Positions 1 through 64,000 of a stretch of DNA of 64,000 nucleotides are shown piece after piece (positions within the stretch are counted from its first letter, which is position 1; each line of letters opens with the position of its first letter). A program made the translations under genes and the position numbers. The notes beneath the pieces were generated by a model. It saw nothing but the letters and a program-made list of their open reading frames with translations, was not told the origin of the DNA and did not search any database. Origin of the DNA: Eubacteriales bacterium (lineage in GTDB: Bacteria > Bacillota > Clostridia > Oscillospirales > Oscillospiraceae); assembly GCA_030531505.1 (NCBI GenBank), contig JAUNNH010000006.1, forward strand, positions 1-64,000, in the 5' to 3' direction.

Positions 1-1522
1 TGTTGCCGGTGGAGCCGTCGATGGAGATATAGTCACCCTCGTGGAAGGTCTTGCCAGCGAGTGTGAACTGCTTGTTCTCCTCATCCATCTTGATGTCGCC
101 GCAGCCGGAGACGCAGCACTTGCCCATGCCGCGGGCCACGACGGCCGCGTGGCTGGTCATGCCGCCGCGGACGGTGAGGATGCCCTGCGCCGCGGCCATG
201 CCCTCGATGTCCTCGGGGCTGGTCTCGAGACGGACCAGGACGACCTTCTCCTTGCGGGCGGCCCACGCCTTCGCGTCCTCCGCGGAGAAGACGGCCTTGC
301 CGCAGGCAGCGCCGGGGGAGGCGCCGAGACCGCGACCGATCGGAGTGGCGGCCTTCAGAGCGGCGGCGTCGAACTGCGGGTGCAGCAGGGTGTCGAGGTT
401 GCGCGGCTCGATCATCAGAACGGCCTGCTTCTCGTCGATCATGCCCTCGTCCACCAGGTCGCAGGCGATCTTCAGAGCGGCCTGCGCGGTGCGCTTGCCG
501 TTGCGGCACTGCAGCATGTAGAGCTTGCCGTTCTCAACGGTGAACTCCATGTCCTGCATGTCGCGATAGTGCTCCTCGAGGATGCCGCAGACCTTGACGA
601 ACTGCGCATAGGCCTCGGGGAACTTCTCCTCCATCTGGGAGATGGGCATCGGGGTGCGGACACCGGCCACGACGTCCTCGCCCTGGGCGTTGGTCAGGAA
701 CTCGCCCATCAGCTTCTTCTCACCGGTGGCGGGGTCGCGGGTGAAGGCGACGCCGGTGCCGGAGTTGTCGTTCAGGTTGCCGAAGACCATCGGCATGACG
801 TTGACGGCAGTGCCCCAGGAGTAGGGGATGTCGTTCTGCTGACGATAGTAGTTGGCGCGGGGGTTGTCCCAGGAGCGGAAGACGGCGCGGATGGCCTCCT
901 TCAGCTGGACAACGGGGTCGGACGGGAAGTCCTCGCCGAGCTGCTTCTTGTACTCGGCCTTGAACTGCTCGGCCAGCTCCTTGAGATCGGCGGCGGTGAG
1001 CTCGACGTCGAACTTCACGCCCTTCTTCTCCTTCATCGCGTCGATGAGCTGCTCGAAGTACTTCTTGCCAACTTCCATAACGACGTCGGAGAACATCTGG
1101 ATGAAGCGGCGATAGGAGTCATAGACAAAGCGCTCGAACTTGGGGTCGCGGTTGCCCTTGATCATGGCGGCGACGACGTCGTCGTTCAGACCAAGGTTGA
1201 GGATGGTGTCCATCATGCCGGGCATGGAGGCGCGGGCGCCGGAACGGACGGAGACCAGCAGAGGATTCTCCAGGTCGCCGAACTTCTTGCCGTTGAGCTT
1301 CTCCATCTCCGCGACGTTCTCCATGACCTCGGCCATGATAGTGTCGTTGATCTGACGGCCGTCCTCATAGTACTGGGTGCAGGCTTCGGTGGTGATGGTG
1401 AAGCCCTGGGGCACGGGGAGACCGATGTTGGTCATCTCGGCGAGGTTTGCGCCCTTGCCGCCCAGCAGCTCACGCATCTTGGCGTTGCCTTCGGAAAACT
1501 TGTAGACGTATTTTTTGCTCAT
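1..1522 (-). CDS. ppdK: pyruvate, phosphate dikinase (C-terminal part beyond the window)
   Basis: This enzyme interconverts pyruvate + ATP + phosphate and PEP + AMP + pyrophosphate in the cytoplasm, a hallmark of pyrophosphate-linked glycolysis in Clostridia. About 507 of the usual ~875 residues are visible. The protein starts MSKKYVYKFSEGNAKM; the nucleotide-binding domain motif LLGGKGANLAEM follows near residue 20, and the phosphohistidine domain carries GGMTSHAAVVARGMG with the swivelling His at about residue 458. The C-terminal PEP/pyruvate barrel lies beyond position 1. The ATG at 1520-1522 has a GAAAGGAA ribosome site just upstream. It lies 112 bases downstream of rsmA on the same strand and probably has its own promoter. 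The identification is very secure; only the missing end limits the annotation. Confidence 0.95.
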   Translation of the reverse strand, partial: MSKKYVYKFSEGNAKMRELLGGKGANLAEMTNIGLPVPQGFTITTEACTQYYEDGRQINDTIMAEVMENVAEMEKLNGKKFGDLENPLLVSVRSGARASMPGMMDTILNLGLNDDVVAAMIKGNRDPKFERFVYDSYRRFIQMFSDVVMEVGKKYFEQLIDAMKEKKGVKFDVELTAADLKELAEQFKAEYKKQLGEDFPSDPVVQLKEAIRAVFRSWDNPRANYYRQQNDIPYSWGTAVNVMPMVFGNLNDNSGTGVAFTRDPATGEKKLMGEFLTNAQGEDVVAGVRTPMPISQMEEKFPEAYAQFVKVCGILEEHYRDMQDMEFTVENGKLYMLQCRNGKRTAQAALKIACDLVDEGMIDEKQAVLMIEPRNLDTLLHPQFDAAALKAATPIGRGLGASPGAACGKAVFSAEDAKAWAARKEKVVLVRLETSPEDIEGMAAAQGILTVRGGMTSHAAVVARGMGKCCVSGCGDIKMDEENKQFTLAGKTFHEGDYISIDGSTGN

Positions 1523-1634
1523 GTTTTCGTTCCTTTCTATGCGGAACACGCGAAATCTCGCGCAGTCCCGAAAAAATATTCTTTGCCACTCATTAGATTA
1601 CCATAAAAACGGCAAAATAATCCATGCATTTTTC

Positions 1635-2501
1635 TTACAAATCCGCAGAGAGAATTTTGCTCAATTCGTCACATATTTTTGCAAATCCAACAAGGTCAAC
1701 GCTTTCCCCCCGGATACGGGTATCAAAACCCGCGTTTTGCAGCGCCTGTTCGGCCTGCTCCCGGTGGATGCCGAGCCCCGCAGCGAGGGCGTTCGGAAGG
1801 GTCTTGCGGCGCTGGTTGAAGGCGGCGCGGATCATGTGGAAAAGAAGCTCCTCATCCCGCACTGCCGCAGGCGGCTCCGTGCGCCGCCGAAGGCGGATGA
1901 TGGCCGAGGTCACCTTCGGCTGCGGAAGGAAGCAGCCGGGCGGCACCTCAAATAGGATCTCCGGCTCGGAGAGCCACTGGACAAGGATCCCGAAGGCGCC
2001 ATAATCCGGTGCGCCGGCCTTGGCGCAGAGGCGCTTGGCGACCTCACGCTGGACCATGACCGTGATGGTCTCGAAGCAGCCCGCGCGCAGCAGCGCGGAG
2101 AGCACCGGACTCGTGACATTATAGGGGAGATTGGCGCAGACCACGGGACGGAGCCCCCCCAGATGCTCCGCCACCAGGGCGGGGATATCCTGCTTGAGCA
2201 CGTCCCCAAACAGGAGCTCCACGTTTTCCCGTCCTTCGAGCGTCTCCGCCAGCACAGGGCGGAGCGATTTGTCCAGTTCCACAGCGAGGACCTTCCCGGC
2301 CCGCTCGCTGAGCCGGGCAGTAAGGCAGCCGAGCCCCGGCCCGATCTCCAGGACGCCTGTCCGTTCATCCACCTCCGCGGCCTCGGCGAGCTGCCGCGGC
2401 ACCCAGTCGGCGATCAGGAAGTTCTGGCCCATGGACTTGGAGAAGCGGAAACCGTGGCGCGCAAGCAGCGCCTGTATCTCGTTTTGATTGGTCAGATTCA
2501 T
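1635..2501 (-). CDS. rsmA: 16S rRNA (adenine1518-N6/adenine1519-N6)-dimethyltransferase
   Basis: RsmA (KsgA) dimethylates two adjacent adenines in the 3' hairpin of 16S rRNA late in 30S assembly. The 288-residue length is normal for the family. The sequence shows the N-terminal helix ending SMGQNFL, the SAM-binding motif I LEIGPGLG at residues 51-58, and the catalytic motif NLPYNVTSP at 124-132. Its start overlaps the 3' end of the trmD-GNAT gene by four bases (ATGA type), so it is translationally coupled to an RNA-modification operon that begins near 5.2 kb. In many Firmicutes rsmA sits elsewhere, so the link to rimM-trmD is a local feature. Secure call. Confidence 0.95.
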   Translation of the reverse strand: MNLTNQNEIQALLARHGFRFSKSMGQNFLIADWVPRQLAEAAEVDERTGVLEIGPGLGCLTARLSERAGKVLAVELDKSLRPVLAETLEGRENVELLFGDVLKQDIPALVAEHLGGLRPVVCANLPYNVTSPVLSALLRAGCFETITVMVQREVAKRLCAKAGAPDYGAFGILVQWLSEPEILFEVPPGCFLPQPKVTSAIIRLRRRTEPPAAVRDEELLFHMIRAAFNQRRKTLPNALAAGLGIHREQAEQALQNAGFDTRIRGESVDLVGFAKICDELSKILSADL

Positions 2502-3787
2502 TTCTTCAGTATCTTCTCATAGCCCTGGCGGGCGGTATCGTGCCCCGGCTCGCAGAGAACAACGATGTTGCCGCGATAGCGGTAGCCGTTCTCGCGCAGG
2601 AGCTTCTGCATGGGCTTGTTTTTTCGGTGGGTGTCGGTGCGGATGCAGCGGTAGCCCCAGGCACGCGCCTGCTCCTCAACGAAGCGCAGCAGCTGCGCGG
2701 ACAGGCCGCTCCCGCGGTAGGCCTTCGCCACCGCCGCGCGGTGGAGCACACAGCCTTCGAGCCCCTCGGTCCACTTGCCGTCGGTGATGCCGTCGTAGGT
2801 CTTCTCATGCCGGGTCGAAAGCGTGAAGAAGGCTGCCGTCTCCTCCCCGTGCCGGATCACGAAGCACTCCCCGCGCCCAATGTCGAAGCGGAAACGCTCC
2901 TCCGCCGGGTAGGGGCCCTGCCACTGGTCGACCCCGAGCTTTTTGAGTGAAGAGCGCGCGTCCTCGACGATGCGCAGGATATCCGCCAGATCCTCCTCGC
3001 GGGCCGGACGGTATGAGAGCGGCTCGGTGAGCTTCTTCGCATCGCGCCCGCGCCGTACCTCCTCGAGCAGCTTTTGCTCGTCTTTATCCTCGAAGCGCAG
3101 CTTTGCAAACATATCCGGGCGCTTGTCGCGCGTGCGCTCGAGCTGCTTGCGAAAGCGCCATCGCTCCACGCGGGCGTGGTCGCCGTTGAGAAGCACCTCG
3201 GGCACGCGGCTGCCCTCCCAGTCCTCGGGGCGGGTATACTGCGGGTATTCGAGCAGGCCGTCCCAATGGCTCTCACCGGTGTAACAGGCCTCGTCCGAGA
3301 GCACCCCGGGCACCAGGCGGCAGACCGCGTCGGCCACGGCCATGGCCGCGATCTCCCCACCGGTGAGCACGAAGTCCCCCAGTGAGATCTCCTCGTCCAC
3401 ACACTTCTCGATGAAGCGCTCATCCACGCCCTCATAGTGGCCGCAGACCAGCACAAGCTGGTCGTAGTCCCTTTGCAGGCGCCGGGCCGTCTCCTGCGTG
3501 AAGGGCTGCCCCTGCGGGGAGAGATAAATCACGCGGCGGCGCGCCGTGGCGGGCGAGGCGGCGGCGATCGCGTCCAGGCAGGACTTGAGCGGCTGCGCCA
3601 TCATCACGCAGCCCCAGCCGCCCCCGTATGGGTAGTCATCCACCTGGTTCTGTTTATTCTCGGTATAGTCCCGGATCTGGACGCAGTTGATCTCCACGAT
3701 GCCCTTTTTGGCCGCGCGGCCCAGGATGCTCTCGTGCAGCACCGCATTGACCGTGTCCGGGAACAGGGTCATGATATCGATACGCAT
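2498..3787 (-). CDS. trmD: tRNA (guanine37-N1)-methyltransferase fused to a GNAT N-acetyltransferase domain
   Basis: Residues 1 to ~252 are a complete TrmD: the start MRIDIMTLFPD, the region DDYPYGGGWG at 51-60, and the SPOUT-knot motifs LVCGHYEGVDER (113-124) and SLGDFVLTGGE (135-145), which bind SAM. TrmD places m1G37 in tRNAs to prevent frameshifting. TrmD alone is normally ~240-250 residues; here the frame continues without a break into a second domain (about 257-429) with GNAT features: the acceptor-side start LSYRPAREEDLADI and the acetyl-CoA loop region AYRGSGLSAQLLRF, followed by GYRCIRTDTHRKN. The fusion partner's substrate is unknown. It shares one base with the rimM stop (TAATG) and overlaps rsmA. 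No frameshift is needed, so the fusion reads as genuine. Confidence 0.93.
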   Translation of the reverse strand: MRIDIMTLFPDTVNAVLHESILGRAAKKGIVEINCVQIRDYTENKQNQVDDYPYGGGWGCVMMAQPLKSCLDAIAAASPATARRRVIYLSPQGQPFTQETARRLQRDYDQLVLVCGHYEGVDERFIEKCVDEEISLGDFVLTGGEIAAMAVADAVCRLVPGVLSDEACYTGESHWDGLLEYPQYTRPEDWEGSRVPEVLLNGDHARVERWRFRKQLERTRDKRPDMFAKLRFEDKDEQKLLEEVRRGRDAKKLTEPLSYRPAREEDLADILRIVEDARSSLKKLGVDQWQGPYPAEERFRFDIGRGECFVIRHGEETAAFFTLSTRHEKTYDGITDGKWTEGLEGCVLHRAAVAKAYRGSGLSAQLLRFVEEQARAWGYRCIRTDTHRKNKPMQKLLRENGYRYRGNIVVLCEPGHDTARQGYEKILKK

Positions 3788-4275
3788 TACATTCCCTCGA
3801 TCAGATGCACAGTGATGATCCCGGCCTCGGGATCGGTCCGCTTGATAAAGGCCGGCACCGCCGGGATCAGGTGCTCCTCCTCGCCCTGCACGACGTAGAT
3901 GTTGGAGGCGGGGCGTTCCAGCACGTCCACCAGCACACCGACCTCCGTCCCCTGCTCATCCACCACCTTCGCCCCCAGGATATCCTGCAGGAAGAAGGCG
4001 CCTGGCGGGAGCTGGGCGTCCTCCCGGGCGACGGACACCGTCCGCCCTTTGAGGACCATGGCGGCGTTCACGTCCTCCACGCCCTCGAGCTTGCAGAGCA
4101 GAAAGCTCTTCTGCACGCGGGCGGCACGCAGCAGGTACGCGCGCCCCTCGATGAAGAGCCGCGGAAAGCGCTTGAGGAAGGCCGGGCTGTCGAGCCAGAC
4201 CTCGATCTTCACCTCGCCGGCGACGCCGTGGGTATTCACGATCCGGCCGGCCTCGATATAGGCTTTCTTTTCCAT
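3787..4275 (-). CDS. rimM: 16S rRNA processing protein RimM
   Basis: RimM is a 30S assembly factor that acts with ribosomal protein S19 on the 16S 3' head domain. The protein starts MEKKAYIEAGRIVNTHGVAG, the conserved N-terminal RimM beta-barrel, and ends in the PRC-barrel half (FFLQDILGAKVVDEQGTEVG onward). I chose the ATG at 4275 rather than an upstream in-frame codon, because GGGAG lies at ribosome-site distance and the longer form would run into the upstream gene. At about 162 residues it is normal in length. It follows the lipoprotein gene after five bases and shares one base with trmD; rimM-trmD order is the widespread arrangement. Confidence 0.93.
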   Translation of the reverse strand: MEKKAYIEAGRIVNTHGVAGEVKIEVWLDSPAFLKRFPRLFIEGRAYLLRAARVQKSFLLCKLEGVEDVNAAMVLKGRTVSVAREDAQLPPGAFFLQDILGAKVVDEQGTEVGVLVDVLERPASNIYVVQGEEEHLIPAVPAFIKRTDPEAGIITVHLIEGM

Positions 4276-4279
4276 TCCG

Positions 4280-5143
4280 TCACTCCCAGTCCGCCGCGCC
4301 GTCACCCCAGGGGCTCAGCACCTTCTCCGGGATCACCAGCATCTCCAGCTCGTCGAAGTGGCTGAGCTGGAGGATGATGCGGTTATTCTCCACCGTATAT
4401 GTCAGCGGGAGCTGATCGAGACCGCTCGCCGCGCGATAGTCGGCAAAGAGGCGCGGAAGAAAGCCGTTGAGGAAGGCCGCGGGCTCGAGCACGATCAGGT
4501 CCAGCTCACCGTCACGATTGATCCAGAGCGAGGCGGGCACGCTGTTGAGACTTGCAAAGAGCCCCTCCGGCACTTCCAGCCCGAAGTCGTCCGCCAGACG
4601 GTTTTCCACCTCGTAGATCTCCAGGAAGCCCTGGATAAAGGAGCCGGGAAGCTGTCCGTCAAAGCGGCTGGAGCCGTCCGTCACGCCGGGCTGCTCCACC
4701 TCGCGGAAGGTCTCCACACACTCGATGATATACTTGATACCGTTTGGCTTGAGCCGGGGATGCGACGCGGTGAGGCTCGCCTTCTCCCAGAGGACGCCCC
4801 CGTTGAGATTCCAGTAGACATTCATCGTCTCGCCGTCCTCCTGGAGATAAGCGGTCAGCTTCGTCTCCTTCCCGGGCCAGGTGAGCACAAGGTCCGCCTT
4901 CGCCTGAACAGGATTGAGATAGAGGTCGACCGTGCCGCTCAGCTTGAGCGGGATCGGTACGCGCTGCTCACCGACCGCCACGCTCACGCTCAGATCATCC
5001 TCGACATCCAGGCGCAGACTGTCCAGCTTGTCGAGCTTTTGCCAGGCTCGCGCCATCTTCGTCTCAAAAGCCCCGCAGCCCGAAAGGCTCATGACCAGCA
5101 CGACCGCGAGCAGCAGCGCCGCAAGCTTTTTCCCTGTCTTCAT
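4280..5143 (-). CDS. exported lipoprotein of unknown function heading the rimM-trmD operon
   Basis: The 287-residue product begins MKTGKKLAALLLAVVLVMS and then LSGCG, a type II signal peptide with the lipobox cysteine at about residue 24, so it should be anchored on the outer face of the membrane. The mature part is a soluble, mostly beta-rich domain with no motif I can name; it loosely resembles lipoproteins with a LolA/LppX-type half-barrel, which is only an impression. The ATG at 5143 was chosen for its AGGAGGAG ribosome site; an in-frame start eight codons upstream lacks one. It is first in the operon with rimM five bases downstream, an unusual place for an envelope protein. Confidence 0.75.
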   Translation of the reverse strand: MKTGKKLAALLLAVVLVMSLSGCGAFETKMARAWQKLDKLDSLRLDVEDDLSVSVAVGEQRVPIPLKLSGTVDLYLNPVQAKADLVLTWPGKETKLTAYLQEDGETMNVYWNLNGGVLWEKASLTASHPRLKPNGIKYIIECVETFREVEQPGVTDGSSRFDGQLPGSFIQGFLEIYEVENRLADDFGLEVPEGLFASLNSVPASLWINRDGELDLIVLEPAAFLNGFLPRLFADYRAASGLDQLPLTYTVENNRIILQLSHFDELEMLVIPEKVLSPWGDGAADWE

Positions 5144-5186
5144 TCGCTCTCCTCCTACATCCCGCAAAGAATCACATAACTGAAGT

Positions 5187-5216
5187 ATTATAGCGCATCA
5201 TGGGGCATTTTGCCAA
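5187..5216 (-). promoter_or_regulatory. predicted sigma-A promoter for the lipoprotein-rimM-trmD-rsmA operon
   Basis: On the minus strand TTGGCA (5211-5216) and TATAAT (5187-5192) are separated by 18 bases, 44 bases ahead of the lipoprotein start and downstream of the neighbouring gene's terminator. Confidence 0.65.
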
Positions 5217-5235
5217 TATGCATCCGAGCGGAAAT

Positions 5236-5272
5236 GATAAAAAACGGGGATGCGGCGCACGCATCCCCGGAA
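5236..5272 (-). terminator. Rho-independent terminator after the FAH-family gene
   Basis: On the minus strand the arm CCGGGGATGCG pairs with CGCATCCCCG and is followed by TTTTTT, directly after the stop at 5280. Confidence 0.85.
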
Positions 5273-5279
5273 AGTGTCT

Positions 5280-6119
5280 TTAGGCCATCGTATTGCGCAG
5301 TGTGCCGATCTCGCCGATCTCGATATCGACCACGTCACCCGGCTTGAGCCAGCGGCCCGGCTCGTCCTTTTTCTCCAGAGCCACGCCGCTCGGCGTGCCG
5401 GTAAAGATCAGGTCGCCCGGTTCGAGCGCGATGTAATGCGAGGCGTAGCTCACGATCTTCGCGCAGTCGAAGATCATATCGTCGGTCAGACTGTCCTGTC
5501 GCCGCTCGCCGTTTACATAACTTCGGATCGTGTGGGGCTTCGCGATGTCGAACTCGTCCGCCGTCACGATCACGGGGCCGCAGGGGCCGAAGCCCGGCAT
5601 GGTCTTGCCGATCAGCCACTGGCCGGAGCGGCTCTGCGAGTCACGGCAGCTCAGATCGTTGCCGCAGGTGTACCCGAAGACATGCTCCAGCGCTTCCGCC
5701 TCGCTCACGCCCCAGGCAGCTTTTCCGATGACGATGACAAGTTCGGCCTCATAGTCGTAGGTCGTCTCCCATGCAGGCAGCGCGACCGAAGCCCCCGCAG
5801 GCACCAAGGCGTTCGCGAACTTCGAGAACAGCACCGGATACTCCGGGATGGGATGGTTGGTCTTGCGGGCATGTTCGACATAGTTCAGGCCGACGCAAAC
5901 CAGCTTGCCGACCGTATCCACAACGTTGGCCCAGACAGGCTCGGCCACGACCGGCAGGCTTTCATCGGCGGCGAGCGCCGCAAGCGCCGCACGGTCGGCG
6001 CCGGCGATCACCTCGTCCATCGTGAGCGGGCAGCCGGCGGCCGTCATGTCCACAACGCCGCGCGCAGTCTCGACGGCGAGATGGCACGCCCCGTCGACCA
6101 GGATATTGCAGAGTTTCAT
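5280..6119 (-). CDS. fumarylacetoacetate hydrolase family protein
   Basis: A 279-residue member of the FAH fold superfamily: metal-dependent hydrolases, decarboxylases or isomerases acting on beta-keto acids and acylpyruvates. The conserved core is present: VCVGLNYVEHARK, the metal ligand stretch YDYEAELVIVIG, GNDLSCRDSQ, and the C-terminal TGTPSGV and LKPGDVVDIEIGEIG. The start at 6119 is set by AAAGGAGTG; the longer frame would begin within the promoter. The short length without an N-terminal beta-barrel fits bacterial acylpyruvase or ureidoglycolate-lyase-like members rather than true FAH, but the substrate cannot be read from sequence. It appears monocistronic, with its own promoter and terminator. 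Confidence 0.88.
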   Translation of the reverse strand: MKLCNILVDGACHLAVETARGVVDMTAAGCPLTMDEVIAGADRAALAALAADESLPVVAEPVWANVVDTVGKLVCVGLNYVEHARKTNHPIPEYPVLFSKFANALVPAGASVALPAWETTYDYEAELVIVIGKAAWGVSEAEALEHVFGYTCGNDLSCRDSQSRSGQWLIGKTMPGFGPCGPVIVTADEFDIAKPHTIRSYVNGERRQDSLTDDMIFDCAKIVSYASHYIALEPGDLIFTGTPSGVALEKKDEPGRWLKPGDVVDIEIGEIGTLRNTMA

Positions 6120-6152
6120 GGAATGCACTCCTTTATCTCTCAGAATGTACCC

Positions 6153-6181
6153 AGTATACCCCGGATTTTGATTTAACGCAA
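6153..6181 (-). promoter_or_regulatory. predicted sigma-A promoter for the FAH-family gene
   Basis: Minus-strand TTGCGT (6176-6181), 17-base spacer, TATACT (6153-6158). It overlaps the end of spoIIR and lies 34 bases before the start codon. Confidence 0.6.
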
Positions 6182-6760
6182 CCGGGTAATGAGCGCATCC
6201 CACAGCTCGAGCAGAAAGAAGCGGAACTCCGCTCCCTCCCCCTCCGTGAGTAGACGGAAGTCCCCGGCCGCGATCGTCTCTCCGCCGTCCGCCCGTACAG
6301 CCGGGAGGCTAAACTGCGGGAACACAAGCCCCCACCAGTTGTGCCCCTCCCCTGCGCCAAGGCGGACGCGGAGGGATTCATAGCGCCCGGCCGGCAGCGT
6401 AACGCCCTCGGCGGAGCGCGTCGGATAGTCCGTCGGGCCGAGTGTTACGGTCACCTCCCGGCCTCCGGCCGCGGAGGAAGCCGCCTCCGCGATCGCGGGG
6501 AGGGCGGTGAAAAGACGCTCTTCCGCCTCGGCACGGTCCCGGACGTCCGTGAGCAGCGGGGCGAGGCTATCCAGTACCGCATCGCGCACGAGGAGCTTCT
6601 GCGCCTGCTCCTCCGGCGCGTCCGAGGCAGCGATCACATGCAGGCGCAGCACGCCGGAGGCAAGGGCCGCGCGCTCACCCTGCACGCGGCAGGCCAGCAG
6701 CAGCGTGAGGCAGAGCGCGCAGAGCGCTGCCTTTTCCCAGAGATGAAGATGCTTATCCAT
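6173..6760 (-). CDS. spoIIR: stage II sporulation protein R
   Basis: SpoIIR is secreted from the forespore and triggers SpoIIGA to process pro-sigma-E in the mother cell. The 195-residue protein has an N-terminal membrane/signal segment (about residues 9-25) and the family signatures VLRLHVIAASDAPEEQ, KLLVRDAVLDSL, a TDYPTRSAEG...LPAGRYESLRV block, and GHNWWGLVFPQF. Most family members have a Cys after NWW; here it is Gly, a minor variant. Start chosen at 6760 behind AAAGGAGAAC. A sigma-F-like promoter lies just upstream. Its presence is the clearest sign that the organism belongs to an endospore-forming lineage. Confidence 0.9.
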   Translation of the reverse strand: MDKHLHLWEKAALCALCLTLLLACRVQGERAALASGVLRLHVIAASDAPEEQAQKLLVRDAVLDSLAPLLTDVRDRAEAEERLFTALPAIAEAASSAAGGREVTVTLGPTDYPTRSAEGVTLPAGRYESLRVRLGAGEGHNWWGLVFPQFSLPAVRADGGETIAAGDFRLLTEGEGAEFRFFLLELWDALITRLR

Positions 6761-6790
6761 AAGGGTTCTCCTTTCGCTATGTACCGGGGA

Positions 6791-6820
6791 GAGTATGGAC
6801 GAAAACCGCCGGGAATAAAC
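6791..6820 (-). promoter_or_regulatory. possible sigma-F/G-type promoter for spoIIR
   Basis: Minus-strand GTTTA (6816-6820), 15 bases, then GTCCATACTC (6791-6800), which matches the forespore pattern G-TA, N15, GG--A-A-T at most key positions, 30 bases from the start. Forespore control of spoIIR is known in Bacillus. Confidence 0.4.
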
Positions 6821-6868
6821 AGCCCCCGGCAGCGGCATCCTGAAATTCTTAAGAATCGTGAATTCCGG

Positions 6869-6897
6869 TTGACAAATGTAGTCCGTCGTGCTATACC
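6869..6897 (+). promoter_or_regulatory. predicted sigma-A promoter for the blaI-M56 pair
   Basis: TTGACA (6869-6874), 17 bases, TATACC (6892-6897). The -35 box is embedded in operator copy 1, so repressor binding should block RNA polymerase. Confidence 0.6.
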
Positions 6898-6920
6898 ATA
6901 CTCAGACGACACGTGTAGTC
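6871..6920 (+). promoter_or_regulatory. two BlaI-type operator copies
   Basis: GACAAATGTAGTC (6871-6883) and GACACGTGTAGTC (6908-6920) differ at two positions, start 37 bases apart and match the ACA-N2-TGT core of BlaI/MecI operators. One overlaps the -35 box; the other lies just past the -10 box. Autorepression by the adjacent BlaI is the natural reading. Confidence 0.6.
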
Positions 6921-6982
6921 CTGTCATGACAGACGGAGGGAGTCTCGTCCGCTCCCTTCCTCAAACGAAATGAGGTCACCCC

Positions 6983-7357
6983 ATGGAAACACTATCCGAA
7001 AAAATCAGCGACTCCGAACTGGAGGTCATGCGCGTACTGTGGGAGGCGGGGGACGCCCTGCCGATCACCGATCTGCGCCAGGCTCTCCATGAGCGCAAGG
7101 GCTGGGAGGCCACCACGGTCAAGACCCTGGTCCAGCGCCTCGTGGGCAAGGGCGTGCTGGAGCAGGAAAAGCGCAAGGTCTTCTATTACCGCCCGCTGGT
7201 GAGCGAGAGCGAATACAGCGACTGGGCCGTGAACGGCATGGTGCAGCGGCTCTTCCGCGGCAGCGCCAAGGCGCTCGTGGCCACGCTTGTCCAGTCGGAG
7301 GGGCTCAGCGACGCCGATATCGCGGAGCTCCGGGACTATTTCAAGGTGGAGGGCTGA
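6983..7357 (+). CDS. BlaI/MecI/CopY-family transcriptional repressor
   Basis: A 124-residue winged-helix repressor: SDSELEVMRVLWEAGDALPI at the N-terminus, the recognition-helix region WEATTVKTLVQRLVGKGVL, the wing KRKVFYYRPLVSESEY and a short dimerisation tail. Family members dimerise on ACA/TGT palindromes and are cleaved or released when a partner M56 protease is activated. The M56 gene follows after five bases, so the two form a repressor-sensor unit; two matching operator sequences lie in the promoter. No beta-lactamase or penicillin-binding domain is nearby, so a beta-lactam role should not be assumed. Confidence 0.92.
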   Translation: METLSEKISDSELEVMRVLWEAGDALPITDLRQALHERKGWEATTVKTLVQRLVGKGVLEQEKRKVFYYRPLVSESEYSDWAVNGMVQRLFRGSAKALVATLVQSEGLSDADIAELRDYFKVEG

Positions 7358-7362
7358 ACGCG

Positions 7363-10300
7363 ATGAAGGCTCTGCTGTCCTTGCTGCTGGGCCTGTCCCT
7401 GTCGGGGACGCTGCTGGCCCTGCTTTTGATGCTGCTGCGCCGCCTGGCCGGCAGCCGGCTCCCGAGCGCTTTTTATTATTGCGCCTGGCTGCTGGTTCTG
7501 CTGCGCTTCGTGCTGCCCCTGCCCGGGCTGCTGCCCGGCCTTGCGCGGACGGCTGCGGCCGCGCCCGCGCCCCTGCCCGCCGCTGTGTCCGTTGCCGGTA
7601 CGGCAGATGAGACGCGCGGCTATGCAAGCGACTTTTATCACCCCGGGACACCCGCCGCGGAGGCCGCGCCACTGCCCGCCGGATTGATCACGATCGGAGA
7701 GGGCGAACGCCGTACCGCGGAAGAGTCCACGCCGCCGCTCACCGCTCTGCGCGAGGTTCTGCGCGCGCCGCGCTTCTGGCTGAGCGTCTGGGCCATCGGC
7801 GCCGTGCTGAGCGCCGCCTGGTATTTCGAGGGCTACCGCCGCTTCCGGTGCGAGCTGGCCCCGACGCTGCGCGCCCCGCTTCCCGAAGACCGCGCGATCT
7901 ATGAGAGCGTGACCGATGCGCCATGCCCGCGGCTCTATCGCAGCCGCGCCGTGCGCACCCCGATGCTGCTCGGCGTGCTGCACCCCATGATCGTCCTGCC
8001 CGACAAGGGCTATTCCGCTCCGATGCTGCAGGGCATTCTGGGGCACGAGCTCACCCACTACCGCCGCGGTGACGTGCTGTTCAAGTGGCTCGCGGTCCTC
8101 GTGTCCGTGCTCCACTGGTTCAACCCCGTCACCCGGCTCTTCCGCAGCGAGCTGGACCGTGCCTGCGAGCTCGCCTGCGACGAGAGGCTCCTGCGCGGCA
8201 TGGACGCGCGGGAAAAACAGCTTTACGGCGACATGCTGATCGCCCTGGCCGCAGATCGGTCACTGCCGCGCTCGGTTGTCGCCACCAGCTTTGCCGTCGA
8301 AAAACGCAATCTGAAAGAGAGGCTCAATCAAATCATGACATACAAGAAGAGAGGCCGCGCCGCGCTGTGCCTGGCGCTGGCCGCCATGCTGCTGCTCTCC
8401 GCCTGCGGGGCCGCCGTCGGCCCGCGCGCCGCGGAGGCGAGCCAGACCGTCGCCGCGGCCGTATCCGCGCCGGAGGAGGCCGCCGCGCCCGAAGCATCCG
8501 AACCCGCCGCGGCCGTCCCCACCCCCGATACCCGGAACTATGCGAGTGAGGTCACCGTTGATAACGTCGACGATCTCCTGAACGCGCTCGCGTCCCACAC
8601 CGTCATCTTCCTCAAGAGCGGCGTCTACGATCTGAGCACCGCGCGCACCTACGGCCAGGACATGGACGTCACGCCCTACACCTGGCGCGAGACCTACGAT
8701 GGCTATGAGCTCGTTCTGCGCGATCTGGAGGATCTCGTGATCGCGGGCCTGCCCGGCGAGGAGGGCGCGGAGATCGTGATCTCCGCCGTGCCGCGCTACG
8801 CCAACGTCCTGCGCTTCGAGCGCTGCCGCGATTTGACGCTCAGCGCCTTCACCGCGGGCCACACCGTCGAGCCTGGCCAGTGCGCGGGCGGCGTCCTGTA
8901 CTTCGACTCCTGCCGCTCTGTGCAGGTCACGGGCTGCCGTCTCTACGGCTGCGGCATCCTCGGCATCCAGGCCGTGAACTGCGAGATGCTGCGCGCCGAT
9001 CTCTGCGCGATCTACGACTGCTCCAACGGCGCGGTCGCGGCCGAGGCCTGCCGGGATCTGCGGCTCGTCGACTGCGACATCTATGAATGCGGGCTGAAAA
9101 ACGGCATCGCCAACGCGCTCTTTGACGTGCGGACCTCGACGGGCTTCGCCGTCATCAACTCCGACGTTCACGACAACAACGCCCTCTGCCTGCTGCGCTC
9201 CACCTCGGCCGACGAGGTCTATCTCCTCGGCACGGACGTGCACGACAACCAGTTCGACACCTGCTTTGCCTACAGCCTCGCCTCCCCGTTCGTGGGCGGC
9301 TGCGCCTTCCGGGACAACACCGAGACCCACAGCGTGCTCAGCGACGGGCGCGACAGCGTCTTCCTGCCCGGGGACGGGGGCGAGATCGCCGTGGCGGATC
9401 TCGAAAAGATGACACTCGATCGGGACGCCTATTCCTATGACGGGCCCGCGGTGAAACAGGCCGCCGCCGTCACCGGCATCCCCGGCCAGGACGGCATGGA
9501 GTACCACGTGACGACGGTCGATGAGTTCCTCGCCGCCCTCGGCCCCGACACGACCATCTACCTCGACGCGGAGCTCTTCGATCTCTCGACCGCCTCCAGC
9601 TATGGCGGCTACGGCGGGACCTATTACTACTGGGTCGATCTCTACGACGGGCCGGGCCTCGTGATCACGGGCATCCAGAACCTGCGCCTGATCGGCCAGG
9701 GCAAGGAGCAGACCACGGTCGAGGCCGTGCCGCGCTATGCGGACGTGCTCTGCTTCCGGGACTGCGAGAACGTGACGGTCGCCTCGCTCACGGCGGGCCA
9801 CCGCAGGGGCGAGCCCGGCTCCTGCTCGGGCGACGTGCTGGCCTTTGAGAGCTGCCGGGATGTGCACGTGATCGACTGCGGGCTCTTCGGCTGCGGCGTC
9901 TGGGGCATCCGCTTAAATAACAGCGTCACGGGCGAGATCCTGCGGACCGAGATCTACGAGTGCTCCTCGGGCGCGGCGACAATCTTCCAGACGGACGGCT
10001 TCGTGTTCTCCGACTGCTCGGTGCACGACTGCGTGAGTCCCTGGAACCAGGCCCCCTGCAACACGATCATGATGTCCGGCTCCGGCGACTGCAGCTATAA
10101 CGGCACGCCGCTCTGGAACGACGCGAACAATGAGGTTGGGGACGGCCGGGCGGTCGGGCCCGGGAACGTGCAGGAGGCGACGAACGATCTCGCCCGCCGC
10201 GCCTCCCTGCCCGCGCCGGCCGACGACACGGACGGCACGATCCACCTCTTCTTCTATGAGACTGAGATCACGGCCGAGAAGGGCGGCTTCACGCTGCATG

Positions 10301-10536
10301 TCGGGGAGAGCCCCATCACGCTCTCGGCCCAGATCTGGCACGACGGGGCCTGGCTCCTCGACGAGCTTCTCTGGGGCGTAAGCGACCCGACCGTCGTCGA
10401 TTTCCGGCCCTCCGAGAATGGGCTCTCGTGCAGCCTGCAGCCCCTCGCCCCCACGGAGAAGGGCGGCGCGGTGCTGACGGTCACCACACCCGACGACTCC
10501 CTCACGCTGGAGATTCCCTTCTACATTATTGGATAA
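7363..10536 (+). CDS. M56 (BlaR1/MecR1-type) sensor metalloprotease with duplicated beta-helix ectodomain
   Basis: The 1057-residue membrane protein starts as a BlaR1-type protease: helices near 5-25, 36-60 and 127-146, the zinc site GHELTHYRRGD with His228-Glu229-His232, then LDRACELACDERLL with the further acidic ligand, and a fourth helix at about 332-350. In BlaR1/MecR1 a penicillin-binding domain follows. Here residues ~390-690 and ~703-940 instead form two homologous right-handed beta-helix units (compare PRYANVLRFERCRDLTLSA with PRYADVLCFRDCENVTVAS), rich in short Asn/Cys/Asp ladder turns. A C-terminal ~90-residue Ig-like (Big_2-like) domain ends the protein. Beta-helices usually bind or cleave polysaccharide, so the ligand may be a cell-wall or host glycan; this is inference. 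It is paired with blaI upstream and followed by a terminator. Confidence 0.88.
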   Translation: MKALLSLLLGLSLSGTLLALLLMLLRRLAGSRLPSAFYYCAWLLVLLRFVLPLPGLLPGLARTAAAAPAPLPAAVSVAGTADETRGYASDFYHPGTPAAEAAPLPAGLITIGEGERRTAEESTPPLTALREVLRAPRFWLSVWAIGAVLSAAWYFEGYRRFRCELAPTLRAPLPEDRAIYESVTDAPCPRLYRSRAVRTPMLLGVLHPMIVLPDKGYSAPMLQGILGHELTHYRRGDVLFKWLAVLVSVLHWFNPVTRLFRSELDRACELACDERLLRGMDAREKQLYGDMLIALAADRSLPRSVVATSFAVEKRNLKERLNQIMTYKKRGRAALCLALAAMLLLSACGAAVGPRAAEASQTVAAAVSAPEEAAAPEASEPAAAVPTPDTRNYASEVTVDNVDDLLNALASHTVIFLKSGVYDLSTARTYGQDMDVTPYTWRETYDGYELVLRDLEDLVIAGLPGEEGAEIVISAVPRYANVLRFERCRDLTLSAFTAGHTVEPGQCAGGVLYFDSCRSVQVTGCRLYGCGILGIQAVNCEMLRADLCAIYDCSNGAVAAEACRDLRLVDCDIYECGLKNGIANALFDVRTSTGFAVINSDVHDNNALCLLRSTSADEVYLLGTDVHDNQFDTCFAYSLASPFVGGCAFRDNTETHSVLSDGRDSVFLPGDGGEIAVADLEKMTLDRDAYSYDGPAVKQAAAVTGIPGQDGMEYHVTTVDEFLAALGPDTTIYLDAELFDLSTASSYGGYGGTYYYWVDLYDGPGLVITGIQNLRLIGQGKEQTTVEAVPRYADVLCFRDCENVTVASLTAGHRRGEPGSCSGDVLAFESCRDVHVIDCGLFGCGVWGIRLNNSVTGEILRTEIYECSSGAATIFQTDGFVFSDCSVHDCVSPWNQAPCNTIMMSGSGDCSYNGTPLWNDANNEVGDGRAVGPGNVQEATNDLARRASLPAPADDTDGTIHLFFYETEITAEKGGFTLHVGESPITLSAQIWHDGAWLLDELLWGVSDPTVVDFRPSENGLSCSLQPLAPTEKGGAVLTVTTPDDSLTLEIPFYIIG

Positions 10537-10545
10537 AACGATCGG

Positions 10546-10592
10546 AAACACAAAACCGGAGAGGCAGATGCCTCTCCGGTTTGTTTTGTGTG
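10546..10592. terminator. bidirectional terminator between the M56 gene and the anti-sigma gene
   Basis: A long perfect stem centred on CCGGAGAGGC/GCCTCTCCGG with flanking A- and T-rich arms lies between two convergent genes. Confidence 0.85.
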
Positions 10593-10597
10593 GGGTC

Positions 10598-11638
10598 CTA
10601 TCCGATCTTCTCGAAACGGACCTCGGCGATCGTCTCCTTGTCCCAGTCGAGGAAGGTAATCGTCGGGCTCTCGCCGAAGTCGCCCTGCCCCTGTTCGAAC
10701 ACGCACTCGCCGTCGGGGTCAAGGACGCCGGAGCCGTGGAATTCCACGCCCTCGAGCTGTAGGGTCAGGAGCTGCCGTGCGGCCTCCTCGTCGCGCAGCT
10801 GCATGCGCAGGCGCAGCCGGAGCCCGAGCGGCGTCCGTGTCAGGCTCAGTTCGCCCAGCTCCACGCCGGGGACGGCCATTGGCTCCGCAGGCGCGTAGAC
10901 GCCCAGCGGCTCGCCGCAGCCCTCCCGCAGCGTGACGGGCAGGCTGCGCCGTTCCGCGGCGGACGGTTCGCCTTCGTCGGGTGCCCAGGGCACGACAACG
11001 ACAGCGCAGTTTGCCGCCACATCGCCGCACACGCCGCCGCGGCGCGTTCCCTCAAAGAAGACTGTCAGCTCCCGCAGGGAGGCGCTTTCAAAATGCAGGC
11101 TGGACCCGTCGAGTCCCAGGCTCTCTCCGCCCAGCGCAGCCTCCGCGAAGAGCAGGGTCTTCCCCTCCCGGAGGGCATAGTCGCCGAGCGTCCCCTCGCC
11201 CGTGAGGCCGATCGTCCAGAGCGGGCTGTTCGGATCCTCGCTCGCGGGGGCGAGGATATAATCCTCGTCGGCGCGGAAGGCCACCGTGAGGAGCACCGTC
11301 CCCTCGTCACAGTAGCTCTCGAGCACCCAGGCTTGCCAGCCCTCGCCCGCCGTCTCCGCCTCTTGTGCATTGATGAGCGCGGCCGCCGCTTCCGGCATCT
11401 CGCCGCGGTTGGGGTTGGCATAGAGCGCGCGCAGGCCGAAGAGATCGGCGGCGTAAGCCACCATCCCGAGCGAGAGCAGCAGCGCCGCGGCCAGCGCAAA
11501 GCCGAGAATGCGTTTCTTTTTCATGTGTGCGATCCTTTCCGGGCTTTCCTGTACGGCATATGGGGAAAAGGCCGCCGCCTCGCCGATGTAGCTCTCGTCG
11601 AGGGTATTGAGCATATGGGTGATCGTCTCCCGCTTCAT
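10598..11638 (-). CDS. membrane-anchored anti-sigma factor-like protein
   Basis: The 346-residue product has a short cytoplasmic N-terminus (residues ~1-40), one transmembrane helix (about 41-60, ILGFALAAALLLSLGMVAYA) and a large extracytoplasmic domain. It is translationally coupled (ATGA overlap) to the ECF sigma gene upstream, the standard sign of a cognate anti-sigma factor. The extracytoplasmic part resembles the DUF4179 class of Firmicutes anti-sigma regulators only in general layout; I see no zinc-binding anti-sigma motif. The start at 11638 is fixed by the overlap. It ends in TAG, the only TAG stop I found among the intact genes here. The signal it senses is unknown. Confidence 0.75.
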   Translation of the reverse strand: MKRETITHMLNTLDESYIGEAAAFSPYAVQESPERIAHMKKKRILGFALAAALLLSLGMVAYAADLFGLRALYANPNRGEMPEAAAALINAQEAETAGEGWQAWVLESYCDEGTVLLTVAFRADEDYILAPASEDPNSPLWTIGLTGEGTLGDYALREGKTLLFAEAALGGESLGLDGSSLHFESASLRELTVFFEGTRRGGVCGDVAANCAVVVVPWAPDEGEPSAAERRSLPVTLREGCGEPLGVYAPAEPMAVPGVELGELSLTRTPLGLRLRLRMQLRDEEAARQLLTLQLEGVEFHGSGVLDPDGECVFEQGQGDFGESPTITFLDWDKETIAEVRFEKIG

Positions 11639-12192
11639 GCAGGCCATCCCTCCTTTTCCAGATAGCGTTTGAGTTTTTCCCGCAGGCGGAAGAGGCGGAC
11701 CGTCACGCTGTTTGGTGTCGACTCGACCAAAGCGGCAATATCCTGCACGGAATCGGCGTACCAGTAGCGCCGGGTGAAGAGGACGCGGTCGGTATACCGT
11801 AGCGTCGCCATGAAACCGTTGATCGCCGCGGCGAGTTCCTTTGCTTCCCAGCTTTCCTCTGCGCTGCCGACGCCAGCGAGGCTCTCCTCCAGCTCGTCAA
11901 GGGCGAGGTCGTACCGGCTGTTCCGCTTCTGCGCGGTATTGGCGTGGTAGCGCCGGGTGGCGAGGTTGTGTGCGATCTTGCACACGAAGGTCCGCAGCGG
12001 GGAGGGCCGTGCGGGCGGAATGGCGTTCCAGGCTCCGAGCCAGGTATCGTTCACACACTCCTCGACGTCCTGCTCGTTCCCCAGGATATTCCACGCCACG
12101 CGCTCAACCGCGCCGCCGTGCTTTTTGGCAAGCTCGTCGATCGCCTGCTCCGAGCGCTCATAAAACAGGTCGATGATCTCCGTATCGGTCAT
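11635..12192 (-). CDS. ECF-type RNA polymerase sigma factor
   Basis: A 185-residue sigma-70 family ECF factor. Region 2 is visible as ERVAWNILGNEQDVEECVND followed by TWLGAWNAIPP, and region 4 as LRYTDRVLFTRRYWY, SVQDIAALVESTPNSVTVRL and FRLREKLKRYL, the helix-turn-helix that reads the -35 element. The two regions are joined by a linker rich in acidic residues. It overlaps the anti-sigma gene by four bases. Such pairs usually autoregulate and control envelope or stress genes. A second, diverged pair of the same layout lies at 17.2-18.9 kb. Confidence 0.9.
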   Translation of the reverse strand: MTDTEIIDLFYERSEQAIDELAKKHGGAVERVAWNILGNEQDVEECVNDTWLGAWNAIPPARPSPLRTFVCKIAHNLATRRYHANTAQKRNSRYDLALDELEESLAGVGSAEESWEAKELAAAINGFMATLRYTDRVLFTRRYWYADSVQDIAALVESTPNSVTVRLFRLREKLKRYLEKEGWPA

Positions 12193-12250
12193 GGGCTGTC
12201 ACCTCTTTCCGTCTTCACCCTCATACTATCGTTTCGCGCTGCGACATTAA

Positions 12251-12309
12251 CAAAAACCAAACACGCACAGGCGGCCAGAGCCTCTTCACGGGCTCCGGCC
12301 GCCTGTGCG
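12251..12309 (-). terminator. terminator after fbp
   Basis: On the minus strand a long stem (arms at 12265-12282 and 12292-12309, loop GTGAAGAG region) is followed by GTGTTTGGTTTTTG. It sits directly behind the fbp stop and in front of the sigma gene. Confidence 0.75.
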
Positions 12310-12329
12310 GTCTATATAGTGGGGGCGTT

Positions 12330-14324
12330 TCAGTTCTTCCCGTGGTCCTCCTTCACGGCGCCGTCGCGGAAGGCGTCGAGCAGCAGGCGCAGGTCCGCGA
12401 TGCGGGCCCGGATCTCCCGGCCGCGGTCGGTCTCCTCGATCTTGCGGCGCGTCTCCAGGCGCTCGAAGATGTCCGTCGAGGAGGAAATGTCGAAATTCTC
12501 GCGGATCGCCCGCTCGCGCCCGGCGAAGGGCTGGTGGGCGACGATGCGGAAGGAGTGGGAGTTGTGGATCAGGGTGTAGCCCGCGATGCCGGAGGTCGGC
12601 TGGTAGGCCTTGCAAAAGCCGCCGTCGATGACGATCAGCTTGCCGCCGCCCTTGATGGGGCTCTCCCCCTTCTTCGCTTTCACCGGGACATGGCCGTTGA
12701 TGATATGGCAGTGCGGGCCCTCGAGCCCGAATTCCTTCAGGATCTTGTCGCAGATCGCGGGGTCCTGATACAGCGTGTAGTAGGCGTTCTTCGGCTCGGC
12801 CCAGGCGCGCTCGTCCGCGATGAGGCGGCGCTCGAAGGTGGTCATACGGTCGCGCCCGAAAATCGGGCTGTTGCGTCCGGCCCAGAGGAACCACAGAAAG
12901 TCCATCCCGAGCTTGCGCTCGACGCTGCCGCGGCGGTAGTAATAGGCCTGGCGGGCGGCGGTGTCCGCCCAGTCAAGGAAGGCCTTGCCGCGCCGCTCCT
13001 TCCCGCCGAGCGTGAAGGGCAGGAACTCCCCCTCCTCCGTCAGCGGGATGCAGCCATGGAAAAGGAGATTGCCGTTATAGATCTTGTAGAGGCTGCCCTT
13101 GGAGTAGAGGAAGCGTACGTGCGCCTGCAGCTTCTCGCTGCGCTCGAAGGAGGCGGTGAGCTGGTCGATGACCGCGTTCTCCTCGGGCGTGAGCGTATAG
13201 GGGTCGGCGGGGTCGACCGTGGGCAGATCCGTGTCCTCGAGCGGCCAGGTCACCCCATCGATCGTGATGCATTTATGCTCGTAGTCGATCTTGTCGAGCA
13301 GGAGCCGGTCGTCCATCCCGTACTCGGGGTGGCGCAGGATCTTCTGCCCTTCGAGCTTGAAGAGGATGACGGTGATGGCCTTGTGCATGCGCGCCGAGAG
13401 CATGCGGTCCTTTTCGGAAAAGCGCTCGGCGTCCTCGCCCGTGAGCTTCACGGCGAAGCGCGACACGTCGCAGTGTTTGTAGACTTCATTGGCAAAGACC
13501 GAGAGTGGGCGAAGGGAGATGCCGTAGCCGGTCTCGACGACCTCGAGGTTATTGTAGTGGATAGAGTTGGCGAGCACGGTTGCGACGAGCGTGCGGCTTC
13601 CGGAGGCAGCGCCCATCCACAGCACGTCGTGATTGCCCCACTGCACGTCCACGCTGTGGTGCCGCATCAGCGAATCCATGATGATGTCCGCGCGCGGTCC
13701 GCGATCGAAGATATCGCCCACGAGGTGCAGGTGGTCCACCGCCGCCCACTTGATGAGTGCGCAGAGCGCGGCGATAAAATCCGGTGCGAGGCCCGTCTCG
13801 ATCACCGAGGCGATGATGTTCTCGAAATAGTCGTGCTTGTCGACTTCACGGCTGTTGGTGTACAGCAGCTCCTCGATGATGTACGCGAAGTCCGGGTGCA
13901 TGGCCTTGCGCACCTTGGAGCGGGAATAGCGCTCGGTCACAAGGCGGCAGAGCTCGATAAGCCGGTGGAGCGTGATGCGGTAGAACTCGTCCGGATCCTG
14001 CAGCTGCGGCTTGAGCTGCTCGAGCTTTTCCTCCGGATAATAGATCAGCGTCGCGAGCTGATCGAGCTCGGCGCGCGGCACGCTGTTGGAAAAGAGCAGA
14101 TCCATCCGCTCGCGCACGACGCCGGAGCAGGAGTTGAGGATATGCAGAAAGGCCTCGTGCTCCCCGTGCACGTCGGAGATGAAATGCTCGCAGCCCTTCG
14201 GCAGATTCAAAATCGCCTGGAGATTGATGATCTCCGTGCCCGCGGCGCGTACCGTCGGGTACTGCTGGGCCAGCAGGCGCAGATAGCGCAGCTCCTCCTC
14301 GCCGTACTCCCGGTGTATTCTCAT
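12330..14324 (-). CDS. fbp: fructose-1,6-bisphosphatase class III
   Basis: The Firmicutes-type FBPase (about 671 residues in B. subtilis; 664 here) removes the 1-phosphate of fructose 1,6-bisphosphate for gluconeogenesis. It belongs to the calcineurin-like metallophosphoesterase fold: HFISDVHGEHEAFLHILN near residue 65, the central LHLVGDIFDRGPRAD and WGNHDVLWMGAA metal-binding motifs, and the C-terminal HIINGHVPVK. The start at 14324 is supported by GGGGAGGAGACG; the longer frame lacks a ribosome site. With ppdK in the same window it fits a gluconeogenic route from pyruvate. It has its own promoter region and terminator. Confidence 0.95.
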   Translation of the reverse strand: MRIHREYGEEELRYLRLLAQQYPTVRAAGTEIINLQAILNLPKGCEHFISDVHGEHEAFLHILNSCSGVVRERMDLLFSNSVPRAELDQLATLIYYPEEKLEQLKPQLQDPDEFYRITLHRLIELCRLVTERYSRSKVRKAMHPDFAYIIEELLYTNSREVDKHDYFENIIASVIETGLAPDFIAALCALIKWAAVDHLHLVGDIFDRGPRADIIMDSLMRHHSVDVQWGNHDVLWMGAASGSRTLVATVLANSIHYNNLEVVETGYGISLRPLSVFANEVYKHCDVSRFAVKLTGEDAERFSEKDRMLSARMHKAITVILFKLEGQKILRHPEYGMDDRLLLDKIDYEHKCITIDGVTWPLEDTDLPTVDPADPYTLTPEENAVIDQLTASFERSEKLQAHVRFLYSKGSLYKIYNGNLLFHGCIPLTEEGEFLPFTLGGKERRGKAFLDWADTAARQAYYYRRGSVERKLGMDFLWFLWAGRNSPIFGRDRMTTFERRLIADERAWAEPKNAYYTLYQDPAICDKILKEFGLEGPHCHIINGHVPVKAKKGESPIKGGGKLIVIDGGFCKAYQPTSGIAGYTLIHNSHSFRIVAHQPFAGRERAIRENFDISSSTDIFERLETRRKIEETDRGREIRARIADLRLLLDAFRDGAVKEDHGKN

Positions 14325-14360
14325 GTTCCGTCTCCTCCCCTGTTCTCTTCTGCCTTTAAA

Positions 14361-14426
14361 AATGATTATAGGAATCATTCGCTATCCGATGCTCATTATC
14401 ATGGCATAAATACCGCTTATCTTCAA
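14361..14426 (-). promoter_or_regulatory. fbp promoter region containing a copy of the AATGAkyATCGG motif and a hairpin
   Basis: Minus-strand TTGAAG (14421-14426) and CATGAT (14398-14403) are 17 bases apart. Immediately downstream is AATGAGCATCGGATAGCGAA, then a small hairpin AATGATT/AATCATT. The same motif and spacing logic appears in the hairpin array at 57.1-57.3 kb. Confidence 0.45.
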
Positions 14427-14493
14427 GTCTTTTTTTCTCTTCCTTGACGATGGGCCGCCGGATGTGTTAAGGTTTCCAGCGGGAGGCGAGGCC

Positions 14494-15330
14494 ATGAAAC
14501 TCCATATCCTGCGCTGCGGCACGATGCGCGTAGCCGAGGCCGTGCCCTACGGGGGCGGCGGCGATCTGAACACCGTGCGCAGGGAGCTCCTCACGCCGGA
14601 CAAGCGGCGCGTGGAACTCCCGGTCTGCTGCTATCTGCTCGAGCACCCGCGCGGTCCCGTGCTGGTGGATACCGGCTGGTGCCGGGAGCTGAGCCCCGCG
14701 GGCGTCTATGATCCAAAAGCGGTGAGTCGGGTCCTGCCGCGGCAGCTGGCCGCGCTCTACCACCCCTCCCTCGCCGCGGGCGAGGCCATCCACGAGCGGC
14801 TCGCAGCTTGCGGCCTGCGGCCGGAGGATCTCGCCTGCGTCGTGCTCACGCATCTCGATCCCGACCATGTGGCGGGACTGCGGCATCTGCGCGGGGCACA
14901 GCGGATCGTCGTGTCCGAGGACGAGTATTTCTGGTCCTGCCGCACGGTGTACAAGGCACGGCAGCCGCAGAGCCTCTGGCTCAACGAGCCCATCGAGCGG
15001 CTCTTTTTCCGGGGCTCGCCTCTCGGTCCCAACCACTGGGCCATCGACCTTTTCGGGGACGAGAGCGTGACGCTCGTGAACCTCCCCGGCCACACCGACG
15101 GACAGGCGGCGGTGCTGATCCGAAACGGCGCGCGCTTCGTCGTGCTTGCAGCGGACGCGGCCTTTTCCCCGCGCAACTGGCGGGAGGAGATCGTCCCCGG
15201 CTTCGGTTTCGACCGGTACCGGCAGCTTCAGTGTCTGCGCTGGCTCAGTCAGATGGAGCGGGAGCCCGGCTGCGCCGCGATCCTGTGCAGCCACGACCCG
15301 GCCGCGCAGGAGGGCACGATCGAATTCTGA
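14494..15330 (+). CDS. metallo-beta-lactamase-fold hydrolase, AHL-lactonase-like
   Basis: A 278-residue MBL-fold protein. The metal motif reads LTHLDPDHVAG (His120-x-Asp122-x-Asp124-His125), so the usual second His of HxHxDH is Asp. Further ligands are in LPGHTDGQAAVLI, LAADAAFS and the C-terminal CSHDP. The N-terminal layout (VCCYLLEHPRGPVLVDTG) is that of the N-acyl-homoserine lactonase subgroup, which contains many hydrolases with no link to quorum signals. The start at 14494 has GGGAGGCGAGG upstream. It stands alone between fbp and the helicase and is divergent from fbp. Substrate unknown. Confidence 0.85.
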   Translation: MKLHILRCGTMRVAEAVPYGGGGDLNTVRRELLTPDKRRVELPVCCYLLEHPRGPVLVDTGWCRELSPAGVYDPKAVSRVLPRQLAALYHPSLAAGEAIHERLAACGLRPEDLACVVLTHLDPDHVAGLRHLRGAQRIVVSEDEYFWSCRTVYKARQPQSLWLNEPIERLFFRGSPLGPNHWAIDLFGDESVTLVNLPGHTDGQAAVLIRNGARFVVLAADAAFSPRNWREEIVPGFGFDRYRQLQCLRWLSQMEREPGCAAILCSHDPAAQEGTIEF

Positions 15331-15342
15331 TACGGCAACAGG

Positions 15343-15374
15343 AAAGCGGGGCGGTGAGAATACCGCCCCGCCGG
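15343..15374. terminator. hairpin between convergent MBL and helicase genes
   Basis: GCGGGGCGGT pairs with ACCGCCCCGC across GAGAAT, with only short T-runs on either side, so termination is likely but modest. Confidence 0.6.
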
Positions 15375-15375
15375 T

Positions 15376-17115
15376 TTATTGCCCCGCCTTGCCGAGGCGG
15401 AAGCAGTCCTCGCAGTAGTTGAACATGCTCCCGATGGGCAGCTCCCTGCCGCAGACGCGGCAGCGGCGGATATAGTCCTCCTTGCTCTCGCGCATGAGCG
15501 CGGCGATGCGCTCGCAGATCGCGCGGCGCTCGGCGGTGCTGTCGTCCTCCCGGCCGATGCGGCGCAGGAGCTGGTGGCGGATATCAAAGGCCTTGTACTG
15601 CAGCTCGCAGTCGAGCAGGGTCTCGGTTCCGAAATAGGGATGCGGCACGCGACGACCGCGCAGGATCGCCCGGGCGCAGGCCGTCCAGTATCCGATCAGC
15701 TCCTCGCTGCCGGAATCAATCGGGCAGGTGATGAGGTCGAAGAGCAGCTCCCGGTCCTGCTCGAGCTCGCGCCCGTGCAGGCGGCCGAGCAGAAGCAGCG
15801 CGTCGTGCATATCCTCGCGCATGAAGTCCGGGCTGCGCTCCATGCTCTGCCAGGTCTTGAGCAGCATGGCGAGCGGATAGGTCGTGCCCAGCACCTCCCG
15901 CGGAAAGGCCACGCAGGCCGCGCGGACCTTCCCCACGCTCCGTCCCAGCCGGTCGCGCACAATGGGGTCCTCCCCCAGCACCAGCACCTCTCCGAACTCA
16001 TTGAGCCCGTAGCGGCCGGCGCGCCCGCCGATCTGGTTGATCTCGGCCGTGTTCAGGGGGCGGAAGCGCCGCCCGTCGAACTTCGCCGTCTCGGCAAAGA
16101 CGATGCGCTTGATGGGCAGTGAGATGCCGAGGCCGATCGCGTCGGTCGCGACGACGATGTCGTTCTCCCCCTCGAGGTAGCGGCGCACCTCGCCGCGGCG
16201 CGCCTCCGGCGGGAGCGCGCCGTAGATGACGCTCGCATGAAAGCCGTTCTTCTCCAGCAGTGCCGCCGTGGAGAGGACGCTCTTGCGCGAGAAGCAGATG
16301 ACCGCGTCGTCCGGACGCAGATCGGCGTAGCCGCGGCACTCCCCGCCGTAGCGCAGCGGCGCGAGCCGCTTGTGGCGCACGACGCTGTATTCGTCGCCGA
16401 AGCTCTCCACGAGCTTCTGGATATACTCGAGCGCCTCCGGCGCCATGCAGACATGCACGACCTCCGCGTCCACCAGACAGAGCGCCCGCAGCCAGGAGGC
16501 CCCGCGGCTCGGGTCCGCGATGAGCTGCGCCTCGTCGATGACGGCGGTCTTGAAGCGCGTCTTCGTATCGGCGAGCTCCACCGTCGAGGATACGATCTGC
16601 GCGTTCTCCACCGGGAGATTCTCCTCCCCCGTCAGCATACTGCAGGGGATGCCCGCGGCGTTAATCTTATCGTACATCTCGAGCGCCAGCAGACGCAGCG
16701 GGCTCAGGTAGGTGCCCGGAGTGTGGCGCTTGAGATCCTCGATCGCCTCATAGGTCTTGCCGGAATTCGTCGGCCCGACATGCAGCACGAAGCTGCGCCT
16801 TAGCTCCCGTGCACGGCGGACATAGGCCTCGGGCGAATAGTCCCGGAACAGAGCCGTGATCTCCCGCATCTGCCGCTGCTGCTCGTCCTGGCGCTCCCGC
16901 TCGGCGCGCAGCTTCGCGATCTCCGGATGCTCGAGCATCCGCTGCACCTCGTCCTCCGGCCAGACGCCGACGGTCCAGTGCGCGCCGTGGCGGCCGCGGA
17001 CGGTCTTCACCTGGGGCTTGGGAAAGTATTTGCGGATCATGTTTTTCGTCAGGCCGTACTGGCGGATGATCTGCTGCTGGTCGAGCAGCGCGGCGTCCTG
17101 CTTCTTTTTGCTCAT
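15376..17115 (-). CDS. SUV3-like superfamily 2 RNA helicase with N-terminal HTH-like and C-terminal zinc-ribbon regions
   Basis: The 579-residue protein matches the mitochondrial SUV3 helicase pattern: Walker A GPTNSGKT at 114-121, box DEAQ at 194-197, CFSRKSVLS, VATDAIGLGISLPIKRIVF, and motif VI QIGGRAGRYG from 361. SUV3 enzymes unwind RNA with 3'-5' polarity and work with exoribonucleases such as PNPase. The N-terminal ~60 residues (LLDQQQIIRQYGLTKNMIRKYF) look like a helix-turn-helix; residues 552-571 form a CxxC...CxxC zinc ribbon. Both are extra to the eukaryotic protein. Upstream sequence gives only a weak ribosome site. Its cellular RNA target is unknown. The family call is strong, the RNA-decay role inferred. 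Confidence 0.87.
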   Translation of the reverse strand: MSKKKQDAALLDQQQIIRQYGLTKNMIRKYFPKPQVKTVRGRHGAHWTVGVWPEDEVQRMLEHPEIAKLRAERERQDEQQRQMREITALFRDYSPEAYVRRARELRRSFVLHVGPTNSGKTYEAIEDLKRHTPGTYLSPLRLLALEMYDKINAAGIPCSMLTGEENLPVENAQIVSSTVELADTKTRFKTAVIDEAQLIADPSRGASWLRALCLVDAEVVHVCMAPEALEYIQKLVESFGDEYSVVRHKRLAPLRYGGECRGYADLRPDDAVICFSRKSVLSTAALLEKNGFHASVIYGALPPEARRGEVRRYLEGENDIVVATDAIGLGISLPIKRIVFAETAKFDGRRFRPLNTAEINQIGGRAGRYGLNEFGEVLVLGEDPIVRDRLGRSVGKVRAACVAFPREVLGTTYPLAMLLKTWQSMERSPDFMREDMHDALLLLGRLHGRELEQDRELLFDLITCPIDSGSEELIGYWTACARAILRGRRVPHPYFGTETLLDCELQYKAFDIRHQLLRRIGREDDSTAERRAICERIAALMRESKEDYIRRCRVCGRELPIGSMFNYCEDCFRLGKAGQ

Positions 17116-17154
17116 ACATCGCTCACTTTTTCACACAGATGGCGACAGCATACC

Positions 17155-17192
17155 ATAAACATCCCCCGAGCGCAAGCGCGCCCGGGGGATGC
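17155..17192 (-). terminator. terminator after the second anti-sigma gene
   Basis: On the minus strand CATCCCCCG pairs with CGGGGGATG around a GC-rich imperfect stem, followed by TTTATGG. Confidence 0.65.
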
Positions 17193-17196
17193 CGTT

Positions 17197-18402
17197 TCAG
17201 TTATGGCCCGGGATTTCCCAGGTGTTCTCTCCCACGGTGACGGAGACGATGCTGTGGATGTCCCAGAGCGTGCTGCGCCCGGAGGACAGAAGCTTTTCCA
17301 CGCTTCCCTCCCGACCGCCGGAGGCGAGGTAGCCCCCGATCTCGGCCATGCTGCCGTCGCTCAGGTTCAGGTGCATGTTTTCGCGCACGGTCTGCTCCTC
17401 GGCGTTGGCCCAGCTCACCCAGCGCTCCGTCTGCCCGTCTGCGACGAGGACGTTGCGGTGTGCGGGGTCGTCCGTGTAGACCGTCTCGATGTCCTCGTGC
17501 GTCACATAGGTGTTGACGCCGCTCGCCACCAGCTCGATGCCAAGGATCTGTCCCTTTCCTCCCGTCTCGGGGTTTTCAAAGTCCCAGGGCACGGGGAAGA
17601 AGAAGTCGAGCGCCTCCTCTGCGACCGGGGTGAAACGCAGCGTGCCGAGTATCTTGTGCGCCGTCTGCTCGAAGCCCTCGCCGTAAGTCTTCATAAAGAG
17701 CTCCAGCTCCGTCGGCTCGCCCGGGGTCAGATCCCGCATCGGGATCGCGACACGCACGGTCATGGTCTTTGTCTCCGCGTCGTAGTACTGCTCCCGGTAG
17801 CGCTGCTCCATCCGCTCAGGCGGCACCGTGCGCCCGCCGTCGACGGTCTCGACCCAGTCCTCCGGCTCGAAGCGGAGCATGTCGGCTATGCCGAGGGAAC
17901 TGCTGATCTCCTCCTCGCCCTTGAGGCGGTAGGCAATGTTGCGGTAGACACGGCCATTTTCCGTCTCGACGCCGACCAGGGGGCAGATCAGCTCGTCCTC
18001 TCCGACAGGCGCGACGTTCAGCCACAGGTATTCGAAGGCTCCGTCGCTCAGCGCCGAGAGAAGCGTCACGCCGCTCCCGCCGTTCTCCGACGGCACCGCG
18101 TATTCTGTATAGCCCGCGACGGCGCCGCCCTGCGCCACTGTCTCGTTCAGTTCAGCCTGGCGGCGGCTGTGGATCGAGAGGCCCACAGCCAGCGCGCTCG
18201 TCACAAAGAGCGTGGAGAGGATCGCCGCAAGCAGCAGGGTGCGCGAGATACGCCGGACCCGGACGCGGCTGTGCTTATCTGTGTGTTCATGGATTCTGTT
18301 CATCGTGATCTCCTTGATCCGGGCCGAGTCAAAAGGACTCTCCAGCCCGTCGACGACTATCTCATCGCCATAATCAAAGAGCTCGGAAATACGTTCAGTC
18401 AA
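17197..18402 (-). CDS. anti-sigma factor-like membrane protein, DUF4179 type
   Basis: A 401-residue protein with a cytoplasmic N-terminal segment (residues 1-55, containing RIKEITMNRIHEH), one transmembrane helix (about 56-76, TLLLAAILSTLFVTSALAVG) and an extracytoplasmic domain of ~325 residues. This layout, and an 8-base overlap with the ECF sigma gene upstream, fits a cognate anti-sigma factor. The N-terminal piece ending in the MNRIHEHTDK stretch is typical of DUF4179 members. The extracytoplasmic part would be the sensor; it has no recognisable ligand motif. It is unlike the first anti-sigma protein at sequence level apart from architecture. Confidence 0.78.
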   Translation of the reverse strand: MTERISELFDYGDEIVVDGLESPFDSARIKEITMNRIHEHTDKHSRVRVRRISRTLLLAAILSTLFVTSALAVGLSIHSRRQAELNETVAQGGAVAGYTEYAVPSENGGSGVTLLSALSDGAFEYLWLNVAPVGEDELICPLVGVETENGRVYRNIAYRLKGEEEISSSLGIADMLRFEPEDWVETVDGGRTVPPERMEQRYREQYYDAETKTMTVRVAIPMRDLTPGEPTELELFMKTYGEGFEQTAHKILGTLRFTPVAEEALDFFFPVPWDFENPETGGKGQILGIELVASGVNTYVTHEDIETVYTDDPAHRNVLVADGQTERWVSWANAEEQTVRENMHLNLSDGSMAEIGGYLASGGREGSVEKLLSSGRSTLWDIHSIVSVTVGENTWEIPGHN

Positions 18403-18943
18403 TGAAATAGCCTCCTTCCTCGAGCTCGCGGCGGAGCCGTTCCCTGCCCCGTCGGAGCTTGCTCGTCACAGTGTTCTGGTTCAATCGCAGCGCCTCGCTG
18501 ATCACCCGGCTGTTCTGACCGAGATAATAGTGGCGCAGAAAGATGCCGCGGTCCGGCTCGGGCAGGGCCTCGACCGCCCGCCGCAGCGCCGCATAGAGCT
18601 CGCGCCGCGCAGCGTCGTCCTCCGGCCCGGGGACCGGGATCGCGAGCAGATCGTCGTCCAGCGGCAGTTCCCGGCCCGTCCGGCGCAGCGCGTTGAGCGC
18701 GCGGTGCCGCGCGATGCTGCCCAGATAGGCCTTCAGAGCCTCCGGCCGGGCCTTGTCCGCATGCTGCCAGAGCGCGCAGAACACATCGGCGACCAGCTCC
18801 TGCGCATCCTCCAGGCTGAGGCTTTCGCGCACGATATTCCACACGATCGCACCGACGTAGGACGTGTAGCGCTCGATGATCTTGCCCAGAGCCGCCTCGT
18901 CCCCTTCACGGAGACGCGCGACCAGGCTCTCTTCGTTTTTCAA
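18395..18943 (-). CDS. ECF-type RNA polymerase sigma factor (second copy)
   Basis: A ~182-residue ECF sigma factor. Region 2 includes LEDAQELVADVFCALWQHAD and YLGSIARHRALNALRR; region 4 includes LPEPDRGIFLRHYYLGQNSR, VISEALRLNQNTVTSKLRRG and RERLRRELEE. I favour a TTG start at 18943 because GAGGTG sits six bases upstream; a GTG three codons earlier would overlap that ribosome site. It overlaps the anti-sigma gene. Its region 4 differs clearly from the sigma at 11.6-12.2 kb, so the two pairs probably read different promoters. Confidence 0.88.
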   Translation of the reverse strand: MKNEESLVARLREGDEAALGKIIERYTSYVGAIVWNIVRESLSLEDAQELVADVFCALWQHADKARPEALKAYLGSIARHRALNALRRTGRELPLDDDLLAIPVPGPEDDAARRELYAALRRAVEALPEPDRGIFLRHYYLGQNSRVISEALRLNQNTVTSKLRRGRERLRRELEEGGYFID

Positions 18944-19019
18944 ACCGACCACCTCGTTTTCCTCGGAAAGCGCTTTCGTCTATCATAACACCGCAGCGGG
19001 CACTTTTTGTGCAGGCGGA

Positions 19020-19056
19020 GAAAAAAAGAAAACGGAGCGGCTGCCACCGCTCCGTT
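19020..19056 (-). terminator. orphan minus-strand terminator
   Basis: AACGGAGCGG pairs with CCGCTCCGTT around TGGCAG; on the minus strand it is followed by TTTCTTTTTTT. A strong terminator already ends the gene upstream, so this one is either a backup or ends an unannotated small RNA. Confidence 0.8.
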
Positions 19057-19210
19057 CCCTTATGGTGAGGACAAAATGAAAAAGATGAAAAACTGTTGCT
19101 CGCTGAGTATAGTATATAATGAAGTTATTTCATAAATAAGGCAAAAAGTATTTCGTAATTGTTAAATAAAGAATATTTTTATGTCAGCTTGGTAATATGT
19201 GGAACTTTCA

Positions 19211-19247
19211 CAAAAAGCCGGGGCGGTTTTCACCGCCCCGGCCTTTC
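19211..19247 (-). terminator. terminator after the split transketolase
   Basis: A stem with arms GCCGGGGCGGT and ACCGCCCCGGC, loop GAAA, and a TTTTTG tail on the minus strand lies right behind the stop at 19261. Confidence 0.85.
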
Positions 19248-19260
19248 TTACAGCTCGTTC

Positions 19261-20208
19261 TTATTTCTTCATTGCGATCGCGGCGCGTGCCTTTTCGGCC
19301 AGCTTTTCCGCGGTCAGACCGTAGTGGGCCAGGACCTCGCCCGCCTTGCCGCTGCGGCCGAACTCATCGTTCACACCGTGGCGCAGCACGGGCACCGGGC
19401 ACTTCTCTGCCAGCAGCTCTGCCACGGCGCCGCCGAGGCCGCCGATCACGGAGTGCTCCTCGCTCGTGACGATCGCGCCGGTCTCCCGCGCGGCGGCGAG
19501 CACCAGTTCCTCATCCAGCGGCTTGATCGTATGCATGTCGATGACGCGCGCGTCGATCCCCTCCGCGGCCAGCAGCTCCGCCGCCTTGCGGGCGGTGTTC
19601 ACCATGAGGCCGGTGGCGATCAGCGTCACATCTTTGCCCTCGCGCAGGGTCACGCCCTTGCCGAGCTCAAAGCGGTAGCCGGGGATCTCGTCGGTGAAGA
19701 TGTCCTCGACCGAGCGCTGCAGGCGCAGGTAGGCCGGGCCCTCATAGTTGAGCAGGGCCTCGACCGCCAGACGCATCTCGTGGCCGTCGCAGGGGCAGCA
19801 GACCAGCATGCCGGGCAGCACGCGCATCAGCGCGAAGTCCTCGATACACTGGTGGGTCGCGCCGTCCTCGCCGACGGAGATGCCGCCGTGCGAACCGACG
19901 ACCTTGACGTTCAGGTGGGGATAGGCGATGGAGTTGCGCACCTGCTCGTAGGCGCGGCCGGCGGCAAACATCGCGAAGGTATTCGTGAAGGGCTTGAGCC
20001 CCGCCGTGGCCATGCCGGCGGCGATGCCGGTCATATTGCACTCGGCGATGCCGCAGTCAAAGAAGCGCTCCGGGCACTTCGCGGCGAAAAACTTGGTCAT
20101 CGTTGCGCCGGCGAGGTCCGCTTCCAGCACCACGAGCTCGGGATACTTCTCGGCCAGCTCCGCCAGAGCTTCGCCGTATGCGTTGCGTGTTGCGATCTTT
20201 CCAGCCAT
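19261..20208 (-). CDS. transketolase, C-terminal subunit
   Basis: This is the pyrimidine-binding plus C-terminal half of a split transketolase (315 residues), which transfers two-carbon ketol units in the pentose phosphate pathway. It starts MAGKIATRNAYGEALAELAE and contains the cofactor-binding region FDCGIAECNMTGIAAGMATA, the active-site stretch SHGGISVGEDGATHQCIED, and the C-terminal domain with HSVIGGLGGAVAELL. It follows the N-terminal subunit after three bases. Split transketolases are common in Clostridia and archaea; DXS is excluded by size and by the partner gene. Confidence 0.93.
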   Translation of the reverse strand: MAGKIATRNAYGEALAELAEKYPELVVLEADLAGATMTKFFAAKCPERFFDCGIAECNMTGIAAGMATAGLKPFTNTFAMFAAGRAYEQVRNSIAYPHLNVKVVGSHGGISVGEDGATHQCIEDFALMRVLPGMLVCCPCDGHEMRLAVEALLNYEGPAYLRLQRSVEDIFTDEIPGYRFELGKGVTLREGKDVTLIATGLMVNTARKAAELLAAEGIDARVIDMHTIKPLDEELVLAAARETGAIVTSEEHSVIGGLGGAVAELLAEKCPVPVLRHGVNDEFGRSGKAGEVLAHYGLTAEKLAEKARAAIAMKK

Positions 20209-20211
20209 GTC

Positions 20212-21054
20212 TCAGCCCTCCAATTCTCGGATCTGCGCTTCCAGCTCGGCACGCGCCTGGGCAAACTGCTCGTCGTTTGGCGCTTTGCCGTGCCAGCCGG
20301 CCTGGTTCTCCATAAAGGAGACGCCCTTGCCCTTGACGGTGGCGGCCAGGATCACGGTCGGGCGGCCCTTCGCCTCACGCGCCTCAGCGAGCGCCTTCAG
20401 GATAGCCTCCATGTCGTGCCCATCGATCTTCACCACGTTCCAGTTGAAGGCCGCGAACTTCGCGTCCAGCGGCTCGGACGGCATGACGTCGGCCGTGGCG
20501 CCGTCGATCTGCAGGCCGTTCACGTCCACGAAAGCGCAGAGATTGTCGAGCTTCCATTTGGCAGCGGCCATGACCGCCTCCCAGATCTGCCCCTCTTCGA
20601 TCTCACCGTCGCCGCAGATGGCGTAGGTGCGATAGGTCTGGCCCTGCAGCTTCGCAGCCAGCGCCATTCCCACCGCAGCGCTCAGCCCCTGGCCGAGCGA
20701 GCCTGTGGACATATCCACGCCGGGGACGTTCACCATATCCGGATGGCCGGACAGGTGGGCCTTGATGGAGCGGAAGAGCTTGAGATCCTCTACCGGGAAA
20801 TAGCCGCGCTGCGCGAGCGTGGCATAGAGTGCCGGAGAGCAGTGCCCTTTCGAGAGCACAAAGCGGTCGCGCGCGGGGTTTTTCGGGTCAACCGGGTCGA
20901 TGTTCATCTCATGGAAATACAGCGCCGTCAGCATGTCCAGGCAGGACAGGGAGCCGCCGGGGTGGCCGGAGGCCGCCTCGTGCACGGCGTCCACCGCCAG
21001 CAGGCGGCTCTTCGCCGCGGCCAGGCGCAGTGCTTTCACATCCAGTTTTTCCAT
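20212..21054 (-). CDS. transketolase, N-terminal subunit
   Basis: The 280-residue thiamine-diphosphate-binding half of a split transketolase. Visible motifs are VHEAASGHPGGSLSCLDML, DRFVLSKGHCSPALYATLA, the TPP/Mg motif ICGDGEIEEGQIWEA ending around the NGLQ turn (DVNGLQIDG), and KGKGVSFMENQAGWHG. It forms a heteromer with the product of the downstream gene. I prefer the ATG at 21054 (GGAAAGGA upstream) over a GTG two codons earlier. The promoter diverges from that of the DUF1858 gene. Confidence 0.93.
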   Translation of the reverse strand: MEKLDVKALRLAAAKSRLLAVDAVHEAASGHPGGSLSCLDMLTALYFHEMNIDPVDPKNPARDRFVLSKGHCSPALYATLAQRGYFPVEDLKLFRSIKAHLSGHPDMVNVPGVDMSTGSLGQGLSAAVGMALAAKLQGQTYRTYAICGDGEIEEGQIWEAVMAAAKWKLDNLCAFVDVNGLQIDGATADVMPSEPLDAKFAAFNWNVVKIDGHDMEAILKALAEAREAKGRPTVILAATVKGKGVSFMENQAGWHGKAPNDEQFAQARAELEAQIRELEG

Positions 21055-21103
21055 AGTCACATTCCTTTCCTTTTATATAACAAGCAGGAGTCACGCTTCT
21101 TTT

Positions 21104-21132
21104 ATTTTGCGCCCGAGACCAGCATTTGTCAA
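21104..21132 (-). promoter_or_regulatory. predicted sigma-A promoter for the split transketolase
   Basis: Minus-strand TTGACA (21127-21132), 17 bases, CAAAAT (21104-21109). Confidence 0.55.
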
Positions 21133-21143
21133 GAGAGAAAGAC

Positions 21144-21172
21144 TTGATTCCTGTCCGCGCATTCGCTATAAT
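21144..21172 (+). promoter_or_regulatory. predicted sigma-A promoter for the DUF1858 gene
   Basis: TTGATT (21144-21149), 17 bases, TATAAT (21167-21172), 44 bases before the start codon. Confidence 0.65.
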
Positions 21173-21215
21173 AACCATCGTATGGCTGTCGAAAACGCAG
21201 GAAAGGAGCCGCGTC

Positions 21216-21467
21216 ATGTCGGATTTCCCTTTTGATGAGCACACCCCCCTGATCCGAATCTGGGAGGCCTATCCCTGGCTGTCGGAGGTCCTGCCCGTGA
21301 TGGACAAGCGCTTTGCCGTGATGAACACCGCGATGGGCAAGATCCTGATGAAGAAAAACTCCGTGGCCGACCTGAGCAAGGTGGCCGGCTTCTCTTCGGA
21401 GAAGCTGCTCGATAAGCTCCGCCGTGAGGTCGAAAAGCACGAAGCGGAGGCTTCCGGGAAGTATTAA
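21216..21467 (+). CDS. DUF1858-domain small protein
   Basis: An 83-residue protein of the DUF1858 type: FDEHTPLIRIWEAYPWLSEV, then PVMDKRFAVMNTAMGKILMK and VADLSKVAGFSSEKLLDKLR. Such domains occur alone or attached to hybrid-cluster or redox proteins in anaerobes and are thought to bind a small ligand or partner; no reaction is established. The ATG at 21216 has GAAAGGAGCC upstream. It has its own promoter and is followed closely by the YgjP-type gene, which has a separate promoter. Confidence 0.82.
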   Translation: MSDFPFDEHTPLIRIWEAYPWLSEVLPVMDKRFAVMNTAMGKILMKKNSVADLSKVAGFSSEKLLDKLRREVEKHEAEASGKY

Positions 21468-21520
21468 GAAAAATTAAGGTAAAAAAGCAGCTTGAAAGCC
21501 GTCATTTTTTCAGCTTGCTC

Positions 21521-21549
21521 TTGTGATTTTGTCGAAAGTTTAGTATAAT
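21521..21549 (+). promoter_or_regulatory. predicted sigma-A promoter overlapping the YgjP-type start
   Basis: TTGTGA (21521-21526), 17 bases, TATAAT (21544-21549). The -10 box overlaps the first in-frame ATG (21548), so translation must begin at a later codon or without a leader. Confidence 0.6.
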
Positions 21550-22144
21550 GTCCCTGTATATGAATCAGAAGGTGTCCGATGGATCGTCCGGATGGGCGAT
21601 CGAGGTCATCCGCAGCCGGCGTCGGACCCTGGCGCTGGAGCTCAAGGAGGACGGGCGGGTGCTGCTGCGCGTCCCGCGCTGGTGCTCCGGGCAGGAGATC
21701 CGGCGTTTCGTGGAGCAGAACCGTGACTGGATCGAACGGAAGCTGCGGGAGAACGAGGAGCGCCGGGAGGCGCTCGCGGCGATCCCGAAGCTCACAGAGG
21801 AGGAGATGCGTGCCCTGCAGAAGCGGGGGCGGGCCGTCTTCCCCGCCCGCTGCGCCGTCTATGCGCCGCTGCTCGGCGTCTCGTACGGCCGCATCAGCGT
21901 GCGTCGGCAGCACAGCAAGTGGGGCAGCTGCTCCGGAAAAGGCAACCTCAACTTCAATTGTCTGCTGCTTCTCGCCCCGGAGAGCGTGCTCGACTATGTA
22001 GTCGTGCACGAGCTCTGTCACCGGCGGGAGATGAACCATTCAAAACGCTTCTGGGCTCTGGTCGAGAGCATCTGCCCGGATTTCCGCGAGGCCAGGCGCT
22101 GGCTGCGGGAAAACGGCGGCGCGCTCCTGGCGCGTCTGCCCTGA
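21548..22144 (+). CDS. YgjP/DUF45-family zinc metallopeptidase
   Basis: Up to 198 residues. The C-terminal half has the zinc-protease motif VVVHELCHRREMNHSKRFW (HExxH with a downstream His), and SKWGSCSGKGNLNFNCLLLL, both diagnostic of the YgjP/SprT-like DUF45 family. The N-terminal half (IEVIRSRRRTLALELKEDGR) is a small beta domain. Substrates are unknown. The start is uncertain: the first ATG overlaps the predicted -10 box, the next ATG (21560) would be near-leaderless, and a GTG at 21572 has only a weak AGAAG upstream. The translated core from IEVIRS onward is secure. Confidence 0.88.
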   Translation: MSLYMNQKVSDGSSGWAIEVIRSRRRTLALELKEDGRVLLRVPRWCSGQEIRRFVEQNRDWIERKLRENEERREALAAIPKLTEEEMRALQKRGRAVFPARCAVYAPLLGVSYGRISVRRQHSKWGSCSGKGNLNFNCLLLLAPESVLDYVVVHELCHRREMNHSKRFWALVESICPDFREARRWLRENGGALLARLP

Positions 22145-22198
22145 ACCGGGATGTACCATCCGTCTATAGATCGAATCAAGAATCTGGAGGAAAGCAAC

Positions 22199-23419
22199 AT
22201 GAAAAAAATCCTGTCTCTGCTTGTGGTCACCGTGCTGATGCTCGGTCTGCTTGGCGTCACCGCTTTTGCGCAGGCGGCCATCATCTTCGAAGGTGAAGCT
22301 GCCAACGGCGTCACCAGCAGCAACGCGCAATCCGAGCCCGCCGCGCCCGCCGTCGTCATTGACCAGAGCGGCAACGTGCTCAGTGCGCCCACCGAGGCCA
22401 ACGGCTACGCCGGCGGTAAGGTCACCGTCACCAAGAGCCCCACGAGTGAGACCGTTGAAAAGGGCGGCAAGGCCACTTTCGTCGCCTACGCGGCCAACGC
22501 CACGGGTATCACCTGGCGTCTCGTGAGTTCTGACGGAATGGAGACCATCAACGTCGCAGCAGTCGCCGATTACTTCGCCGGCGTCACCACATGGGGTCTC
22601 GGCACCAACAGCCTCACCATCAAGAACATCCCGGAGAACATGAACGGCTGGCAGGTCGAGGCCAAGTTCGACGGTCCCGAGGGCCCGGTCTACTCGGCCG
22701 GTGCGCGCATCAGCGTCGTCGGCTCCTCCGCCAACGGCACCACCACCGATAAGAATCCCACCGGCCGTGTTGTGATCGGCGGCGCCACCGGCAACGCGCC
22801 CACCATCACCTCCCAGCCCACCGGCGCGGAGCTGACCTCCGGCAAGAGCACGACCCTCTCTGTCACCGCCGGCGTTGCCGACGGCAGCACGCTCCACTAT
22901 CAGTGGTACGTCAGCAACACTGACAGCAATACCGCCGGCATGGCAATCGCCGGCGCCACCTCCGCGAGCTACACGCCCGGCGAGCTTGAAGGCACCCGTT
23001 ATTACTATGTGGGCGTCTGGAGTGAGAAGGACGGCGTGAAGAGCGAAACAGCGTACTCCAATACCGCCGCCGTCTCCTATGCCCCCGCGGCGGAAACGGC
23101 CGCACCCAGCCCCTCCCCCGCAGCAGCGGGCAATACCGGCACCGGCACCACGGCCGGCACCACCAGCGGCGGCAATACTGGCAGCGGCTCCACCACCGGC
23201 AACACGCCGGAGGCCAGCCCCGCCGGACTCGAGATCGTGCCCGCCCCCGGTGCCGAGCAGACCGGCACTGAGGTCTCTCCCGCTCCCGCAACGGAGGAGC
23301 CGACCCGTACCGCGGCCGACTCCGTCAGCTCTCTGCCCGTGATCCTCGGCGCCATCGCCGCCGTCGCGCTGGCAGCCGGTGTGGGTCTTCTGGTCCTGCG
23401 CCGCAACGCCGGTCAGTAA
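22199..23419 (+). CDS. secreted, C-terminally anchored protein with two Ig-like domains
   Basis: A 406-residue surface protein with a signal peptide (MKKILSLLVVTVLMLGLLG, cut near AFAQA), an Ig-like domain at about 70-185 opening VTKSPTSETVEKGGKATF, a second at about 210-310 opening APTITSQPTGAELTSGKS, a Pro/Ser/Thr/Gly-rich linker (~315-370) and a C-terminal transmembrane helix with a basic tail (ILGAIAAVALAAGVGLLVLR). There is no LPXTG motif. The first domain is a divergent member of the lineage-specific KSPTxETV Ig-like family seen also at 32.8 and 54.8 kb. A role in adhesion or wall contact is inferred from layout. Start at 22199 has CTGGAGGAAAG. Confidence 0.82.
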   Translation: MKKILSLLVVTVLMLGLLGVTAFAQAAIIFEGEAANGVTSSNAQSEPAAPAVVIDQSGNVLSAPTEANGYAGGKVTVTKSPTSETVEKGGKATFVAYAANATGITWRLVSSDGMETINVAAVADYFAGVTTWGLGTNSLTIKNIPENMNGWQVEAKFDGPEGPVYSAGARISVVGSSANGTTTDKNPTGRVVIGGATGNAPTITSQPTGAELTSGKSTTLSVTAGVADGSTLHYQWYVSNTDSNTAGMAIAGATSASYTPGELEGTRYYYVGVWSEKDGVKSETAYSNTAAVSYAPAAETAAPSPSPAAAGNTGTGTTAGTTSGGNTGSGSTTGNTPEASPAGLEIVPAPGAEQTGTEVSPAPATEEPTRTAADSVSSLPVILGAIAAVALAAGVGLLVLRRNAGQ

Positions 23420-23443
23420 GCCCTTCCTCACAGCCTATCGTTT

Positions 23444-23480
23444 CAGCCGGTCAGGTCCGCCTGACCGGCTGTTTTTGTTT
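23444..23480 (+). terminator. terminator after the Ig-like surface protein
   Basis: CAGCCGGTCAGG pairs with CCTGACCGGCTG, followed by TTTTTGTTTTT. Confidence 0.92.
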
Positions 23481-23511
23481 TTCCGCCGCTGGTAAAAACT
23501 TCCTCTTTCCC

Positions 23512-23540
23512 TTGCAATTATGATACGGATTTTGTATACT
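23512..23540 (+). promoter_or_regulatory. predicted sigma-A promoter for the LysR/DUF364 run
   Basis: TTGCAA (23512-23517), 17 bases, TATACT (23535-23540), about 30 bases before the LysR start. Confidence 0.65.
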
Positions 23541-23572
23541 GTCTCTATCTTGATACACTTGAGGTGAGGCAG

Positions 23573-24526
23573 ATGGATTTGCGTACCCTGCGCTATTTCG
23601 TGACCGCCGCAGAGGAGTTGAACATCACCCGTGCCGCCGAACGGCTGAACATGAGCCAGCCGCCGCTCTCCAACCAGATCAAGGCACTGGAGAACGAGCT
23701 TGGCACGACGCTCTTCATTCGCGGCAAGCGCCATCTGAAGCTGACCGAAGCGGGGAGCCTGCTCTACCGCCGTGCGGTGCAGCTGCTCGAGCTCGCCGAA
23801 CAGACACAGCAGGAGATCCGTTCCCTCGACGGGCTGAGCGGCACAATCCATGTCTCCGTGGTGGACAGCCGCGCGCCCTTCCTGCTGGCCCGCTGGATCG
23901 CGGGTTTCCGGGCGGAGTTTCCCGAGGTAAAGTTCCGGCTCTGGAACGGCGGCGGGGACGAGGTCTTTGAGCGGCTCGACCGCGGCCTCGCGGATGTCGC
24001 TGTCGTTGCAGCGCCCTACGACCGGGAAAGCTTCGAGGGCTTCCCCGTGAGCCGCGAGCCCTGGGTCGCGATGATCCCCGCCCAGCATCCGCTCGCGCAG
24101 ACGGAGGGTGAGTTTCTCCCGCTCCGCAGCCTCGTCGGCGAACCTCTGATCACCCCGAGCCGCGGCTCGCGCATCGCCGCGATCCGCAAGTGGTTCGAGG
24201 AGATCGGCGCGGAGCCCAACATCATCTGCGAGATGTCGAACTACCTCGATGCCGTCGCTCTGGCCGAACAGGCCGTGGGCATCTGCATTTTCCCGCAGAC
24301 CACCTATACCCCCAACCGTATGCTCGTGAAAAAGGTCATCGTCGAATCCGAGCGTCAGGTGGAGTATTTGCTGGTCTGGGCGCGCAGGCAGCGCCACAGT
24401 GAGCTGGTGGAAGAGTTCATCAACTTTGTGCGCGACAGTCTGCAGGAGGAGAAGGAGCACCGCCAGCCCTATCACATGCCGGCGTACGAGTATTTTCCGC
24501 CCGCCGATACCAAATATCTGGAGTGA
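23573..24526 (+). CDS. LysR-family transcriptional regulator
   Basis: A 317-residue LysR regulator with the N-terminal winged HTH (LRTLRYFVTAAEELNITRAA, RLNMSQPPLSNQIKALENEL) and a periplasmic-binding-like effector domain (ITPSRGSRIAAIRKWFEEIG region). It starts at 23573 behind GAGGTGAGG. Unusually for this class, the genes it might control lie downstream on the same strand, with the DUF364 gene starting ten bases after its stop. The effector is unknown. Confidence 0.9.
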   Translation: MDLRTLRYFVTAAEELNITRAAERLNMSQPPLSNQIKALENELGTTLFIRGKRHLKLTEAGSLLYRRAVQLLELAEQTQQEIRSLDGLSGTIHVSVVDSRAPFLLARWIAGFRAEFPEVKFRLWNGGGDEVFERLDRGLADVAVVAAPYDRESFEGFPVSREPWVAMIPAQHPLAQTEGEFLPLRSLVGEPLITPSRGSRIAAIRKWFEEIGAEPNIICEMSNYLDAVALAEQAVGICIFPQTTYTPNRMLVKKVIVESERQVEYLLVWARRQRHSELVEEFINFVRDSLQEEKEHRQPYHMPAYEYFPPADTKYLE

Positions 24527-24536
24527 GGAACTGCGC

Positions 24537-25298
24537 ATGCTGAGCAAGGAGTATTACAATATACTGCTCGATTCGATTCCCGCGGACACAGGCCTGCGCG
24601 TCGAGCGCGTCGTGCGCGGCGTGGCCTGGACCGCGGCCGTCCTCTCGGACGGGAGCTGCGGGGTCGGGATGCGGACGGCCGGAGAGAGCATTCCCCGCCG
24701 GTTCGAAACGCTGGAGGGGCTTTCCCTGCGGCACGCGGCCGAGGCGCTGCTCTCCTGGAATCTTGAGGAGGCGAGCGAGGGTCTGGCCGTCGTGAACGCC
24801 TGGTACAATCGCAGTGAAAATGCCGACGCGCTCGGCGCCCGCTATACCGACAGCGCGATCGAGGACCTCGCCCTCGCCGGGAAGACCGTCGGCTTTGTGG
24901 GGCATCTGGTCCGCGAGGGCGGCAGCATGCACCCGGCCCTGCTCGCGCCGGCGAAGGACTGGTTCATCCTGGAGCGCGAGCCCAAGCCCGGCGACTACCC
25001 CGACAGTGCCTGTGAGTATCGGCTGCCGGAATGCGACCTTGTGGTCATCACAGGCAGCGCCGCCATCAACAAGACCATGCCGCGTCTCCTGGAGCTTGCG
25101 CAAAACGCCGAGATCGTTCTGACCGGTCCTTCGGTCACGCTCTGCCCCGGGCTTTTTGCGCTGCCCGGGCTGCGACGCCTCAACGCCTCCGTCATCACGC
25201 AGCGGGAGACGATGCTGGAAGCGATCCGGCAAGAGCGCCGCTCCATAAACGCCTTCTGCCGTCACTGTACGCTTGACCGCCATGCTGAGTGTGATTAA
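24537..25298 (+). CDS. DUF364/DUF4213 family protein, putative metal-chelation domain
   Basis: A 253-residue cytoplasmic protein with an N-terminal DUF4213-like domain and a C-terminal Rossmann-like DUF364 domain: KTVGFVGHLVREGGS, CDLVVITGSAAINKTMPRLL, EIVLTGPSVTLCPGL. Structure-based annotation of this family suggests heavy-metal chelation or a link to iron or molybdenum handling, without biochemical proof. The C-terminus ends FCRHCTLDRHAECD, adding a small Cys/His cluster. It lies ten bases after the LysR gene and overlaps the next gene by 17 bases, so it is part of that operon. Confidence 0.82.
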   Translation: MLSKEYYNILLDSIPADTGLRVERVVRGVAWTAAVLSDGSCGVGMRTAGESIPRRFETLEGLSLRHAAEALLSWNLEEASEGLAVVNAWYNRSENADALGARYTDSAIEDLALAGKTVGFVGHLVREGGSMHPALLAPAKDWFILEREPKPGDYPDSACEYRLPECDLVVITGSAAINKTMPRLLELAQNAEIVLTGPSVTLCPGLFALPGLRRLNASVITQRETMLEAIRQERRSINAFCRHCTLDRHAECD

Positions 25299-26889
25299 TA
25301 TCGGCGGCCTGGTGCTGCTGACAGCGCTCGTGCTCGCGGCGGTCTTTCTCCGCCCGGCGGAGGCCGGGTCCCTCCCCTGCTGGGAGAGGGGGCTACTCTG
25401 GGCCCTGATCGTGCTGCTCACGGGGCTTCGGCTCTACCGTTTCGGCGCCGTGCCCGGTGGCATGAACCAGGATGGGGCCATGGCCGCGGTGGACGCGCTC
25501 GCCCTCAGCCAATACGGCACCGACCGCTTCGGTACTTGGCTCCCGGCTCATTTTACGGCCTGGGGCTACGGGCAGATGAGCGTGCTGCTGAGCTACTGCA
25601 TGGTCCCCTTCATCCGGCTCTTCGACCTCTCCGTTACAACGGCGCGGCTGCCGGTGCTGCTCTGGAGCCTCGCGGGAATGGGCGCGGCCTATATCTTCCT
25701 GCGCCGCGGCTTTGGCGAGCGCGCCGCACTCGCGGGGCTGCTCTTTCTCGCCGTCGATCCCTGGCATTTCATGCAGAGCCGCTGGGCGCTCGACTGCAAC
25801 CTCTTCCCCCACTGCTTTCTGATCGGCTTCACGCTGCTGTGCTGCGGGCGGGAAAGGCCGTGGGCGCTCTATCTCTCGATGGTGTTTTTCGCGCTGTGCA
25901 TGTACGCTTACGGCGTGTCATTTTTGATGGTACCGCTCTTTCTCGTGCTGGCGGTGTTGATCCTGCGCATTCCCCCGAAGCGCATCGCGCTCTGCGTGCT
26001 GCTCTATCTGGGGCTCTCCTGGCCGATCTACGGCACGATGCTGCTGAACGCCATGGGCTGGGATACCCTCGCCCTCCCCTTTGTGACACTGCCCTATTTT
26101 CCGGCGAGCGTCCGCTCGAATGACATCCTGTTCTTCTCGGCGCAGCCTCTTGCACAGCTCGCGTCAAACGCGCGCGCACTCTGGAACGTGGGCTTCCTGC
26201 AGAAGCCCGACCTCATCTGGAACGCAATCGACGGCTTCGGCACGGTCTATCTCTGCTCGGCGCCGCTGCTTCTCTACGGTCTCTTCCTCACGGCGTGCGA
26301 CGCCCGACAGGAGAGAAACGACGCAGCGCGGCTGCTGCTCGTCTACTGGGGGTGCAGCCTGCTGCTGGGGCTTTGCGTGAACGGCGTGAACGTGAACCGT
26401 CTGAACATCCTCTTTTACGCGCACATCCTGTTCATCGCCCGCGGCATGGAGGGCCTGCTCACTTTCCGGCGGGAGAGCGCCGCCGCGCTTCTCTTAAGCT
26501 ATGGACTGCTCGCGGGACTCTTTTTCACGCAGTACTTCGGACCATGGGCAGAGCGAATGGAGAGCGTGTTCTTTCAGGACTTTCTCCAGGCCGTAACCTG
26601 CGCGGACGGGCGGGAGTTCGACACCGTATACTACATCACGCCGGACACGCAGTATCCGGGCAGCGCAAACGTGAGCGAAATCCTGACGCTCTTTGCACAT
26701 AAAACAGACGCGCGGTATTTCCAGAGCGACGCCTATCGTGCGCATTACCACTATCAAAACCCCGACCTCGCCGGGCTCGCGCGGGAGGAGGGACGTATCA
26801 CCTGCGTGGTGAAAAGCGGGACCGTCGTCCCGGAGGGCTGGAGTCGGATCGATTTCGGCAGCTACAGCATCGTGGAAAAGGATGGATAA
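25282..26889 (+). CDS. multi-pass membrane glycosyltransferase-like protein (GT39/ArnT-type)
   Basis: A ~535-residue integral membrane protein with around ten hydrophobic helices. The first extracytoplasmic loop has GGMNQDGAMAAVDALALS, with the acidic residue typical of GT-C fold enzymes that take sugars from polyprenyl phosphate, and the later WHFMQSRWALDCNLFPHC stretch matches the same class. The C-terminal ~130 residues (from GREFDTVYYITPDTQYPGS) are a soluble domain. The likely role is to glycosylate an envelope molecule; donor and acceptor are unknown. ATG at 25282 is preferred over an upstream TTG. It overlaps both neighbours. Confidence 0.75.
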   Translation: MLSVINIGGLVLLTALVLAAVFLRPAEAGSLPCWERGLLWALIVLLTGLRLYRFGAVPGGMNQDGAMAAVDALALSQYGTDRFGTWLPAHFTAWGYGQMSVLLSYCMVPFIRLFDLSVTTARLPVLLWSLAGMGAAYIFLRRGFGERAALAGLLFLAVDPWHFMQSRWALDCNLFPHCFLIGFTLLCCGRERPWALYLSMVFFALCMYAYGVSFLMVPLFLVLAVLILRIPPKRIALCVLLYLGLSWPIYGTMLLNAMGWDTLALPFVTLPYFPASVRSNDILFFSAQPLAQLASNARALWNVGFLQKPDLIWNAIDGFGTVYLCSAPLLLYGLFLTACDARQERNDAARLLLVYWGCSLLLGLCVNGVNVNRLNILFYAHILFIARGMEGLLTFRRESAAALLLSYGLLAGLFFTQYFGPWAERMESVFFQDFLQAVTCADGREFDTVYYITPDTQYPGSANVSEILTLFAHKTDARYFQSDAYRAHYHYQNPDLAGLAREEGRITCVVKSGTVVPEGWSRIDFGSYSIVEKDG

Positions 26890-26890
26890 G

Positions 26891-27586
26891 ATGGAAGTTT
26901 ATAAGAAGACATACACCGTCGGCCCGGAGGGTCTCAGCACACAGGCGCTCTTCCGCTTCCTGCAGGATATCGCGGGCGAGCAGTGCGCGCCCTATCACCT
27001 CACGGGGCCGGACCTTGAAAAAAAGGGACTCATGTGGGTCATCATCCGCTACCGACTGGAGGCAAAGCGCTGGCCGCAGCCGGGAGAGTGCTTCACAGCG
27101 CACACCTGGCCGGGTCGGACCCGGCACGGGATGATGCCGCGCTTTTATGCGCTCAAGGACGAGGCGGGTGAAACACTGATAGCGGTGAGCTCCGTCTGGG
27201 CCGTCGTGGACCGGCACACGCGCGCCATGGTCAACAACGACGACTTCGGTGTCACGCTCGAGGTGCTTGAGACCGGAGAGGAGATCCGACTGCCCGCCGC
27301 GATCCGTCGCCTCGAGACCGCGCAGAGCGGCAGCTTCACGGTACCGGCGGACTACCTTGACGAGAACGGGCATATGAACAACACCTTTTACTACACCGTG
27401 GCTGAGCACTGCATTGGCCGGGATGCCCGGCGCGACGGTCTGCGCGAGGTCATGACCGAGCACACCAGCGAGGCGCTCTGCGGTGAAGAGCTCGCGCTGC
27501 ACTGGGGCGAGCAGGACGGGCTCTGGTACATCGTCGGGGAGAACGGAACGAAGTGCGTGTTTCGGATGAACCTGCGCTATGTCTGA
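26891..27586 (+). CDS. acyl-ACP thioesterase
   Basis: A 231-residue double-hotdog thioesterase that releases fatty acids from acyl carrier protein. The N-terminal hotdog has TQALFRFLQDIAGEQC and WVIIRYRLEAKRWPQPGECF; the second has the family signature VPADYLDENGHMNNTFYYT, with the Asn-His pair of the active site. I prefer the ATG at 26891 because AAAGGA is at good distance; an ATG at 26882 is possible. It is last in the run led by the LysR gene and follows the membrane glycosyltransferase directly. Whether it supplies an acyl group for an envelope lipid is a guess. Confidence 0.88.
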   Translation: MEVYKKTYTVGPEGLSTQALFRFLQDIAGEQCAPYHLTGPDLEKKGLMWVIIRYRLEAKRWPQPGECFTAHTWPGRTRHGMMPRFYALKDEAGETLIAVSSVWAVVDRHTRAMVNNDDFGVTLEVLETGEEIRLPAAIRRLETAQSGSFTVPADYLDENGHMNNTFYYTVAEHCIGRDARRDGLREVMTEHTSEALCGEELALHWGEQDGLWYIVGENGTKCVFRMNLRYV

Positions 27587-27621
27587 GTGAAGCAGGATAA
27601 ACACTTGGAAGGAGAGTCGGA

Positions 27622-28512
27622 ATGGACAGTTTTCGCATGGAGTGCTTTCTGAAAGCGGCCGAGCTCGGGAACCTGACCAGGGCCGCCGAGCGCATGAGCA
27701 TCACGCAGCCCGCCATGTCCTTCCAGATCCGGGAGCTGGAGAAGGAGCTGCAGGTCACGCTTTTCGAGCGCGCCCACGGCGGTGTCGTGCTGACCGAGGC
27801 GGGGCGCTTGCTGCGGGACGGCTTTGTGCGCATCCTGGACAGCTATCACCGGCTGATCGAAAACGCGCGTGCCTGCGCCTACGGCAAGCAGCGCCTGACC
27901 ATCGGCTACCACGGTCCCGTGAACTGGGCCGGCCTTCACCGCTTTATCGGGGATTTCAGCCGGCGCCACCCGGAGATCGACGTGGCGGTGCTCCAGCAGC
28001 AATGGCGCGAGCTCGCGGACTATCTCGAGTTCGGCGCGGTGGACCTCGCCTTTCTGGAGACCTCGGAGCTCAAGCAGCGCAAAGCTCTGGCCTCCATGCC
28101 GCTCTTCCGGGAAACGACCAGCTTTGCCCTCGCGCCGACACACCCTCTTGCCGGGAAGAAGAGCGTCCGGGTCGAGGATCTCTCGGGCGAGACGATCCTG
28201 ATGAACAACCACCCCTCCGACAGCATGAGCGAGATCGTAGACCACCTCTTTCGCTCAGGCATCCCGCGTGAGAGCTTCCGCTTCTTCGACCAGCTCGATC
28301 TCACTCTCGCCATGGCCGCTGCCGGGCAGGGCCTTGCCTCGATCCCACGCTCCTTCGAGATCGCAAACAGCGCTCTGTGCTACGTGGAGTATGATGCGGA
28401 CCCCTGCCGCATGGACTACTCTCTTGCATGGAACGGCGGCACGGAGAACAGCGCCGTGCAGCTCTTCGTTCAGGAGGCACGCGAGGCTGCCTGGCCCTTT
28501 AGCAGCACATAA
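27622..28512 (+). CDS. LysR-family transcriptional regulator
   Basis: A 296-residue LysR regulator: HTH FLKAAELGNLTRAAERMSIT and QPAMSFQIRELEKELQVTLF, then an effector domain (LTIGYHGPVNWAGLHRFIGD...SMSEIVDHLFRSGIP). AAGGAGAG precedes the start. It follows the thioesterase after 36 bases, so it may be cotranscribed. The nearest unlinked candidate target is the AT-rich DUF3472 gene downstream. Effector unknown. Confidence 0.9.
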   Translation: MDSFRMECFLKAAELGNLTRAAERMSITQPAMSFQIRELEKELQVTLFERAHGGVVLTEAGRLLRDGFVRILDSYHRLIENARACAYGKQRLTIGYHGPVNWAGLHRFIGDFSRRHPEIDVAVLQQQWRELADYLEFGAVDLAFLETSELKQRKALASMPLFRETTSFALAPTHPLAGKKSVRVEDLSGETILMNNHPSDSMSEIVDHLFRSGIPRESFRFFDQLDLTLAMAAAGQGLASIPRSFEIANSALCYVEYDADPCRMDYSLAWNGGTENSAVQLFVQEAREAAWPFSST

Positions 28513-28547
28513 ACATACGCCGCCGCATATGCGTCTTACTTCGGCAT

Positions 28548-28553
28548 TATAAT
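28548..28553 (+). promoter_or_regulatory. -10-like box ahead of the DUF3472 gene
   Basis: TATAAT at 28548-28553 lies 41 bases before the start codon. I see no good -35 box at the right distance, so an activator might be needed. Confidence 0.35.
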
Positions 28554-28593
28554 AGTCAGGTTTAGTGAAACGAAGAATCATAGAGGGAGAATA

Positions 28594-30126
28594 ATGAAAA
28601 GACACATTGCTGTACTGCTTTTTGTTGCAGTCATTCTAACCTTACCGTGCTTCACAACCGCCTTTGCCAGCGAGTTTTGGCAGAGTTCGAATGAACTTGC
28701 GCATCTCCCATACCTTTATTCCCCGAGAGATTCGGAACCTTTTGCCCTTGTCAATGATTATGGAGCATTTCTTTCGGTTGCCAATGACCATGATACTCTC
28801 GTGCTGTCCAGAACGCCCTGTTTTTGGGTTCTGGAGGAGCAACTTGCGGGATATGAGGTGTGCCTGGAAGAGGATCCCGAGCTGATTTTTGACCTGGACA
28901 ATGCCTATTATGCCGAGGGATCGAAGGTACATCTCTTTGTGTATACCGGTTACGAATGCCAGAACTGGTTGCTGGAGGAATGTGAGGGAGCATTTCTCCT
29001 TGTTTCTGCAGAAAAGCCAGAGTGGTGTGTGCTGTCCCGTGAGAAGGGTTTTTGCCTTGGAAAACGCGATCTGGCTACGGGGAATGACCGGTGGCATATT
29101 GTGGAAAAAGGTGATTGGGTGAACGGCTTTGTTTCCCCCATCGAGGCTCCGCTTTATCGAAAGGAATACGTTGCTTTCCGTTATACTCCAACGCCCACAT
29201 TTTGGGAAACCTTCGATCAGTGCGGTATCACAGATGAAATGAAGAAAGAAAGCAAACATATCAAGGCGAACTATTGTGCGCAGTATCTCTGTGTAGATCC
29301 TCAGCTTACCATGACTGAAAACCGCTTTGATTTCTTCTCGGTAGAATTCCGCACGGACAAGCAGCCCAGAGATACCTACTGGTCGCTCGTCAACTGGGGC
29401 ATGGACAATCAGGAGTATATATCCCGAAAAGGATATACGCATGCTGACTCAGTGGGAGCCTATGCCGGTTTGCAGATGGTGGGGAAAAAAGCCAAAGGGA
29501 TCATGAGTATGTGGGAGACATATTTCTATAAAGGGGGAGAGAAGAAGAAAACTCTGTCAGCGACCTGTGTATATCCTAAGGGAAAAAGCACGCATTATGA
29601 TAATGAAGGCAGCGGAACGAGTCTTATTGTCCCCTTTGAGTGGAAGGCGAATACCTGGTATCGCTTTGTGCTGCGCAGCTGGATCAACAAAGAATCCGAC
29701 AGCACGTATGTTGGCTCATGGGTCGAAGATCTTTCTACCGGAGAGCTCTATCTGTTGGCCGTCTACGATACACACTTACCCAATTCTTATATGCTGGGCA
29801 ACATGGGTCAGTTCCTTGAAAACTTCAATGGAGAGCAGTATTGGCGTCATCGGGAAATGCAGCTTCGAAATTACTGTCTCCACGATCCGCTTACGGACGA
29901 GTGGTATTTCCCCGACAGCGTGACCATGAGTATATGGACGGAACTTGGCTTCAATCAGGGCAGCTACCGTTATTCGGCGGCGGATGGCGTGTTTACAGCG
30001 GAAACATGTGGTCTCGGAAAGAACGCGTGCAAAGGGATGGAAAGTTGGGAGACTGCGGTCACGCTCTCTGCAGAACCAGCAAAATCCGCCCCAGATATGG
30101 AACGATACTCTACCGAGCTCCCCTGA
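28594..30126 (+). CDS. secreted DUF3472-domain protein, AT-rich
   Basis: A 510-residue exported protein: signal peptide MKRHIAVLLFVAVILTLPCF cut near AFASE, then an N-terminal lectin-like domain (ricin-type fold possible, around residues 45-200), then a DUF3472-like module at about 205-390 (NWGMDNQEYISRKGY, GAYAGLQMVGKKAKGI, GTSLIVPFEWKANTWYRFVL), then a ~100-residue tail. DUF3472 proteins are extracellular and often sit with carbohydrate-active enzymes, so polysaccharide binding is likely. Its base composition and codon use are clearly more AT-rich than every neighbour, which suggests recent acquisition. I see no transposase or repeat flanking it. GAGGGAGAATA precedes the ATG. Confidence 0.72.
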   Translation: MKRHIAVLLFVAVILTLPCFTTAFASEFWQSSNELAHLPYLYSPRDSEPFALVNDYGAFLSVANDHDTLVLSRTPCFWVLEEQLAGYEVCLEEDPELIFDLDNAYYAEGSKVHLFVYTGYECQNWLLEECEGAFLLVSAEKPEWCVLSREKGFCLGKRDLATGNDRWHIVEKGDWVNGFVSPIEAPLYRKEYVAFRYTPTPTFWETFDQCGITDEMKKESKHIKANYCAQYLCVDPQLTMTENRFDFFSVEFRTDKQPRDTYWSLVNWGMDNQEYISRKGYTHADSVGAYAGLQMVGKKAKGIMSMWETYFYKGGEKKKTLSATCVYPKGKSTHYDNEGSGTSLIVPFEWKANTWYRFVLRSWINKESDSTYVGSWVEDLSTGELYLLAVYDTHLPNSYMLGNMGQFLENFNGEQYWRHREMQLRNYCLHDPLTDEWYFPDSVTMSIWTELGFNQGSYRYSAADGVFTAETCGLGKNACKGMESWETAVTLSAEPAKSAPDMERYSTELP

Positions 30127-30153
30127 TCGGATGTCTCCAATCGGAGCAGTATA

Positions 30154-30196
30154 AACAAAAGCGGGCTCTCCTGTGTAGGAGAGTCCGCTTTCATTT
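30154..30196. terminator. bidirectional terminator between DUF3472 gene and nfnB
   Basis: A nearly perfect 15-base stem AAAGCGGGCTCTCCT/AGGAGAGTCCGCTTT with loop GTGT and T-rich sequence on both outgoing strands. Confidence 0.85.
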
Positions 30197-30219
30197 ATAT
30201 GCTTAGTCTTTTTGATATT

Positions 30220-31623
30220 TTACTTCTTGCTCTTGATATAGGCGTCGATGCTCTTCGCGCCGGCTTTGCCTGCACCCATGGCGAGGATAACCGTGGCGGA
30301 GCCGGTGACCGCGTCGCCGCCGGCGAACACGCCCTCGCGGGAGGTCACACCGCCCTCGTTGGCCTCGATGCCGCCCTTCTTCGTGAACTGCAGACCCTTG
30401 GTGGTGTTGCGGATCAGCGGGTTGGGGCTGGTGCCGATGGCGATGACGACCGTGTCCACATCCAGGATCCAGTTGGAATCCTTCACCGGGACGGGCTTGC
30501 GGCGGCCCTTCTCATCGGGCTCGCCCAGCTCCTGCTTGATGCACTCGATGCCGGTGACATGGCCGTTCTCGTCGCCGTGGATCGCGCAGGGATTGTTCAG
30601 GAGCTTGAACTCGATGCCCTCGGCCTCGGCGTGCTCGACCTCCTCCTTACGGGCGGGCAGCTCGTCCGCACCGCGGCGGTAGACGATATACACATGCTCC
30701 GCGCCCAGACGCTTGGAGACGCGCGCCGCATCCATTGCGACATTGCCGGCGCCGACGACGGCGACACGGTTGAACTTCTTGATGGGGGTATCATAGTCGT
30801 CGCGATAGGCCTTCATGAGGTTGGTGCGGGTGAGGAGCTCGTTTGCGGAATAGACGCCGAGCAGGTTCTCGCCCGGGATATGCAAAAACTGCGGCAGACC
30901 CGCGCCGGAGCCGATGAACACGGCCTCGTAGCCGTCCTCGAAGAGTTCGTCGACCGTGATGGACTTGCCGATGATGGCGTTGTTCACGATCTTGACGCCC
31001 ATCTTCTGGAGGTTCGCGATCTCGGCGGCCACGATCTCCTTCGGCAGACGGAACTGCGGGATGCCGTAGACCAGTACGCCGCCGGACTTGTGGAAGGCCT
31101 CGTAGATCGTCACGTCGTAACCCATCTTGCGCAGGTCGCCCGCACAGGTCAGCCCCGCAGGACCGGAGCCGATGACCGCGATACGGTGGCCGTTGGACTC
31201 GGGTGCGACGGGGTCGGGCAGGTTCTCCTTGGCCATGTGGTAGTCGGCCACGAAGCGCTCGAGCCGGCCGATACCGACGCTTTCACCCTTGATGCCGCGC
31301 ACGCACTTGGATTCGCACTGCTTCTCCTGCGGGCAGACACGGCCGCAGACGGCGGGCAGGGAGTTGGTGGAGGTGATGATATCATAGGCGGCGTCGAAGT
31401 CACCGTCGCGTACCTTCTCGAGGAAGCGGGGGATCTTCACAGCCACGGGACATCCGGTGCGGCAGGGGGCGTTCTTGCAGTCGAGGCAGCGCTGCGCCTC
31501 CTTCATGGCGGTCTCCGCGTCATAGCCCAGCGCGACTTCCTCGAAGTTGCCCGCACGGACAATGGGATCCTGTTCGGGCATGGGGTTCTTGGTCATGCTC
31601 ATGTTGACCTTCAGATTAGCCAT
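30220..31623 (-). CDS. nfnB: NADH-dependent reduced ferredoxin:NADP+ oxidoreductase, large subunit (GltA-like)
   Basis: NfnAB bifurcates electrons between NADPH, NAD+ and ferredoxin. This 467-residue subunit has two [4Fe-4S] cysteine sets near the N-terminus (CLDCKNAPCRTGCPV and CGRVCPQEKQCESKC), the FAD site VIGSGPAGLTCAGDLRKMGY and the NADPH site VAVVGAGNVAMDAARVSKRL. The family is shared with the glutamate synthase small subunit (GltD/GltA), but no large glutamate synthase gene is near and the partner NfnA gene overlaps by eight bases, which favours NfnB. Cytoplasmic. Confidence 0.9.
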   Translation of the reverse strand: MANLKVNMSMTKNPMPEQDPIVRAGNFEEVALGYDAETAMKEAQRCLDCKNAPCRTGCPVAVKIPRFLEKVRDGDFDAAYDIITSTNSLPAVCGRVCPQEKQCESKCVRGIKGESVGIGRLERFVADYHMAKENLPDPVAPESNGHRIAVIGSGPAGLTCAGDLRKMGYDVTIYEAFHKSGGVLVYGIPQFRLPKEIVAAEIANLQKMGVKIVNNAIIGKSITVDELFEDGYEAVFIGSGAGLPQFLHIPGENLLGVYSANELLTRTNLMKAYRDDYDTPIKKFNRVAVVGAGNVAMDAARVSKRLGAEHVYIVYRRGADELPARKEEVEHAEAEGIEFKLLNNPCAIHGDENGHVTGIECIKQELGEPDEKGRRKPVPVKDSNWILDVDTVVIAIGTSPNPLIRNTTKGLQFTKKGGIEANEGGVTSREGVFAGGDAVTGSATVILAMGAGKAGAKSIDAYIKSKK

Positions 31624-32482
31624 TGCGTTTACCTCCTGTCATACGGCAGATGTGCTTGTCGGCCTCGTCCTGCTCGTCCTTGTAAAAAGCGGCGCGCTTG
31701 ATGAGGGAATCGAAATCCACCTTGTGGGCGTCAAAGTCCGGCCCGTCGACGCAGGCAAACTTCGTCTCGCCGTCCACGATCACGCGGCAGCAGCCGCACA
31801 TGCCCGTGCCGTCGACCATGATGGGGTCGAGGGAGATGATGGTGCTGATCTCATAGGGGCGGGTGACGTCGGCCAGGAACTTCATCATGATGTCCGGCCC
31901 GATGGCGATAACGCGGTCGAACTGCGGATCGCCGTTTTCGATGTTGCGCTCGATCTCCTGCTTGAGGAAGACGGTGGTAAAGCCCTTTTCCCCGTAAGTG
32001 CCGTCGTCGGTGCAGATGATGAGCTTGTTTGAGGCGGCCTTGAGCTCGTCCTTCAAAATCACGATATCCGCCGAGCGGAAGCCCGCGATAAAGGTCACAT
32101 CGATGCCTCTCTCGTGCATCTCCTTGGCAATGGGGTACGCGATCGCGCAGCCGACGCCGCCGCCGACCACGCAGACCTTCCGGAGGCCCTCCATCTCGGT
32201 GGCCTTACCCAGCGGTCCAACGATATCGGAGATCACATCGCCCTCCTCCACCGTGTGGAGCATCTTGGTGGTGCGGCCCGCAGCCTGCACCATGACGGAG
32301 ACAGTGCCCTTTTCGCGATCGTAGCCGGCGACGGAGACAGGCACGCGCTCGCCCTGCTCGTCAAGACGGAAGATCACGAACTGCCCGGCCTGGGCATGCT
32401 TGGCGATCAACGGCGCTTCGATCTCAAAATAGCAGATCGTCTTCGCGTCGTTGAGAAAACGCTTCGTTACGACTTTGTACAT
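31616..32482 (-). CDS. nfnA: NADH-dependent reduced ferredoxin:NADP+ oxidoreductase, small subunit
   Basis: The 288-residue small subunit: an FAD-binding barrel (AGQFVIFRLDEQGERVPVSV), an NAD-binding domain (VCVVGGGVGCAIAYPIAKEM) and a C-terminal [2Fe-2S] site with the Asp/Cys ligands DGTGMCGCC and KFACVDGP, as in Thermotoga NfnA, where one ligand is an Asp. The family overlaps with dihydroorotate dehydrogenase electron-transfer subunits (PyrK), but pairing with the GltA-like gene decides it. AAAGAGGTG precedes the ATG and a consensus promoter lies upstream. Confidence 0.9.
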   Translation of the reverse strand: MYKVVTKRFLNDAKTICYFEIEAPLIAKHAQAGQFVIFRLDEQGERVPVSVAGYDREKGTVSVMVQAAGRTTKMLHTVEEGDVISDIVGPLGKATEMEGLRKVCVVGGGVGCAIAYPIAKEMHERGIDVTFIAGFRSADIVILKDELKAASNKLIICTDDGTYGEKGFTTVFLKQEIERNIENGDPQFDRVIAIGPDIMMKFLADVTRPYEISTIISLDPIMVDGTGMCGCCRVIVDGETKFACVDGPDFDAHKVDFDSLIKRAAFYKDEQDEADKHICRMTGGKRNG

Positions 32483-32519
32483 AATGCACCTCTTTTAATA
32501 AGAATGAGTCGACTAAAGT

Positions 32520-32549
32520 ATTATACCCCATTCGTATAGGCTCTGTCAA
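32520..32549 (-). promoter_or_regulatory. predicted sigma-A promoter for nfnAB
   Basis: Minus-strand TTGACA (32544-32549), 18 bases, TATAAT (32520-32525), both perfect hexamers, 37 bases before nfnA. Confidence 0.75.
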
Positions 32550-32627
32550 ACCAACATTCGCTCTTTTTTAGCGTCTTTCCGCCCATTCGCGCGAAATTCA
32601 TTCTTCCCCGAAACCGGCCGGGAGCGC

Positions 32628-32656
32628 TTGCGCATTCAGAGGGATTATGCTATGAT
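32628..32656 (+). promoter_or_regulatory. predicted sigma-A promoter for the amber-containing Ig lipoprotein
   Basis: TTGCGC (32628-32633), 17 bases, TATGAT (32651-32656). The leader before the gene would be about 105 bases. Confidence 0.5.
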
Positions 32657-32682
32657 ATGTATGATAAGATGAAGGGAAAACC

Positions 32683-32757
32683 ATGCGTTTCCGCTGCGGC
32701 GCCGCGCCGCACGGGGATCGCAGCGGGATTCTCCTTTCTTTTTGTTTAGAGAATTGA
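32683..32757 (+). CDS. possible 24-residue leader peptide
   Basis: A short frame ([15 protein letters not shown] start) lies in the leader of the lipoprotein gene, with AAGGG upstream and its stop 11 bases before the lipoprotein ATG. I see no residue bias pointing to an attenuator. It may be chance. Confidence 0.2.
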
Positions 32758-32768
32758 GGATATAAACT

Positions 32769-33683
32769 ATGAAAAAGAAGCTTTGTCTGCTGATCTGCCT
32801 GAGCCTGGTGCTGTTTGTTCTAAGCGCCTGCGGGCTGCTTTCCTCCGGCAAGACGCCCACCCCGGCGACGCCCGCGCCCACGCTTGCTCCGACGCCCGCT
32901 CCCACGCCCACAGCGGAGCCGACCCCCGTTCCGACGCCGGTCCCCACGCCCGTTCCGACACCCGCTCCCACGCCGGTGCCCACGCCTGTTCCGACTCCGG
33001 CGCCGACCCCCGTGCCGGCAAATCTCCCGGTGGTCACCAAGGACCCGACGGATGAGACTGTGAACGTGAACGGCAAGTGCCAGTTCGTAACGCGCTATGA
33101 AAATGCCAAGTGGGCCGAGTGGCACTTCGTGAGCCCGGACGGCTCCCGCGACATCGATTACAGCGCCGCGGGAAAGGAATTCCCGACGATGAAGATCCTC
33201 AACGGCTATACCAAGGATCTGACCCTCGACCTCATTCCGGCCGCAGCCAACGGCTGGCGTGTCTATTGCCGTTTCAGCAACGACGCCGGTTCCGTCAAGT
33301 CCGGCTCGGCACTCATCACGGTGAGAGCGGACAGCTCCCAGCCCGCACAGGCCGCGGCTCCGGCCCCCGTGCAGGCCAACATCACGGCGGCGATGGCCTT
33401 TGAGGGCGTAAACAACTACTGCCACAGCGCCTATGACTGGAGCATCGCGGTCGACAATCCCTCCATCATGTATGTGACGATGGGTGAGGAGACGGCCAAC
33501 GCTTACAAAGTGGATTTCCGCAGCTACACCGGTTCCTTCGTGTACTTCTATGTTGACAAGGTGAGCGGTCTGACCCGGATGGTCGATTATGTTCCCTCTC
33601 TGGGAATTGAGAGCGAAGCCGGCAGCATCAATCTCTATGATTACCTCGGTGTCCAGTCGGCCAGCACCACGACGGCTTCCTAG
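32769..33683 (+). CDS. Ig-like lipoprotein, upstream part ending at an in-frame TAG
   Basis: The 304-residue product has a type II signal peptide (lipobox LSACG, Cys21), a Thr-Pro-rich spacer (residues ~28-83), one Ig-like domain (~86-190) with the lineage signature [18 protein letters not shown] and [14 protein letters not shown], and a third region (~205-300) of unknown type. Translation would stop at TAG 33681-33683, yet the same frame continues for 111 further codons and gives a recognisable domain ending just before a strong terminator. So this is either a gene broken by one nonsense change (CAG to TAG would do) or one read through at amber. The exported, anchored location is clear; binding function is inferred. 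Confidence 0.8.
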
Positions 33684-34016
33684 GCCGTCACCTTTGACGG
33701 CCGCTGGGCGGATGAGATCGCCGGCCGCTGCCAGCTCTCCATGTACTACCGGGCCGAGGGCAGCTGGAATGTGGATATCTCTTGGTCTAATTCCGCCGCG
33801 CAGCGCGTCGTCTGGACCATGACGGCCAATGTGTACCGCGACGGTATCCTCATCTACGACGACGGTCACTCCTGGACCGAGAACTATACCAGCGACACCA
33901 CCTATGACATCTTGAATCAGACCTTTAACGAAACCGGCAGCTTCTTCATCCAGGACGGCAAGCTCCACTGGATCAACAATCAGACGGGTGAAGAGGTCAT
34001 TCTGGTCCGCGTGTAA
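33684..34016 (+). pseudogene. in-frame continuation of the Ig lipoprotein after TAG
   Basis: 111 codons in the same frame as the upstream gene, ending in TAA. The translation (TFDGRWADEIAGRCQL, WNVDISWSNSAAQRVVWTM, TGSFFIQDGKLHWINN) aligns with the N-terminal domain of the paralogue at 54.8 kb (SYEGVYAEEIARRGILEL, IEWPSSASQTSYWKM, GSFSLDSRKLNWTDD). There is no ribosome site or start codon before this domain; the first ATG (33741) falls inside it. A terminator follows at once, which supports a single original gene. Confidence 0.75.
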
Positions 34017-34042
34017 TGTGCAAAAGCCATATCCCTTGAGCA

Positions 34043-34087
34043 AACGCCTCCTGTCCGCCGGAAAGCGGACAGGAGGCGTTTTTTCTG
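34043..34087 (+). terminator. terminator after the amber-split Ig lipoprotein
   Basis: AACGCCTCCTGTCCGC pairs with GCGGACAGGAGGCGTT, followed by TTTTCT. Confidence 0.92.
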
Positions 34088-34098
34088 CCCTCGCGCTT

Positions 34099-34983
34099 TT
34101 AGCCCCGTCCCGCCTCTTCACGCACGTAGCGCACCACATAGTCGACAAAGCGCCGCGTGGCCGGTCCGGCCTTCTCCCCGGCCGCGACCGCAAGGCCGAT
34201 CGTGCGCCGCGCCTCGGGGATCAGCGGCAGGATCTGCAGGCGGTCATGCCGCCCCTTGAGCAGCAGCTCCGGCATGATGCTCATGCCGAGTCCCTGCTCC
34301 ACCATAGCGAGGATGGCGTAGTCATCCTTGGTGTAAAAGCGCACGTTCGGCTGGACGCCCGCAGCCTCGAGCGCGCGGCGCGCGTCGTGATCGGAGCTCT
34401 CGAGGAGGCTGATGAAGGGTTCGGTCTCACACTCGAGGAGCGGGAACTTCGGGTAGTTTGCAAAGCGGCTGCCCTCCGGCAGAATTGCGAGCAGCCGGTC
34501 CTCCATGAGCGGGATGATCTCGCAGTCCACCGCGCAAGGGACGTTCACGAAGCCGATGTCGATGCTGCCGTCGGAGAGCCACTGCTCCACATCGTGATAG
34601 TCGCCGTTGAGAAGGCGGAAGTCCACCCGCGGGAAGTCTGCCTGGAACTCCTTGAGCACGCCGGGCAGCCAGTGTACGGCGACGGAGGTGAAGGCCCCGA
34701 TGCGCACAAGGCCGGCGTCGAGCCCGCGGATGGCGGCGGCGGTCTGGTCGAGTCGCTCTCGGCTGCCAAGCAGCTCACGCACTGCGGGCATCAGCCGCTC
34801 CCCCTCATCCGTGAGCGTAACCCCCGCGCGGCCGCGCTTGAGCAGCGGGAAGCCCAGTTCCTTTTCCAGCGCGTCGAGACTGTGGCTCACAGCCGACTGC
34901 GTGCAGCCGAGCACACTCGCGGCCAGCGTGAGGCTGCGCTGCTCCACGACGGCGCTGAGCACCTGATACTTATCGAGTTTCAT
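34099..34983 (-). CDS. LysR-family transcriptional regulator
   Basis: A 294-residue LysR regulator: KYQVLSAVVEQRSLTLAASV, LGCTQSAVSHSLDALEKELG, and an effector domain with HWLPGVLKEFQADFPRVDFR and EQGLGMSIMPELLLKG. It is transcribed divergently from the PutP-type symporter gene, with adjacent promoters, the usual arrangement when a LysR protein controls its neighbour. A T-N11-A inverted repeat (34998-35012) lies in its own leader. Confidence 0.9.
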   Translation of the reverse strand: MKLDKYQVLSAVVEQRSLTLAASVLGCTQSAVSHSLDALEKELGFPLLKRGRAGVTLTDEGERLMPAVRELLGSRERLDQTAAAIRGLDAGLVRIGAFTSVAVHWLPGVLKEFQADFPRVDFRLLNGDYHDVEQWLSDGSIDIGFVNVPCAVDCEIIPLMEDRLLAILPEGSRFANYPKFPLLECETEPFISLLESSDHDARRALEAAGVQPNVRFYTKDDYAILAMVEQGLGMSIMPELLLKGRHDRLQILPLIPEARRTIGLAVAAGEKAGPATRRFVDYVVRYVREEAGRG

Positions 34984-34997
34984 GGCGAGCTCCTTAT

Positions 34998-35012
34998 ATG
35001 AATTATTTTCAT
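34998..35012. promoter_or_regulatory. possible LysR-type binding site
   Basis: ATGAA-TTATT-TTCAT fits the T-N11-A pattern of LysR regulators and lies between the LysR gene and its promoter. Short, so tentative. Confidence 0.3.
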
Positions 35013-35042
35013 GCTAACTTGAACAAAATTAAATCCGTTTCT

Positions 35043-35070
35043 ATTGTAGCGCAAAAAGAGAAAAAAACAA
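35043..35070 (-). promoter_or_regulatory. predicted promoter for the LysR gene at 34.1 kb
   Basis: Minus-strand TTGTTT (35065-35070), 16 bases, TACAAT (35043-35048). Confidence 0.5.
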
Positions 35071-35092
35071 GTCCGGAAACCGGTTTTTCCTC

Positions 35093-35120
35093 TTGTTCTT
35101 TTTCGTGCGGGTTGTAAAAT
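35093..35120 (+). promoter_or_regulatory. predicted promoter for the sodium symporter
   Basis: TTGTTC (35093-35098), 16 bases, TAAAAT (35115-35120), 33 bases before the start codon. Confidence 0.5.
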
Positions 35121-35152
35121 ACAGCCATCCAAAGGAAGAGAGGGCACTTACC

Positions 35153-36679
35153 ATGACAACTGCCAATGTATGCATCATCCTCGCCATCGTGGTCTACCTC
35201 GCCGGTATGATCGTGATCGGCTACTTCAACTCCAAAACCACCGGCTCCAGCTCAGACTTCTATCTGGGCGGACGCAAGCTCGGCCCCGTGGTAACGGCCC
35301 TGAGCACCGAAGCCTCGGATATGAGCGCCTACCTGCTGATGGGCGTCCCCGGTCTGGCGCTCTTCTGTGGCGTAGCCGAGGCGAGCTGGACGGCGATCGG
35401 TCTTGCCGCCGGCACCTATCTCAACTGGCTCTTTGTGGCCCGCCGCCTGCGTCTCTATTCCGCGAAGCTCGACGCCATCACCGTGCCCGACTTCCTCTCC
35501 CGCCGCTTCCATGACCGCTCGAAGCTCATCGAGACCATCGGCGCACTCGTCATCGTGATCTTCTTCGTGCCCTACACGGCCTCCGCTTTCGTGGCCTGCG
35601 GCAAGCTCTTCAACAACATGTTCGGCTGGGCTTACGTCCCCACCATGATCGTCTCGGCCATCGTCATCGTGGCCTACTGCACGCTGGGCGGCTTCATGGC
35701 CGCCTCCATCACCAGCCTGATTCAGGCGCTGATGATGTCCTTCGCGCTGATCGTCGTGCTGATCTTCGGCATCCGCACCGCGGGCGGCTGGGGCGCCGTG
35801 ATCGAGAACGCGAAGACCGTGCCCGGCTATCTGAGCCTCTTCGCCAGCACCAGCATTGAATCCTCCGCCGCCGGCAAGTACGGCTTCATCACCATTGTCT
35901 CCACGCTGGCCTGGGGCCTCGGCTACTTCGGCATGCCCCACGTGCTGATCCACTTCATGGCCGCCAAGGAGGAGAAGCAGCTCAAGACCAGCCGCCGCAT
36001 CGCAACCGTCTGGGTCGTGATCTCCCTCGGCGTCGCGGTCATCATCGGCCTGGTCGGCTTTGCGATCATGCGCCTCGGCCTGATCGAGAGCTTTGCGAGC
36101 GCCTCCGCCGCCGAGTCCGTCATCGTCCGCACTGCCGCCCTTATGAGTCAGAACGGTGTCTTCTTCGCCATCATCGCAGGCGTCATCCTGGCCGGCATCC
36201 TGGCCGCCACGATGTCCACCGCCGACGTGCAGCTGCTGGCCGCCGCCTCCGGCATCACCCACAACCTGCTCGGCAGCGTCTTCGGCCTGAAGCTCGACGA
36301 GAAGAAGAACCTGCTGATCGCCCGTCTCGGCGTCATCGCCATTGCCATCGTCGCAATCTTCTTCGCGCTGAACCCCAACAGCTCCATCTTCCGCGTGGTC
36401 TCCTTCGCCTGGGCCGGCTTCGGTGCCACCTTCGGCCCCGTGATGCTCTTTGCCCTGTTCTGGAAGCGCTGCAACGCCAGCGGCGCCATCGCCGGCATGG
36501 TCGCGGGTGCGGTGTCGATCTTCCTCTGGAAGTTCCTGGTCCGTCCCCTCGGCGGCGCGTGGGATATCTACGAGCTGCTGCCCGCCTTCCTGGTGGGAAG
36601 CCTCTTCATCGTCGTGGTGAGCCTTACAACGAAGGCGCCCGAGAAGGAGATCGTCGAGGAGTTCGAGAGCATCTCCTGA
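35153..36679 (+). CDS. sodium:solute symporter, PutP (proline) type
   Basis: A 508-residue SSS-family transporter with about 13 membrane helices. SSSDFYLGGRKLGPVVTALS followed by EASDMSAYLLMGVPG is the signature of the PutP proline branch, and FVPYTASAFVACGKLF continues it. It probably imports proline or a related amino acid with sodium. The ATG at 35153 (GAGAGGG upstream) removes a non-homologous N-terminal extension. Divergent from a LysR gene and convergent with a Tat-exported flavoprotein. PutP-level homology is strong, the exact substrate less so. Confidence 0.88.
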   Translation: MTTANVCIILAIVVYLAGMIVIGYFNSKTTGSSSDFYLGGRKLGPVVTALSTEASDMSAYLLMGVPGLALFCGVAEASWTAIGLAAGTYLNWLFVARRLRLYSAKLDAITVPDFLSRRFHDRSKLIETIGALVIVIFFVPYTASAFVACGKLFNNMFGWAYVPTMIVSAIVIVAYCTLGGFMAASITSLIQALMMSFALIVVLIFGIRTAGGWGAVIENAKTVPGYLSLFASTSIESSAAGKYGFITIVSTLAWGLGYFGMPHVLIHFMAAKEEKQLKTSRRIATVWVVISLGVAVIIGLVGFAIMRLGLIESFASASAAESVIVRTAALMSQNGVFFAIIAGVILAGILAATMSTADVQLLAAASGITHNLLGSVFGLKLDEKKNLLIARLGVIAIAIVAIFFALNPNSSIFRVVSFAWAGFGATFGPVMLFALFWKRCNASGAIAGMVAGAVSIFLWKFLVRPLGGAWDIYELLPAFLVGSLFIVVVSLTTKAPEKEIVEEFESIS

Positions 36680-36702
36680 CCCTCCCCTGTTTCAAAACGC
36701 AG

Positions 36703-36733
36703 AAAGGCTGTGCCACCGGCACAGCCTTTTTCT
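36703..36733 (+). terminator. terminator after the sodium symporter
   Basis: AAAGGCTGTGCC pairs with GGCACAGCCTTT across ACC, followed by TTTCTTG. Confidence 0.88.
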
Positions 36734-36737
36734 TGCG

Positions 36738-36773
36738 GCAAATGGAAATCCCCGGGCTTTGCGGCCCGGGGAT
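36738..36773 (-). terminator. hairpin after the Tat flavoprotein gene
   Basis: ATCCCCGGGC pairs with GCCCGGGGAT; the minus-strand tail TTTCCATTTG is only moderately T-rich. Confidence 0.6.
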
Positions 36774-36792
36774 GGGGATGCTTTGTCGGGGC

Positions 36793-38547
36793 TTATTCTT
36801 CGTAGATGCTGCCGGTGACGGCGTGCAGCGCGGCCAGACGAGCAAAGCACACGGTTTTGCCCTGGGCGGTGCCGCCGAACATCTGCGGATAGCTGTTGGA
36901 GAAGAAGCCGCCCATGTCGTTGCCGACCACATACAGGCCCTCGATGGCGCTGCCGTCGGGCTTGATGGCCTGGAGATTGGTGTTGACACGCACACCGTTC
37001 ATCGTGGCGAGCAGCCAGCTGCCGATGCAGATGCCGTAGAACGGCGCCTTCACGATCGGGCGCAAATCCTTCTTCTGCTTGCCGAAGTCGAGGTCGACAC
37101 CGCCCTCGCAGAGCTCGTTGTAGCGCTCGACGCTCTTGAGGAAGTTCTCCTTGAACTCGCCCTCGAAGCCGAGCTTGTCAGCCAGCTCCTCAAGCGTGTC
37201 GGCCTGCATCAGCTTGCCGCTCTTGAGCGCGGGATCGATGTAGACTTCCTTGAACTGCTCGCCGGTCTTGCAGGGCATGACGTTCGGCAGCACCTCGCTG
37301 TTGCGGGCGCCGGGCACGGCCACGACGCGGGAGCAGATCGTGGTGTGGAAAGCCACCACGTCATCCCAGTAGTTGCTGTCGAAGAGCTGGAAGGCGATGT
37401 GGCCGGGCTGGACCAACCAGCCGTTGATGTGGAAGTCGTAGGTGTTGTCCTCGTTGCAGTAGCGCTCGCCGCGGGTGTTCAGGTTCAGCCAGGGCTGGCT
37501 GCCGGGCCACCAGATGTCGCCCAGGCCTGTGGTATAGGGAGCGCCGGTGTGGTGGTCGAGATCGACGGCCGCGCGGTCGAAGGCGACGCCGCCCGCGTGG
37601 TTGCGGTCGATGTCGGCGCCGGCCCACATGGCCATCTTGATGCCGTCGCCCTGGGCAAAGGCGCAGCCGAGGTTGTTGCAGATGACGTCCTTGTCGCGAT
37701 AGTGCAGCGCGTCCATCATCTCCGGGTTGCCGCCGTAGCCGCCGGTGGAGAGGATCACGCCCTTCGCCGCGTTGATCTGGATGTAGGCGCCGTCCTCGTT
37801 GCGCTGGACGATGATGCCGGTGACCTTGCCGGTCTCATCCTGGACAAGCTGCTTGGCGGTGTGCTGCCAGAGGATGTTGCCGCCCTTCTCCTCGATGATC
37901 TCGATCCACTTCGGGTTGGCGAGCTGGGAGCCCATGTAGTTGGGGCCGAGCTCCTCAAAGGTCTCGTAGACGGTGTGGGTCTGAGGCTTGTTCATGTAGC
38001 GGCAGTCCTTCATGTCGGTCTCGAGGAACATGTGGATTCCCTTGGACTCCATCTGATCGACGAACCAGTCCATGGTACGTCCGGAATTGAAGAGCCAGAG
38101 GTTCACAAGGCGCTGGTCATTCTCATAGCTGGCATAGCGGCAAATCTCGTTGGAGATTTCGAGCAGCTCCTCCGGCGTGTACTCGATGCCGTACTTCTCC
38201 TTCATGAGCTTGGTGTTGTACGCACCCATCTCACCGGCCCAGGTGATCCAGCCGGCGTTCTTCTCGACCAGGATCAGGCCCGCGCCCTGATCGACGACGG
38301 ACGCGCCCGCGACCAGACCGCCGTTGCCCGCGCCGACGACGACGACGTCGGTCTCGAGGGTCTCGGCGATGTCGGTGATGGGATCGGGCTTGGCGAAATA
38401 CTTGGCGTCATACCAGGTGCTGCTCTCTTCCGCGGCAGGGGCCTCGTCGGCAAAGGCGAGGGGCTTGGCCACGCCGGCAACGGCGGCGGTCAGGGCGGTC
38501 GCGGCGGCGCCCTTCAGGAAGTTTCTTCTGCTGATCTCTTTGGGCAT
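36793..38547 (-). CDS. Tat-exported FAD-dependent fumarate reductase/flavocytochrome c-like oxidoreductase
   Basis: A 584-residue flavoprotein with a twin-arginine signal (SRRNFLKGAAATALTAAVAG) and the FAD-binding motif TDVVVVGAGNGGLVAGASV. The later GVILSTGGYGGNPEMMDAL and the C-terminal GLYVVGNDMGGFFSNSYPQM are typical of the fumarate reductase/succinate dehydrogenase flavoprotein family (FAD_binding_2). No haem or FMN-binding domain is visible, so its electron donor must be another protein. In anaerobic gut bacteria such enzymes reduce diverse enoates and xenobiotics; the acceptor here is unknown. It has a terminator and appears monocistronic, facing the symporter gene. Confidence 0.87.
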   Translation of the reverse strand: MPKEISRRNFLKGAAATALTAAVAGVAKPLAFADEAPAAEESSTWYDAKYFAKPDPITDIAETLETDVVVVGAGNGGLVAGASVVDQGAGLILVEKNAGWITWAGEMGAYNTKLMKEKYGIEYTPEELLEISNEICRYASYENDQRLVNLWLFNSGRTMDWFVDQMESKGIHMFLETDMKDCRYMNKPQTHTVYETFEELGPNYMGSQLANPKWIEIIEEKGGNILWQHTAKQLVQDETGKVTGIIVQRNEDGAYIQINAAKGVILSTGGYGGNPEMMDALHYRDKDVICNNLGCAFAQGDGIKMAMWAGADIDRNHAGGVAFDRAAVDLDHHTGAPYTTGLGDIWWPGSQPWLNLNTRGERYCNEDNTYDFHINGWLVQPGHIAFQLFDSNYWDDVVAFHTTICSRVVAVPGARNSEVLPNVMPCKTGEQFKEVYIDPALKSGKLMQADTLEELADKLGFEGEFKENFLKSVERYNELCEGGVDLDFGKQKKDLRPIVKAPFYGICIGSWLLATMNGVRVNTNLQAIKPDGSAIEGLYVVGNDMGGFFSNSYPQMFGGTAQGKTVCFARLAALHAVTGSIYEE

Positions 38548-38662
38548 GGATAATTCCTCCTTATAAGAAATGGTCGTCGGTTTTCACCCGCGCAGTTCAC
38601 GGGTCCTCTATATGCATTGTACCGCAAAGTGTCTGAACTTGGAAATAGAAGTGTTGTGTTTT

Positions 38663-38683
38663 CCCATAAAGGATTTTTATGGG
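38663..38683. repeat. 8-base inverted repeat, possible operator
   Basis: CCCATAAA-ggatt-TTTATGGG lies between the divergent Tat flavoprotein and the unknown gene at 38.8 kb, upstream of both promoters. Confidence 0.4.
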
Positions 38684-38732
38684 TGATCGGTCGAGGCGCG
38701 TTAACAAGCCGTGCGGCCGAGGCGCTTGCCTC

Positions 38733-38761
38733 TTGTCAGGCCGGAGGAAATGCGGTACAAT
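38733..38761 (+). promoter_or_regulatory. predicted sigma-A promoter for the unknown anchored protein
   Basis: TTGTCA (38733-38738), 17 bases, TACAAT (38756-38761). Confidence 0.6.
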
Positions 38762-38793
38762 GGATGCAGTTTACAGAGAAAGAGGGTCTTACC

Positions 38794-39399
38794 GTGAATA
38801 AATGGAAAGTGATCGCGCCGCTCGCGCTGACCGCCGCGGGCGCGCTGGCCGCGGGCCTTGCGAACCTGCGCAAGAAGCCCGAAGAGGCCGCCCCTGCCGC
38901 GGCTGCCCCCGGCGCTCCGGCCGCGCCCGGCAATCTTGTGACCGGCGCATACAGCTTTATCTCCGGTTACAAGGACCCCGCCACTGTGGAGCTCACACTG
39001 CGCTTCGATCCCGAGCGCGGCAGCTTCGCCGTGATCGCGGAGGATTTCCTCAGCTACTCCAGCGCCTCGCACGTCGCCGTGTATGAGGACGAGGACGTGC
39101 AGGCCCAGATCGAGTATGTCCCCTACTTCACGGGCGAGGACTTTGAGGCGCACACGAAGGCGCTTGCGGAGAAGTACACGGATCTGCGTCCGGCCGCATT
39201 CGCGGCGCTCAAGGGCGTGCGTTATACGGATGGCGATGCGATCTGCCTCTGCTTCCCGATTCCGGGCGACGCGAGCAGCTGCGTGCTTTTCACGCTCTTC
39301 CGGGTGAAGAAGGACGACAAGCACCCGCTCGAGGCGCTGCCCGACTGCCCGCCTGTCAAGGCGCTGCTCGACAGCGCACGGCTTGAGGTCCGGCGGTAA
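38794..39399 (+). CDS. uncharacterised protein with N-terminal membrane anchor
   Basis: A ~201-residue protein I cannot assign. It has an N-terminal hydrophobic segment (VIAPLALTAAGALAAGLANL), an Ala/Pro-rich linker (KKPEEAAPAAAAPGAPAAPG) and a soluble domain of ~150 residues (NLVTGAYSFISGYKDPATVE onward) with alternating short strands. The GTG at 38794 is preferred: GAGGG lies upstream and the predicted transcript starts after the only earlier ATG. It faces the VanX-like gene and shares its terminator. No motif suggests an enzyme. Confidence 0.6.
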   Translation: MNKWKVIAPLALTAAGALAAGLANLRKKPEEAAPAAAAPGAPAAPGNLVTGAYSFISGYKDPATVELTLRFDPERGSFAVIAEDFLSYSSASHVAVYEDEDVQAQIEYVPYFTGEDFEAHTKALAEKYTDLRPAAFAALKGVRYTDGDAICLCFPIPGDASSCVLFTLFRVKKDDKHPLEALPDCPPVKALLDSARLEVRR

Positions 39400-39404
39400 A
39401 AAGC

Positions 39405-39457
39405 AGCAAAAGAATACCGGGGCTGTGCTTTTCGCACAGCCCCGGTATTCTTTTGCT
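39405..39457. terminator. bidirectional terminator, 18-base perfect stem
   Basis: Arms at 39411-39428 and 39434-39451 (AGAATACCGGGGCTGTGC and its complement), loop of five, T-runs on both outgoing strands, between convergent genes. Confidence 0.92.
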
Positions 39458-39463
39458 CTTCGA

Positions 39464-40510
39464 TCAATAGACGGGCTTGATGAAGTGGGCGTTGACATAG
39501 CCGGTCAGCTCGCCGTACTGGATCAGGCAGAAATCACTCAGGTAGCTGAGCACGACCATCTGCTCGCCGTCGGGGATGTTCCCGATGGCCTCGGCCGAGG
39601 TGTTGGCCACCTTGCGGATATTGATGTACTCGTTGCACTCGGACTCATATACGCGCGTCCCGTGTTCGGGCAGGACAGCGCTCTCAACGTCGGCGTAGTT
39701 GTAGCCGGTGTTGTCGCTGTAATGCCACCACTCGCCGAAGTAGCCGGTGAAGCCGTTGGCGGTCATGATCTGCTCGAGCAGGCGGGCGTTGGATGCGGCC
39801 TCGGCCGACACATCGCCGTAGTTGCGGTCGCCGAGGGCGGAGAACTCGTCAAAGCCGGAGGGCAGCTCGCACAGCTCCCCATCCTTCATCAGCGCCACAT
39901 CCACCGTGCCGCCGTTGGTATGGGAGGAATGGCCGCCGCCATAGGGATTGGCCACGTAGTTTCCGTGCGGGAAGGCGTCAAAGAGGATGAACTGCGCCTC
40001 ATTGGGACGGAAGGCGTCCCAGAGCACGAGCTCGTATCCGCGCTCTTTGAGCTGGGCCTGCGCCTGGATGAGCTTCCGCACCGTGCCGAGACGGAGATAG
40101 GGCTCGTCAAAGGTGTAGACCACCTTGTGGGTATAGTTGTCCTCGGTGGCGTATTTGAGATCGACCTGCAGATCGGGCATATAGCTGAGCACGCGCACCA
40201 GCTCAAGGTCGCGCACAGCCGTGTTCTCCCCCGAGGGGGCATCTTCCGGCAGCGGAACGGGCGTGGGCATCGGGGTGGGAGCTGCCTCTTCCTCACTCTC
40301 CGGCTCCGCAGCAGGCTCATCCTCCACTTCGACGGACGCGCTTTGGCCGCCGACGGTGGTGAACACCTGGACAGACGCCGTCGTCACAGGCTCCGCGATA
40401 TCTTCCGGGGCCGGCGTCGGCGCAGGCGTCGGGGTTTGAGCCCCATTTGCACAGGCGCACAGCATCAGAACCAACAGCGCAAGCAGCAGGAGCAGCATTT
40501 TCTTTCTCAT
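39464..40510 (-). CDS. D-Ala-D-Ala dipeptidase (VanX/DdpX-like) lipoprotein with SH3-like tail
   Basis: The 348-residue product has a type II signal peptide (LCAC lipobox, Cys20), a Thr/Pro-rich and acidic spacer (~24-95), an M15D dipeptidase domain (~100-285) and a C-terminal SH3b-like domain (~290-348). The zinc site is recognisable: HSSHTNGGTVDVAL supplies the first His and Asp, FGEWWHYSD the catalytic Glu and second His, and WDAFRPNEAQ the substrate Arg. VanX cleaves D-Ala-D-Ala in vancomycin-resistant bacteria, but that enzyme is cytoplasmic; this one is outside and sits with no van genes, so wall-peptide recycling is more likely. Confidence 0.86.
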   Translation of the reverse strand: MRKKMLLLLLALLVLMLCACANGAQTPTPAPTPAPEDIAEPVTTASVQVFTTVGGQSASVEVEDEPAAEPESEEEAAPTPMPTPVPLPEDAPSGENTAVRDLELVRVLSYMPDLQVDLKYATEDNYTHKVVYTFDEPYLRLGTVRKLIQAQAQLKERGYELVLWDAFRPNEAQFILFDAFPHGNYVANPYGGGHSSHTNGGTVDVALMKDGELCELPSGFDEFSALGDRNYGDVSAEAASNARLLEQIMTANGFTGYFGEWWHYSDNTGYNYADVESAVLPEHGTRVYESECNEYINIRKVANTSAEAIGNIPDGEQMVVLSYLSDFCLIQYGELTGYVNAHFIKPVY

Positions 40511-40554
40511 AGGATCGTCCTACCTTTCGCAAGGGTGACATAATTTCTTATCTT

Positions 40555-40583
40555 ATTATATCTATTCGAGCGAAGTCTGTCAA
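40555..40583 (-). promoter_or_regulatory. consensus sigma-A promoter for the VanX-like gene
   Basis: Minus-strand TTGACA (40578-40583), 17 bases, TATAAT (40555-40560): exact consensus at ideal spacing. Confidence 0.8.
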
Positions 40584-40626
40584 TAAACTTAATAAAAATA
40601 AAGAAATGAGAAAACGAGCCCCTGTT

Positions 40627-41472
40627 TCAGAAGCGGGCGGTCCGGCGCGTCCTGCCGCCGAGCCAGGTCGCGCCGCCGTTCGGCGCGCTCTCGACCTGCA
40701 GCCATCCGCCCGGCTCGCGCAGCTCGAGCTGAACGGGCTTGCCGGCGCGTGCGGCCAGCGCCATCCCCACGGCGGCGCTCCCGCTGGCGCAGGAGTTTTC
40801 CCAGAACACCGTCCCGCTCCCGGGGACATAGACCAGCGGCGTCAGGTGCCAGGTTCCCTCCTCGTCGCTCAGGAACATCAGCCCCAGACCGTCCGCCTTC
40901 AGCTCCGCACACCAGGCACGCACGGCGCGTTCGGCAGCCGGGCGATCCCGCAGCAGCGGCGCGAACGCCGTGTCAGGCCCGACGAGCAGATGAGAGATCC
41001 CCTCCAGGCACACAAGCGGGAGCCGTCCCGAGACACCCTCAAAAGCGAAAACACGCTCGCCGATCGACTGCGGGGTCGGCATGTGCACACGGGCACGGAA
41101 GGAGTTCAGCCCCTCCCGCCGCAGCCGCACCGTCACCGGCTCCTCGACGCCGGAGACGCGGATGCGCACAAGCTCCGGCATAGTCTCCGTTCCGCCCGGC
41201 GCACCCTGCCGCAACAGGCAGAGCGCCGCAGCGCTCATCGAGGCATTTCCGCAGAATTCTCCGCCAGCCATACGCAGCTCGGCCTGCACGCCGCTGTGGT
41301 CCGCCCTGTCCGGAAAACGCAAAAAGCCCACCTGCTCCACCTCCGGGTGACGCTGCATCAGCGCTGCCGCGGCAGTGGGCTGCTCCTCCACGGCAACGGT
41401 GCTCTCCACGAGGGCGGTGATGTTGCCCGTCGGATCCCAGATGCTGTATTGCAGGGTTTCTTTCTCTTCCAT
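40627..41472 (-). CDS. PLP-independent amino-acid racemase/epimerase (DapF/CntK-like)
   Basis: A 281-residue protein of the diaminopimelate epimerase fold with two mirror domains, each contributing one catalytic Cys: GGEFCGNAS (Cys74) and WENSCASGSAAVG (Cys228). The pair acts as acid and base on opposite faces of the alpha carbon. DapF itself has different context sequences; spacing and the GNAS and SCASGS motifs are closer to CntK, the histidine racemase of staphylopine synthesis, and its relatives. It lies 12 bases after an amino-acid ABC ATPase gene, so it probably inverts the imported amino acid. Start at 41472 behind GAGGAG. The amino acid itself cannot be read from sequence. Confidence 0.82.
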   Translation of the reverse strand: MEEKETLQYSIWDPTGNITALVESTVAVEEQPTAAAALMQRHPEVEQVGFLRFPDRADHSGVQAELRMAGGEFCGNASMSAAALCLLRQGAPGGTETMPELVRIRVSGVEEPVTVRLRREGLNSFRARVHMPTPQSIGERVFAFEGVSGRLPLVCLEGISHLLVGPDTAFAPLLRDRPAAERAVRAWCAELKADGLGLMFLSDEEGTWHLTPLVYVPGSGTVFWENSCASGSAAVGMALAARAGKPVQLELREPGGWLQVESAPNGGATWLGGRTRRTARF

Positions 41473-41484
41473 CGTCAACGCTCC

Positions 41485-42267
41485 TCAGTGTTCGAACACA
41501 CGCAGGAACTGCCTTGTACGCTCCTCACGCGGATCGTCGAAAACCTCCCGCGGATCGCCCTGCTCGACGATCACACCGCCGGCCATGAAGATCACACGGT
41601 TGCTGACCGCCTTTGCAAAGGGCATCTCGTGGGTGACAACCACCATGGTCATCTTCTCCTCCGCGAGCTGCCGGATCACCTTGAGCACCTCGCCCGTGAG
41701 TTCCGGGTCCAGAGCCGAGGTCGGCTCGTCGAAATACAGGATCTCCGGCTTCATGGCGAGGGCGCGCGCGATGGCGACACGCTGCTGCTGCCCGCCGGAG
41801 AGCTGGTAGGGATAGGCTTTCTCCTTCCCCTCCAGGCCCATTTTCCGTATGAGTGAGAGAGCGCGCTCCTGCACCTCGTCCCGGTCCTCCCCGTGGAGGA
41901 TCGGCGCTTCGGTGATGTTCTTCATCACCGAGTAGTGCGGGAAGAGCTGGAAGTTCTGGAACACCAGCCCAAAGCGGGAACGGAAGCGGTTCAGCTCCGC
42001 CTTGGAGGCGTAAACGCCGTTTTGCATGGCGTACTGCCCGTCGTACAGGATGTCGCCGCCCTCGGCGCGCTCCAGGAAAGCCGCGCAGCGCAGCAGCGTC
42101 GACTTGCCCGAGCCGGAGGGCCCGATGATGGAGATGACGTTCCCCCGGTCCACCGAGAGAGAGATGTCCTTCAGCACCATGAGAGAGCCGAAGGATTTTT
42201 CCAGTGAGCAGATACCGAGGATGCTCGGCGCATCCGTACTCTCCGCTCCGCGAACAAGCTCTGCCAT
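41485..42267 (-). CDS. polar amino-acid ABC transporter ATPase
   Basis: A 260-residue GlnQ/HisP-type ATPase: Walker [10 protein letters not shown] at about 49-57, Q-loop [15 protein letters not shown], signature [15 protein letters not shown], Walker [16 protein letters not shown] and switch VTHEMPFA. It powers the permease encoded just upstream. An extra ~17-residue N-terminal stretch precedes the usual start, so a later start is possible. Part of the operon binding protein - permease - ATPase - racemase. Confidence 0.92.
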
Positions 42268-42281
42268 ATCTTCTCCTCCTC

Positions 42282-42929
42282 TCAGCGATAGTAGTCCAGA
42301 CGCTTCTCCACCCGGCCCATCAGGTAGTCGACGATGGCGTTGAACAGATAGTAGAACACACCGGCGACCACGAATGGCAGGAAGCTCGTCTGAGAGTTCG
42401 CGATTTGTTTGCCGATGGTGAACATCTCCTGATACGAGACCGTAAAAGCCATGGAGGTGTCCTTGACGAGCGTGACGACCTCGTTGGTGACGCTCGGCAT
42501 GATGCGCTTTATTACCTGCGGCAGGATGATGCGCATAAAGGTCTGGACCTTCGAGTAGCCCAGGACCTCGGCCGCCTCATACTGCCCGATGGGGATCGAC
42601 TCGATCCCGCCGCGGTAGATCTCGGCGAAGTACGCCGCGTAGTTGATGGCGAAGGCCACCACGACCGGGATCAGCTTGTTGCGGGCGACGTTCGTTCCGA
42701 ACAGATAGTAGGGCCCGTAGGTGACCGCCAGCAGCTGCAGCATCAGCGGCGTCCCGCGCAGCACCGTGATGAAAAAGCGGGTGATCGCGGAGACGACCTT
42801 GACCTTGCTCATGCGCAGCAGCGCCACGATCATGCCCAGGGGCAGCGAGAAGAGCAGCGTCAGAAAAAAGATGGCGCAGGTCTTGCCGAGGCCCTCGCTC
42901 ATCTTGACGATCATGGTCATTAACGTCAT
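42282..42929 (-). CDS. polar amino-acid ABC transporter permease
   Basis: A 215-residue HisMQ-family permease with about five membrane helices: [40 protein letters not shown] (with the family RGTP motif), [20 protein letters not shown] and [20 protein letters not shown] (the EAA loop contacting the ATPase). It probably works as a homodimer because no second permease gene is present. 14 bases separate it from the ATPase gene. Confidence 0.92.
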
Positions 42930-43027
42930 AGGGAATCCCTCATTTACGCATAACGAAGATTTGCCCGAAAGCGCAGCGAACTGCGCTTTCGGGTCTTTTC
43001 ACAGGATATGGAGCTTTCAGCCTGTTC

Positions 43028-43828
43028 TCAGTCCTGCAGGAAGAGGAGGTTCTCAACGATCTCGGCATAGTCCTCCTTGGCCGCGATCTCGGCATAGGTG
43101 CCGTCCTCGACCAGCGCCTGGACCGCCTCGTCGACCGCCGCGCAGAGCTCCGCGTCGCCGGAGCGGAAGGCGATGCCGTAATACTCGGCGCCCAGCTCCT
43201 CGTCGATGATCTTCAGCCCCTCGTTCTTGGCCACATAGCTCGCCGCCACGGGCAGGTCGACAAAGACCGCGTCGACGGCGTTGCCCTGCAGCTCGGTGAA
43301 GCACTTGAGGAAGCTGTCGCAGGTGAGGATGCTGTCAAAGGTCCCGGCGAGCTCCGCCAGATCCTCGTTCAGCAGGGCCTCTCCGGAGGTGCCCAGCTGC
43401 ACCGCCACGATCTTCCCGGCCAGATCCGCCGAAGAGTCGATGCCGCTGTCCTCTTTGACGACCAGGACCTGGGTGTTGTAATAGTAGGGCTCGGAAATCA
43501 CATAGCCCGCTTCCTTCATGCTGTCGAGAATCGTCATGCCCGACCACACGCAGTCACACTCCATGGAGTCGAGCTGGATCAGCTTCTCGTCCCAGTTCAC
43601 ACCGAAGATCTCGAGCTCCCAGCCCAGATAATCGCAGACGGCCTGGCAGACCTCCACGTCAAAGCCGGTGTACTTGCCGTCGTCGCCCAGATAGCTGAAG
43701 GGCGGGTATTCCGGATCGATGCCCATGATGAAGCTCGTCCGGTCGGCGGGCGCATCCGCGGCGAAGGCCACAGCGGACAGACTGAGCAGCATCAGCGCAG
43801 CCAGCAGCAGTGATATCGTTTTTTTCAT
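43028..43828 (-). CDS. amino-acid ABC transporter substrate-binding protein
   Basis: A 266-residue family 3 solute-binding protein: signal peptide MKKTISLLLAALMLLSLSAV cut near AFAAD, then FIMGIDPEYPPFSYLGDDGK and YTGFDVEVCQAVCDYLGWEL, and the ligand-binding WDEKLIQLDSMECDCVWSGM. No lipobox Cys is visible, so it may be released or held by another route. Start at 43828 with GGAGGG upstream. It heads the transporter-racemase operon; the pocket residues do not reveal the amino acid with confidence. Confidence 0.9.
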   Translation of the reverse strand: MKKTISLLLAALMLLSLSAVAFAADAPADRTSFIMGIDPEYPPFSYLGDDGKYTGFDVEVCQAVCDYLGWELEIFGVNWDEKLIQLDSMECDCVWSGMTILDSMKEAGYVISEPYYYNTQVLVVKEDSGIDSSADLAGKIVAVQLGTSGEALLNEDLAELAGTFDSILTCDSFLKCFTELQGNAVDAVFVDLPVAASYVAKNEGLKIIDEELGAEYYGIAFRSGDAELCAAVDEAVQALVEDGTYAEIAAKEDYAEIVENLLFLQD

Positions 43829-43867
43829 TGGGGGGACCCTCCTGATTCTCAGTTTGATTACTTTGTT

Positions 43868-43895
43868 ATGATAACACATTAGTGGGATAAAGCAA
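43868..43895 (-). promoter_or_regulatory. predicted promoter for the ABC transporter-racemase operon
   Basis: Minus-strand TTGCTT (43890-43895), 16 bases, TATCAT (43868-43873), 40 bases before the binding-protein start. A perfect 31-base palindrome begins 12 bases upstream of the -35 box. Confidence 0.6.
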
Positions 43896-43907
43896 GCGCT
43901 ATTTCTC

Positions 43908-43938
43908 GCTTTGTTGTGCATATTTTGCACAACAAAGC
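43908..43938. promoter_or_regulatory. perfect 31-base inverted repeat between divergent operons
   Basis: Arms GCTTTGTTGTGCA and TGCACAACAAAGC with spacer TATTT. It lies just upstream of the ABC promoter and about 80 bases ahead of the Rrf2 gene, so it could serve either as an operator. Confidence 0.55.
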
Positions 43939-44016
43939 TTTTTCGGACAATTTGCTCTTTAATTCCTATCAAACGTGTAGTATATTGAGTGCGTACAGCA
44001 AAAGGAGGCGGACCGC

Positions 44017-44433
44017 ATGAATGTGACGAGCAAAGGGCGCTACGCGCTGCGGGTAATGATGGATCTGGCGCAGCACCCGGCGGACGGCTTCATCTCTCTC
44101 AAGACCGTGGCCGAGCGGCAGGATATCTCGATGAAATATCTGGAGCTCATCGTCGGCCAGCTCAAGCGCGCGGAGCTCGTTGAGAGCAGCCGCGGCAAAG
44201 AGGGCGGCTACCGCCTGAACCGCGCCCCCGCCGCCTACAGCGTTGGGGAGATCCTCCGCTGCCTGGAGGACAATCTCGCTCCGGTCTCCTGTCTGCGCGA
44301 CGGCGGTGTCACCTGCGACCACGCCGCTCTCTGCCTCACGATCCCGATGTGGAAAGAGCTCGACGAAATCACGAACCGCTACCTCGACTCTGTCACGCTG
44401 GAAGATCTGCTGACGGGTGATAAATGGAAATAA
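44017..44433 (+). CDS. Rrf2-family regulator, IscR-like
   Basis: A 138-residue Rrf2 winged-helix regulator: MNVTSKGRYALRVMMDLAQH, recognition region DISMKYLELIVGQLKRAELV, and the wing SSRGKEGGYRLNRAP. After the dimer helix it keeps three Cys (SCLRDGGVTCDHAALC), the pattern IscR uses to hold a [2Fe-2S] cluster. The nifS and iscU genes follow, so it likely senses iron-sulfur status and controls this operon. CymR, which lacks these Cys, is a less likely match. GGAGG lies upstream of the ATG. Confidence 0.9.
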   Translation: MNVTSKGRYALRVMMDLAQHPADGFISLKTVAERQDISMKYLELIVGQLKRAELVESSRGKEGGYRLNRAPAAYSVGEILRCLEDNLAPVSCLRDGGVTCDHAALCLTIPMWKELDEITNRYLDSVTLEDLLTGDKWK

Positions 44434-44468
44434 TACCTATTACCATATAGAAAGGACCGATCCAAGAC

Positions 44469-45656
44469 ATGTTTGTATACGCCGACAACGCTGCGACCAC
44501 CAGCGTCTCCAAGACCGCGCTGGACGCGATGCTGCCCTTCCTCACCGAGAGCTACGGCAACCCCTCGAGCCTCTATGCTTTCGGGCAGAAGGCCGCCGAA
44601 GCGCTGCAGGAGGCGCGCGAGACCGTCGCGCACTTCATCAACGCCGACCCCCGCGAGATCTATTTCACCTCCGGCGGCTCTGAGGCTGACAACCAGGCCA
44701 TCGTCTCCGCCGCCCGCCTCGGCGCGCGCAAGGGCAAAAAGCACCTGATCTCCACGAAGTTCGAGCACCACGCGGTGCTCCACACCCTCGCCAAGCTCGA
44801 GAAAGAGGGCTTCGAGGTCACGCTGCTGGACGTGCATGAAGACGGCGTCGTGCGTCTTGAGGATCTTGAGGCCGCGATCCGGCCCGACACCGCGCTCGTG
44901 ACGATCATGTTCGCGAACAACGAGATCGGCACCGTGCAGCCCATCGCCGAGATCGGCGCCCTCTGCCGCGAGAAGGGTATCCCCTTCCACTGCGACGCGG
45001 TCCAGGCCGCAGGGCATATGCCCATCGACGTGAAGGCCATGAACATCGACATGCTCGCCATGTCCGGCCACAAGTTCCACGCGCCCAAGGGCGTGGGCGT
45101 GCTCTATGCCCGGCGCGGCATGGTGCTCACCAGTATCATCGAGGGCGGCGCCCAGGAGCGCGGCAAGCGCGCCGGCACCGAGAACGTCGCCGGCATCGCA
45201 GCCCTCGCCGCGGCGCTCAAGGAAAGCTGCGAGCATATGGAAGAGAACACCGCGAAGATCATCCCCATGCGCGACAAGCTCTTTGCCGAGCTCTCCAAAA
45301 TCCCCCACAGCAAGATCAACGGCTCGCTCGAGCACCACGTCCCCGGCACGGTGAACATGTGCTTTGAGGGTATCGAGGGCGAAAGCCTGCTGCTCATGCT
45401 CGACGATCAGGGCATCTGCGCGTCGTCCGGCAGCGCCTGCACCTCCGGCTCGCTCGATCCCAGCCATGTGCTGCTGGCCATCGGCCTGCCGCACGAGGTT
45501 GCGCACGGGTCGCTGCGCCTCTCGATCGGTGAGTACAACACGATGGAGGAGATCGATCACATTTGCGAGACGGTCCCGAAGGTGGTCGAATACCTGCGCG
45601 GGATGTCCCCGGTCTGGGACGAGCTGCAGAAGGGTGAACGCCCCCACCTCATTTAA
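44469..45656 (+). CDS. nifS: cysteine desulfurase, NifS/IscS type
   Basis: A 395-residue PLP enzyme that takes sulfur from cysteine for Fe-S cluster assembly. Motifs: MFVYADNAATTSVSKTALDA, FTSGGSEADNQAI, the PLP-lysine region LAMSGHKFHAPKGVGVLYAR, and the flexible loop CASSGSACTSGSLDPSHVL with the sulfur-carrying Cys. The long loop without a zinc-type SUF setup places it in group I. It lies 35 bases after the Rrf2 gene and 27 before the scaffold gene. Confidence 0.94.
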   Translation: MFVYADNAATTSVSKTALDAMLPFLTESYGNPSSLYAFGQKAAEALQEARETVAHFINADPREIYFTSGGSEADNQAIVSAARLGARKGKKHLISTKFEHHAVLHTLAKLEKEGFEVTLLDVHEDGVVRLEDLEAAIRPDTALVTIMFANNEIGTVQPIAEIGALCREKGIPFHCDAVQAAGHMPIDVKAMNIDMLAMSGHKFHAPKGVGVLYARRGMVLTSIIEGGAQERGKRAGTENVAGIAALAAALKESCEHMEENTAKIIPMRDKLFAELSKIPHSKINGSLEHHVPGTVNMCFEGIEGESLLLMLDDQGICASSGSACTSGSLDPSHVLLAIGLPHEVAHGSLRLSIGEYNTMEEIDHICETVPKVVEYLRGMSPVWDELQKGERPHLI

Positions 45657-45683
45657 ACCATACACAAACAGGAGGATATCAAG

Positions 45684-46130
45684 ATGGCTCTCTACAGCGA
45701 TAAGGTAATGGATCATTTCCGCAATCCCCGCAACGTCGGTCAGATCGACGACGCGGACGGCGTCGGTGAAGTCGGCAACGCCAAGTGCGGCGACATCATG
45801 CGCATGTATATCAAGGTGAACGACGATCGCGTCATCACCGACATCAAGTTCAACACCTTCGGCTGCGGCAGCGCGATCGCCACCAGCTCCATGGCCACCG
45901 AGCTCATCAAGGGCAAGACCATCGACGAGGCGCTCACGCTCTCCAACCAGGCCGTGGTCGAGGCGCTCGACGGCTTGCCCACGCACAAGATCCACTGCAG
46001 TGTCCTGGCCGAGCAGGCCGTGCGCGCGGCGGTGAAGGACTACTACGACAAGAAGGGCATCGCCTACAACCCCGAGGACTTCAAGGAGATCGATCCCGAG
46101 GAAGAGCACGGCGATCACTGCGGTCTGTAA
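45684..46130 (+). CDS. Fe-S cluster scaffold protein, IscU/NifU N-terminal type
   Basis: A 148-residue scaffold on which Fe-S clusters are built: SDKVMDHFRNPRNVGQIDDA, VGNAKCGDIMRMYIKVND (first Cys plus Asp), FNTFGCGSAIATSSMATELI (second Cys) and LPTHKIHCSVLAEQAVRAAV (third Cys). The ~20-residue tail (YDKKGIAYNPEDFKEIDPEE, then a final Cys) is longer than in E. coli IscU and typical of Clostridia. Works with the cysteine desulfurase next door. Confidence 0.93.
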   Translation: MALYSDKVMDHFRNPRNVGQIDDADGVGEVGNAKCGDIMRMYIKVNDDRVITDIKFNTFGCGSAIATSSMATELIKGKTIDEALTLSNQAVVEALDGLPTHKIHCSVLAEQAVRAAVKDYYDKKGIAYNPEDFKEIDPEEEHGDHCGL

Positions 46131-46134
46131 TACG

Positions 46135-46190
46135 AGCAAAACAGGACGGGACCCCTGCTGATGAAATAGCAGGGGTCCCGTCCTGTTTTA
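46135..46190. terminator. bidirectional terminator between iscU and the methyltransferase gene
   Basis: A ~22-base perfect stem (arms about 46137-46158 and 46168-46189, core GGGACCCCTGCT) with T-rich exits on both strands. Confidence 0.92.
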
Positions 46191-47342
46191 TTCCTCTCCG
46201 CAGAGCTCGAGGAGCTTCTGGGTGAAACCGTAGCTCTCCGCGAGGCGGCGGGCCTCGGTGCGGCCCTTCGTTGAGCGCCGGCCGGTACGCCGGGCGCGGA
46301 TCATCAGATTCTTCGGGCTGTGCTCGAAGTCGGTGAACTCGATCATGTCCACCGCATAGCCCATGTCCTCGAGCACCTTGCCGCGGATCGCGTCCGTGAG
46401 CAGGGCCGAGAGCCGCTCCTTCAGGAGCCCGTGCTCGAGCAGGATATCGAAGTCCCCGCCCTTATGGATCGTGGCATTCACTTCGTGCTGGCAGCAGGGG
46501 ACGGAGAAAATGTACGCCGCGCCCTTCCCGATCGCGTAATGCAGGGCGTAGTCGGTCGCGGTGTCGCAGGCGTGCAGCGTCACGACCATGTCCACCGCCT
46601 CGCCGTAGAGCGCGTCGCGGCTCACGTCCGCGTGCACGAAACGCAGCCCTGTGTAGCCATATTTCTCCGCGATCTGCCCGCAGCGCTCCACCACGTCAGC
46701 CTTGAGGTCGTATCCGATTATGTTAACTTCCATCCCGCGCTTCACCGCGAAGTAGTAGTAGAGAATGAAGGTCAGGTAGCTCTTGCCGCAGCCGAAATCG
46801 AGGATGGTGATAGCTTTGCGGTCGCTCTCCGCGAAGGCCTGGTCCACCAGCTCGATGAAGCGGTTGATCTGCTTATACTTGTCGTAGCGCGCCTTGACCA
46901 CGCGGAAATCCGGTGTGAAAACGCCGAGGTCCACGAGCGCCGGGATGTTTTCCCCCTCGCGGAGGATGTAGCCTTTTTGCCGGTCGTGGCCCTCCGCCGT
47001 GCCCGGGCGCGGCAGCGCGGCGCCGCCCGCGCTCTTTTTATAGCGGCCGTTCGTCCGCAGGCTGTACTGCGCGTTCCCCCTCTCGGTGACGAGGAGGGCC
47101 TGGCGGTAGCGCCCGTCCCACTCCTCCCGGCAGAGGCGCAAGAGCGCCTCCCCGCTCAGGTTCTCATGAAAGACCTGCGCGCCGCGCTGGCGCTCAAGCT
47201 GGAAGAGGCGCTCGCCCCGCAGGCGGATCGGCCGGACACTGAGCTTTCCGTCGGCTGTCTTGTCGAGTGGCTGGCTGAACACCGCCTTGGAGAGCGCGTC
47301 CAGCGCGGCCTCGAGCTCGAGAGAGAGGCTCCGCTCAGTCAT
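46188..47342 (-). CDS. class I SAM-dependent methyltransferase (Methyltransf_32-like)
   Basis: A 384-residue protein with a ~150-residue N-terminal domain and a class I methyltransferase domain: motif I TILDFGCGKSYLTFILYYYF, then DMVVTLHACDTATDYALHYA, and AAYIFSVPCCQHEVNATIHK. The LHACDTAT...PCCQHE combination is that of the Methyltransf_32/RRNAD1-METTL25 group, whose eukaryotic members act on RNA or protein; the bacterial substrate is not known. It overlaps rsmI by eight bases, which fixes the start at 47342 and hints at an RNA-modifying role. Confidence 0.85.
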   Translation of the reverse strand: MTERSLSLELEAALDALSKAVFSQPLDKTADGKLSVRPIRLRGERLFQLERQRGAQVFHENLSGEALLRLCREEWDGRYRQALLVTERGNAQYSLRTNGRYKKSAGGAALPRPGTAEGHDRQKGYILREGENIPALVDLGVFTPDFRVVKARYDKYKQINRFIELVDQAFAESDRKAITILDFGCGKSYLTFILYYYFAVKRGMEVNIIGYDLKADVVERCGQIAEKYGYTGLRFVHADVSRDALYGEAVDMVVTLHACDTATDYALHYAIGKGAAYIFSVPCCQHEVNATIHKGGDFDILLEHGLLKERLSALLTDAIRGKVLEDMGYAVDMIEFTDFEHSPKNLMIRARRTGRRSTKGRTEARRLAESYGFTQKLLELCGEE

Positions 47343-48222
47343 CGGCGCCACCGAGGAGCTTTTTGAGCCGCAGCGCCGCGGCCTTCAGCTCGTTCTTCGA
47401 GTAGGAATTGTTCTCATCCGCGAGCACGGCGGCCACAGCTTCCTTCGCGCCGCAGTCCCCCGCTACCATCGCGTCAACCAGCATGGCCTCGGCGGAGACG
47501 GTGTGCTCGACCTTATTGAAGATATAGTCCTCATCAATCTCGAGGACGAGCGCGTACTCGCCCTTGTCGTAATTGCCCTTGGCGAGCAGCTGCTCCTTTA
47601 CCTCAACGGGCGTGCCGCGGAAGGTCAGCTCATGGAGCTTGGTCATGTCGTTGCAGAGGCAGAGGCGGCAGCGCACGTCTTCCTCGATCAGGAAGTCCAC
47701 AAGGTCCAGAATGCGCTTGGGGCTCTCATAAAAGGCGAAGGTGCGCGTGTCGCCGCGGCGGAGCTTTTCCACCAGCTTCCGGCGGTCCGCCCGCTCGCGC
47801 GGGAAAAAGCCGAAGAAGGTGAAGGAGCTCAGGTCGAAGCCCGAGATGGCCAGCGCGTTCACCGCCGCACAGCAGCCCGGCACGCCGACGACGCGGATGC
47901 CCGCCTCCACAGCCGCCTTGATGAGCTCGTTGCCGGGGTCGGAGATGCAGGGGGTTCCGGCGTCGGTGATGACGGCGACGCTCTGTCCCTCCTGCATAGC
48001 GCGGATGAAGAATTTCGCCTTGCCATATTCGTTGAACTTATGGTTCGAGACCAGCTTGTTGCGGATCTCGAGCTTGTTTAGCAGCACCATCGAGCGGCGC
48101 GTGTCCTCGGCGGCGATCATGTCCGCCTCCTCGAGGATCTGCCGCCCACGGGGGGACATGTCCCGCGAGTTGCCGATCGGCGTCGCGACGATGTAGAGGG
48201 TCCCGGTTTTGGCTTCGTCCAT
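47335..48222 (-). CDS. rsmI: 16S rRNA (cytidine1402-2'-O)-methyltransferase
   Basis: RsmI methylates the ribose of C1402 in the ribosomal decoding centre. The 295-residue protein belongs to the tetrapyrrole-methylase fold and shows TLYIVATPIGNSRDMSPRG, AAEDTRRSMVLLNKL, AVITDAGTPCISDPG and FYESPKRILDLVDFL. The residues after about 245 form a small helical extension. It is first in a two-gene operon with a methyltransferase of unknown target and has a consensus promoter. Confidence 0.95.
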   Translation of the reverse strand: MDEAKTGTLYIVATPIGNSRDMSPRGRQILEEADMIAAEDTRRSMVLLNKLEIRNKLVSNHKFNEYGKAKFFIRAMQEGQSVAVITDAGTPCISDPGNELIKAAVEAGIRVVGVPGCCAAVNALAISGFDLSSFTFFGFFPRERADRRKLVEKLRRGDTRTFAFYESPKRILDLVDFLIEEDVRCRLCLCNDMTKLHELTFRGTPVEVKEQLLAKGNYDKGEYALVLEIDEDYIFNKVEHTVSAEAMLVDAMVAGDCGAKEAVAAVLADENNSYSKNELKAAALRLKKLLGGADD

Positions 48223-48257
48223 GCTGTGTCTCCGTTTCTGTGATGTGTTGCGGATAG

Positions 48258-48286
48258 ATTATACCGTCCGCCGCGGGGCGTGTCAA
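48258..48286 (-). promoter_or_regulatory. consensus sigma-A promoter for rsmI
   Basis: Minus-strand TTGACA (48281-48286), 17 bases, TATAAT (48258-48263): exact hexamers. Confidence 0.8.
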
Positions 48287-48322
48287 CGGGAAGCGGCGCT
48301 TTCTTAATTTCCCGGTCGTATC

Positions 48323-48351
48323 TTGTCAGAAAGGCATTTATTTGATAAAAT
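48323..48351 (+). promoter_or_regulatory. predicted sigma-A promoter for the envelope triad
   Basis: TTGTCA (48323-48328), 17 bases, TAAAAT (48346-48351), 48 bases before the first gene. Confidence 0.65.
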
Positions 48352-48399
48352 AAAGAATCCTGTTTTGAAATCTTCGTTTCACGATAAAGGAATCACGCC

Positions 48400-49026
48400 A
48401 TGAAGAAAAAAGTCAATCCCATCTGGGCGGCACTCTCCGTCCTGCTGAGTCTTACGGCGCTCACGCTGTGCGTGATCGCCGGGCGCGGCGGCACGCTGTA
48501 CCTGCAGCCGGACGGCGATCCGCAGGAGGTCGTCGCTCACTTCTTCAACTCCATCCTCTCCGGGGAATATCACAGCGCTTACGCCTGCCTGAGCGACTAC
48601 AGCGAGCTCGGGCTCGAGCACGAGCCGGAGAGCGATACCGGGCGCACCCTCTACGCCGCGCTGCACCGGAGCTACGGCTTCTCCATGCCGGAGGCCTGCC
48701 GCGTCGACAAGCTCACGGCCGTGCAGCCGGTCCTTTTCCGCTATCTCGACGTGAAAGCCGTCGAGGCGCAGATCGCCGCGCGCGTGGAGGATATCGCCGC
48801 CGGCTTTGTTGCCGACCGGCCCGCGCCGGAAATCTATGACGAGGACGGCGCTTATCTCGCGAGCTTTACCGATGAGGTCTACGCCACCGCGCTCGACGAG
48901 GTGCTGCGCGACGCGGAGGATTACTACAACACCGTGCCGCTCGAGCTCTCGCTCTCCTACACCGGCGGGGCCTGGAAGCTGCAGACCTCCCCCGCGCTCT
49001 TCACCGCCCTGCAGGGCGGCATCTGA
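48400..49026 (+). CDS. membrane-anchored extracytoplasmic protein of unknown function
   Basis: A 208-residue protein with an N-terminal signal-anchor (PIWAALSVLLSLTALTLCVI) and an extracytoplasmic domain. The stretch DPQEVVAHFFNSILSGEYHS followed by AYACLSDYSELGL looks like an NTF2-like/DUF4878-type fold with an accumulated-in-envelope role, but I cannot name the family firmly. AAAGGAA precedes the ATG. It is first of three genes that are probably cotranscribed: 12 bases to the next, then a 4-base overlap. Confidence 0.65.
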   Translation: MKKKVNPIWAALSVLLSLTALTLCVIAGRGGTLYLQPDGDPQEVVAHFFNSILSGEYHSAYACLSDYSELGLEHEPESDTGRTLYAALHRSYGFSMPEACRVDKLTAVQPVLFRYLDVKAVEAQIAARVEDIAAGFVADRPAPEIYDEDGAYLASFTDEVYATALDEVLRDAEDYYNTVPLELSLSYTGGAWKLQTSPALFTALQGGI

Positions 49027-49038
49027 GGAGGTGGCGGC

Positions 49039-50244
49039 ATGACAAGACGCAAACGCGAAAGCGCCGCGAAGCGCGCGGGCTATGTGGTTTTAAGCCTGGT
49101 CTTCGCCCTCGTGTGCCTGGCCCTGCTCGTCCAGCTCGGGCAGCATTTCCACCCGGGCGTGCAGCCTCCCGCCGCGGCGAGCCTCTCCTCGACCGACCTC
49201 GGAGCGCGGCTCGAGAACTCTCTCGCGAACTCCAAGGCCGACGCTCTCAGCGGCATCGCCGCGATCAAGAAGCATTACGTGATCCCTGAGGACGCAGCCG
49301 CGGCTCCGGTCCCCGACGAGCGGGCCTTCGGCACGCTCTCGATCGACGAGGCGGACAAGGTCCTCCCCATCATTGAGAAGGCGCGCAAGTCCGGGCTGCT
49401 GGAGGGGCAGGACCTGATCTTTGACCCGAACGTCGAATTCTATCACGACTCCTTTATCGGTTATTACTACGACGAGACGATCCTGATGATTCTCTGGAAA
49501 GAGGTCATCGACGGGAGCACCTGCTCCTGCTGCGAGATCAAGATCGCGGACGCCTCGCAGTTCAGGCGCAAAATCGCCGAGGATACGCTCGGCTCCCCGG
49601 TCTGGCTCTACGCTTCGGAACTCGCTGCCGCAGTGAACCCGGTCATCGCCATGAATGCGGACTTCTATATGTTCCGCGACTTTGGGACCGTGGTCTATAA
49701 CCGGCAGCTCTGGCGTATGGACGACAGCACCTACACCGGGCAGTACAAGAAGTACAACTGCATCGACACCTGCTTCATCGACGCCTCCGGCAACTTCCAC
49801 TTCACCCACCGCCTTGAGGAGCGCAGCCGCGCCGAGATGGAACAGTACCTGCTCGACAACGACATCCTCTTCTCGCTCTCCTTCGGCCCCGTGCTGGTGG
49901 AGGACGGGGTGCTCCAAACCTGTGACTGGTATCCCGCCGGCGAGCCCACCCAGGGCTATTCCCGTGCCGGGATCGGGCAGGTCGATCATCTGCATTATTA
50001 CTACATGTCCCTCAATCACGCGCCGGAGCGCGCTGCGACCTGGACCGTGGACCGCTTCGCCCAGGCCTTCTTCGACAAGGGCGTGCCGAACGCCTACTGT
50101 CTCGACGGTGGCCAGACGAGCGAGATTCTCTTCCGCGGCGAGCCCTTCAACCACATTGACAACGTCAACGGCGGCGGCGAACGCGCGGTCAGCGATATCA
50201 TCTACTTCGCCTCGGCCATCCCGGAATCGGAGGTGCGCAAATGA
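49039..50244 (+). CDS. membrane-anchored phosphodiester glycosidase (NAGPA/DUF2233) domain protein
   Basis: A 401-residue protein: N-terminal membrane anchor (YVVLSLVFALVCLALLVQLG), a ~130-residue linker region, then a NAGPA-type domain. Its signatures are NPVIAMNADFYMFRDFGTVV, LSFGPVLVEDGVLQ, YCLDGGQTSEILFRGEPFNH and GGGERAVSDIIYFA. NAGPA proteins remove N-acetylglucosamine-1-phosphate caps in animals; bacterial relatives include a spore-coat and exopolysaccharide group whose substrates are mostly unknown. GGAGGTGG lies before the ATG. The overlap with the Lgt-like gene suggests joint work on a phosphodiester-linked envelope glycan or lipid. Confidence 0.85.
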   Translation: MTRRKRESAAKRAGYVVLSLVFALVCLALLVQLGQHFHPGVQPPAAASLSSTDLGARLENSLANSKADALSGIAAIKKHYVIPEDAAAAPVPDERAFGTLSIDEADKVLPIIEKARKSGLLEGQDLIFDPNVEFYHDSFIGYYYDETILMILWKEVIDGSTCSCCEIKIADASQFRRKIAEDTLGSPVWLYASELAAAVNPVIAMNADFYMFRDFGTVVYNRQLWRMDDSTYTGQYKKYNCIDTCFIDASGNFHFTHRLEERSRAEMEQYLLDNDILFSLSFGPVLVEDGVLQTCDWYPAGEPTQGYSRAGIGQVDHLHYYYMSLNHAPERAATWTVDRFAQAFFDKGVPNAYCLDGGQTSEILFRGEPFNHIDNVNGGGERAVSDIIYFASAIPESEVRK

Positions 50245-51257
50245 GTCAGATCGCCTATCTCTCCGGCGGGCTCGTGCTCTACTGGCCCTCTCTGATCCTC
50301 GCGCTGGGGCTTGCGGCAGGGCTCTGCCTCTCACTTGCGCTCTATCCGCGCTATAACCGCCACAGCGCGGCAGTCTGGGTCTTTTTCCCCTTCGCGCTGC
50401 TCCTCGGTCTGCTTTTTTCCCGCATCGTCTACTGGTACTGCCATATCGAACAGTTCAGCTCCTTCTGGGAGGCCATGGTGGCCTACAACACCGGCAGCTA
50501 CGCGCTTTTCGGCGTGATCTTCGGCGTGTGGGCGGCAGCCTTCGCCGTGCGGCGGCTCGGCCTCGTGCAGCGCATGGGACGGCTGCTCGACGCAGTGGCG
50601 CCCGGCCTCTGCCTGAGCTTCGCTTTCATTCGGCTCTCCGAACTCTGGGGCAGCGCGTGCCGCAGCCGCATCACCGTGCCCGAGGGCTTCTTCCGTCGTC
50701 TGCCCTTCGCCGTACCGGGCGCGGAAGACGCCGGCAGCTGGCCGCTCGCCGTTTTCTTCTACTCCTTCCTGCTTCTGCTCGTCATCACCGTGCTGCTCGT
50801 GCGCTTCTATCTGCGCTACCGGCGCTTTCCGATGGTCGACGGCAGCAGCCCCAACGGGAACGTCTTTCGGCTCTTCCTGCTGCTCTGGGGGCTGACGGAA
50901 GTCGTGATCGACTCCCTGCGCTACGACTCCTGCTTCATGCACTTTGTCTGGCTCAAGCGGCTCAACCCCTACGCCTCTTTTGTGAGCCTGGGGCAGATTT
51001 TCGCGGCAGTGACGATCCTTGCCGTGTTCATCCACTTCACGGCCATCCGTGTGCGCGGACACCGCGGCGGCTGGAAGCTTGTCCTCGCCTGGCTTCTGTA
51101 TCTCGCGAGTCTTGTCGGCGCGGGGTACTTTGGGGAGTACAAGGTGCAGCGCAGCGCCAATTACGCTCTCTGCTATCCGATCCAGATCCTGTCCCTGCTC
51201 GTCATGGCGGGCGTCATCTGGTGGACGTATCAGGGCTGTCTGTATAAAGAGGACTGA
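50241..51257 (+). CDS. Lgt-like (prolipoprotein diacylglyceryl transferase family) membrane protein
   Basis: A 338-residue protein with about eight membrane helices resembling Lgt: YWPSLILALGLAAGLCLSLA, the central GRLLDAVAPGLCLSFAFIRL, then SELWGSACRSR and FLLLWGLTEVVIDSLRYDS. Lgt transfers diacylglycerol to prelipoprotein Cys. The critical Lgt stretch RxGNFxNxE is replaced here by RLSELWGSAC, so normal Lgt activity is doubtful. The C-terminus adds two helices. It overlaps the glycosidase gene by four bases (ATGA). A dedicated lipid-modifying or exporting role alongside that enzyme is inference. Confidence 0.7.
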   Translation: MSQIAYLSGGLVLYWPSLILALGLAAGLCLSLALYPRYNRHSAAVWVFFPFALLLGLLFSRIVYWYCHIEQFSSFWEAMVAYNTGSYALFGVIFGVWAAAFAVRRLGLVQRMGRLLDAVAPGLCLSFAFIRLSELWGSACRSRITVPEGFFRRLPFAVPGAEDAGSWPLAVFFYSFLLLLVITVLLVRFYLRYRRFPMVDGSSPNGNVFRLFLLLWGLTEVVIDSLRYDSCFMHFVWLKRLNPYASFVSLGQIFAAVTILAVFIHFTAIRVRGHRGGWKLVLAWLLYLASLVGAGYFGEYKVQRSANYALCYPIQILSLLVMAGVIWWTYQGCLYKED

Positions 51258-51307
51258 AGCTTTTCCATAAACAGTCTACACTTTTTATGGAAAAGATGCC
51301 GAAAGGC

Positions 51308-51348
51308 GCAAAAACGTCGGGAAGCGTTCGCTTCCCGACGTTTTTGTC
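51308..51348. terminator. bidirectional terminator between the envelope triad and the COG2509 gene
   Basis: AACGTCGGGAAGCG pairs with CGCTTCCCGACGTT, with TTTTTG on each outgoing strand. Confidence 0.9.
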
Positions 51349-51360
51349 GGACACCTGTAT

Positions 51361-52734
51361 TCAGGCGTTCAGGCCAAGGATATGGCGCGCGACATGCACG
51401 CCGCTCGCCGAGGCGTGGGAGAGCGAGTGCGTCACACCCGAGCAGTCCCCGATCACGAAGAGGCCCTCGCATCTGGTCTCGAGGTTCCGGTCTATCTCGA
51501 CCTCCATGTTGTAGAACTTGACCTCCACGCCGTAGAGCAGTGTGTCGTCGTTCGCAGTGCCCGGCGCGATCTTGTCCAGCGCGTAGATCATCTCGATGAT
51601 GCCGTCGAGGATACGCTTGGGGATCACCAGGCTCAGGTCGCCCGGTGTTGCGGCGAGGGTCGGGGTCACGAAGCTGTCGCGGATGCGCGCCTCGTTCGAG
51701 CGCCGCCCGCGCACCAGATCCCCGAAGCGCTGCACGATCACGCCGCCTCCGAGCATGTTCGAGAGACGGGCGATGCTCTCGCCGTAGCCGTTGGAGTCCT
51801 TGAACGGCTCGGAGAAGTGCTTGGAGACGAGCAGGGCAAAGTTGGTGTTCTCGGTGTGCTTGGCCGGGTCCTCGTAGCTGTGGCCGTTCACGGTGACGAT
51901 GCCGTTGGTGTTCTCATTCACCACGACGCCGTGGGGGTTCATGCAGAAGGTGCGCACCAGATCCTCGAACTTCTCGGTGCGGTAGACGATCTTGCTCTCA
52001 TAGAGCTGGTCGGTCAGGTGGGACCAGATCTCCGCCGGGAGCTCGACGCGTACACCGATATCCACGCGATTCGACTTTGTGGGGATCTCCAGTTCGCGGC
52101 AGACCGTCTCCATCCACTTGCTGCCGCTGCGGCCCACGGAGATCACGCACCGCGTGCAGGTAAAGACCGCCTCATCCGTATGCAGGGCATAGCCGCCCTC
52201 CACGCGCGTGATGCTGTGCACGGCGGTGTTGAAGCGGAAGTCCACCTTCTCCTTCAGCTCGTCGTAGAGATTCTCGAGCACGACGTAGTTGATGTCCGTG
52301 CCGAGGTGGCGGACCTGCGCGTCCAGCAGGTGCAGGCCGTTTTCGAGGCACATGCGCTTGACGGCGCTGTTGGCGGTGGAGTAGAGGCGCGTGGCCTCAC
52401 CGCCGTGGCTGCAGTTGATCTCATCCACGTAGTGCATCAGCTCGATGGCTTCCTGCTTGCCCACGTACTCGAAGAGCGTGCCGCCGAACTGGTTCGTGAT
52501 GTTGTATTTTCCGTCGGAGAAAGCACCCGCACCGCCGAAGCCGCTCATGATGCTGCACACCGGGCACTTGATGCAGCTCTTGACTTTCTTGCCGTCGATG
52601 GGGCACTTGCGCTGCGCCAGCGGGCGGCCGAGCTCCAGCACCGCGACCTTGAGTGCGCTGTTGCCCTTCATGAGCTCCCAGGCGGTGAAGATACCGCCGG
52701 GGCCCGCCCCGACGATGATAACGTCGTATTGCAT
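51361..52734 (-). CDS. NAD(P)/FAD-dependent oxidoreductase, COG2509 type
   Basis: A 457-residue flavoprotein: FAD motif YDVIIVGAGPGGIFTAWELM, then CPIDGKKVKSCIKCPVCSIM, a Cys cluster that marks this family, GFGGAGAFSDGKYNI, CVISVGRSGSKW and the C-terminal GLFVIGDCSGVTHSLSHASA. COG2509 proteins are uncharacterised dehydrogenases of anaerobes and archaea; the Cys cluster may bind a metal or act in redox. It stands alone, and a strong hairpin terminator lies between its best promoter and its start codon. Confidence 0.85.
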   Translation of the reverse strand: MQYDVIIVGAGPGGIFTAWELMKGNSALKVAVLELGRPLAQRKCPIDGKKVKSCIKCPVCSIMSGFGGAGAFSDGKYNITNQFGGTLFEYVGKQEAIELMHYVDEINCSHGGEATRLYSTANSAVKRMCLENGLHLLDAQVRHLGTDINYVVLENLYDELKEKVDFRFNTAVHSITRVEGGYALHTDEAVFTCTRCVISVGRSGSKWMETVCRELEIPTKSNRVDIGVRVELPAEIWSHLTDQLYESKIVYRTEKFEDLVRTFCMNPHGVVVNENTNGIVTVNGHSYEDPAKHTENTNFALLVSKHFSEPFKDSNGYGESIARLSNMLGGGVIVQRFGDLVRGRRSNEARIRDSFVTPTLAATPGDLSLVIPKRILDGIIEMIYALDKIAPGTANDDTLLYGVEVKFYNMEVEIDRNLETRCEGLFVIGDCSGVTHSLSHASASGVHVARHILGLNA

Positions 52735-52764
52735 AGTCTCGCTTCCTTTTTTGATACTGTGCGG

Positions 52765-52804
52765 ACAAAAACCGGACGCCTGGGTCTTCCCCGGCGTCCG
52801 GTCC
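52765..52804 (-). terminator. hairpin terminator in the COG2509 leader
   Basis: Minus-strand ACCGGACGCC pairs with GGCGTCCGGT (52793-52802 with 52771-52780), followed by TTTTTG. It could end the upstream lipoprotein transcript or attenuate the COG2509 gene, because a good promoter lies between it and the lipoprotein stop. Confidence 0.8.
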
Positions 52805-52820
52805 GTTTTATCCTTGGCTT

Positions 52821-52849
52821 ACTTTACCATAGCTGCCTGCCGCTGTCAA
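52821..52849 (-). promoter_or_regulatory. predicted promoter between the repeat lipoprotein and COG2509 genes
   Basis: Minus-strand TTGACA (52844-52849), 17 bases, TAAAGT (52821-52826). The transcript start would fall about ten bases before the terminator hairpin. Confidence 0.6.
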
Positions 52850-52855
52850 GTCGCG

Positions 52856-54505
52856 TCACTCGAGATTGCTCTCAAGTGTCATGCGGAAGCTGTAGCGGTA
52901 GTGGCCGCCGTCCTGCTCGCAGGCGAGCGTGTAGACAAAGCCGTTGTGGGTGAAGGACTGCTCATTGCCCTTGGCGTCGAAGAGGTCGAGCCCGTCCTTG
53001 AAGAAGGCAGTCATGCCCAGATCGGGGTCGAGGATCTTCGCAGCATAGTAGCCGAACTGTGCGACGCGGGCAGATATGCTGGTGTCGAACTCATCCGAAT
53101 CGGAGACATAGCTGATCTCGATCAGGTTAAAGCGTTTGAGCTCCTGGAGCGAGCTGACAGGGCCGCGGTCGAACTCATCCGCGTGATAGAAGCGGATGGT
53201 CTCGTCGAGGCCGTTGCGGATGATCCGGTCGCCCTTAACGTGCAGCGTGAAGCCCTTGCCCTTTGTCGCATCGATGTACAGGAATCCGGGATACGCGTGA
53301 TTGAAGGCATAGCGGTAATCCTTGAAGCGCATGTCGAAATAGTGGATGGGCAGCGCCTCGCCCTCGGTTTTGCCGCACGCTTTGCAGGTCTGTGGCTGGG
53401 TGTGCGTGGCCTTGGCCCAGTCATGGCCGAGCGCTTCAATATCGGTCTCTGTGCGGTTCTGCGCCTCGAAAGCCTGATTCAGGAAGGAGGCAGAGTAGGC
53501 GGTTTCACCCTTCTCCTCACAGGTCGCGGGCTTCACGATCTCCGCGGTGACAGCCGCCGTCTCCGTCTCCACGTGCGATGCATCGTGGGCGCAGACGCGT
53601 GTCGCAGTGACGCTGCTCAGGTCCTCGGCCCAAACATATTCCGGCTCGCCCCACTCATGGCCGAGCGCCTCGATGTTCGATTCGGTACGGCTCTGTGCCT
53701 CGAAGCCCGGATTTTCGAAAACAGCGGTGTAGGCGGTTTCGCCCCGCTCCTCACAGGTCGCGGGCTTCACGATCTCCGCGGTGACAGCCGCCGTCTCCGT
53801 CTCCACGTGCGATGCATCGCGGGCGCAGACGCGCGTCGCGGTGACGCTGCTCATATCATCCGCCCATTCAAAGCTTGGCTGCTCCCAGAGATGGCCCAGA
53901 GGAGCGCCGTCCTCCACCAAGCGATCCAGCGGCTCAAAGGCCTCGTTCCCGAAGGTCACAGAATAGACACGCTCCCCCGCTTCGGTGCAGGTCGCAGCCT
54001 TTGTGACCTTCGACACGGTCTCGGCGATCTCCGTCTCAACATGGGAGGGGTCGTGTGTGCAGACACGCGTCGCGATGACACTGCTCAGATCCTCGGCCCA
54101 TTCGTATTCGGGCTCGCCCCACGCGTGGCCAAGAGCCTCCGGCAGCGCTTCCGTACGGGACTGCGGCGCGAAAACACCGTTCGTAAACTGAGCGCTGAAA
54201 ACGGTCTCTCCCGCCTCGGTACATGTCGGGCTTTTCGTCTCTTCTCTGGTCGTCTCAACGGTCTCACTCTCGGTGTGAGACGGATCATTCCCACAGATGC
54301 GCAGCGCCGTAACGCTGCTCAGATCCTCGGCCCACTCGTAGACAGGCTCTCCCCACTTATGGCCGAGCGGGTCTCCATCGGTCTTCCCGCATTCCGAACA
54401 GGTCTTCGGTTTATCGCAGGTGGCAGGCTCCCAGCTGTGCTTATGACAAGCACTCAGCGAGAGCGCCATGACGAGAACCAACAGCATGGCAAGGATCCTT
54501 TTCAC
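52856..54505 (-). CDS. lipoprotein with four 78-residue tandem repeats
   Basis: A ~549-residue lipoprotein: type II signal MKRILAMLLVLVMALSLSAC (Cys20), a short Cys-pair segment (CDKPKTCSECGK), then four repeats of exactly 78 residues, each opening LGHxWGEPxYEWAEDLSSVT, then a CxxD-SHVETE element, an ATCEExGE element and a closing RTExxxEA. A second Cys pair (CKACGK) closes the repeat zone. The last ~170 residues are a separate domain (HYFDMRFKDYRYAFNHAYPG onward). Such repeats are common in Clostridia surface proteins without known function. The GTG at 54505 has GAGGAG upstream. Repeats 3 and 4 are almost identical at DNA level, so copy number may vary. Confidence 0.8.
   Translation of the reverse strand: MKRILAMLLVLVMALSLSACHKHSWEPATCDKPKTCSECGKTDGDPLGHKWGEPVYEWAEDLSSVTALRICGNDPSHTESETVETTREETKSPTCTEAGETVFSAQFTNGVFAPQSRTEALPEALGHAWGEPEYEWAEDLSSVIATRVCTHDPSHVETEIAETVSKVTKAATCTEAGERVYSVTFGNEAFEPLDRLVEDGAPLGHLWEQPSFEWADDMSSVTATRVCARDASHVETETAAVTAEIVKPATCEERGETAYTAVFENPGFEAQSRTESNIEALGHEWGEPEYVWAEDLSSVTATRVCAHDASHVETETAAVTAEIVKPATCEEKGETAYSASFLNQAFEAQNRTETDIEALGHDWAKATHTQPQTCKACGKTEGEALPIHYFDMRFKDYRYAFNHAYPGFLYIDATKGKGFTLHVKGDRIIRNGLDETIRFYHADEFDRGPVSSLQELKRFNLIEISYVSDSDEFDTSISARVAQFGYYAAKILDPDLGMTAFFKDGLDLFDAKGNEQSFTHNGFVYTLACEQDGGHYRYSFRMTLESNLE
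53432..54367 (-). repeat. four tandem 234-base coding repeats
   Basis: Unit starts at 54367, 54133, 53899 and 53665 on the minus strand, exactly 234 bases apart. The two units nearest the C-terminus are most alike, implying the latest duplication. Confidence 0.85.
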
Positions 54506-54548
54506 GTCGCTCACTCCTCTTTCGTATTATTTTCGTTTCCTTTTCTTA

Positions 54549-54577
54549 AGCATACACCAGCGCCCCTCAACATTCAA
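54549..54577 (-). promoter_or_regulatory. predicted sigma-A promoter for the repeat lipoprotein
   Basis: Minus-strand TTGAAT (54572-54577), 17 bases, TATGCT (54549-54554). Confidence 0.6.
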
Positions 54578-54691
54578 GAAAAAAGTGGAAAATCCGGAGG
54601 AAAACCCTTCCCGCTGTATCTCAATCCGGGGAGAAGGGAAAAATTTCCTTTCAACTTATGAAAGATTAATAAAACTCTCGGCGTATAGGTC

Positions 54692-54720
54692 TTGTGTTTT
54701 GGTGGGAAGGATGCTACAAT
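54692..54720 (+). promoter_or_regulatory. predicted sigma-A promoter for the triple Ig-like lipoprotein
   Basis: TTGTGT (54692-54697), 17 bases, TACAAT (54715-54720), 40 bases before the start. Confidence 0.6.
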
Positions 54721-54760
54721 ATCTACTAACCATAGTACCCGGAAAGGGAGGGGTATAGAA

Positions 54761-57022
54761 ATGAAAAAGAAATCTCTCTGCACGGTATTGCTTATAATCT
54801 TATGCATGGTGCTTCTCCTGAGCGCCTGTGGGCGAAAAAGCACAAAGGCGGACCCGGCTGCGCCGGCCTTCGATCTGAAGTCCTACGAAGGGGTGTACGC
54901 CGAGGAGATCGCGCGCCGCGGCATCCTGGAGCTGACCGCGACGGACGCGACCAGCGCTGAGATCGCCATCGAGTGGCCGAGCAGCGCTTCCCAGACGTCC
55001 TACTGGAAGATGACCGGCACCTACGACGCTGACAAGAACGCCATCGTCTATTCTGACGCCACCTTGACGGAGGCAAGCTTTGACGAGACCGGCAAGAAGA
55101 CGGAGAACGTCGTGTACACCGACGGCAGCGGCAGCTTCTCGCTTGACAGCCGCAAGCTGAACTGGACCGACGATGCCTCGGTCATTCAGGGCAGCTCCTC
55201 CACTTTCGTCTACGTTATGACGAAGGAGGATTACGCCAAACAGCAATCCGCGGTACAGACGAATATCCAGCCCGCGTCAGCTACCCCGACTCCGGCTCCG
55301 GTGGAGAGCACCGCCCCCGCAGCGAACACCCCGGATCCGGCGGTAACCTCTGCGCCCGCAGCAAGCGCACCGACTCCCGCCCCGGCGGAGACGCCGGCGC
55401 CGAGCCCGACGCCCGCAGCGGATCCCGCCCAGCTTCCGAAGATCACCAAGAGCCCCACGAATGAGACCGTGACCGAGGGCGGCCACTGCTACTTCCTGGC
55501 CAAGTACGAGAACGCAATCTGGGCCGTGTGGCACTTCGTGAGCCCGGACGGCTCGCGCGACCTGACCTATGAAGAGGCCGACAAGGAGTTCCCGAAGATG
55601 CAGATCGAGGGCGGGCAGTACAGCCAGATGAAGCTCTCGAACATTCCGGTCGACATCAACGGCTGGAAGGTCTACTGCCAGTACAGCAACCGCAGCGGCG
55701 CCGTCAACACCGACACCGCCACCATCACCGTCAATGCCAAGGCCGCCGGGACGGCTGGCACAGCCGGCACGGCGACCACAGCGGCCGGCGGCAAACTGCC
55801 GACTGTCACCAAGAGCCCGACCGGTGAGACCGTGCCCGAAGGCGGCAACGCGATCTTCCAGGCGCGTTATGAGGACGCGATCTGGGCCGTGTGGCACTTC
55901 GTGAGCCCGGATGGCGCGCAGGATCTGACCTACGAAGAAGCGGCGAAAGAATTCCCGACCCTTGAGATCCTCAACGGCAACTACAGCCAGCTGATGCTCA
56001 AGAAGATTCCGCTCGAGCTCAACGGCTGGAAGGTCTACTGCCGGTACAGCAACAACGCCGGCTATGTCGACACCGGCAGCGCCACGATCACCGTAACGGC
56101 GAAGGGCGCCGCCCCCGCGCAGACCGGCGCCGCTCAGGCCGGAACCACGCCGACCAATACAGATGCCAAGGCCCCGAAGATCACCAAGAGCCCCACGAGT
56201 GAGACCGTTGCGGAGGGCGGCACCTGCTACTTCGTTGCGAAGTATGAGGACGCGCTCTGGGCCGTGTGGCATTTCGTGAGTCCGGACGGCTCGCGCGACC
56301 TGACCTATGAGGAAGCCGCGGCGGAGTTCCCGACCCTCGTGATCGAAAACGGCATGTACAGCCAGATGAAGCTTTCCAAGATTCCGGCTGCTCTCAACGG
56401 CTGGAAGGTCTATTGCCGCTACAGCAACCGCGACGCCTCGGCGGATACCGGCAGCGCCACGATCACCGTGACTTCGCAGGGCACGCCTGTCCCGACGGCG
56501 ACTCCCGTTCCGGCAGCCGCAGTCCAGACGCCCGCACCCGGGACTGCTGTGGTCATCACCACACCGGAACCGGCGGCCGTCGTTACTCCCGCGCCTGAGG
56601 CCGCGCCCTATGTGGCCGAGTGGACCGGTGCCAGCGATCTCTCCCAGGCGGTGAACGGCTCCGGCGTGAGCTTCAGCCCTCCCGTCGAGGGAGCGATCCC
56701 CGCCGGCATGAGTGTCCAGGGTTATCGCTATAAGACCGGCTCCGTTGAGGTGAGCTACAGCGGCAACGGTGATCTCGTGACCGTGCGCAAATCCACCACT
56801 GACAGCGGCAACGCGCTCTCCGGCGACACCAACATCTACAGCTCCGCGTGGCAGACCAGCGTCAAGGGTCTGACCGTCACCTGCAAGGGCGATGGCAACA
56901 CGATCAATGCTGCCACCTTCGGTTATAACGGTGCGAACTTCTCCGTCACCTGCAACACCGCCCAGGAGGGCAAGGGACTGACCGTGGATCAGCTCAGCTC
57001 CATCATCAACGGCATGCAGTAA
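54761..57022 (+). CDS. surface lipoprotein with three Ig-like repeats
   Basis: A 753-residue lipoprotein: type II signal (LLLSACG, Cys23), an N-terminal beta domain (~37-148, also found after the amber codon at 33.7 kb), a Pro/Ala/Thr-rich spacer (~150-225), three Ig-like domains (about 228-327, 349-448, 473-573) and a C-terminal ~130-residue DUF4367-like domain (from AEWTGASDLSQAV). Each Ig domain opens KSPTxETV and contains [19 protein letters not shown] and NGWKVYC. The domains are 70-80% alike, so they arose by tandem duplication. Start at 54761 behind GGGAGGGG. A wall- or host-binding role is inferred from layout only. Confidence 0.85.
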   Translation: MKKKSLCTVLLIILCMVLLLSACGRKSTKADPAAPAFDLKSYEGVYAEEIARRGILELTATDATSAEIAIEWPSSASQTSYWKMTGTYDADKNAIVYSDATLTEASFDETGKKTENVVYTDGSGSFSLDSRKLNWTDDASVIQGSSSTFVYVMTKEDYAKQQSAVQTNIQPASATPTPAPVESTAPAANTPDPAVTSAPAASAPTPAPAETPAPSPTPAADPAQLPKITKSPTNETVTEGGHCYFLAKYENAIWAVWHFVSPDGSRDLTYEEADKEFPKMQIEGGQYSQMKLSNIPVDINGWKVYCQYSNRSGAVNTDTATITVNAKAAGTAGTAGTATTAAGGKLPTVTKSPTGETVPEGGNAIFQARYEDAIWAVWHFVSPDGAQDLTYEEAAKEFPTLEILNGNYSQLMLKKIPLELNGWKVYCRYSNNAGYVDTGSATITVTAKGAAPAQTGAAQAGTTPTNTDAKAPKITKSPTSETVAEGGTCYFVAKYEDALWAVWHFVSPDGSRDLTYEEAAAEFPTLVIENGMYSQMKLSKIPAALNGWKVYCRYSNRDASADTGSATITVTSQGTPVPTATPVPAAAVQTPAPGTAVVITTPEPAAVVTPAPEAAPYVAEWTGASDLSQAVNGSGVSFSPPVEGAIPAGMSVQGYRYKTGSVEVSYSGNGDLVTVRKSTTDSGNALSGDTNIYSSAWQTSVKGLTVTCKGDGNTINAATFGYNGANFSVTCNTAQEGKGLTVDQLSSIINGMQ
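55438..56480 (+). repeat. three tandem Ig-domain coding repeats
   Basis: About 300 bases per unit at ~55438-55740, ~55801-56103 and ~56176-56478, separated by linkers rich in Ala, Gly and Thr codons. Blocks such as GGCTGGAAGGTCTACTGCC recur almost unchanged. Confidence 0.8.
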
Positions 57023-57037
57023 AGCTCCCGATACCTC

Positions 57038-57073
57038 AACCGCCTCTCTGTTTTCGCAGAGAGGCGGTTTTTC
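57038..57073 (+). terminator. terminator after the triple Ig-like lipoprotein
   Basis: AACCGCCTCTCTG pairs with CAGAGAGGCGGTT, loop TTTTCG, followed by TTTT. Confidence 0.92.
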
Positions 57074-57077
57074 ATGG

Positions 57078-57106
57078 TTGCCGCGAGAATGGTTCTTTGG
57101 TATAAT
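57078..57106 (+). promoter_or_regulatory. predicted promoter reading into the hairpin array
   Basis: TTGCCG (57078-57083), 17 bases, TATAAT (57101-57106), with TGG just before the -10 box (extended -10). Transcription would start near 57113 and run through all six hairpins into the hydrolase gene. Confidence 0.6.
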
Positions 57107-57318
57107 GATTATCGGATGGCAAGAACGATCGCAAATTCGATCGTTCTCGCTGCCAAACGACAAGTTTGGCAGCGAATGACCCAAAGGGTCATTCGCCCGA
57201 TGCTCATTGAAATGAATACATGGCCAAACAGCTAAGCTGTTTGGCTGCGCGGCAAAGCCGCGCGGCGAAAAGCTTTTTGGCTTTTCGCTATCATATAGTC
57301 ATTATAATGATCATCGGA
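57101..57318 (+). repeat. array of six consecutive hairpins bounded by a 16-base direct repeat
   Basis: Stems (arm/loop/arm positions): 57122-31/32-37/38-47 AGAACGATCG; 57148-58/59-63/64-74 CGCTGCCAAAC; 57172-82/83-85/86-96 GCGAATGACCC; 57223-32/33-35/36-45 GCCAAACAGC; 57247-53/54-56/57-63 GCGCGGC; 57265-73/74-79/80-88 GCGAAAAGC. All are perfect. Neighbouring stems abut or share CGC/GCG bases. TATAATGATTATCGGA (57101-57116) and TATAATGATCATCGGA (57303-57318) bound the array. The middle spacer carries CCGATGCTCATTG, an inverted copy of the same motif. No protein-coding potential; a structured leader or small RNA, or a repeat element, are the options. Confidence 0.85.
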
Positions 57319-57340
57319 AACAACACGGGGAGGGATCGCC

Positions 57341-58300
57341 ATGCACTGGATCAGCGAGGAACAGTACGCAGAACAGATGCGCGACCTGGTCGAACCGTAT
57401 CTCGCCGCCCGGATAGAAGCGGGCTGCGACGAGCGGGTGAAGGGCCAGCCGATCTATTTCGAGCACTACCGGGCAGACGCGCCGAAGGGCGTGATCGTCC
57501 TCAGCCACGGCTTTACGGAGTCCATCGGGAAATTCACGGAGAGCATCTATTATATGCTGCAGGCCGGCTATGAGGTCTGGGTCCCGGAGCACCGCGGTCA
57601 CGGGAGGTCGTACCGCCCTAACAGCGACCCCTTTGTCGTGCATGTGGATCACTTTGAGGACTATGTGCTGGACCTGATCCACCTGACCGAGACGCGCGTC
57701 CGCCCGTCGGCGGGCGGGCTGCCGCTCTATCTCTACTGCCATTCCATGGGCGGCTGCATCGGGACGCTCTGCATCGAGCGCCGACCGGACCTGTTCCAGA
57801 AGGCGGTGCTCTCCTCCCCCATGCTGGGGGTGGTTCTCGGCAAGATCCCTGCTCCGCTCGCGAGCGCGATGCTGCATGTGAAGGGCGCCGGGGCCAGAGG
57901 ACAGGAGCCACTCAGCCCGGTCGTGGGCTTTACGGAGACGGAGGAGGATTATCCGCTCAGTGCCGCAAATTCTGACTGCCGTTATCGCTACTATACCCGG
58001 AGGCGGCTTGCGGATCAGCGTCTGCAGACCTGCGCGCCCTCCATGGGCTGGGTCCGGGAAGCTATCAAAGCCTGTCGCCGCGCCGGCTCCCGCCGGGAGA
58101 CCGCGCGTATCCGCATCCCGGTGCTGCTCTTTCAGGCGGGGCAGGACACCTTTGTCCGCTGCGACGCACAGGATCGCTTTGCTGCACGGGTGCCGAGCTG
58201 TGAGCTGGTAAAAAAACCTGCGCTCCGGCACGAGCTTTACATGTGCGAGCTCAGCGAGCTGATCCCCTACTGGGAGAAGATCTTTGCGTTTCTCGGCTGA
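57341..58300 (+). CDS. alpha/beta hydrolase, lysophospholipase/monoglyceride lipase type
   Basis: A 319-residue serine hydrolase of the Hydrolase_4 group: oxyanion loop VIVLSHGFTESIGKFTESIY, EHRGHGRSYRP, the nucleophile elbow YLYCHSMGGCIGTLCIE (Ser in CHSMGG), the acid in LLFQAGQDTFVRCDAQD and the base His in ALRHELYMCE. Likely substrates are monoacyl lipids. It lacks a signal peptide. Its leader contains the six-hairpin array, and GGGGAGGG precedes the ATG. A sugar kinase gene follows 112 bases downstream. Confidence 0.88.
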   Translation: MHWISEEQYAEQMRDLVEPYLAARIEAGCDERVKGQPIYFEHYRADAPKGVIVLSHGFTESIGKFTESIYYMLQAGYEVWVPEHRGHGRSYRPNSDPFVVHVDHFEDYVLDLIHLTETRVRPSAGGLPLYLYCHSMGGCIGTLCIERRPDLFQKAVLSSPMLGVVLGKIPAPLASAMLHVKGAGARGQEPLSPVVGFTETEEDYPLSAANSDCRYRYYTRRRLADQRLQTCAPSMGWVREAIKACRRAGSRRETARIRIPVLLFQAGQDTFVRCDAQDRFAARVPSCELVKKPALRHELYMCELSELIPYWEKIFAFLG

Positions 58301-58412
58301 GGCCGGCCGGGTTTTTAACGGAGCTCCGCGCCCGTCCCGGCGCCGTCCGGGAGGCGTTGCGCAAGTATGTTTGCAAGAAGCAAAAATGAAAGAATACAAG
58401 GAGGAAAGAAAC

Positions 58413-59510
58413 ATGGAATTGAATCTGAGATCGAAAGAAGAATGCCGCTTTGACGCCGTATCTTTGGGAGAGATCATGCTGCGCCTCGACCCCGGCGAGG
58501 GGCGGATCCGCACCGCGCGCTCCTTCCGCGCCTGGGAGGGCGGCGGCGAGTACAATGTCGTGCGCGGTCTGCACAAATGCTTCGGGCTCAACACCGGCGT
58601 TATCACTGCCTTTGCCGATAACGAGGTCGGCAAGCTGATGAAGGACTTCATCGAGCAGGGCGGCGTCTCCACCGATCTCATCTACTGGAAAAAAACCGAC
58701 GGCATCGGTCGGATCTGCCGCAACGGCCTGAACTTCACCGAGCGGGGCTTTGGCATCCGCGGCGCCGTCGGCTGCTCCGACCGCGCCAACACCGCCATCT
58801 CTCAGGCCACGCCGGAGGATTTTGATTTTGAGTATATCTTCGGCAAGCTGGGCGTGCGCTGGCTGCACACCGGCGGCATCTACGCGGCTCTGAGCGAGCA
58901 GAGCTGCCAGACGGTCATCGAGGCCTGCAAGGTTGCGAAGAAGTACGGCACCGTGATCTCCTACGATCTCAACTACCGTCCCTCCATGTGGAGCGCCATC
59001 GGCGGCCTTGAGAAGGCACGGGAGGTCAACCGTGAAGTCGCGAAGTACGTGGACGTCATGATCGGCAATGAGGAAGACTTCACGGCCTGCCTCGGCTTCG
59101 AGATCGAGGGCAACGACGAAAACCTCAAGGAACTGAACCTGGATGGCTACAAGAAGATGATCGGCAAAGCGGCCGAGACCTACCCCAACTTCAAGGTCGT
59201 GGCGACGACGCTGCGCACCGTGAAGACCGCCACCGTCAACGACTGGAAGGCCATCTGCTGGGCCGACGGCGAGATCTACCAGTCCAAGGAGTATAACGGT
59301 CTGGAGATTCTGGACCGCGTAGGCGGCGGCGATTCCTTCGCCTCCGGACTGGTCTACGGTCTGATGACCACGGGCGACGCGGAGAAGGCCGTCAACTACG
59401 GCGCGGCTCACGGCGCGCTCGCCATGACCACCCCCGGCGACACCTCCATGGCTTCTCTCAAGGAAGTCGAGGCGATCATGGGCGGCGCCGGTGCCCGCGT
59501 CAAGCGCTGA
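58413..59510 (+). CDS. PfkB-family sugar kinase, probable 2-keto-3-deoxygluconate kinase
   Basis: A 365-residue ribokinase-fold kinase: VSLGEIMLRLDPGEGRIRTA and WEGGGEYNVVRGLHKCFG at the substrate lid, SYDLNYRPSMW in the middle, and LDRVGGGDSFASGLVYGLMT, where the Asp is the catalytic base and the GGGD loop the anion hole. The N-terminal signature and the DLNYRPSMW stretch match 2-dehydro-3-deoxygluconokinases. AAGGAGGAAAG lies before the ATG at 58413. No other uronate pathway gene is visible, but the neighbouring scar shows that genes have been lost downstream. Confidence 0.85.
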   Translation: MELNLRSKEECRFDAVSLGEIMLRLDPGEGRIRTARSFRAWEGGGEYNVVRGLHKCFGLNTGVITAFADNEVGKLMKDFIEQGGVSTDLIYWKKTDGIGRICRNGLNFTERGFGIRGAVGCSDRANTAISQATPEDFDFEYIFGKLGVRWLHTGGIYAALSEQSCQTVIEACKVAKKYGTVISYDLNYRPSMWSAIGGLEKAREVNREVAKYVDVMIGNEEDFTACLGFEIEGNDENLKELNLDGYKKMIGKAAETYPNFKVVATTLRTVKTATVNDWKAICWADGEIYQSKEYNGLEILDRVGGGDSFASGLVYGLMTTGDAEKAVNYGAAHGALAMTTPGDTSMASLKEVEAIMGGAGARVKR

Positions 59511-59518
59511 GCCTCCCC

Positions 59519-59556
59519 GGGATCGCTGCAAAGCAAACGTTTTGCAGCGATCCTTC
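59519..59556 (+). terminator. hairpin after the sugar kinase gene
   Basis: GGATCGCTGCAAA pairs with TTTGCAGCGATCC around a loop of eight, followed by TTCTTT. A modest terminator; its GC-flanked, perfect stem resembles the 57-kb hairpins. Confidence 0.6.
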
Positions 59557-59625
59557 TTTGCACATGAGCAGATGAGGATCGCGGACGTCTCGTCTCTGTC
59601 TTCATAATCAAATTCCAACATAGGC

Positions 59626-59670
59626 GAAAGCACCGGTCAGGTCCATCTGGACCTGACCGGTGCTTTTCTT
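59626..59670. terminator. bidirectional terminator before the remnant genes
   Basis: A ~18-base stem with core CACCGGTCAGGTCC and its complement; TTTTCTTT follows on the plus strand and TTTCGCC on the minus strand. Confidence 0.85.
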
Positions 59671-59705
59671 TCAGTGCTATTGGACAGCGCAGCCCGATGG
59701 GGGGA

Positions 59706-59912
59706 TCACATCAGGCTGCGGTAGAGGGCGGCGATCTCCTCCACACTGGTGTCGCGGGGGTTGCCCGGGCAGCAGGCGTCGGCAAAGGCGCTCTCGGACA
59801 GGAACTGCACGTCCTCATCCTTCACGATCTCCTTGAGATCAGCGGGGATGCCCACGTCAGCGCCCAGTTTCTTGACAGCGGCGATGGTGGCCTTCGCGGC
59901 GTCCTCATGAGT
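59706..59912 (-). pseudogene. C-terminal remnant of an iron-containing alcohol dehydrogenase (FucO-like)
   Basis: About 68 codons encode HEDAAKATIAAVKKLGADVG, PADLKEIVKDEDVQFLSESA, CCPGNPRDTSVEEIAALYRS and the stop. This is the typical C-terminus of lactaldehyde reductase/1,2-propanediol oxidoreductases, which run to ~380 residues. Nothing upstream in this frame belongs to the family, and no start codon or ribosome site precedes it. The intact alcohol dehydrogenase at 60-61 kb has a different C-terminus, so this is a separate lost gene. Confidence 0.75.
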
Positions 59913-60058
59913 TTGCCCTTTTCCAGCAGCTTTTCCCCGCTGATCACGTCCCTGCTGCCGTCCATATACAGGCTGCGGTCGATGCTTTTCCGTCCGTTCA
60001 GAATGGCCTTTTCTTCGCCCGTTATGCCGGAGAGTCTGTCCATGATCATCGGATTCAT
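59913..60058 (-). pseudogene. N-terminal remnant of an AraC-family regulator
   Basis: The frame starts at 60058 with ATGA overlap to the alcohol dehydrogenase stop and encodes LSGITGEEKAILNGRKSIDR, SLYMDGSRDVISGEKLLEKG and KL. In Firmicutes AraC regulators with a cupin domain this N-terminus is followed by IRPHTRF. Here the similarity ends at about 59920, and the frame goes on for ~30 unrelated codons read out of frame through the dehydrogenase remnant. The simplest history is one deletion joining the front of an AraC gene to the back of a dehydrogenase gene. Confidence 0.6.
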
Positions 60059-61158
60059 GCGCTCACCAAAAGCTTTCTCAAAACGGAGAATATCTGTTCT
60101 TCGTCCACCGCTCCGACGGTATTTTGCACCGAGCCGTTGCTGCGCCAGCGGGGCAGCGCCTCCCGAAGCTCCTCCTCCGTCGCCGCAGCTTCAAGCGGCG
60201 GCAGGCACTTGTACAGAAGATCGCGGAGAGCTGCCTCTGTGATCCCGGCCTCCGCATAAAAGCCCTGCGCCATATCCGGCGCACAGCGTCCCACATGGTC
60301 CAGCAGATCCGGCATCAGGCAGGCGCAGGCGAAGCCGTGTGGAATGTGATAGCGCTCTGTCAGATAATAACCCACATTATGAGGGAAGACGGTGCCGGTG
60401 CGGTTGATGGCAAGGCCGCCGAAAATCGAAGCCTCATAGAGCTGTTCCCGCTGCGTCAAGCTGAGGTCGTCATCGTCTGCCGCCGCAGAGAGCACCGGGA
60501 ACGCCAGGCGGACGCCTTGTGCCGAAAACAGCCGGGAGATCCGGTCCGCTTTTTTGCTGAAAGCGCTCTCCACACAGTGGGCCACCGCGTCGATCCCGGT
60601 GGAGAGAGTCACACTGCGCGGCAGGGACATCGTATATCTCGCGTCGCCGAGCGCAAGGGCGGCATAAAGCCGATCATCGTGGATGCTGTGCTTTCTCCCC
60701 GATGAGTCCGTCAGCACGGAGACCGAGGTGACCTCGCTGCCCGTGCCGGCGGTCGTGCCGACGAGAACGACCGGCAGGGGCGGGGCCGGCCATTCGGCGG
60801 AATAGAAGGTCGCCTCACTCATCTCCGGATTCGCGGCAAAGACCCCGATCGCCTTGGCAGCGTCCAGGGGAGACCCGCCGCCGATCCCGACCACAAAGTC
60901 CGCACCAAAGGCAGCCGCAAGGCGTCCGCCCTTCTGGCAGTCCGCCAGGGCCGGGTTCGGCGTGATTTGATCGAAGATCGTATAAACGATCCTCCGCCCG
61001 TCCAAAATCGCCGTTACATCAGCCAGCGCGCCGGAGCGCTTGGCCGCGCTCCCACCCGTCACGATCAGACAGCGTTTGCCCAGCTTGTCAAGGCGCTGTC
61101 CGCTTTTTTGAACGGAGCCTGCGCCGGCAAGCAGGCGACTCGGCATAAAGAATTCCAT
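60055..61158 (-). CDS. iron-containing alcohol dehydrogenase
   Basis: A ~367-residue family III alcohol dehydrogenase. NAD-binding is shown by CLIVTGGSAAKRSGAL and VVGIGGGSPLDAAKAIGVFA, and the metal site by GIDAVAHCVESAFSKKADRI and VGYYLTERYHIPHGFACACL with its His residues. It reduces an aldehyde or oxidises an alcohol; the substrate is not readable. The ATG at 61158 has GGGGAG upstream. The gene is coupled to the AraC remnant, so it once headed a longer operon. Confidence 0.88.
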   Translation of the reverse strand: MEFFMPSRLLAGAGSVQKSGQRLDKLGKRCLIVTGGSAAKRSGALADVTAILDGRRIVYTIFDQITPNPALADCQKGGRLAAAFGADFVVGIGGGSPLDAAKAIGVFAANPEMSEATFYSAEWPAPPLPVVLVGTTAGTGSEVTSVSVLTDSSGRKHSIHDDRLYAALALGDARYTMSLPRSVTLSTGIDAVAHCVESAFSKKADRISRLFSAQGVRLAFPVLSAAADDDDLSLTQREQLYEASIFGGLAINRTGTVFPHNVGYYLTERYHIPHGFACACLMPDLLDHVGRCAPDMAQGFYAEAGITEAALRDLLYKCLPPLEAAATEEELREALPRWRSNGSVQNTVGAVDEEQIFSVLRKLLVSA

Positions 61159-61176
61159 AACATCAACTCCCCTTCT

Positions 61177-61205
61177 ATTGTAACGCAAAAACCGCCCCCG
61201 TTCAA
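61177..61205 (-). promoter_or_regulatory. predicted sigma-A promoter for the alcohol dehydrogenase
   Basis: Minus-strand TTGAAC (61200-61205), 17 bases, TACAAT (61177-61182). Confidence 0.6.
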
Positions 61206-61349
61206 GACGAAGGCGGCTTTCGTGATCGGATGATGCCTGCCCGTATCGGGCGATTTGGCTATGGCTGCGCGGATATGTACATACAGAACACTCCGGAAGT
61301 GACTATGTCCTCGCTACATCCGAAAAGAAGGATGGTATTGGAAAACCTG

Positions 61350-61376
61350 TTGCCTAAGCGCGTATCGCTTAGGCAG
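61350..61376 (-). terminator. hairpin spanning the stop codon of the fusion gene
   Basis: GCCTAAGCG pairs with CGCTTAGGC across five bases (61352-61374) and contains the TAA stop. There is no T-run, so termination is doubtful; the shape is like the hairpins at 57 kb. Confidence 0.4.
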
Positions 61377-64000
61377 CGAGATCGAGCTCTTCCGTCTCCG
61401 TATAGCGGTAGATGTATTCCTCCGCCAGCTCATCCAGACGACCGGAGGTCATCTCTTCCTCCAGGAAAGCGTTGACATAGGAGAGCAGCGCTTCGCTTCC
61501 CTTCGGCATCAGGACGCCGAGCTGGCCCTGGGTAAAGGGCTCGTGGATCAACGGGGCCGCCAGGCGGCTGTCCTGCCCGACATAGTATCCCGCTTCCATG
61601 ATCTCCGTAATCATCACATCCGCCTCTCCAGAGGCGATCAGCCCGGGGATCTCTTGGTTGACCTCGTGGATGAGCAGCGTGGCATTGGGCAGTTTTTCCC
61701 GCGCAAAGGCTTCATTCAGCCCGCCGGGGTTCTCCATTACCCGCACCTCCGGCCGGTCGATCGCCTCCAGACTGGTGTATTTCCCGGCGTCTTCCGCGCG
61801 GCAGAGCACCGTCTTTCCGTTGCCGAGATAGCCGATCGACATCAGCGCCTGCTCCTGTCTGGCTTCGGTAATGGTTATGCCGCAGATCGCCAAATCAAAC
61901 TTCCCGGCGAGGGTATCTTCCATCAGCGTGGGCCAGGAGGTCTCCACATATTCCAGCTCCACGCCCAGCGCAGCGGCCAGATCCTCCGCGAGCTCCGCAT
62001 CAAGGCCGACATAGCGGCCGGTGTCGGGATCCCGATAAGACATAGGCTGATAGTCGCCCGCCGTCCCGACACACAGTACACCGCGCGCAAGGAGCGCGTC
62101 CAGACAACTTTGCGCCATGAACGCCTCAACACGGGTTTTTACGTTCTGCTCCAGCGCCCGGAAGAAGAACTGGTAATCATATACATGGTAGGCGCCGTCC
62201 GGCAATCCCGGGACGATAGGAGGATAGTCCGTGCTGCTGATTCCGGTGACTTTCAGCGCGCCGCGAGTCTCATCGATGTAGCAGCCGCAGAGACCGACCG
62301 CTTCGGATTTGATTCCGCCGCTGTAATCGGTGAAGCAGGCGCCCGGGTTCTCGCTCGGGTCGGCTGGCACGGAATCCGTTCTCCAGTTCAGCGGATTGAT
62401 GGCGTGCGCCTTGGTGTCCAGCGGCGTGATAAAGGTCTCCTCCACTTCGGGCGCTTCACAGTCGAAACTGACCACAACGCCCAGGTCGTCCTCACCGGCA
62501 GCGGGCCTGATCTGGGGATACTGCTCGACCAGCTCTTCCGTGCAGGGCCAGCCGATGGCATAGACAGCCACGAGCCGGGAGCTCAGCTCTTCATCCCCGA
62601 AGTATTCCTCCAGCAGCCGGTAGCACATATCAGCCCCCTGGGAAAAGCCCGCAAGCAGGATCGGACGGCCCTGGTTTTCCTCTTCCAGATACCGGGAGAA
62701 AGCCGCCGACACGTCGCGGTAGGCCAGCGCCAGATACTCCTCCTGTTCCGTGGGTTCCAGCGCGTAGACCTTCATGGAGGCCTGGCGGTAATAAGGGGCA
62801 AAGAGCCTCGCGTTGTCTTCGTAGATGCCGCGCTCCATGTTCAGTGCGCCGAGGAAATTCGCCTTCGTCTTCTCGTTTTCCAGGGACATGTTGTATTCAG
62901 ACTTTGTATCCACCGTGGGGCAGACCAGGAACACGTCGACGGCCTTGTCATCCCCCTCGGCGTAGTAGGCCCAGTTCTCAGTCAGGCTGTAATCCGGCAC
63001 GGCCGGCACAGTTTCTTCATCCTGGGCACTAAGCGTCTCCGCGTCCTCAGTTTCGGGCTTGGAGAGCACCGGCAGGGCCGGCTCTGTGAACTGCTGGTCC
63101 GCCTTCGTGATTCCTTCCGCATAGATTTGGGCGAAGTCATTTCTCATGGAAATCGGGATATAGCCCTTGGCTGCGTATTCCTCTGATTTGACCTCCCAGT
63201 CCTGCGTTCCCCACTCCCGCTCGTTGTCGTCGGCGACGACCATGTAGGCCTGGGCGGGATAGGGATTTCGACTGTCGAGCGTATAGTTCATCATGCTGGT
63301 GTCGCTGCCGCTGTTTCCGAAGGCCAGCACCGGCCGCTGTCCGATTTCCCGCTCGATGTAGATGGATTTATTGGCATTGAGGTTTTTCTGGATAAAGCCG
63401 CCGGTCAGCACCAGCTCGTCCCCGTCAGCATACTTGAAGTCCATGTTGGAGGACTCGCTCTCATAGCCTCTCTGCTTGACCTCAAAGTCGGTTCCGATCA
63501 CGTGGTTGGGCGTGACGTAATCCCGGATGGGGGAGCTGGCCACGATGGCCCGGGTCGTTGTCCGCTCCGTTCCGCTGATGACATAGATGGTGAAGCCGTT
63601 GTCGTACAGGTATTTCACAGCTTCCACCATGGGGAGATAGAAGTTGTCGATGTAGCGCATGTTCTGAAAGCTGCCGGTCTCCTTCTGGCCGAAGTCCACC
63701 GCATACTGGTACAGCTCCTCCACCGTCAGCCCGGTATAGGCCTTGGCAAAGTTTCTTGCCAGCGTCTCGTCCGCGACATAGCCCGGTCGGATCGCCGCCG
63801 CAACCTCTTTGAGTTCCTCCGAAACCCGATCCGGATGATCGTTCAGGCAGAACTCAATGAACATCATCGTGTCATAATAGGTGTAGTAGGTCTCACAGGT
63901 CAGAGTCCCGTCCATATCAAACACGGCGATCCGGTCCTTTTCCGGAATAAAATCTTCTGTGTTCTTCGGATCGGTGACCTTTCCGACGTAGGTACGGAGG
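61369..64000 (-). CDS. HAD phosphatase - DUF3089 - PheC-like binding-domain fusion (5' end beyond window)
   Basis: At least 876 residues, open at the right edge. Part 1 (about 63085-63950) is a HAD phosphatase of the phosphoserine-phosphatase type: AVFDMDGTLTCETYYTYYDT, TIYVISGTERTTTRAIVASS, FGNSGSDTSMMNY. Part 2 (~62130-62990) is a DUF3089 alpha/beta-hydrolase-like domain: AVDVFLVCPTVDTKSEYNMS and the elbow ILLAGFSQGADMCYRLLEEY. Part 3 (~61372-62115) is a family 3 solute-binding domain closest to PheC-type cyclohexadienyl dehydratases: ARGVLCVGTAGDYQPMSYRD, WPTLMEDTLAGKFDLAICGI, VRVMENPGGLNEAFAREKLP, EADVMITEIMEAGYY. All are in one frame. The missing N-terminus may include a signal peptide, since DUF3089 and binding domains are usually extracellular. 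Biological role unknown. Confidence 0.82.
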   Translation of the reverse strand, partial: LRTYVGKVTDPKNTEDFIPEKDRIAVFDMDGTLTCETYYTYYDTMMFIEFCLNDHPDRVSEELKEVAAAIRPGYVADETLARNFAKAYTGLTVEELYQYAVDFGQKETGSFQNMRYIDNFYLPMVEAVKYLYDNGFTIYVISGTERTTTRAIVASSPIRDYVTPNHVIGTDFEVKQRGYESESSNMDFKYADGDELVLTGGFIQKNLNANKSIYIEREIGQRPVLAFGNSGSDTSMMNYTLDSRNPYPAQAYMVVADDNEREWGTQDWEVKSEEYAAKGYIPISMRNDFAQIYAEGITKADQQFTEPALPVLSKPETEDAETLSAQDEETVPAVPDYSLTENWAYYAEGDDKAVDVFLVCPTVDTKSEYNMSLENEKTKANFLGALNMERGIYEDNARLFAPYYRQASMKVYALEPTEQEEYLALAYRDVSAAFSRYLEEENQGRPILLAGFSQGADMCYRLLEEYFGDEELSSRLVAVYAIGWPCTEELVEQYPQIRPAAGEDDLGVVVSFDCEAPEVEETFITPLDTKAHAINPLNWRTDSVPADPSENPGACFTDYSGGIKSEAVGLCGCYIDETRGALKVTGISSTDYPPIVPGLPDGAYHVYDYQFFFRALEQNVKTRVEAFMAQSCLDALLARGVLCVGTAGDYQPMSYRDPDTGRYVGLDAELAEDLAAALGVELEYVETSWPTLMEDTLAGKFDLAICGITITEARQEQALMSIGYLGNGKTVLCRAEDAGKYTSLEAIDRPEVRVMENPGGLNEAFAREKLPNATLLIHEVNQEIPGLIASGEADVMITEIMEAGYYVGQDSRLAAPLIHEPFTQGQLGVLMPKGSEALLSYVNAFLEEEMTSGRLDELAEEYIYRYTETEELDLAA

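Follow-up and report, generated by a model that had tools for sequence, protein, structure and literature searches.

A two-unit hairpin element in Oscillospiraceae, probably mobile and MITE-like, with a preference for AT in promoter -10 boxes

Several described families of bacterial repeats come close to the element reported here. According to the sections cited, Correia elements of Neisseria and MITEs are short and geneless, with terminal inverted repeats, a target duplication and a stable fold (PMC10969869); BOX elements of pneumococcus carry a variable number of boxB between boxA and boxC (PMC3049150); and bcr1 of the Bacillus cereus group is intergenic and MITE-like, ~150 bp long, often located in UTRs and endowed with a conserved fold (PMC3446304, PMC2267715). 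Judging from the same sections, our element has in common with Correia elements and MITEs the intergenic position and the ability to carry promoter sequence (PMC10969869), with BOX the modular build of terminal repeats and stem-loops (PMC3049150), and with bcr1 the intergenic, MITE-like character and the conserved fold (PMC3446304, PMC2267715). It differs from the first in its two fused units and in its target, which is often a -10 box that is rebuilt; from BOX in having two units with their own ends and an AT duplication; and from bcr1 in its hosts, the likeness being one of description and not of sequence. The ends and the TA duplication of Correia elements are also different from those found here. 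In REPINs the mobile form is a pair of hairpin units, whereas our element has head-to-tail units, is bounded by terminal repeats and duplicates 2 bp. Among the titles and abstract openings retrieved by searches of the open-licence literature, none described this element or a MITE aimed at -10 boxes.

The element was found in a window of 64,000 nucleotides, the whole stretch of DNA that was analysed, from an Eubacteriales bacterium (GCA_030531505.1, contig JAUNNH010000006.1). Its length of 206 bp, many dispersed copies, lack of a gene, terminal inverted repeats and target duplication are those of a MITE, and only chance-like ORFs run across it. Very probably it is a non-autonomous, MITE-like mobile DNA element, composed of two fused cloverleaf units and with an AT/-10-like target. 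The features of the locus are the following:

57078..57106, plus strand: the hydrolase gene's host promoter, TTGCCG-17-TATAAT (from the sequence and the G013 ortholog without the element)
57102..57103, no strand: left copy of the duplicated AT (single AT at empty sites)
57104..57208, plus strand: unit A, with ends AATGATTATCGG / CCGATGCTCATT and hairpins H1-H3 (terminal stem covaries; the DNA fold closes the stem)
57119-57131/57138-57150, plus strand: H1 (sequence, copy alignment, covariation)
57147-57158/57164-57175, plus strand: H2 (overlaps H1 via TCGC and H3 via GCGA)
57172-57182/57186-57196, plus strand: H3 (copy alignment, covariation)
57209..57210, no strand: A/B junction dinucleotide, GA here
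57211..57303, plus strand: unit B, with ends AATGAATACATGG / ATCATATAGTCATT and hairpins H4-H6 (own terminal stem covaries)
57223-57232/57236-57245, plus strand: H4 (copy alignment, covariation)
57247-57253/57257-57263, plus strand: H5 (copy alignment, covariation)
57265-57273/57280-57288, plus strand: H6 (copy alignment, covariation)
57304..57305, no strand: right copy of the duplicated AT (empty-site comparison)
57306..57318, plus strand: AATGATCATCGGA, outside the element, identical to the consensus start of unit A
57341..58300, plus strand: alpha/beta hydrolase gene (Pfam Hydrolase_4), downstream of the element

The six hairpins at 57119-57288, reported in a first-pass annotation of the sequence, are all present, and so are the CGC/GCG junctions described between them, with TCGC common to H1 and H2 and GCGA common to H2 and H3. 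Because of these overlaps, adjacent stems cannot all reach full length simultaneously. The stems measure 7-13 bp instead of the 7-11 bp first given, and not all of them are perfect, as H1 has one mismatch in the window's copy. The array is real and beyond chance. With RNA parameters the element folds at -113.7 kcal/mol, compared with a mean of -55.8 for 200 dinucleotide shuffles (z -14.1), and with DNA parameters at -71.3 compared with -29.5 (z -13.1, again 200 dinucleotide shuffles).

Two readings of these hairpins had been put forward, a structured 5' leader or a mobile palindromic element of stacked units. The latter is upheld by the scattered copies, the rarity of common sites and the existence of empty sites. 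The search for other copies, named as a check in the first-pass annotation, found them scattered over its own and related genomes. The 206-bp core (57101-57306) has 14 near-full copies in its own genome, the window copy counted, eight at 96-100% identity and six at 83-84%, besides partial copies. Within a set of 60 genomes, the element occurs in 20 of the 37 from its genus (own included) and in none of the 23 that represent other genera of the same order; in a wider draw on the family, 7 of 150 genomes and 6 of 106 genera carried it (E 1e-20). An exact 33-base pattern gave at least 111 stretches in species genomes; the 80 matches listed all belong, by title, to Clostridiales, Clostridia, Oscillospiraceae or Ruminococcaceae, and several titles among the matches listed name sheep, goat or rabbit. 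Viral contigs yielded no exact match of one 33-base pattern, a search that diverged copies could escape, and no element match was found in plasmids and phages. The best copy in G153, a genome of another genus, is 93% identical to the window's, whereas the stretch adjoining it is only ~70% identical to two other carriers (L237, L189). This contrast hints at horizontal movement, with MAG contamination and strong constraint on the element as caveats.

The collected loci contained 268 matches, 157 of them full length and 114 unique. Both flanks were common to only two pairs among 111 eligible copies, and the set of 107 sites used below was obtained by removing three copies with short or similar flanks and dropping four more whose ends were not recognised. 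By simple ORF calls, the neighbouring genes are divergent in 31 cases, in the same direction in 54 and convergent in 15 (n=100). Other hairpin repeats were seen around some copies. In L090 and L025, the H3 loop carries a ~165-bp inverted-repeat insert (GTAAACG...CGTTTAC), one small element nested in another. At positions 6000-6300 of L241, tandem hairpin-rich units of ~100 bp (AAAGCACAGGCTATCAGCCTGTGCTTTTTTGTGCATCAAAG...) directly adjoin a copy. At the site of the L005 copy, many relatives have other hairpin repeats or different sequence, and this site was left out of the empty-site comparison; six of them (L138, L141, L142, L155, L159, L161) carry a hairpin repeat of ~130-200 bp with the core CTCGC..TTATCGC...GGTCG, a second hairpin repeat family. 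The window itself holds, at 14361-14397 on the minus strand, a 37-bp remnant that has kept both kinds of end (AATGATTATAGG and CCGATGCTCATT-AT) but hardly anything in the middle, a deleted copy of the same hairpin element.

The ends of the element read N-AT-AATGA...TCATT-AT-N, terminal inverted repeats that are also found within each unit. Every position from AT through AATGA is conserved in 64 copies or more out of 67, and the outer base beside AT is T or A in ~70%. At four sites where an empty counterpart could be aligned on both flanks, the empty sequence has a single AT and the filled one a pair: L204, compared with four relatives (70-86% identity), and L042, L184 and the window, each compared with G013 (68-69% identity). 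The tandem copies at L006 and L262 have AT in common. For L076, L366 (from G004) aligns only from AT rightwards, with the AT present, and is not a full empty site, and L369 has AC instead of AT; the comparisons for L052, L051 and L085 have junctions too diverged to fix the duplication. From these alignments we conclude that insertion duplicates 2 bp, AT. A TA duplication was rejected, since 34 of the 107 sites have a base other than T ahead of AT.

The 16-base repeat TATAATGATYATCGGA, previously described as bounding the hairpins, does occur at 57101-57116 and 57303-57318. It is not the boundary of the element, which ends at 57306, so that the second occurrence lies mostly outside, and it was also rejected as an insertion duplication, the duplication being 2 bp (AT). 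The 13 bases 3' of the element match the consensus start of unit A and are read as a remnant of another copy, AATGATCATCGGA being probably the leftover of a neighbouring or earlier one. At three other loci (L277, L278, L284), no more than 17-60 bases from the start of the element stand behind the promoters, which looks like decay of insertions to a TATAATGATYATC scar close to the following gene. A scar of this type may also form the right flank of the window's copy.

The spacer that was noted to split the hairpins into two triplets corresponds to the border between two head-to-tail units, each with its own covarying closing stem. In the consensus, where the 3' end of one unit meets the 5' end of the next, it reads CCGATGCTCATT-GC-AATGA-TATATGG; among 114 copies, the junction dinucleotide is GC in 78 cases and GA in 17. 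With DNA parameters, each triplet of the window copy is closed by its own stem; L080 and L053 likewise form two unit stems, and L085 forms one whole-element stem. RNA parameters prefer one stem spanning the whole element, not two units. Covariation was assessed on 58 representatives of the 114 copies (<93% identity, 195-220 nt). The unit stems are paired in 94.1% of cells and contain 36 two-sided cells, a result higher than in any of 500 shuffles; at the unit stem pair 15-97, for example, G-C (43) switches to C-G (10). The whole-element stem is paired in 85.7%, and its covariation score was reached by 213 of the 500 shuffles. The RNA fold predicts this terminal stem (A5 paired with B3), but it lacks covariation and was discarded in favour of the two unit stems. 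Ends of unit B occur alone in four chains, two of which (L092, L270) have AT on both sides. No free unit A was recognised among six chains with A ends only, inspected in part, and the 50 solo A5 chains are, by our own estimate, largely at chance level at three mismatches. In several derivatives whole hairpins are gone, with the ends still in place.

The hairpin stems covary too: of their 58 pairs, 36 have two-sided changes (169 cells); none of 500 shuffles was as high, and slid controls gave at most 14 pairs. Covariation had been proposed as a check for a leader, and the stems do covary, but without the strand preference expected of a leader RNA. Of 3353 hairpin-pair cells, 48 are G-U and 49 are A-C, whereas the 119 acceptor pairs of 17 tRNA genes from the same loci, taken as control, contain 8 G-U and no A-C. 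H6 is an exception, with 18 G-U and 3 A-C. An RNA of a given strand should have G-U, not A-C, and the near equality of the two, together with the 18:17 direction of the targeted promoters relative to the element, favours pairing at the DNA level, that is, an element that would fold as DNA and not as a leader RNA. Across the aligned copies, hairpin and unit stems are shown to keep their predicted Watson-Crick pairing through two-sided changes, with no strand preference.

Folding as DNA could matter during mobility, where it would be under selection, or copying across palindromes could keep the stems perfect, and the present data cannot separate the two. That the fold itself serves mobility is a tentative view, to which we give slightly less than an even chance. 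The main competing explanation, less likely than this but to be taken seriously, puts the perfect stems down to mutation alone: template switching at palindromes would have copied one arm onto the other, and two-sided changes would then call for no selection; the element would still be mobile, and only the role of the fold would differ. It accounts well for two-sided changes that far outnumber one-sided ones in many pairs, for loops that diverge by 0.38 per site compared with 0.126 in the arms, and for several copies without whole hairpins. It accounts less well for the unit stems, which covary as well with arms ~80-90 nt apart, and for two pairs of same-site copies, which show few arm changes, all uncompensated.

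The window copy illustrates how insertion may affect a promoter. The promoter TTGCCG-17-TATAAT that was reported to point into the element is present at 57078-57106. In G013, the hydrolase ortholog is preceded by TTGCTG-17-TATAGT and the element is absent. In the window, the -10 box is the insertion target and bases 57104-57106 are now element-derived. The comparison shows that the window copy split the -10 box of the hydrolase gene and that the element end supplies AAT, by which TATAAT is restored at 57101-57106. TATAAT stands again behind the old -35 because the element end reads AT-AATGA. The hydrolase mRNA would then start inside the element and carry, as a side effect, a structured leader of ~200 nt. 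Upstream, at 57038-57069, a 13-bp perfect stem followed by a T-run lies after the upstream gene and just before the hydrolase promoter; it is an ordinary intrinsic terminator.

The preference for such sites extends to other copies. Compared with a background of AT dinucleotides at most 100 bp from the same sites, the target T-AT-A is found at 53 of 107 sites versus 6.0%, and exact TATAAT, in either orientation, at 33 of 107 versus 21 of 1084 (1.9%; odds ratio 22.6, P 2e-23), the remaining 74 of the 107 sites being without it. Among 35 oriented TATAAT targets, 20 have at least four of six bases of TTGACA at a spacing of 16-18, compared with 0-6 in 11 control windows. A joint promoter score of at least 10/12 is reached by 21 of 107 sites and by 1-5 in seven shifted controls; at the looser score of 9/12 the excess is small (36 sites, 13-26 in controls). 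A G directly after TATAAT is seen at 24 of the 35 targets; the figures for promoters and TATAAT elsewhere are 24 of 113 and 127 of 579, respectively. The sites are thus similar to the end of the element itself, with -10 boxes as a frequent match. The site comparisons show that the element favours sites resembling T-AT-AATGA, the sequence at its ends, and that a considerable share of these are promoter -10 boxes. Better survival of promoter-sparing insertions, instead of a choice made by the enzyme, could also have produced this bias.

In the MITE-like reading that we prefer, the element inserts at AT and duplicates it, and an enzyme supplied in trans would bind the AATGA ends and join them with a 2-bp stagger. 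A bolder scheme, which we regard as improbable, is a mobile system that targets -10 boxes as such, perhaps by inserting cloverleaf single-stranded DNA into the strand opened by RNA polymerase, with an enzyme of an undescribed kind and ends evolved to rebuild the split TATAAT. Since the ends rebuild TATAAT, promoters would in that case be invaded without being silenced.

The search for a mobilising enzyme, which covered DDE_Tnp_1, rve, Y1 and DDE_3, found none. Serine recombinases also exchange across 2 bp. Among 13 carrier genomes, all incomplete, DDE_Tnp_1 was found in three, rve in seven and Y1 in seven. At 28 transposase loci (DDE_Tnp_1, rve, Y1) of these incomplete genomes there was no pair of element-like ends, and eight had single end-like matches without blastn similarity to the element. 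End-pattern searches in 11 genomes (own and ten relatives) revealed no autonomous relative. The matches in the own genome all lie in known copies, at contig ends or in the 14361 remnant, and 11 unassigned-looking places in relatives were, by eye, truncated or internally deleted copies, chance matches or L281, a longer hairpin element with no recognised gene.

These results bear on a REP/REPIN-like element moved by a Y1 (RAYT-type) transposase, a reading to which we assign little probability. Hairpin units moving as a pair and the Y1 genes in 7 of the 13 carriers would suit it. The terminal inverted repeats and the 2-bp duplication would not; moreover, the fetched Y1 loci lack similar ends, and no Y1 match was found in 6 of the 13 incomplete carrier genomes, its own included.

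A structured 5' leader or riboswitch-like RNA controlling the downstream gene is very unlikely, even though the window's element lies between promoter and gene, has a strong RNA fold and contains covarying stems. Of this part of the first-pass annotation, only a leader as by-product of the element's position survives. The hydrolase ortholog in G013 does without the element, which is not conserved ahead of the same gene, the sites are not common to different species, and both the equality of G-U and A-C and the evenly split promoter directions are at odds with an RNA function. The remark that the hairpins fit no nameable riboswitch class agrees with Rfam, which has no family for them: no match reached the gathering score in the window, and of two sub-threshold matches near the element the best was sucA, at 20.1 bits versus 40. 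Equally remote is an IS630/Tc1-type transposase, as proposed for other MITEs with a 2-bp (TA) duplication, since a 2-bp duplication and terminal inverted repeats would fit, but the duplication is AT, not TA, the preceding base often not being T, and DDE_3 (IS630-type) is found in none of the 13 incomplete carrier genomes at E 1e-5.

The MITE-like element enlarges the range of small mobile elements by a family whose target, the -10 box, is unusual and which seems to have a built-in means of sparing the promoter. The comparison of G-U and A-C cells offers a simple test of DNA- versus RNA-level folding, applicable to repeats of other families. Should the enzyme come to light, its preference for sequences resembling promoters would be of interest both as a tool and as a research question. 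In uncultured gut bacteria, several genes in each genome could owe an altered 5' end to the element.
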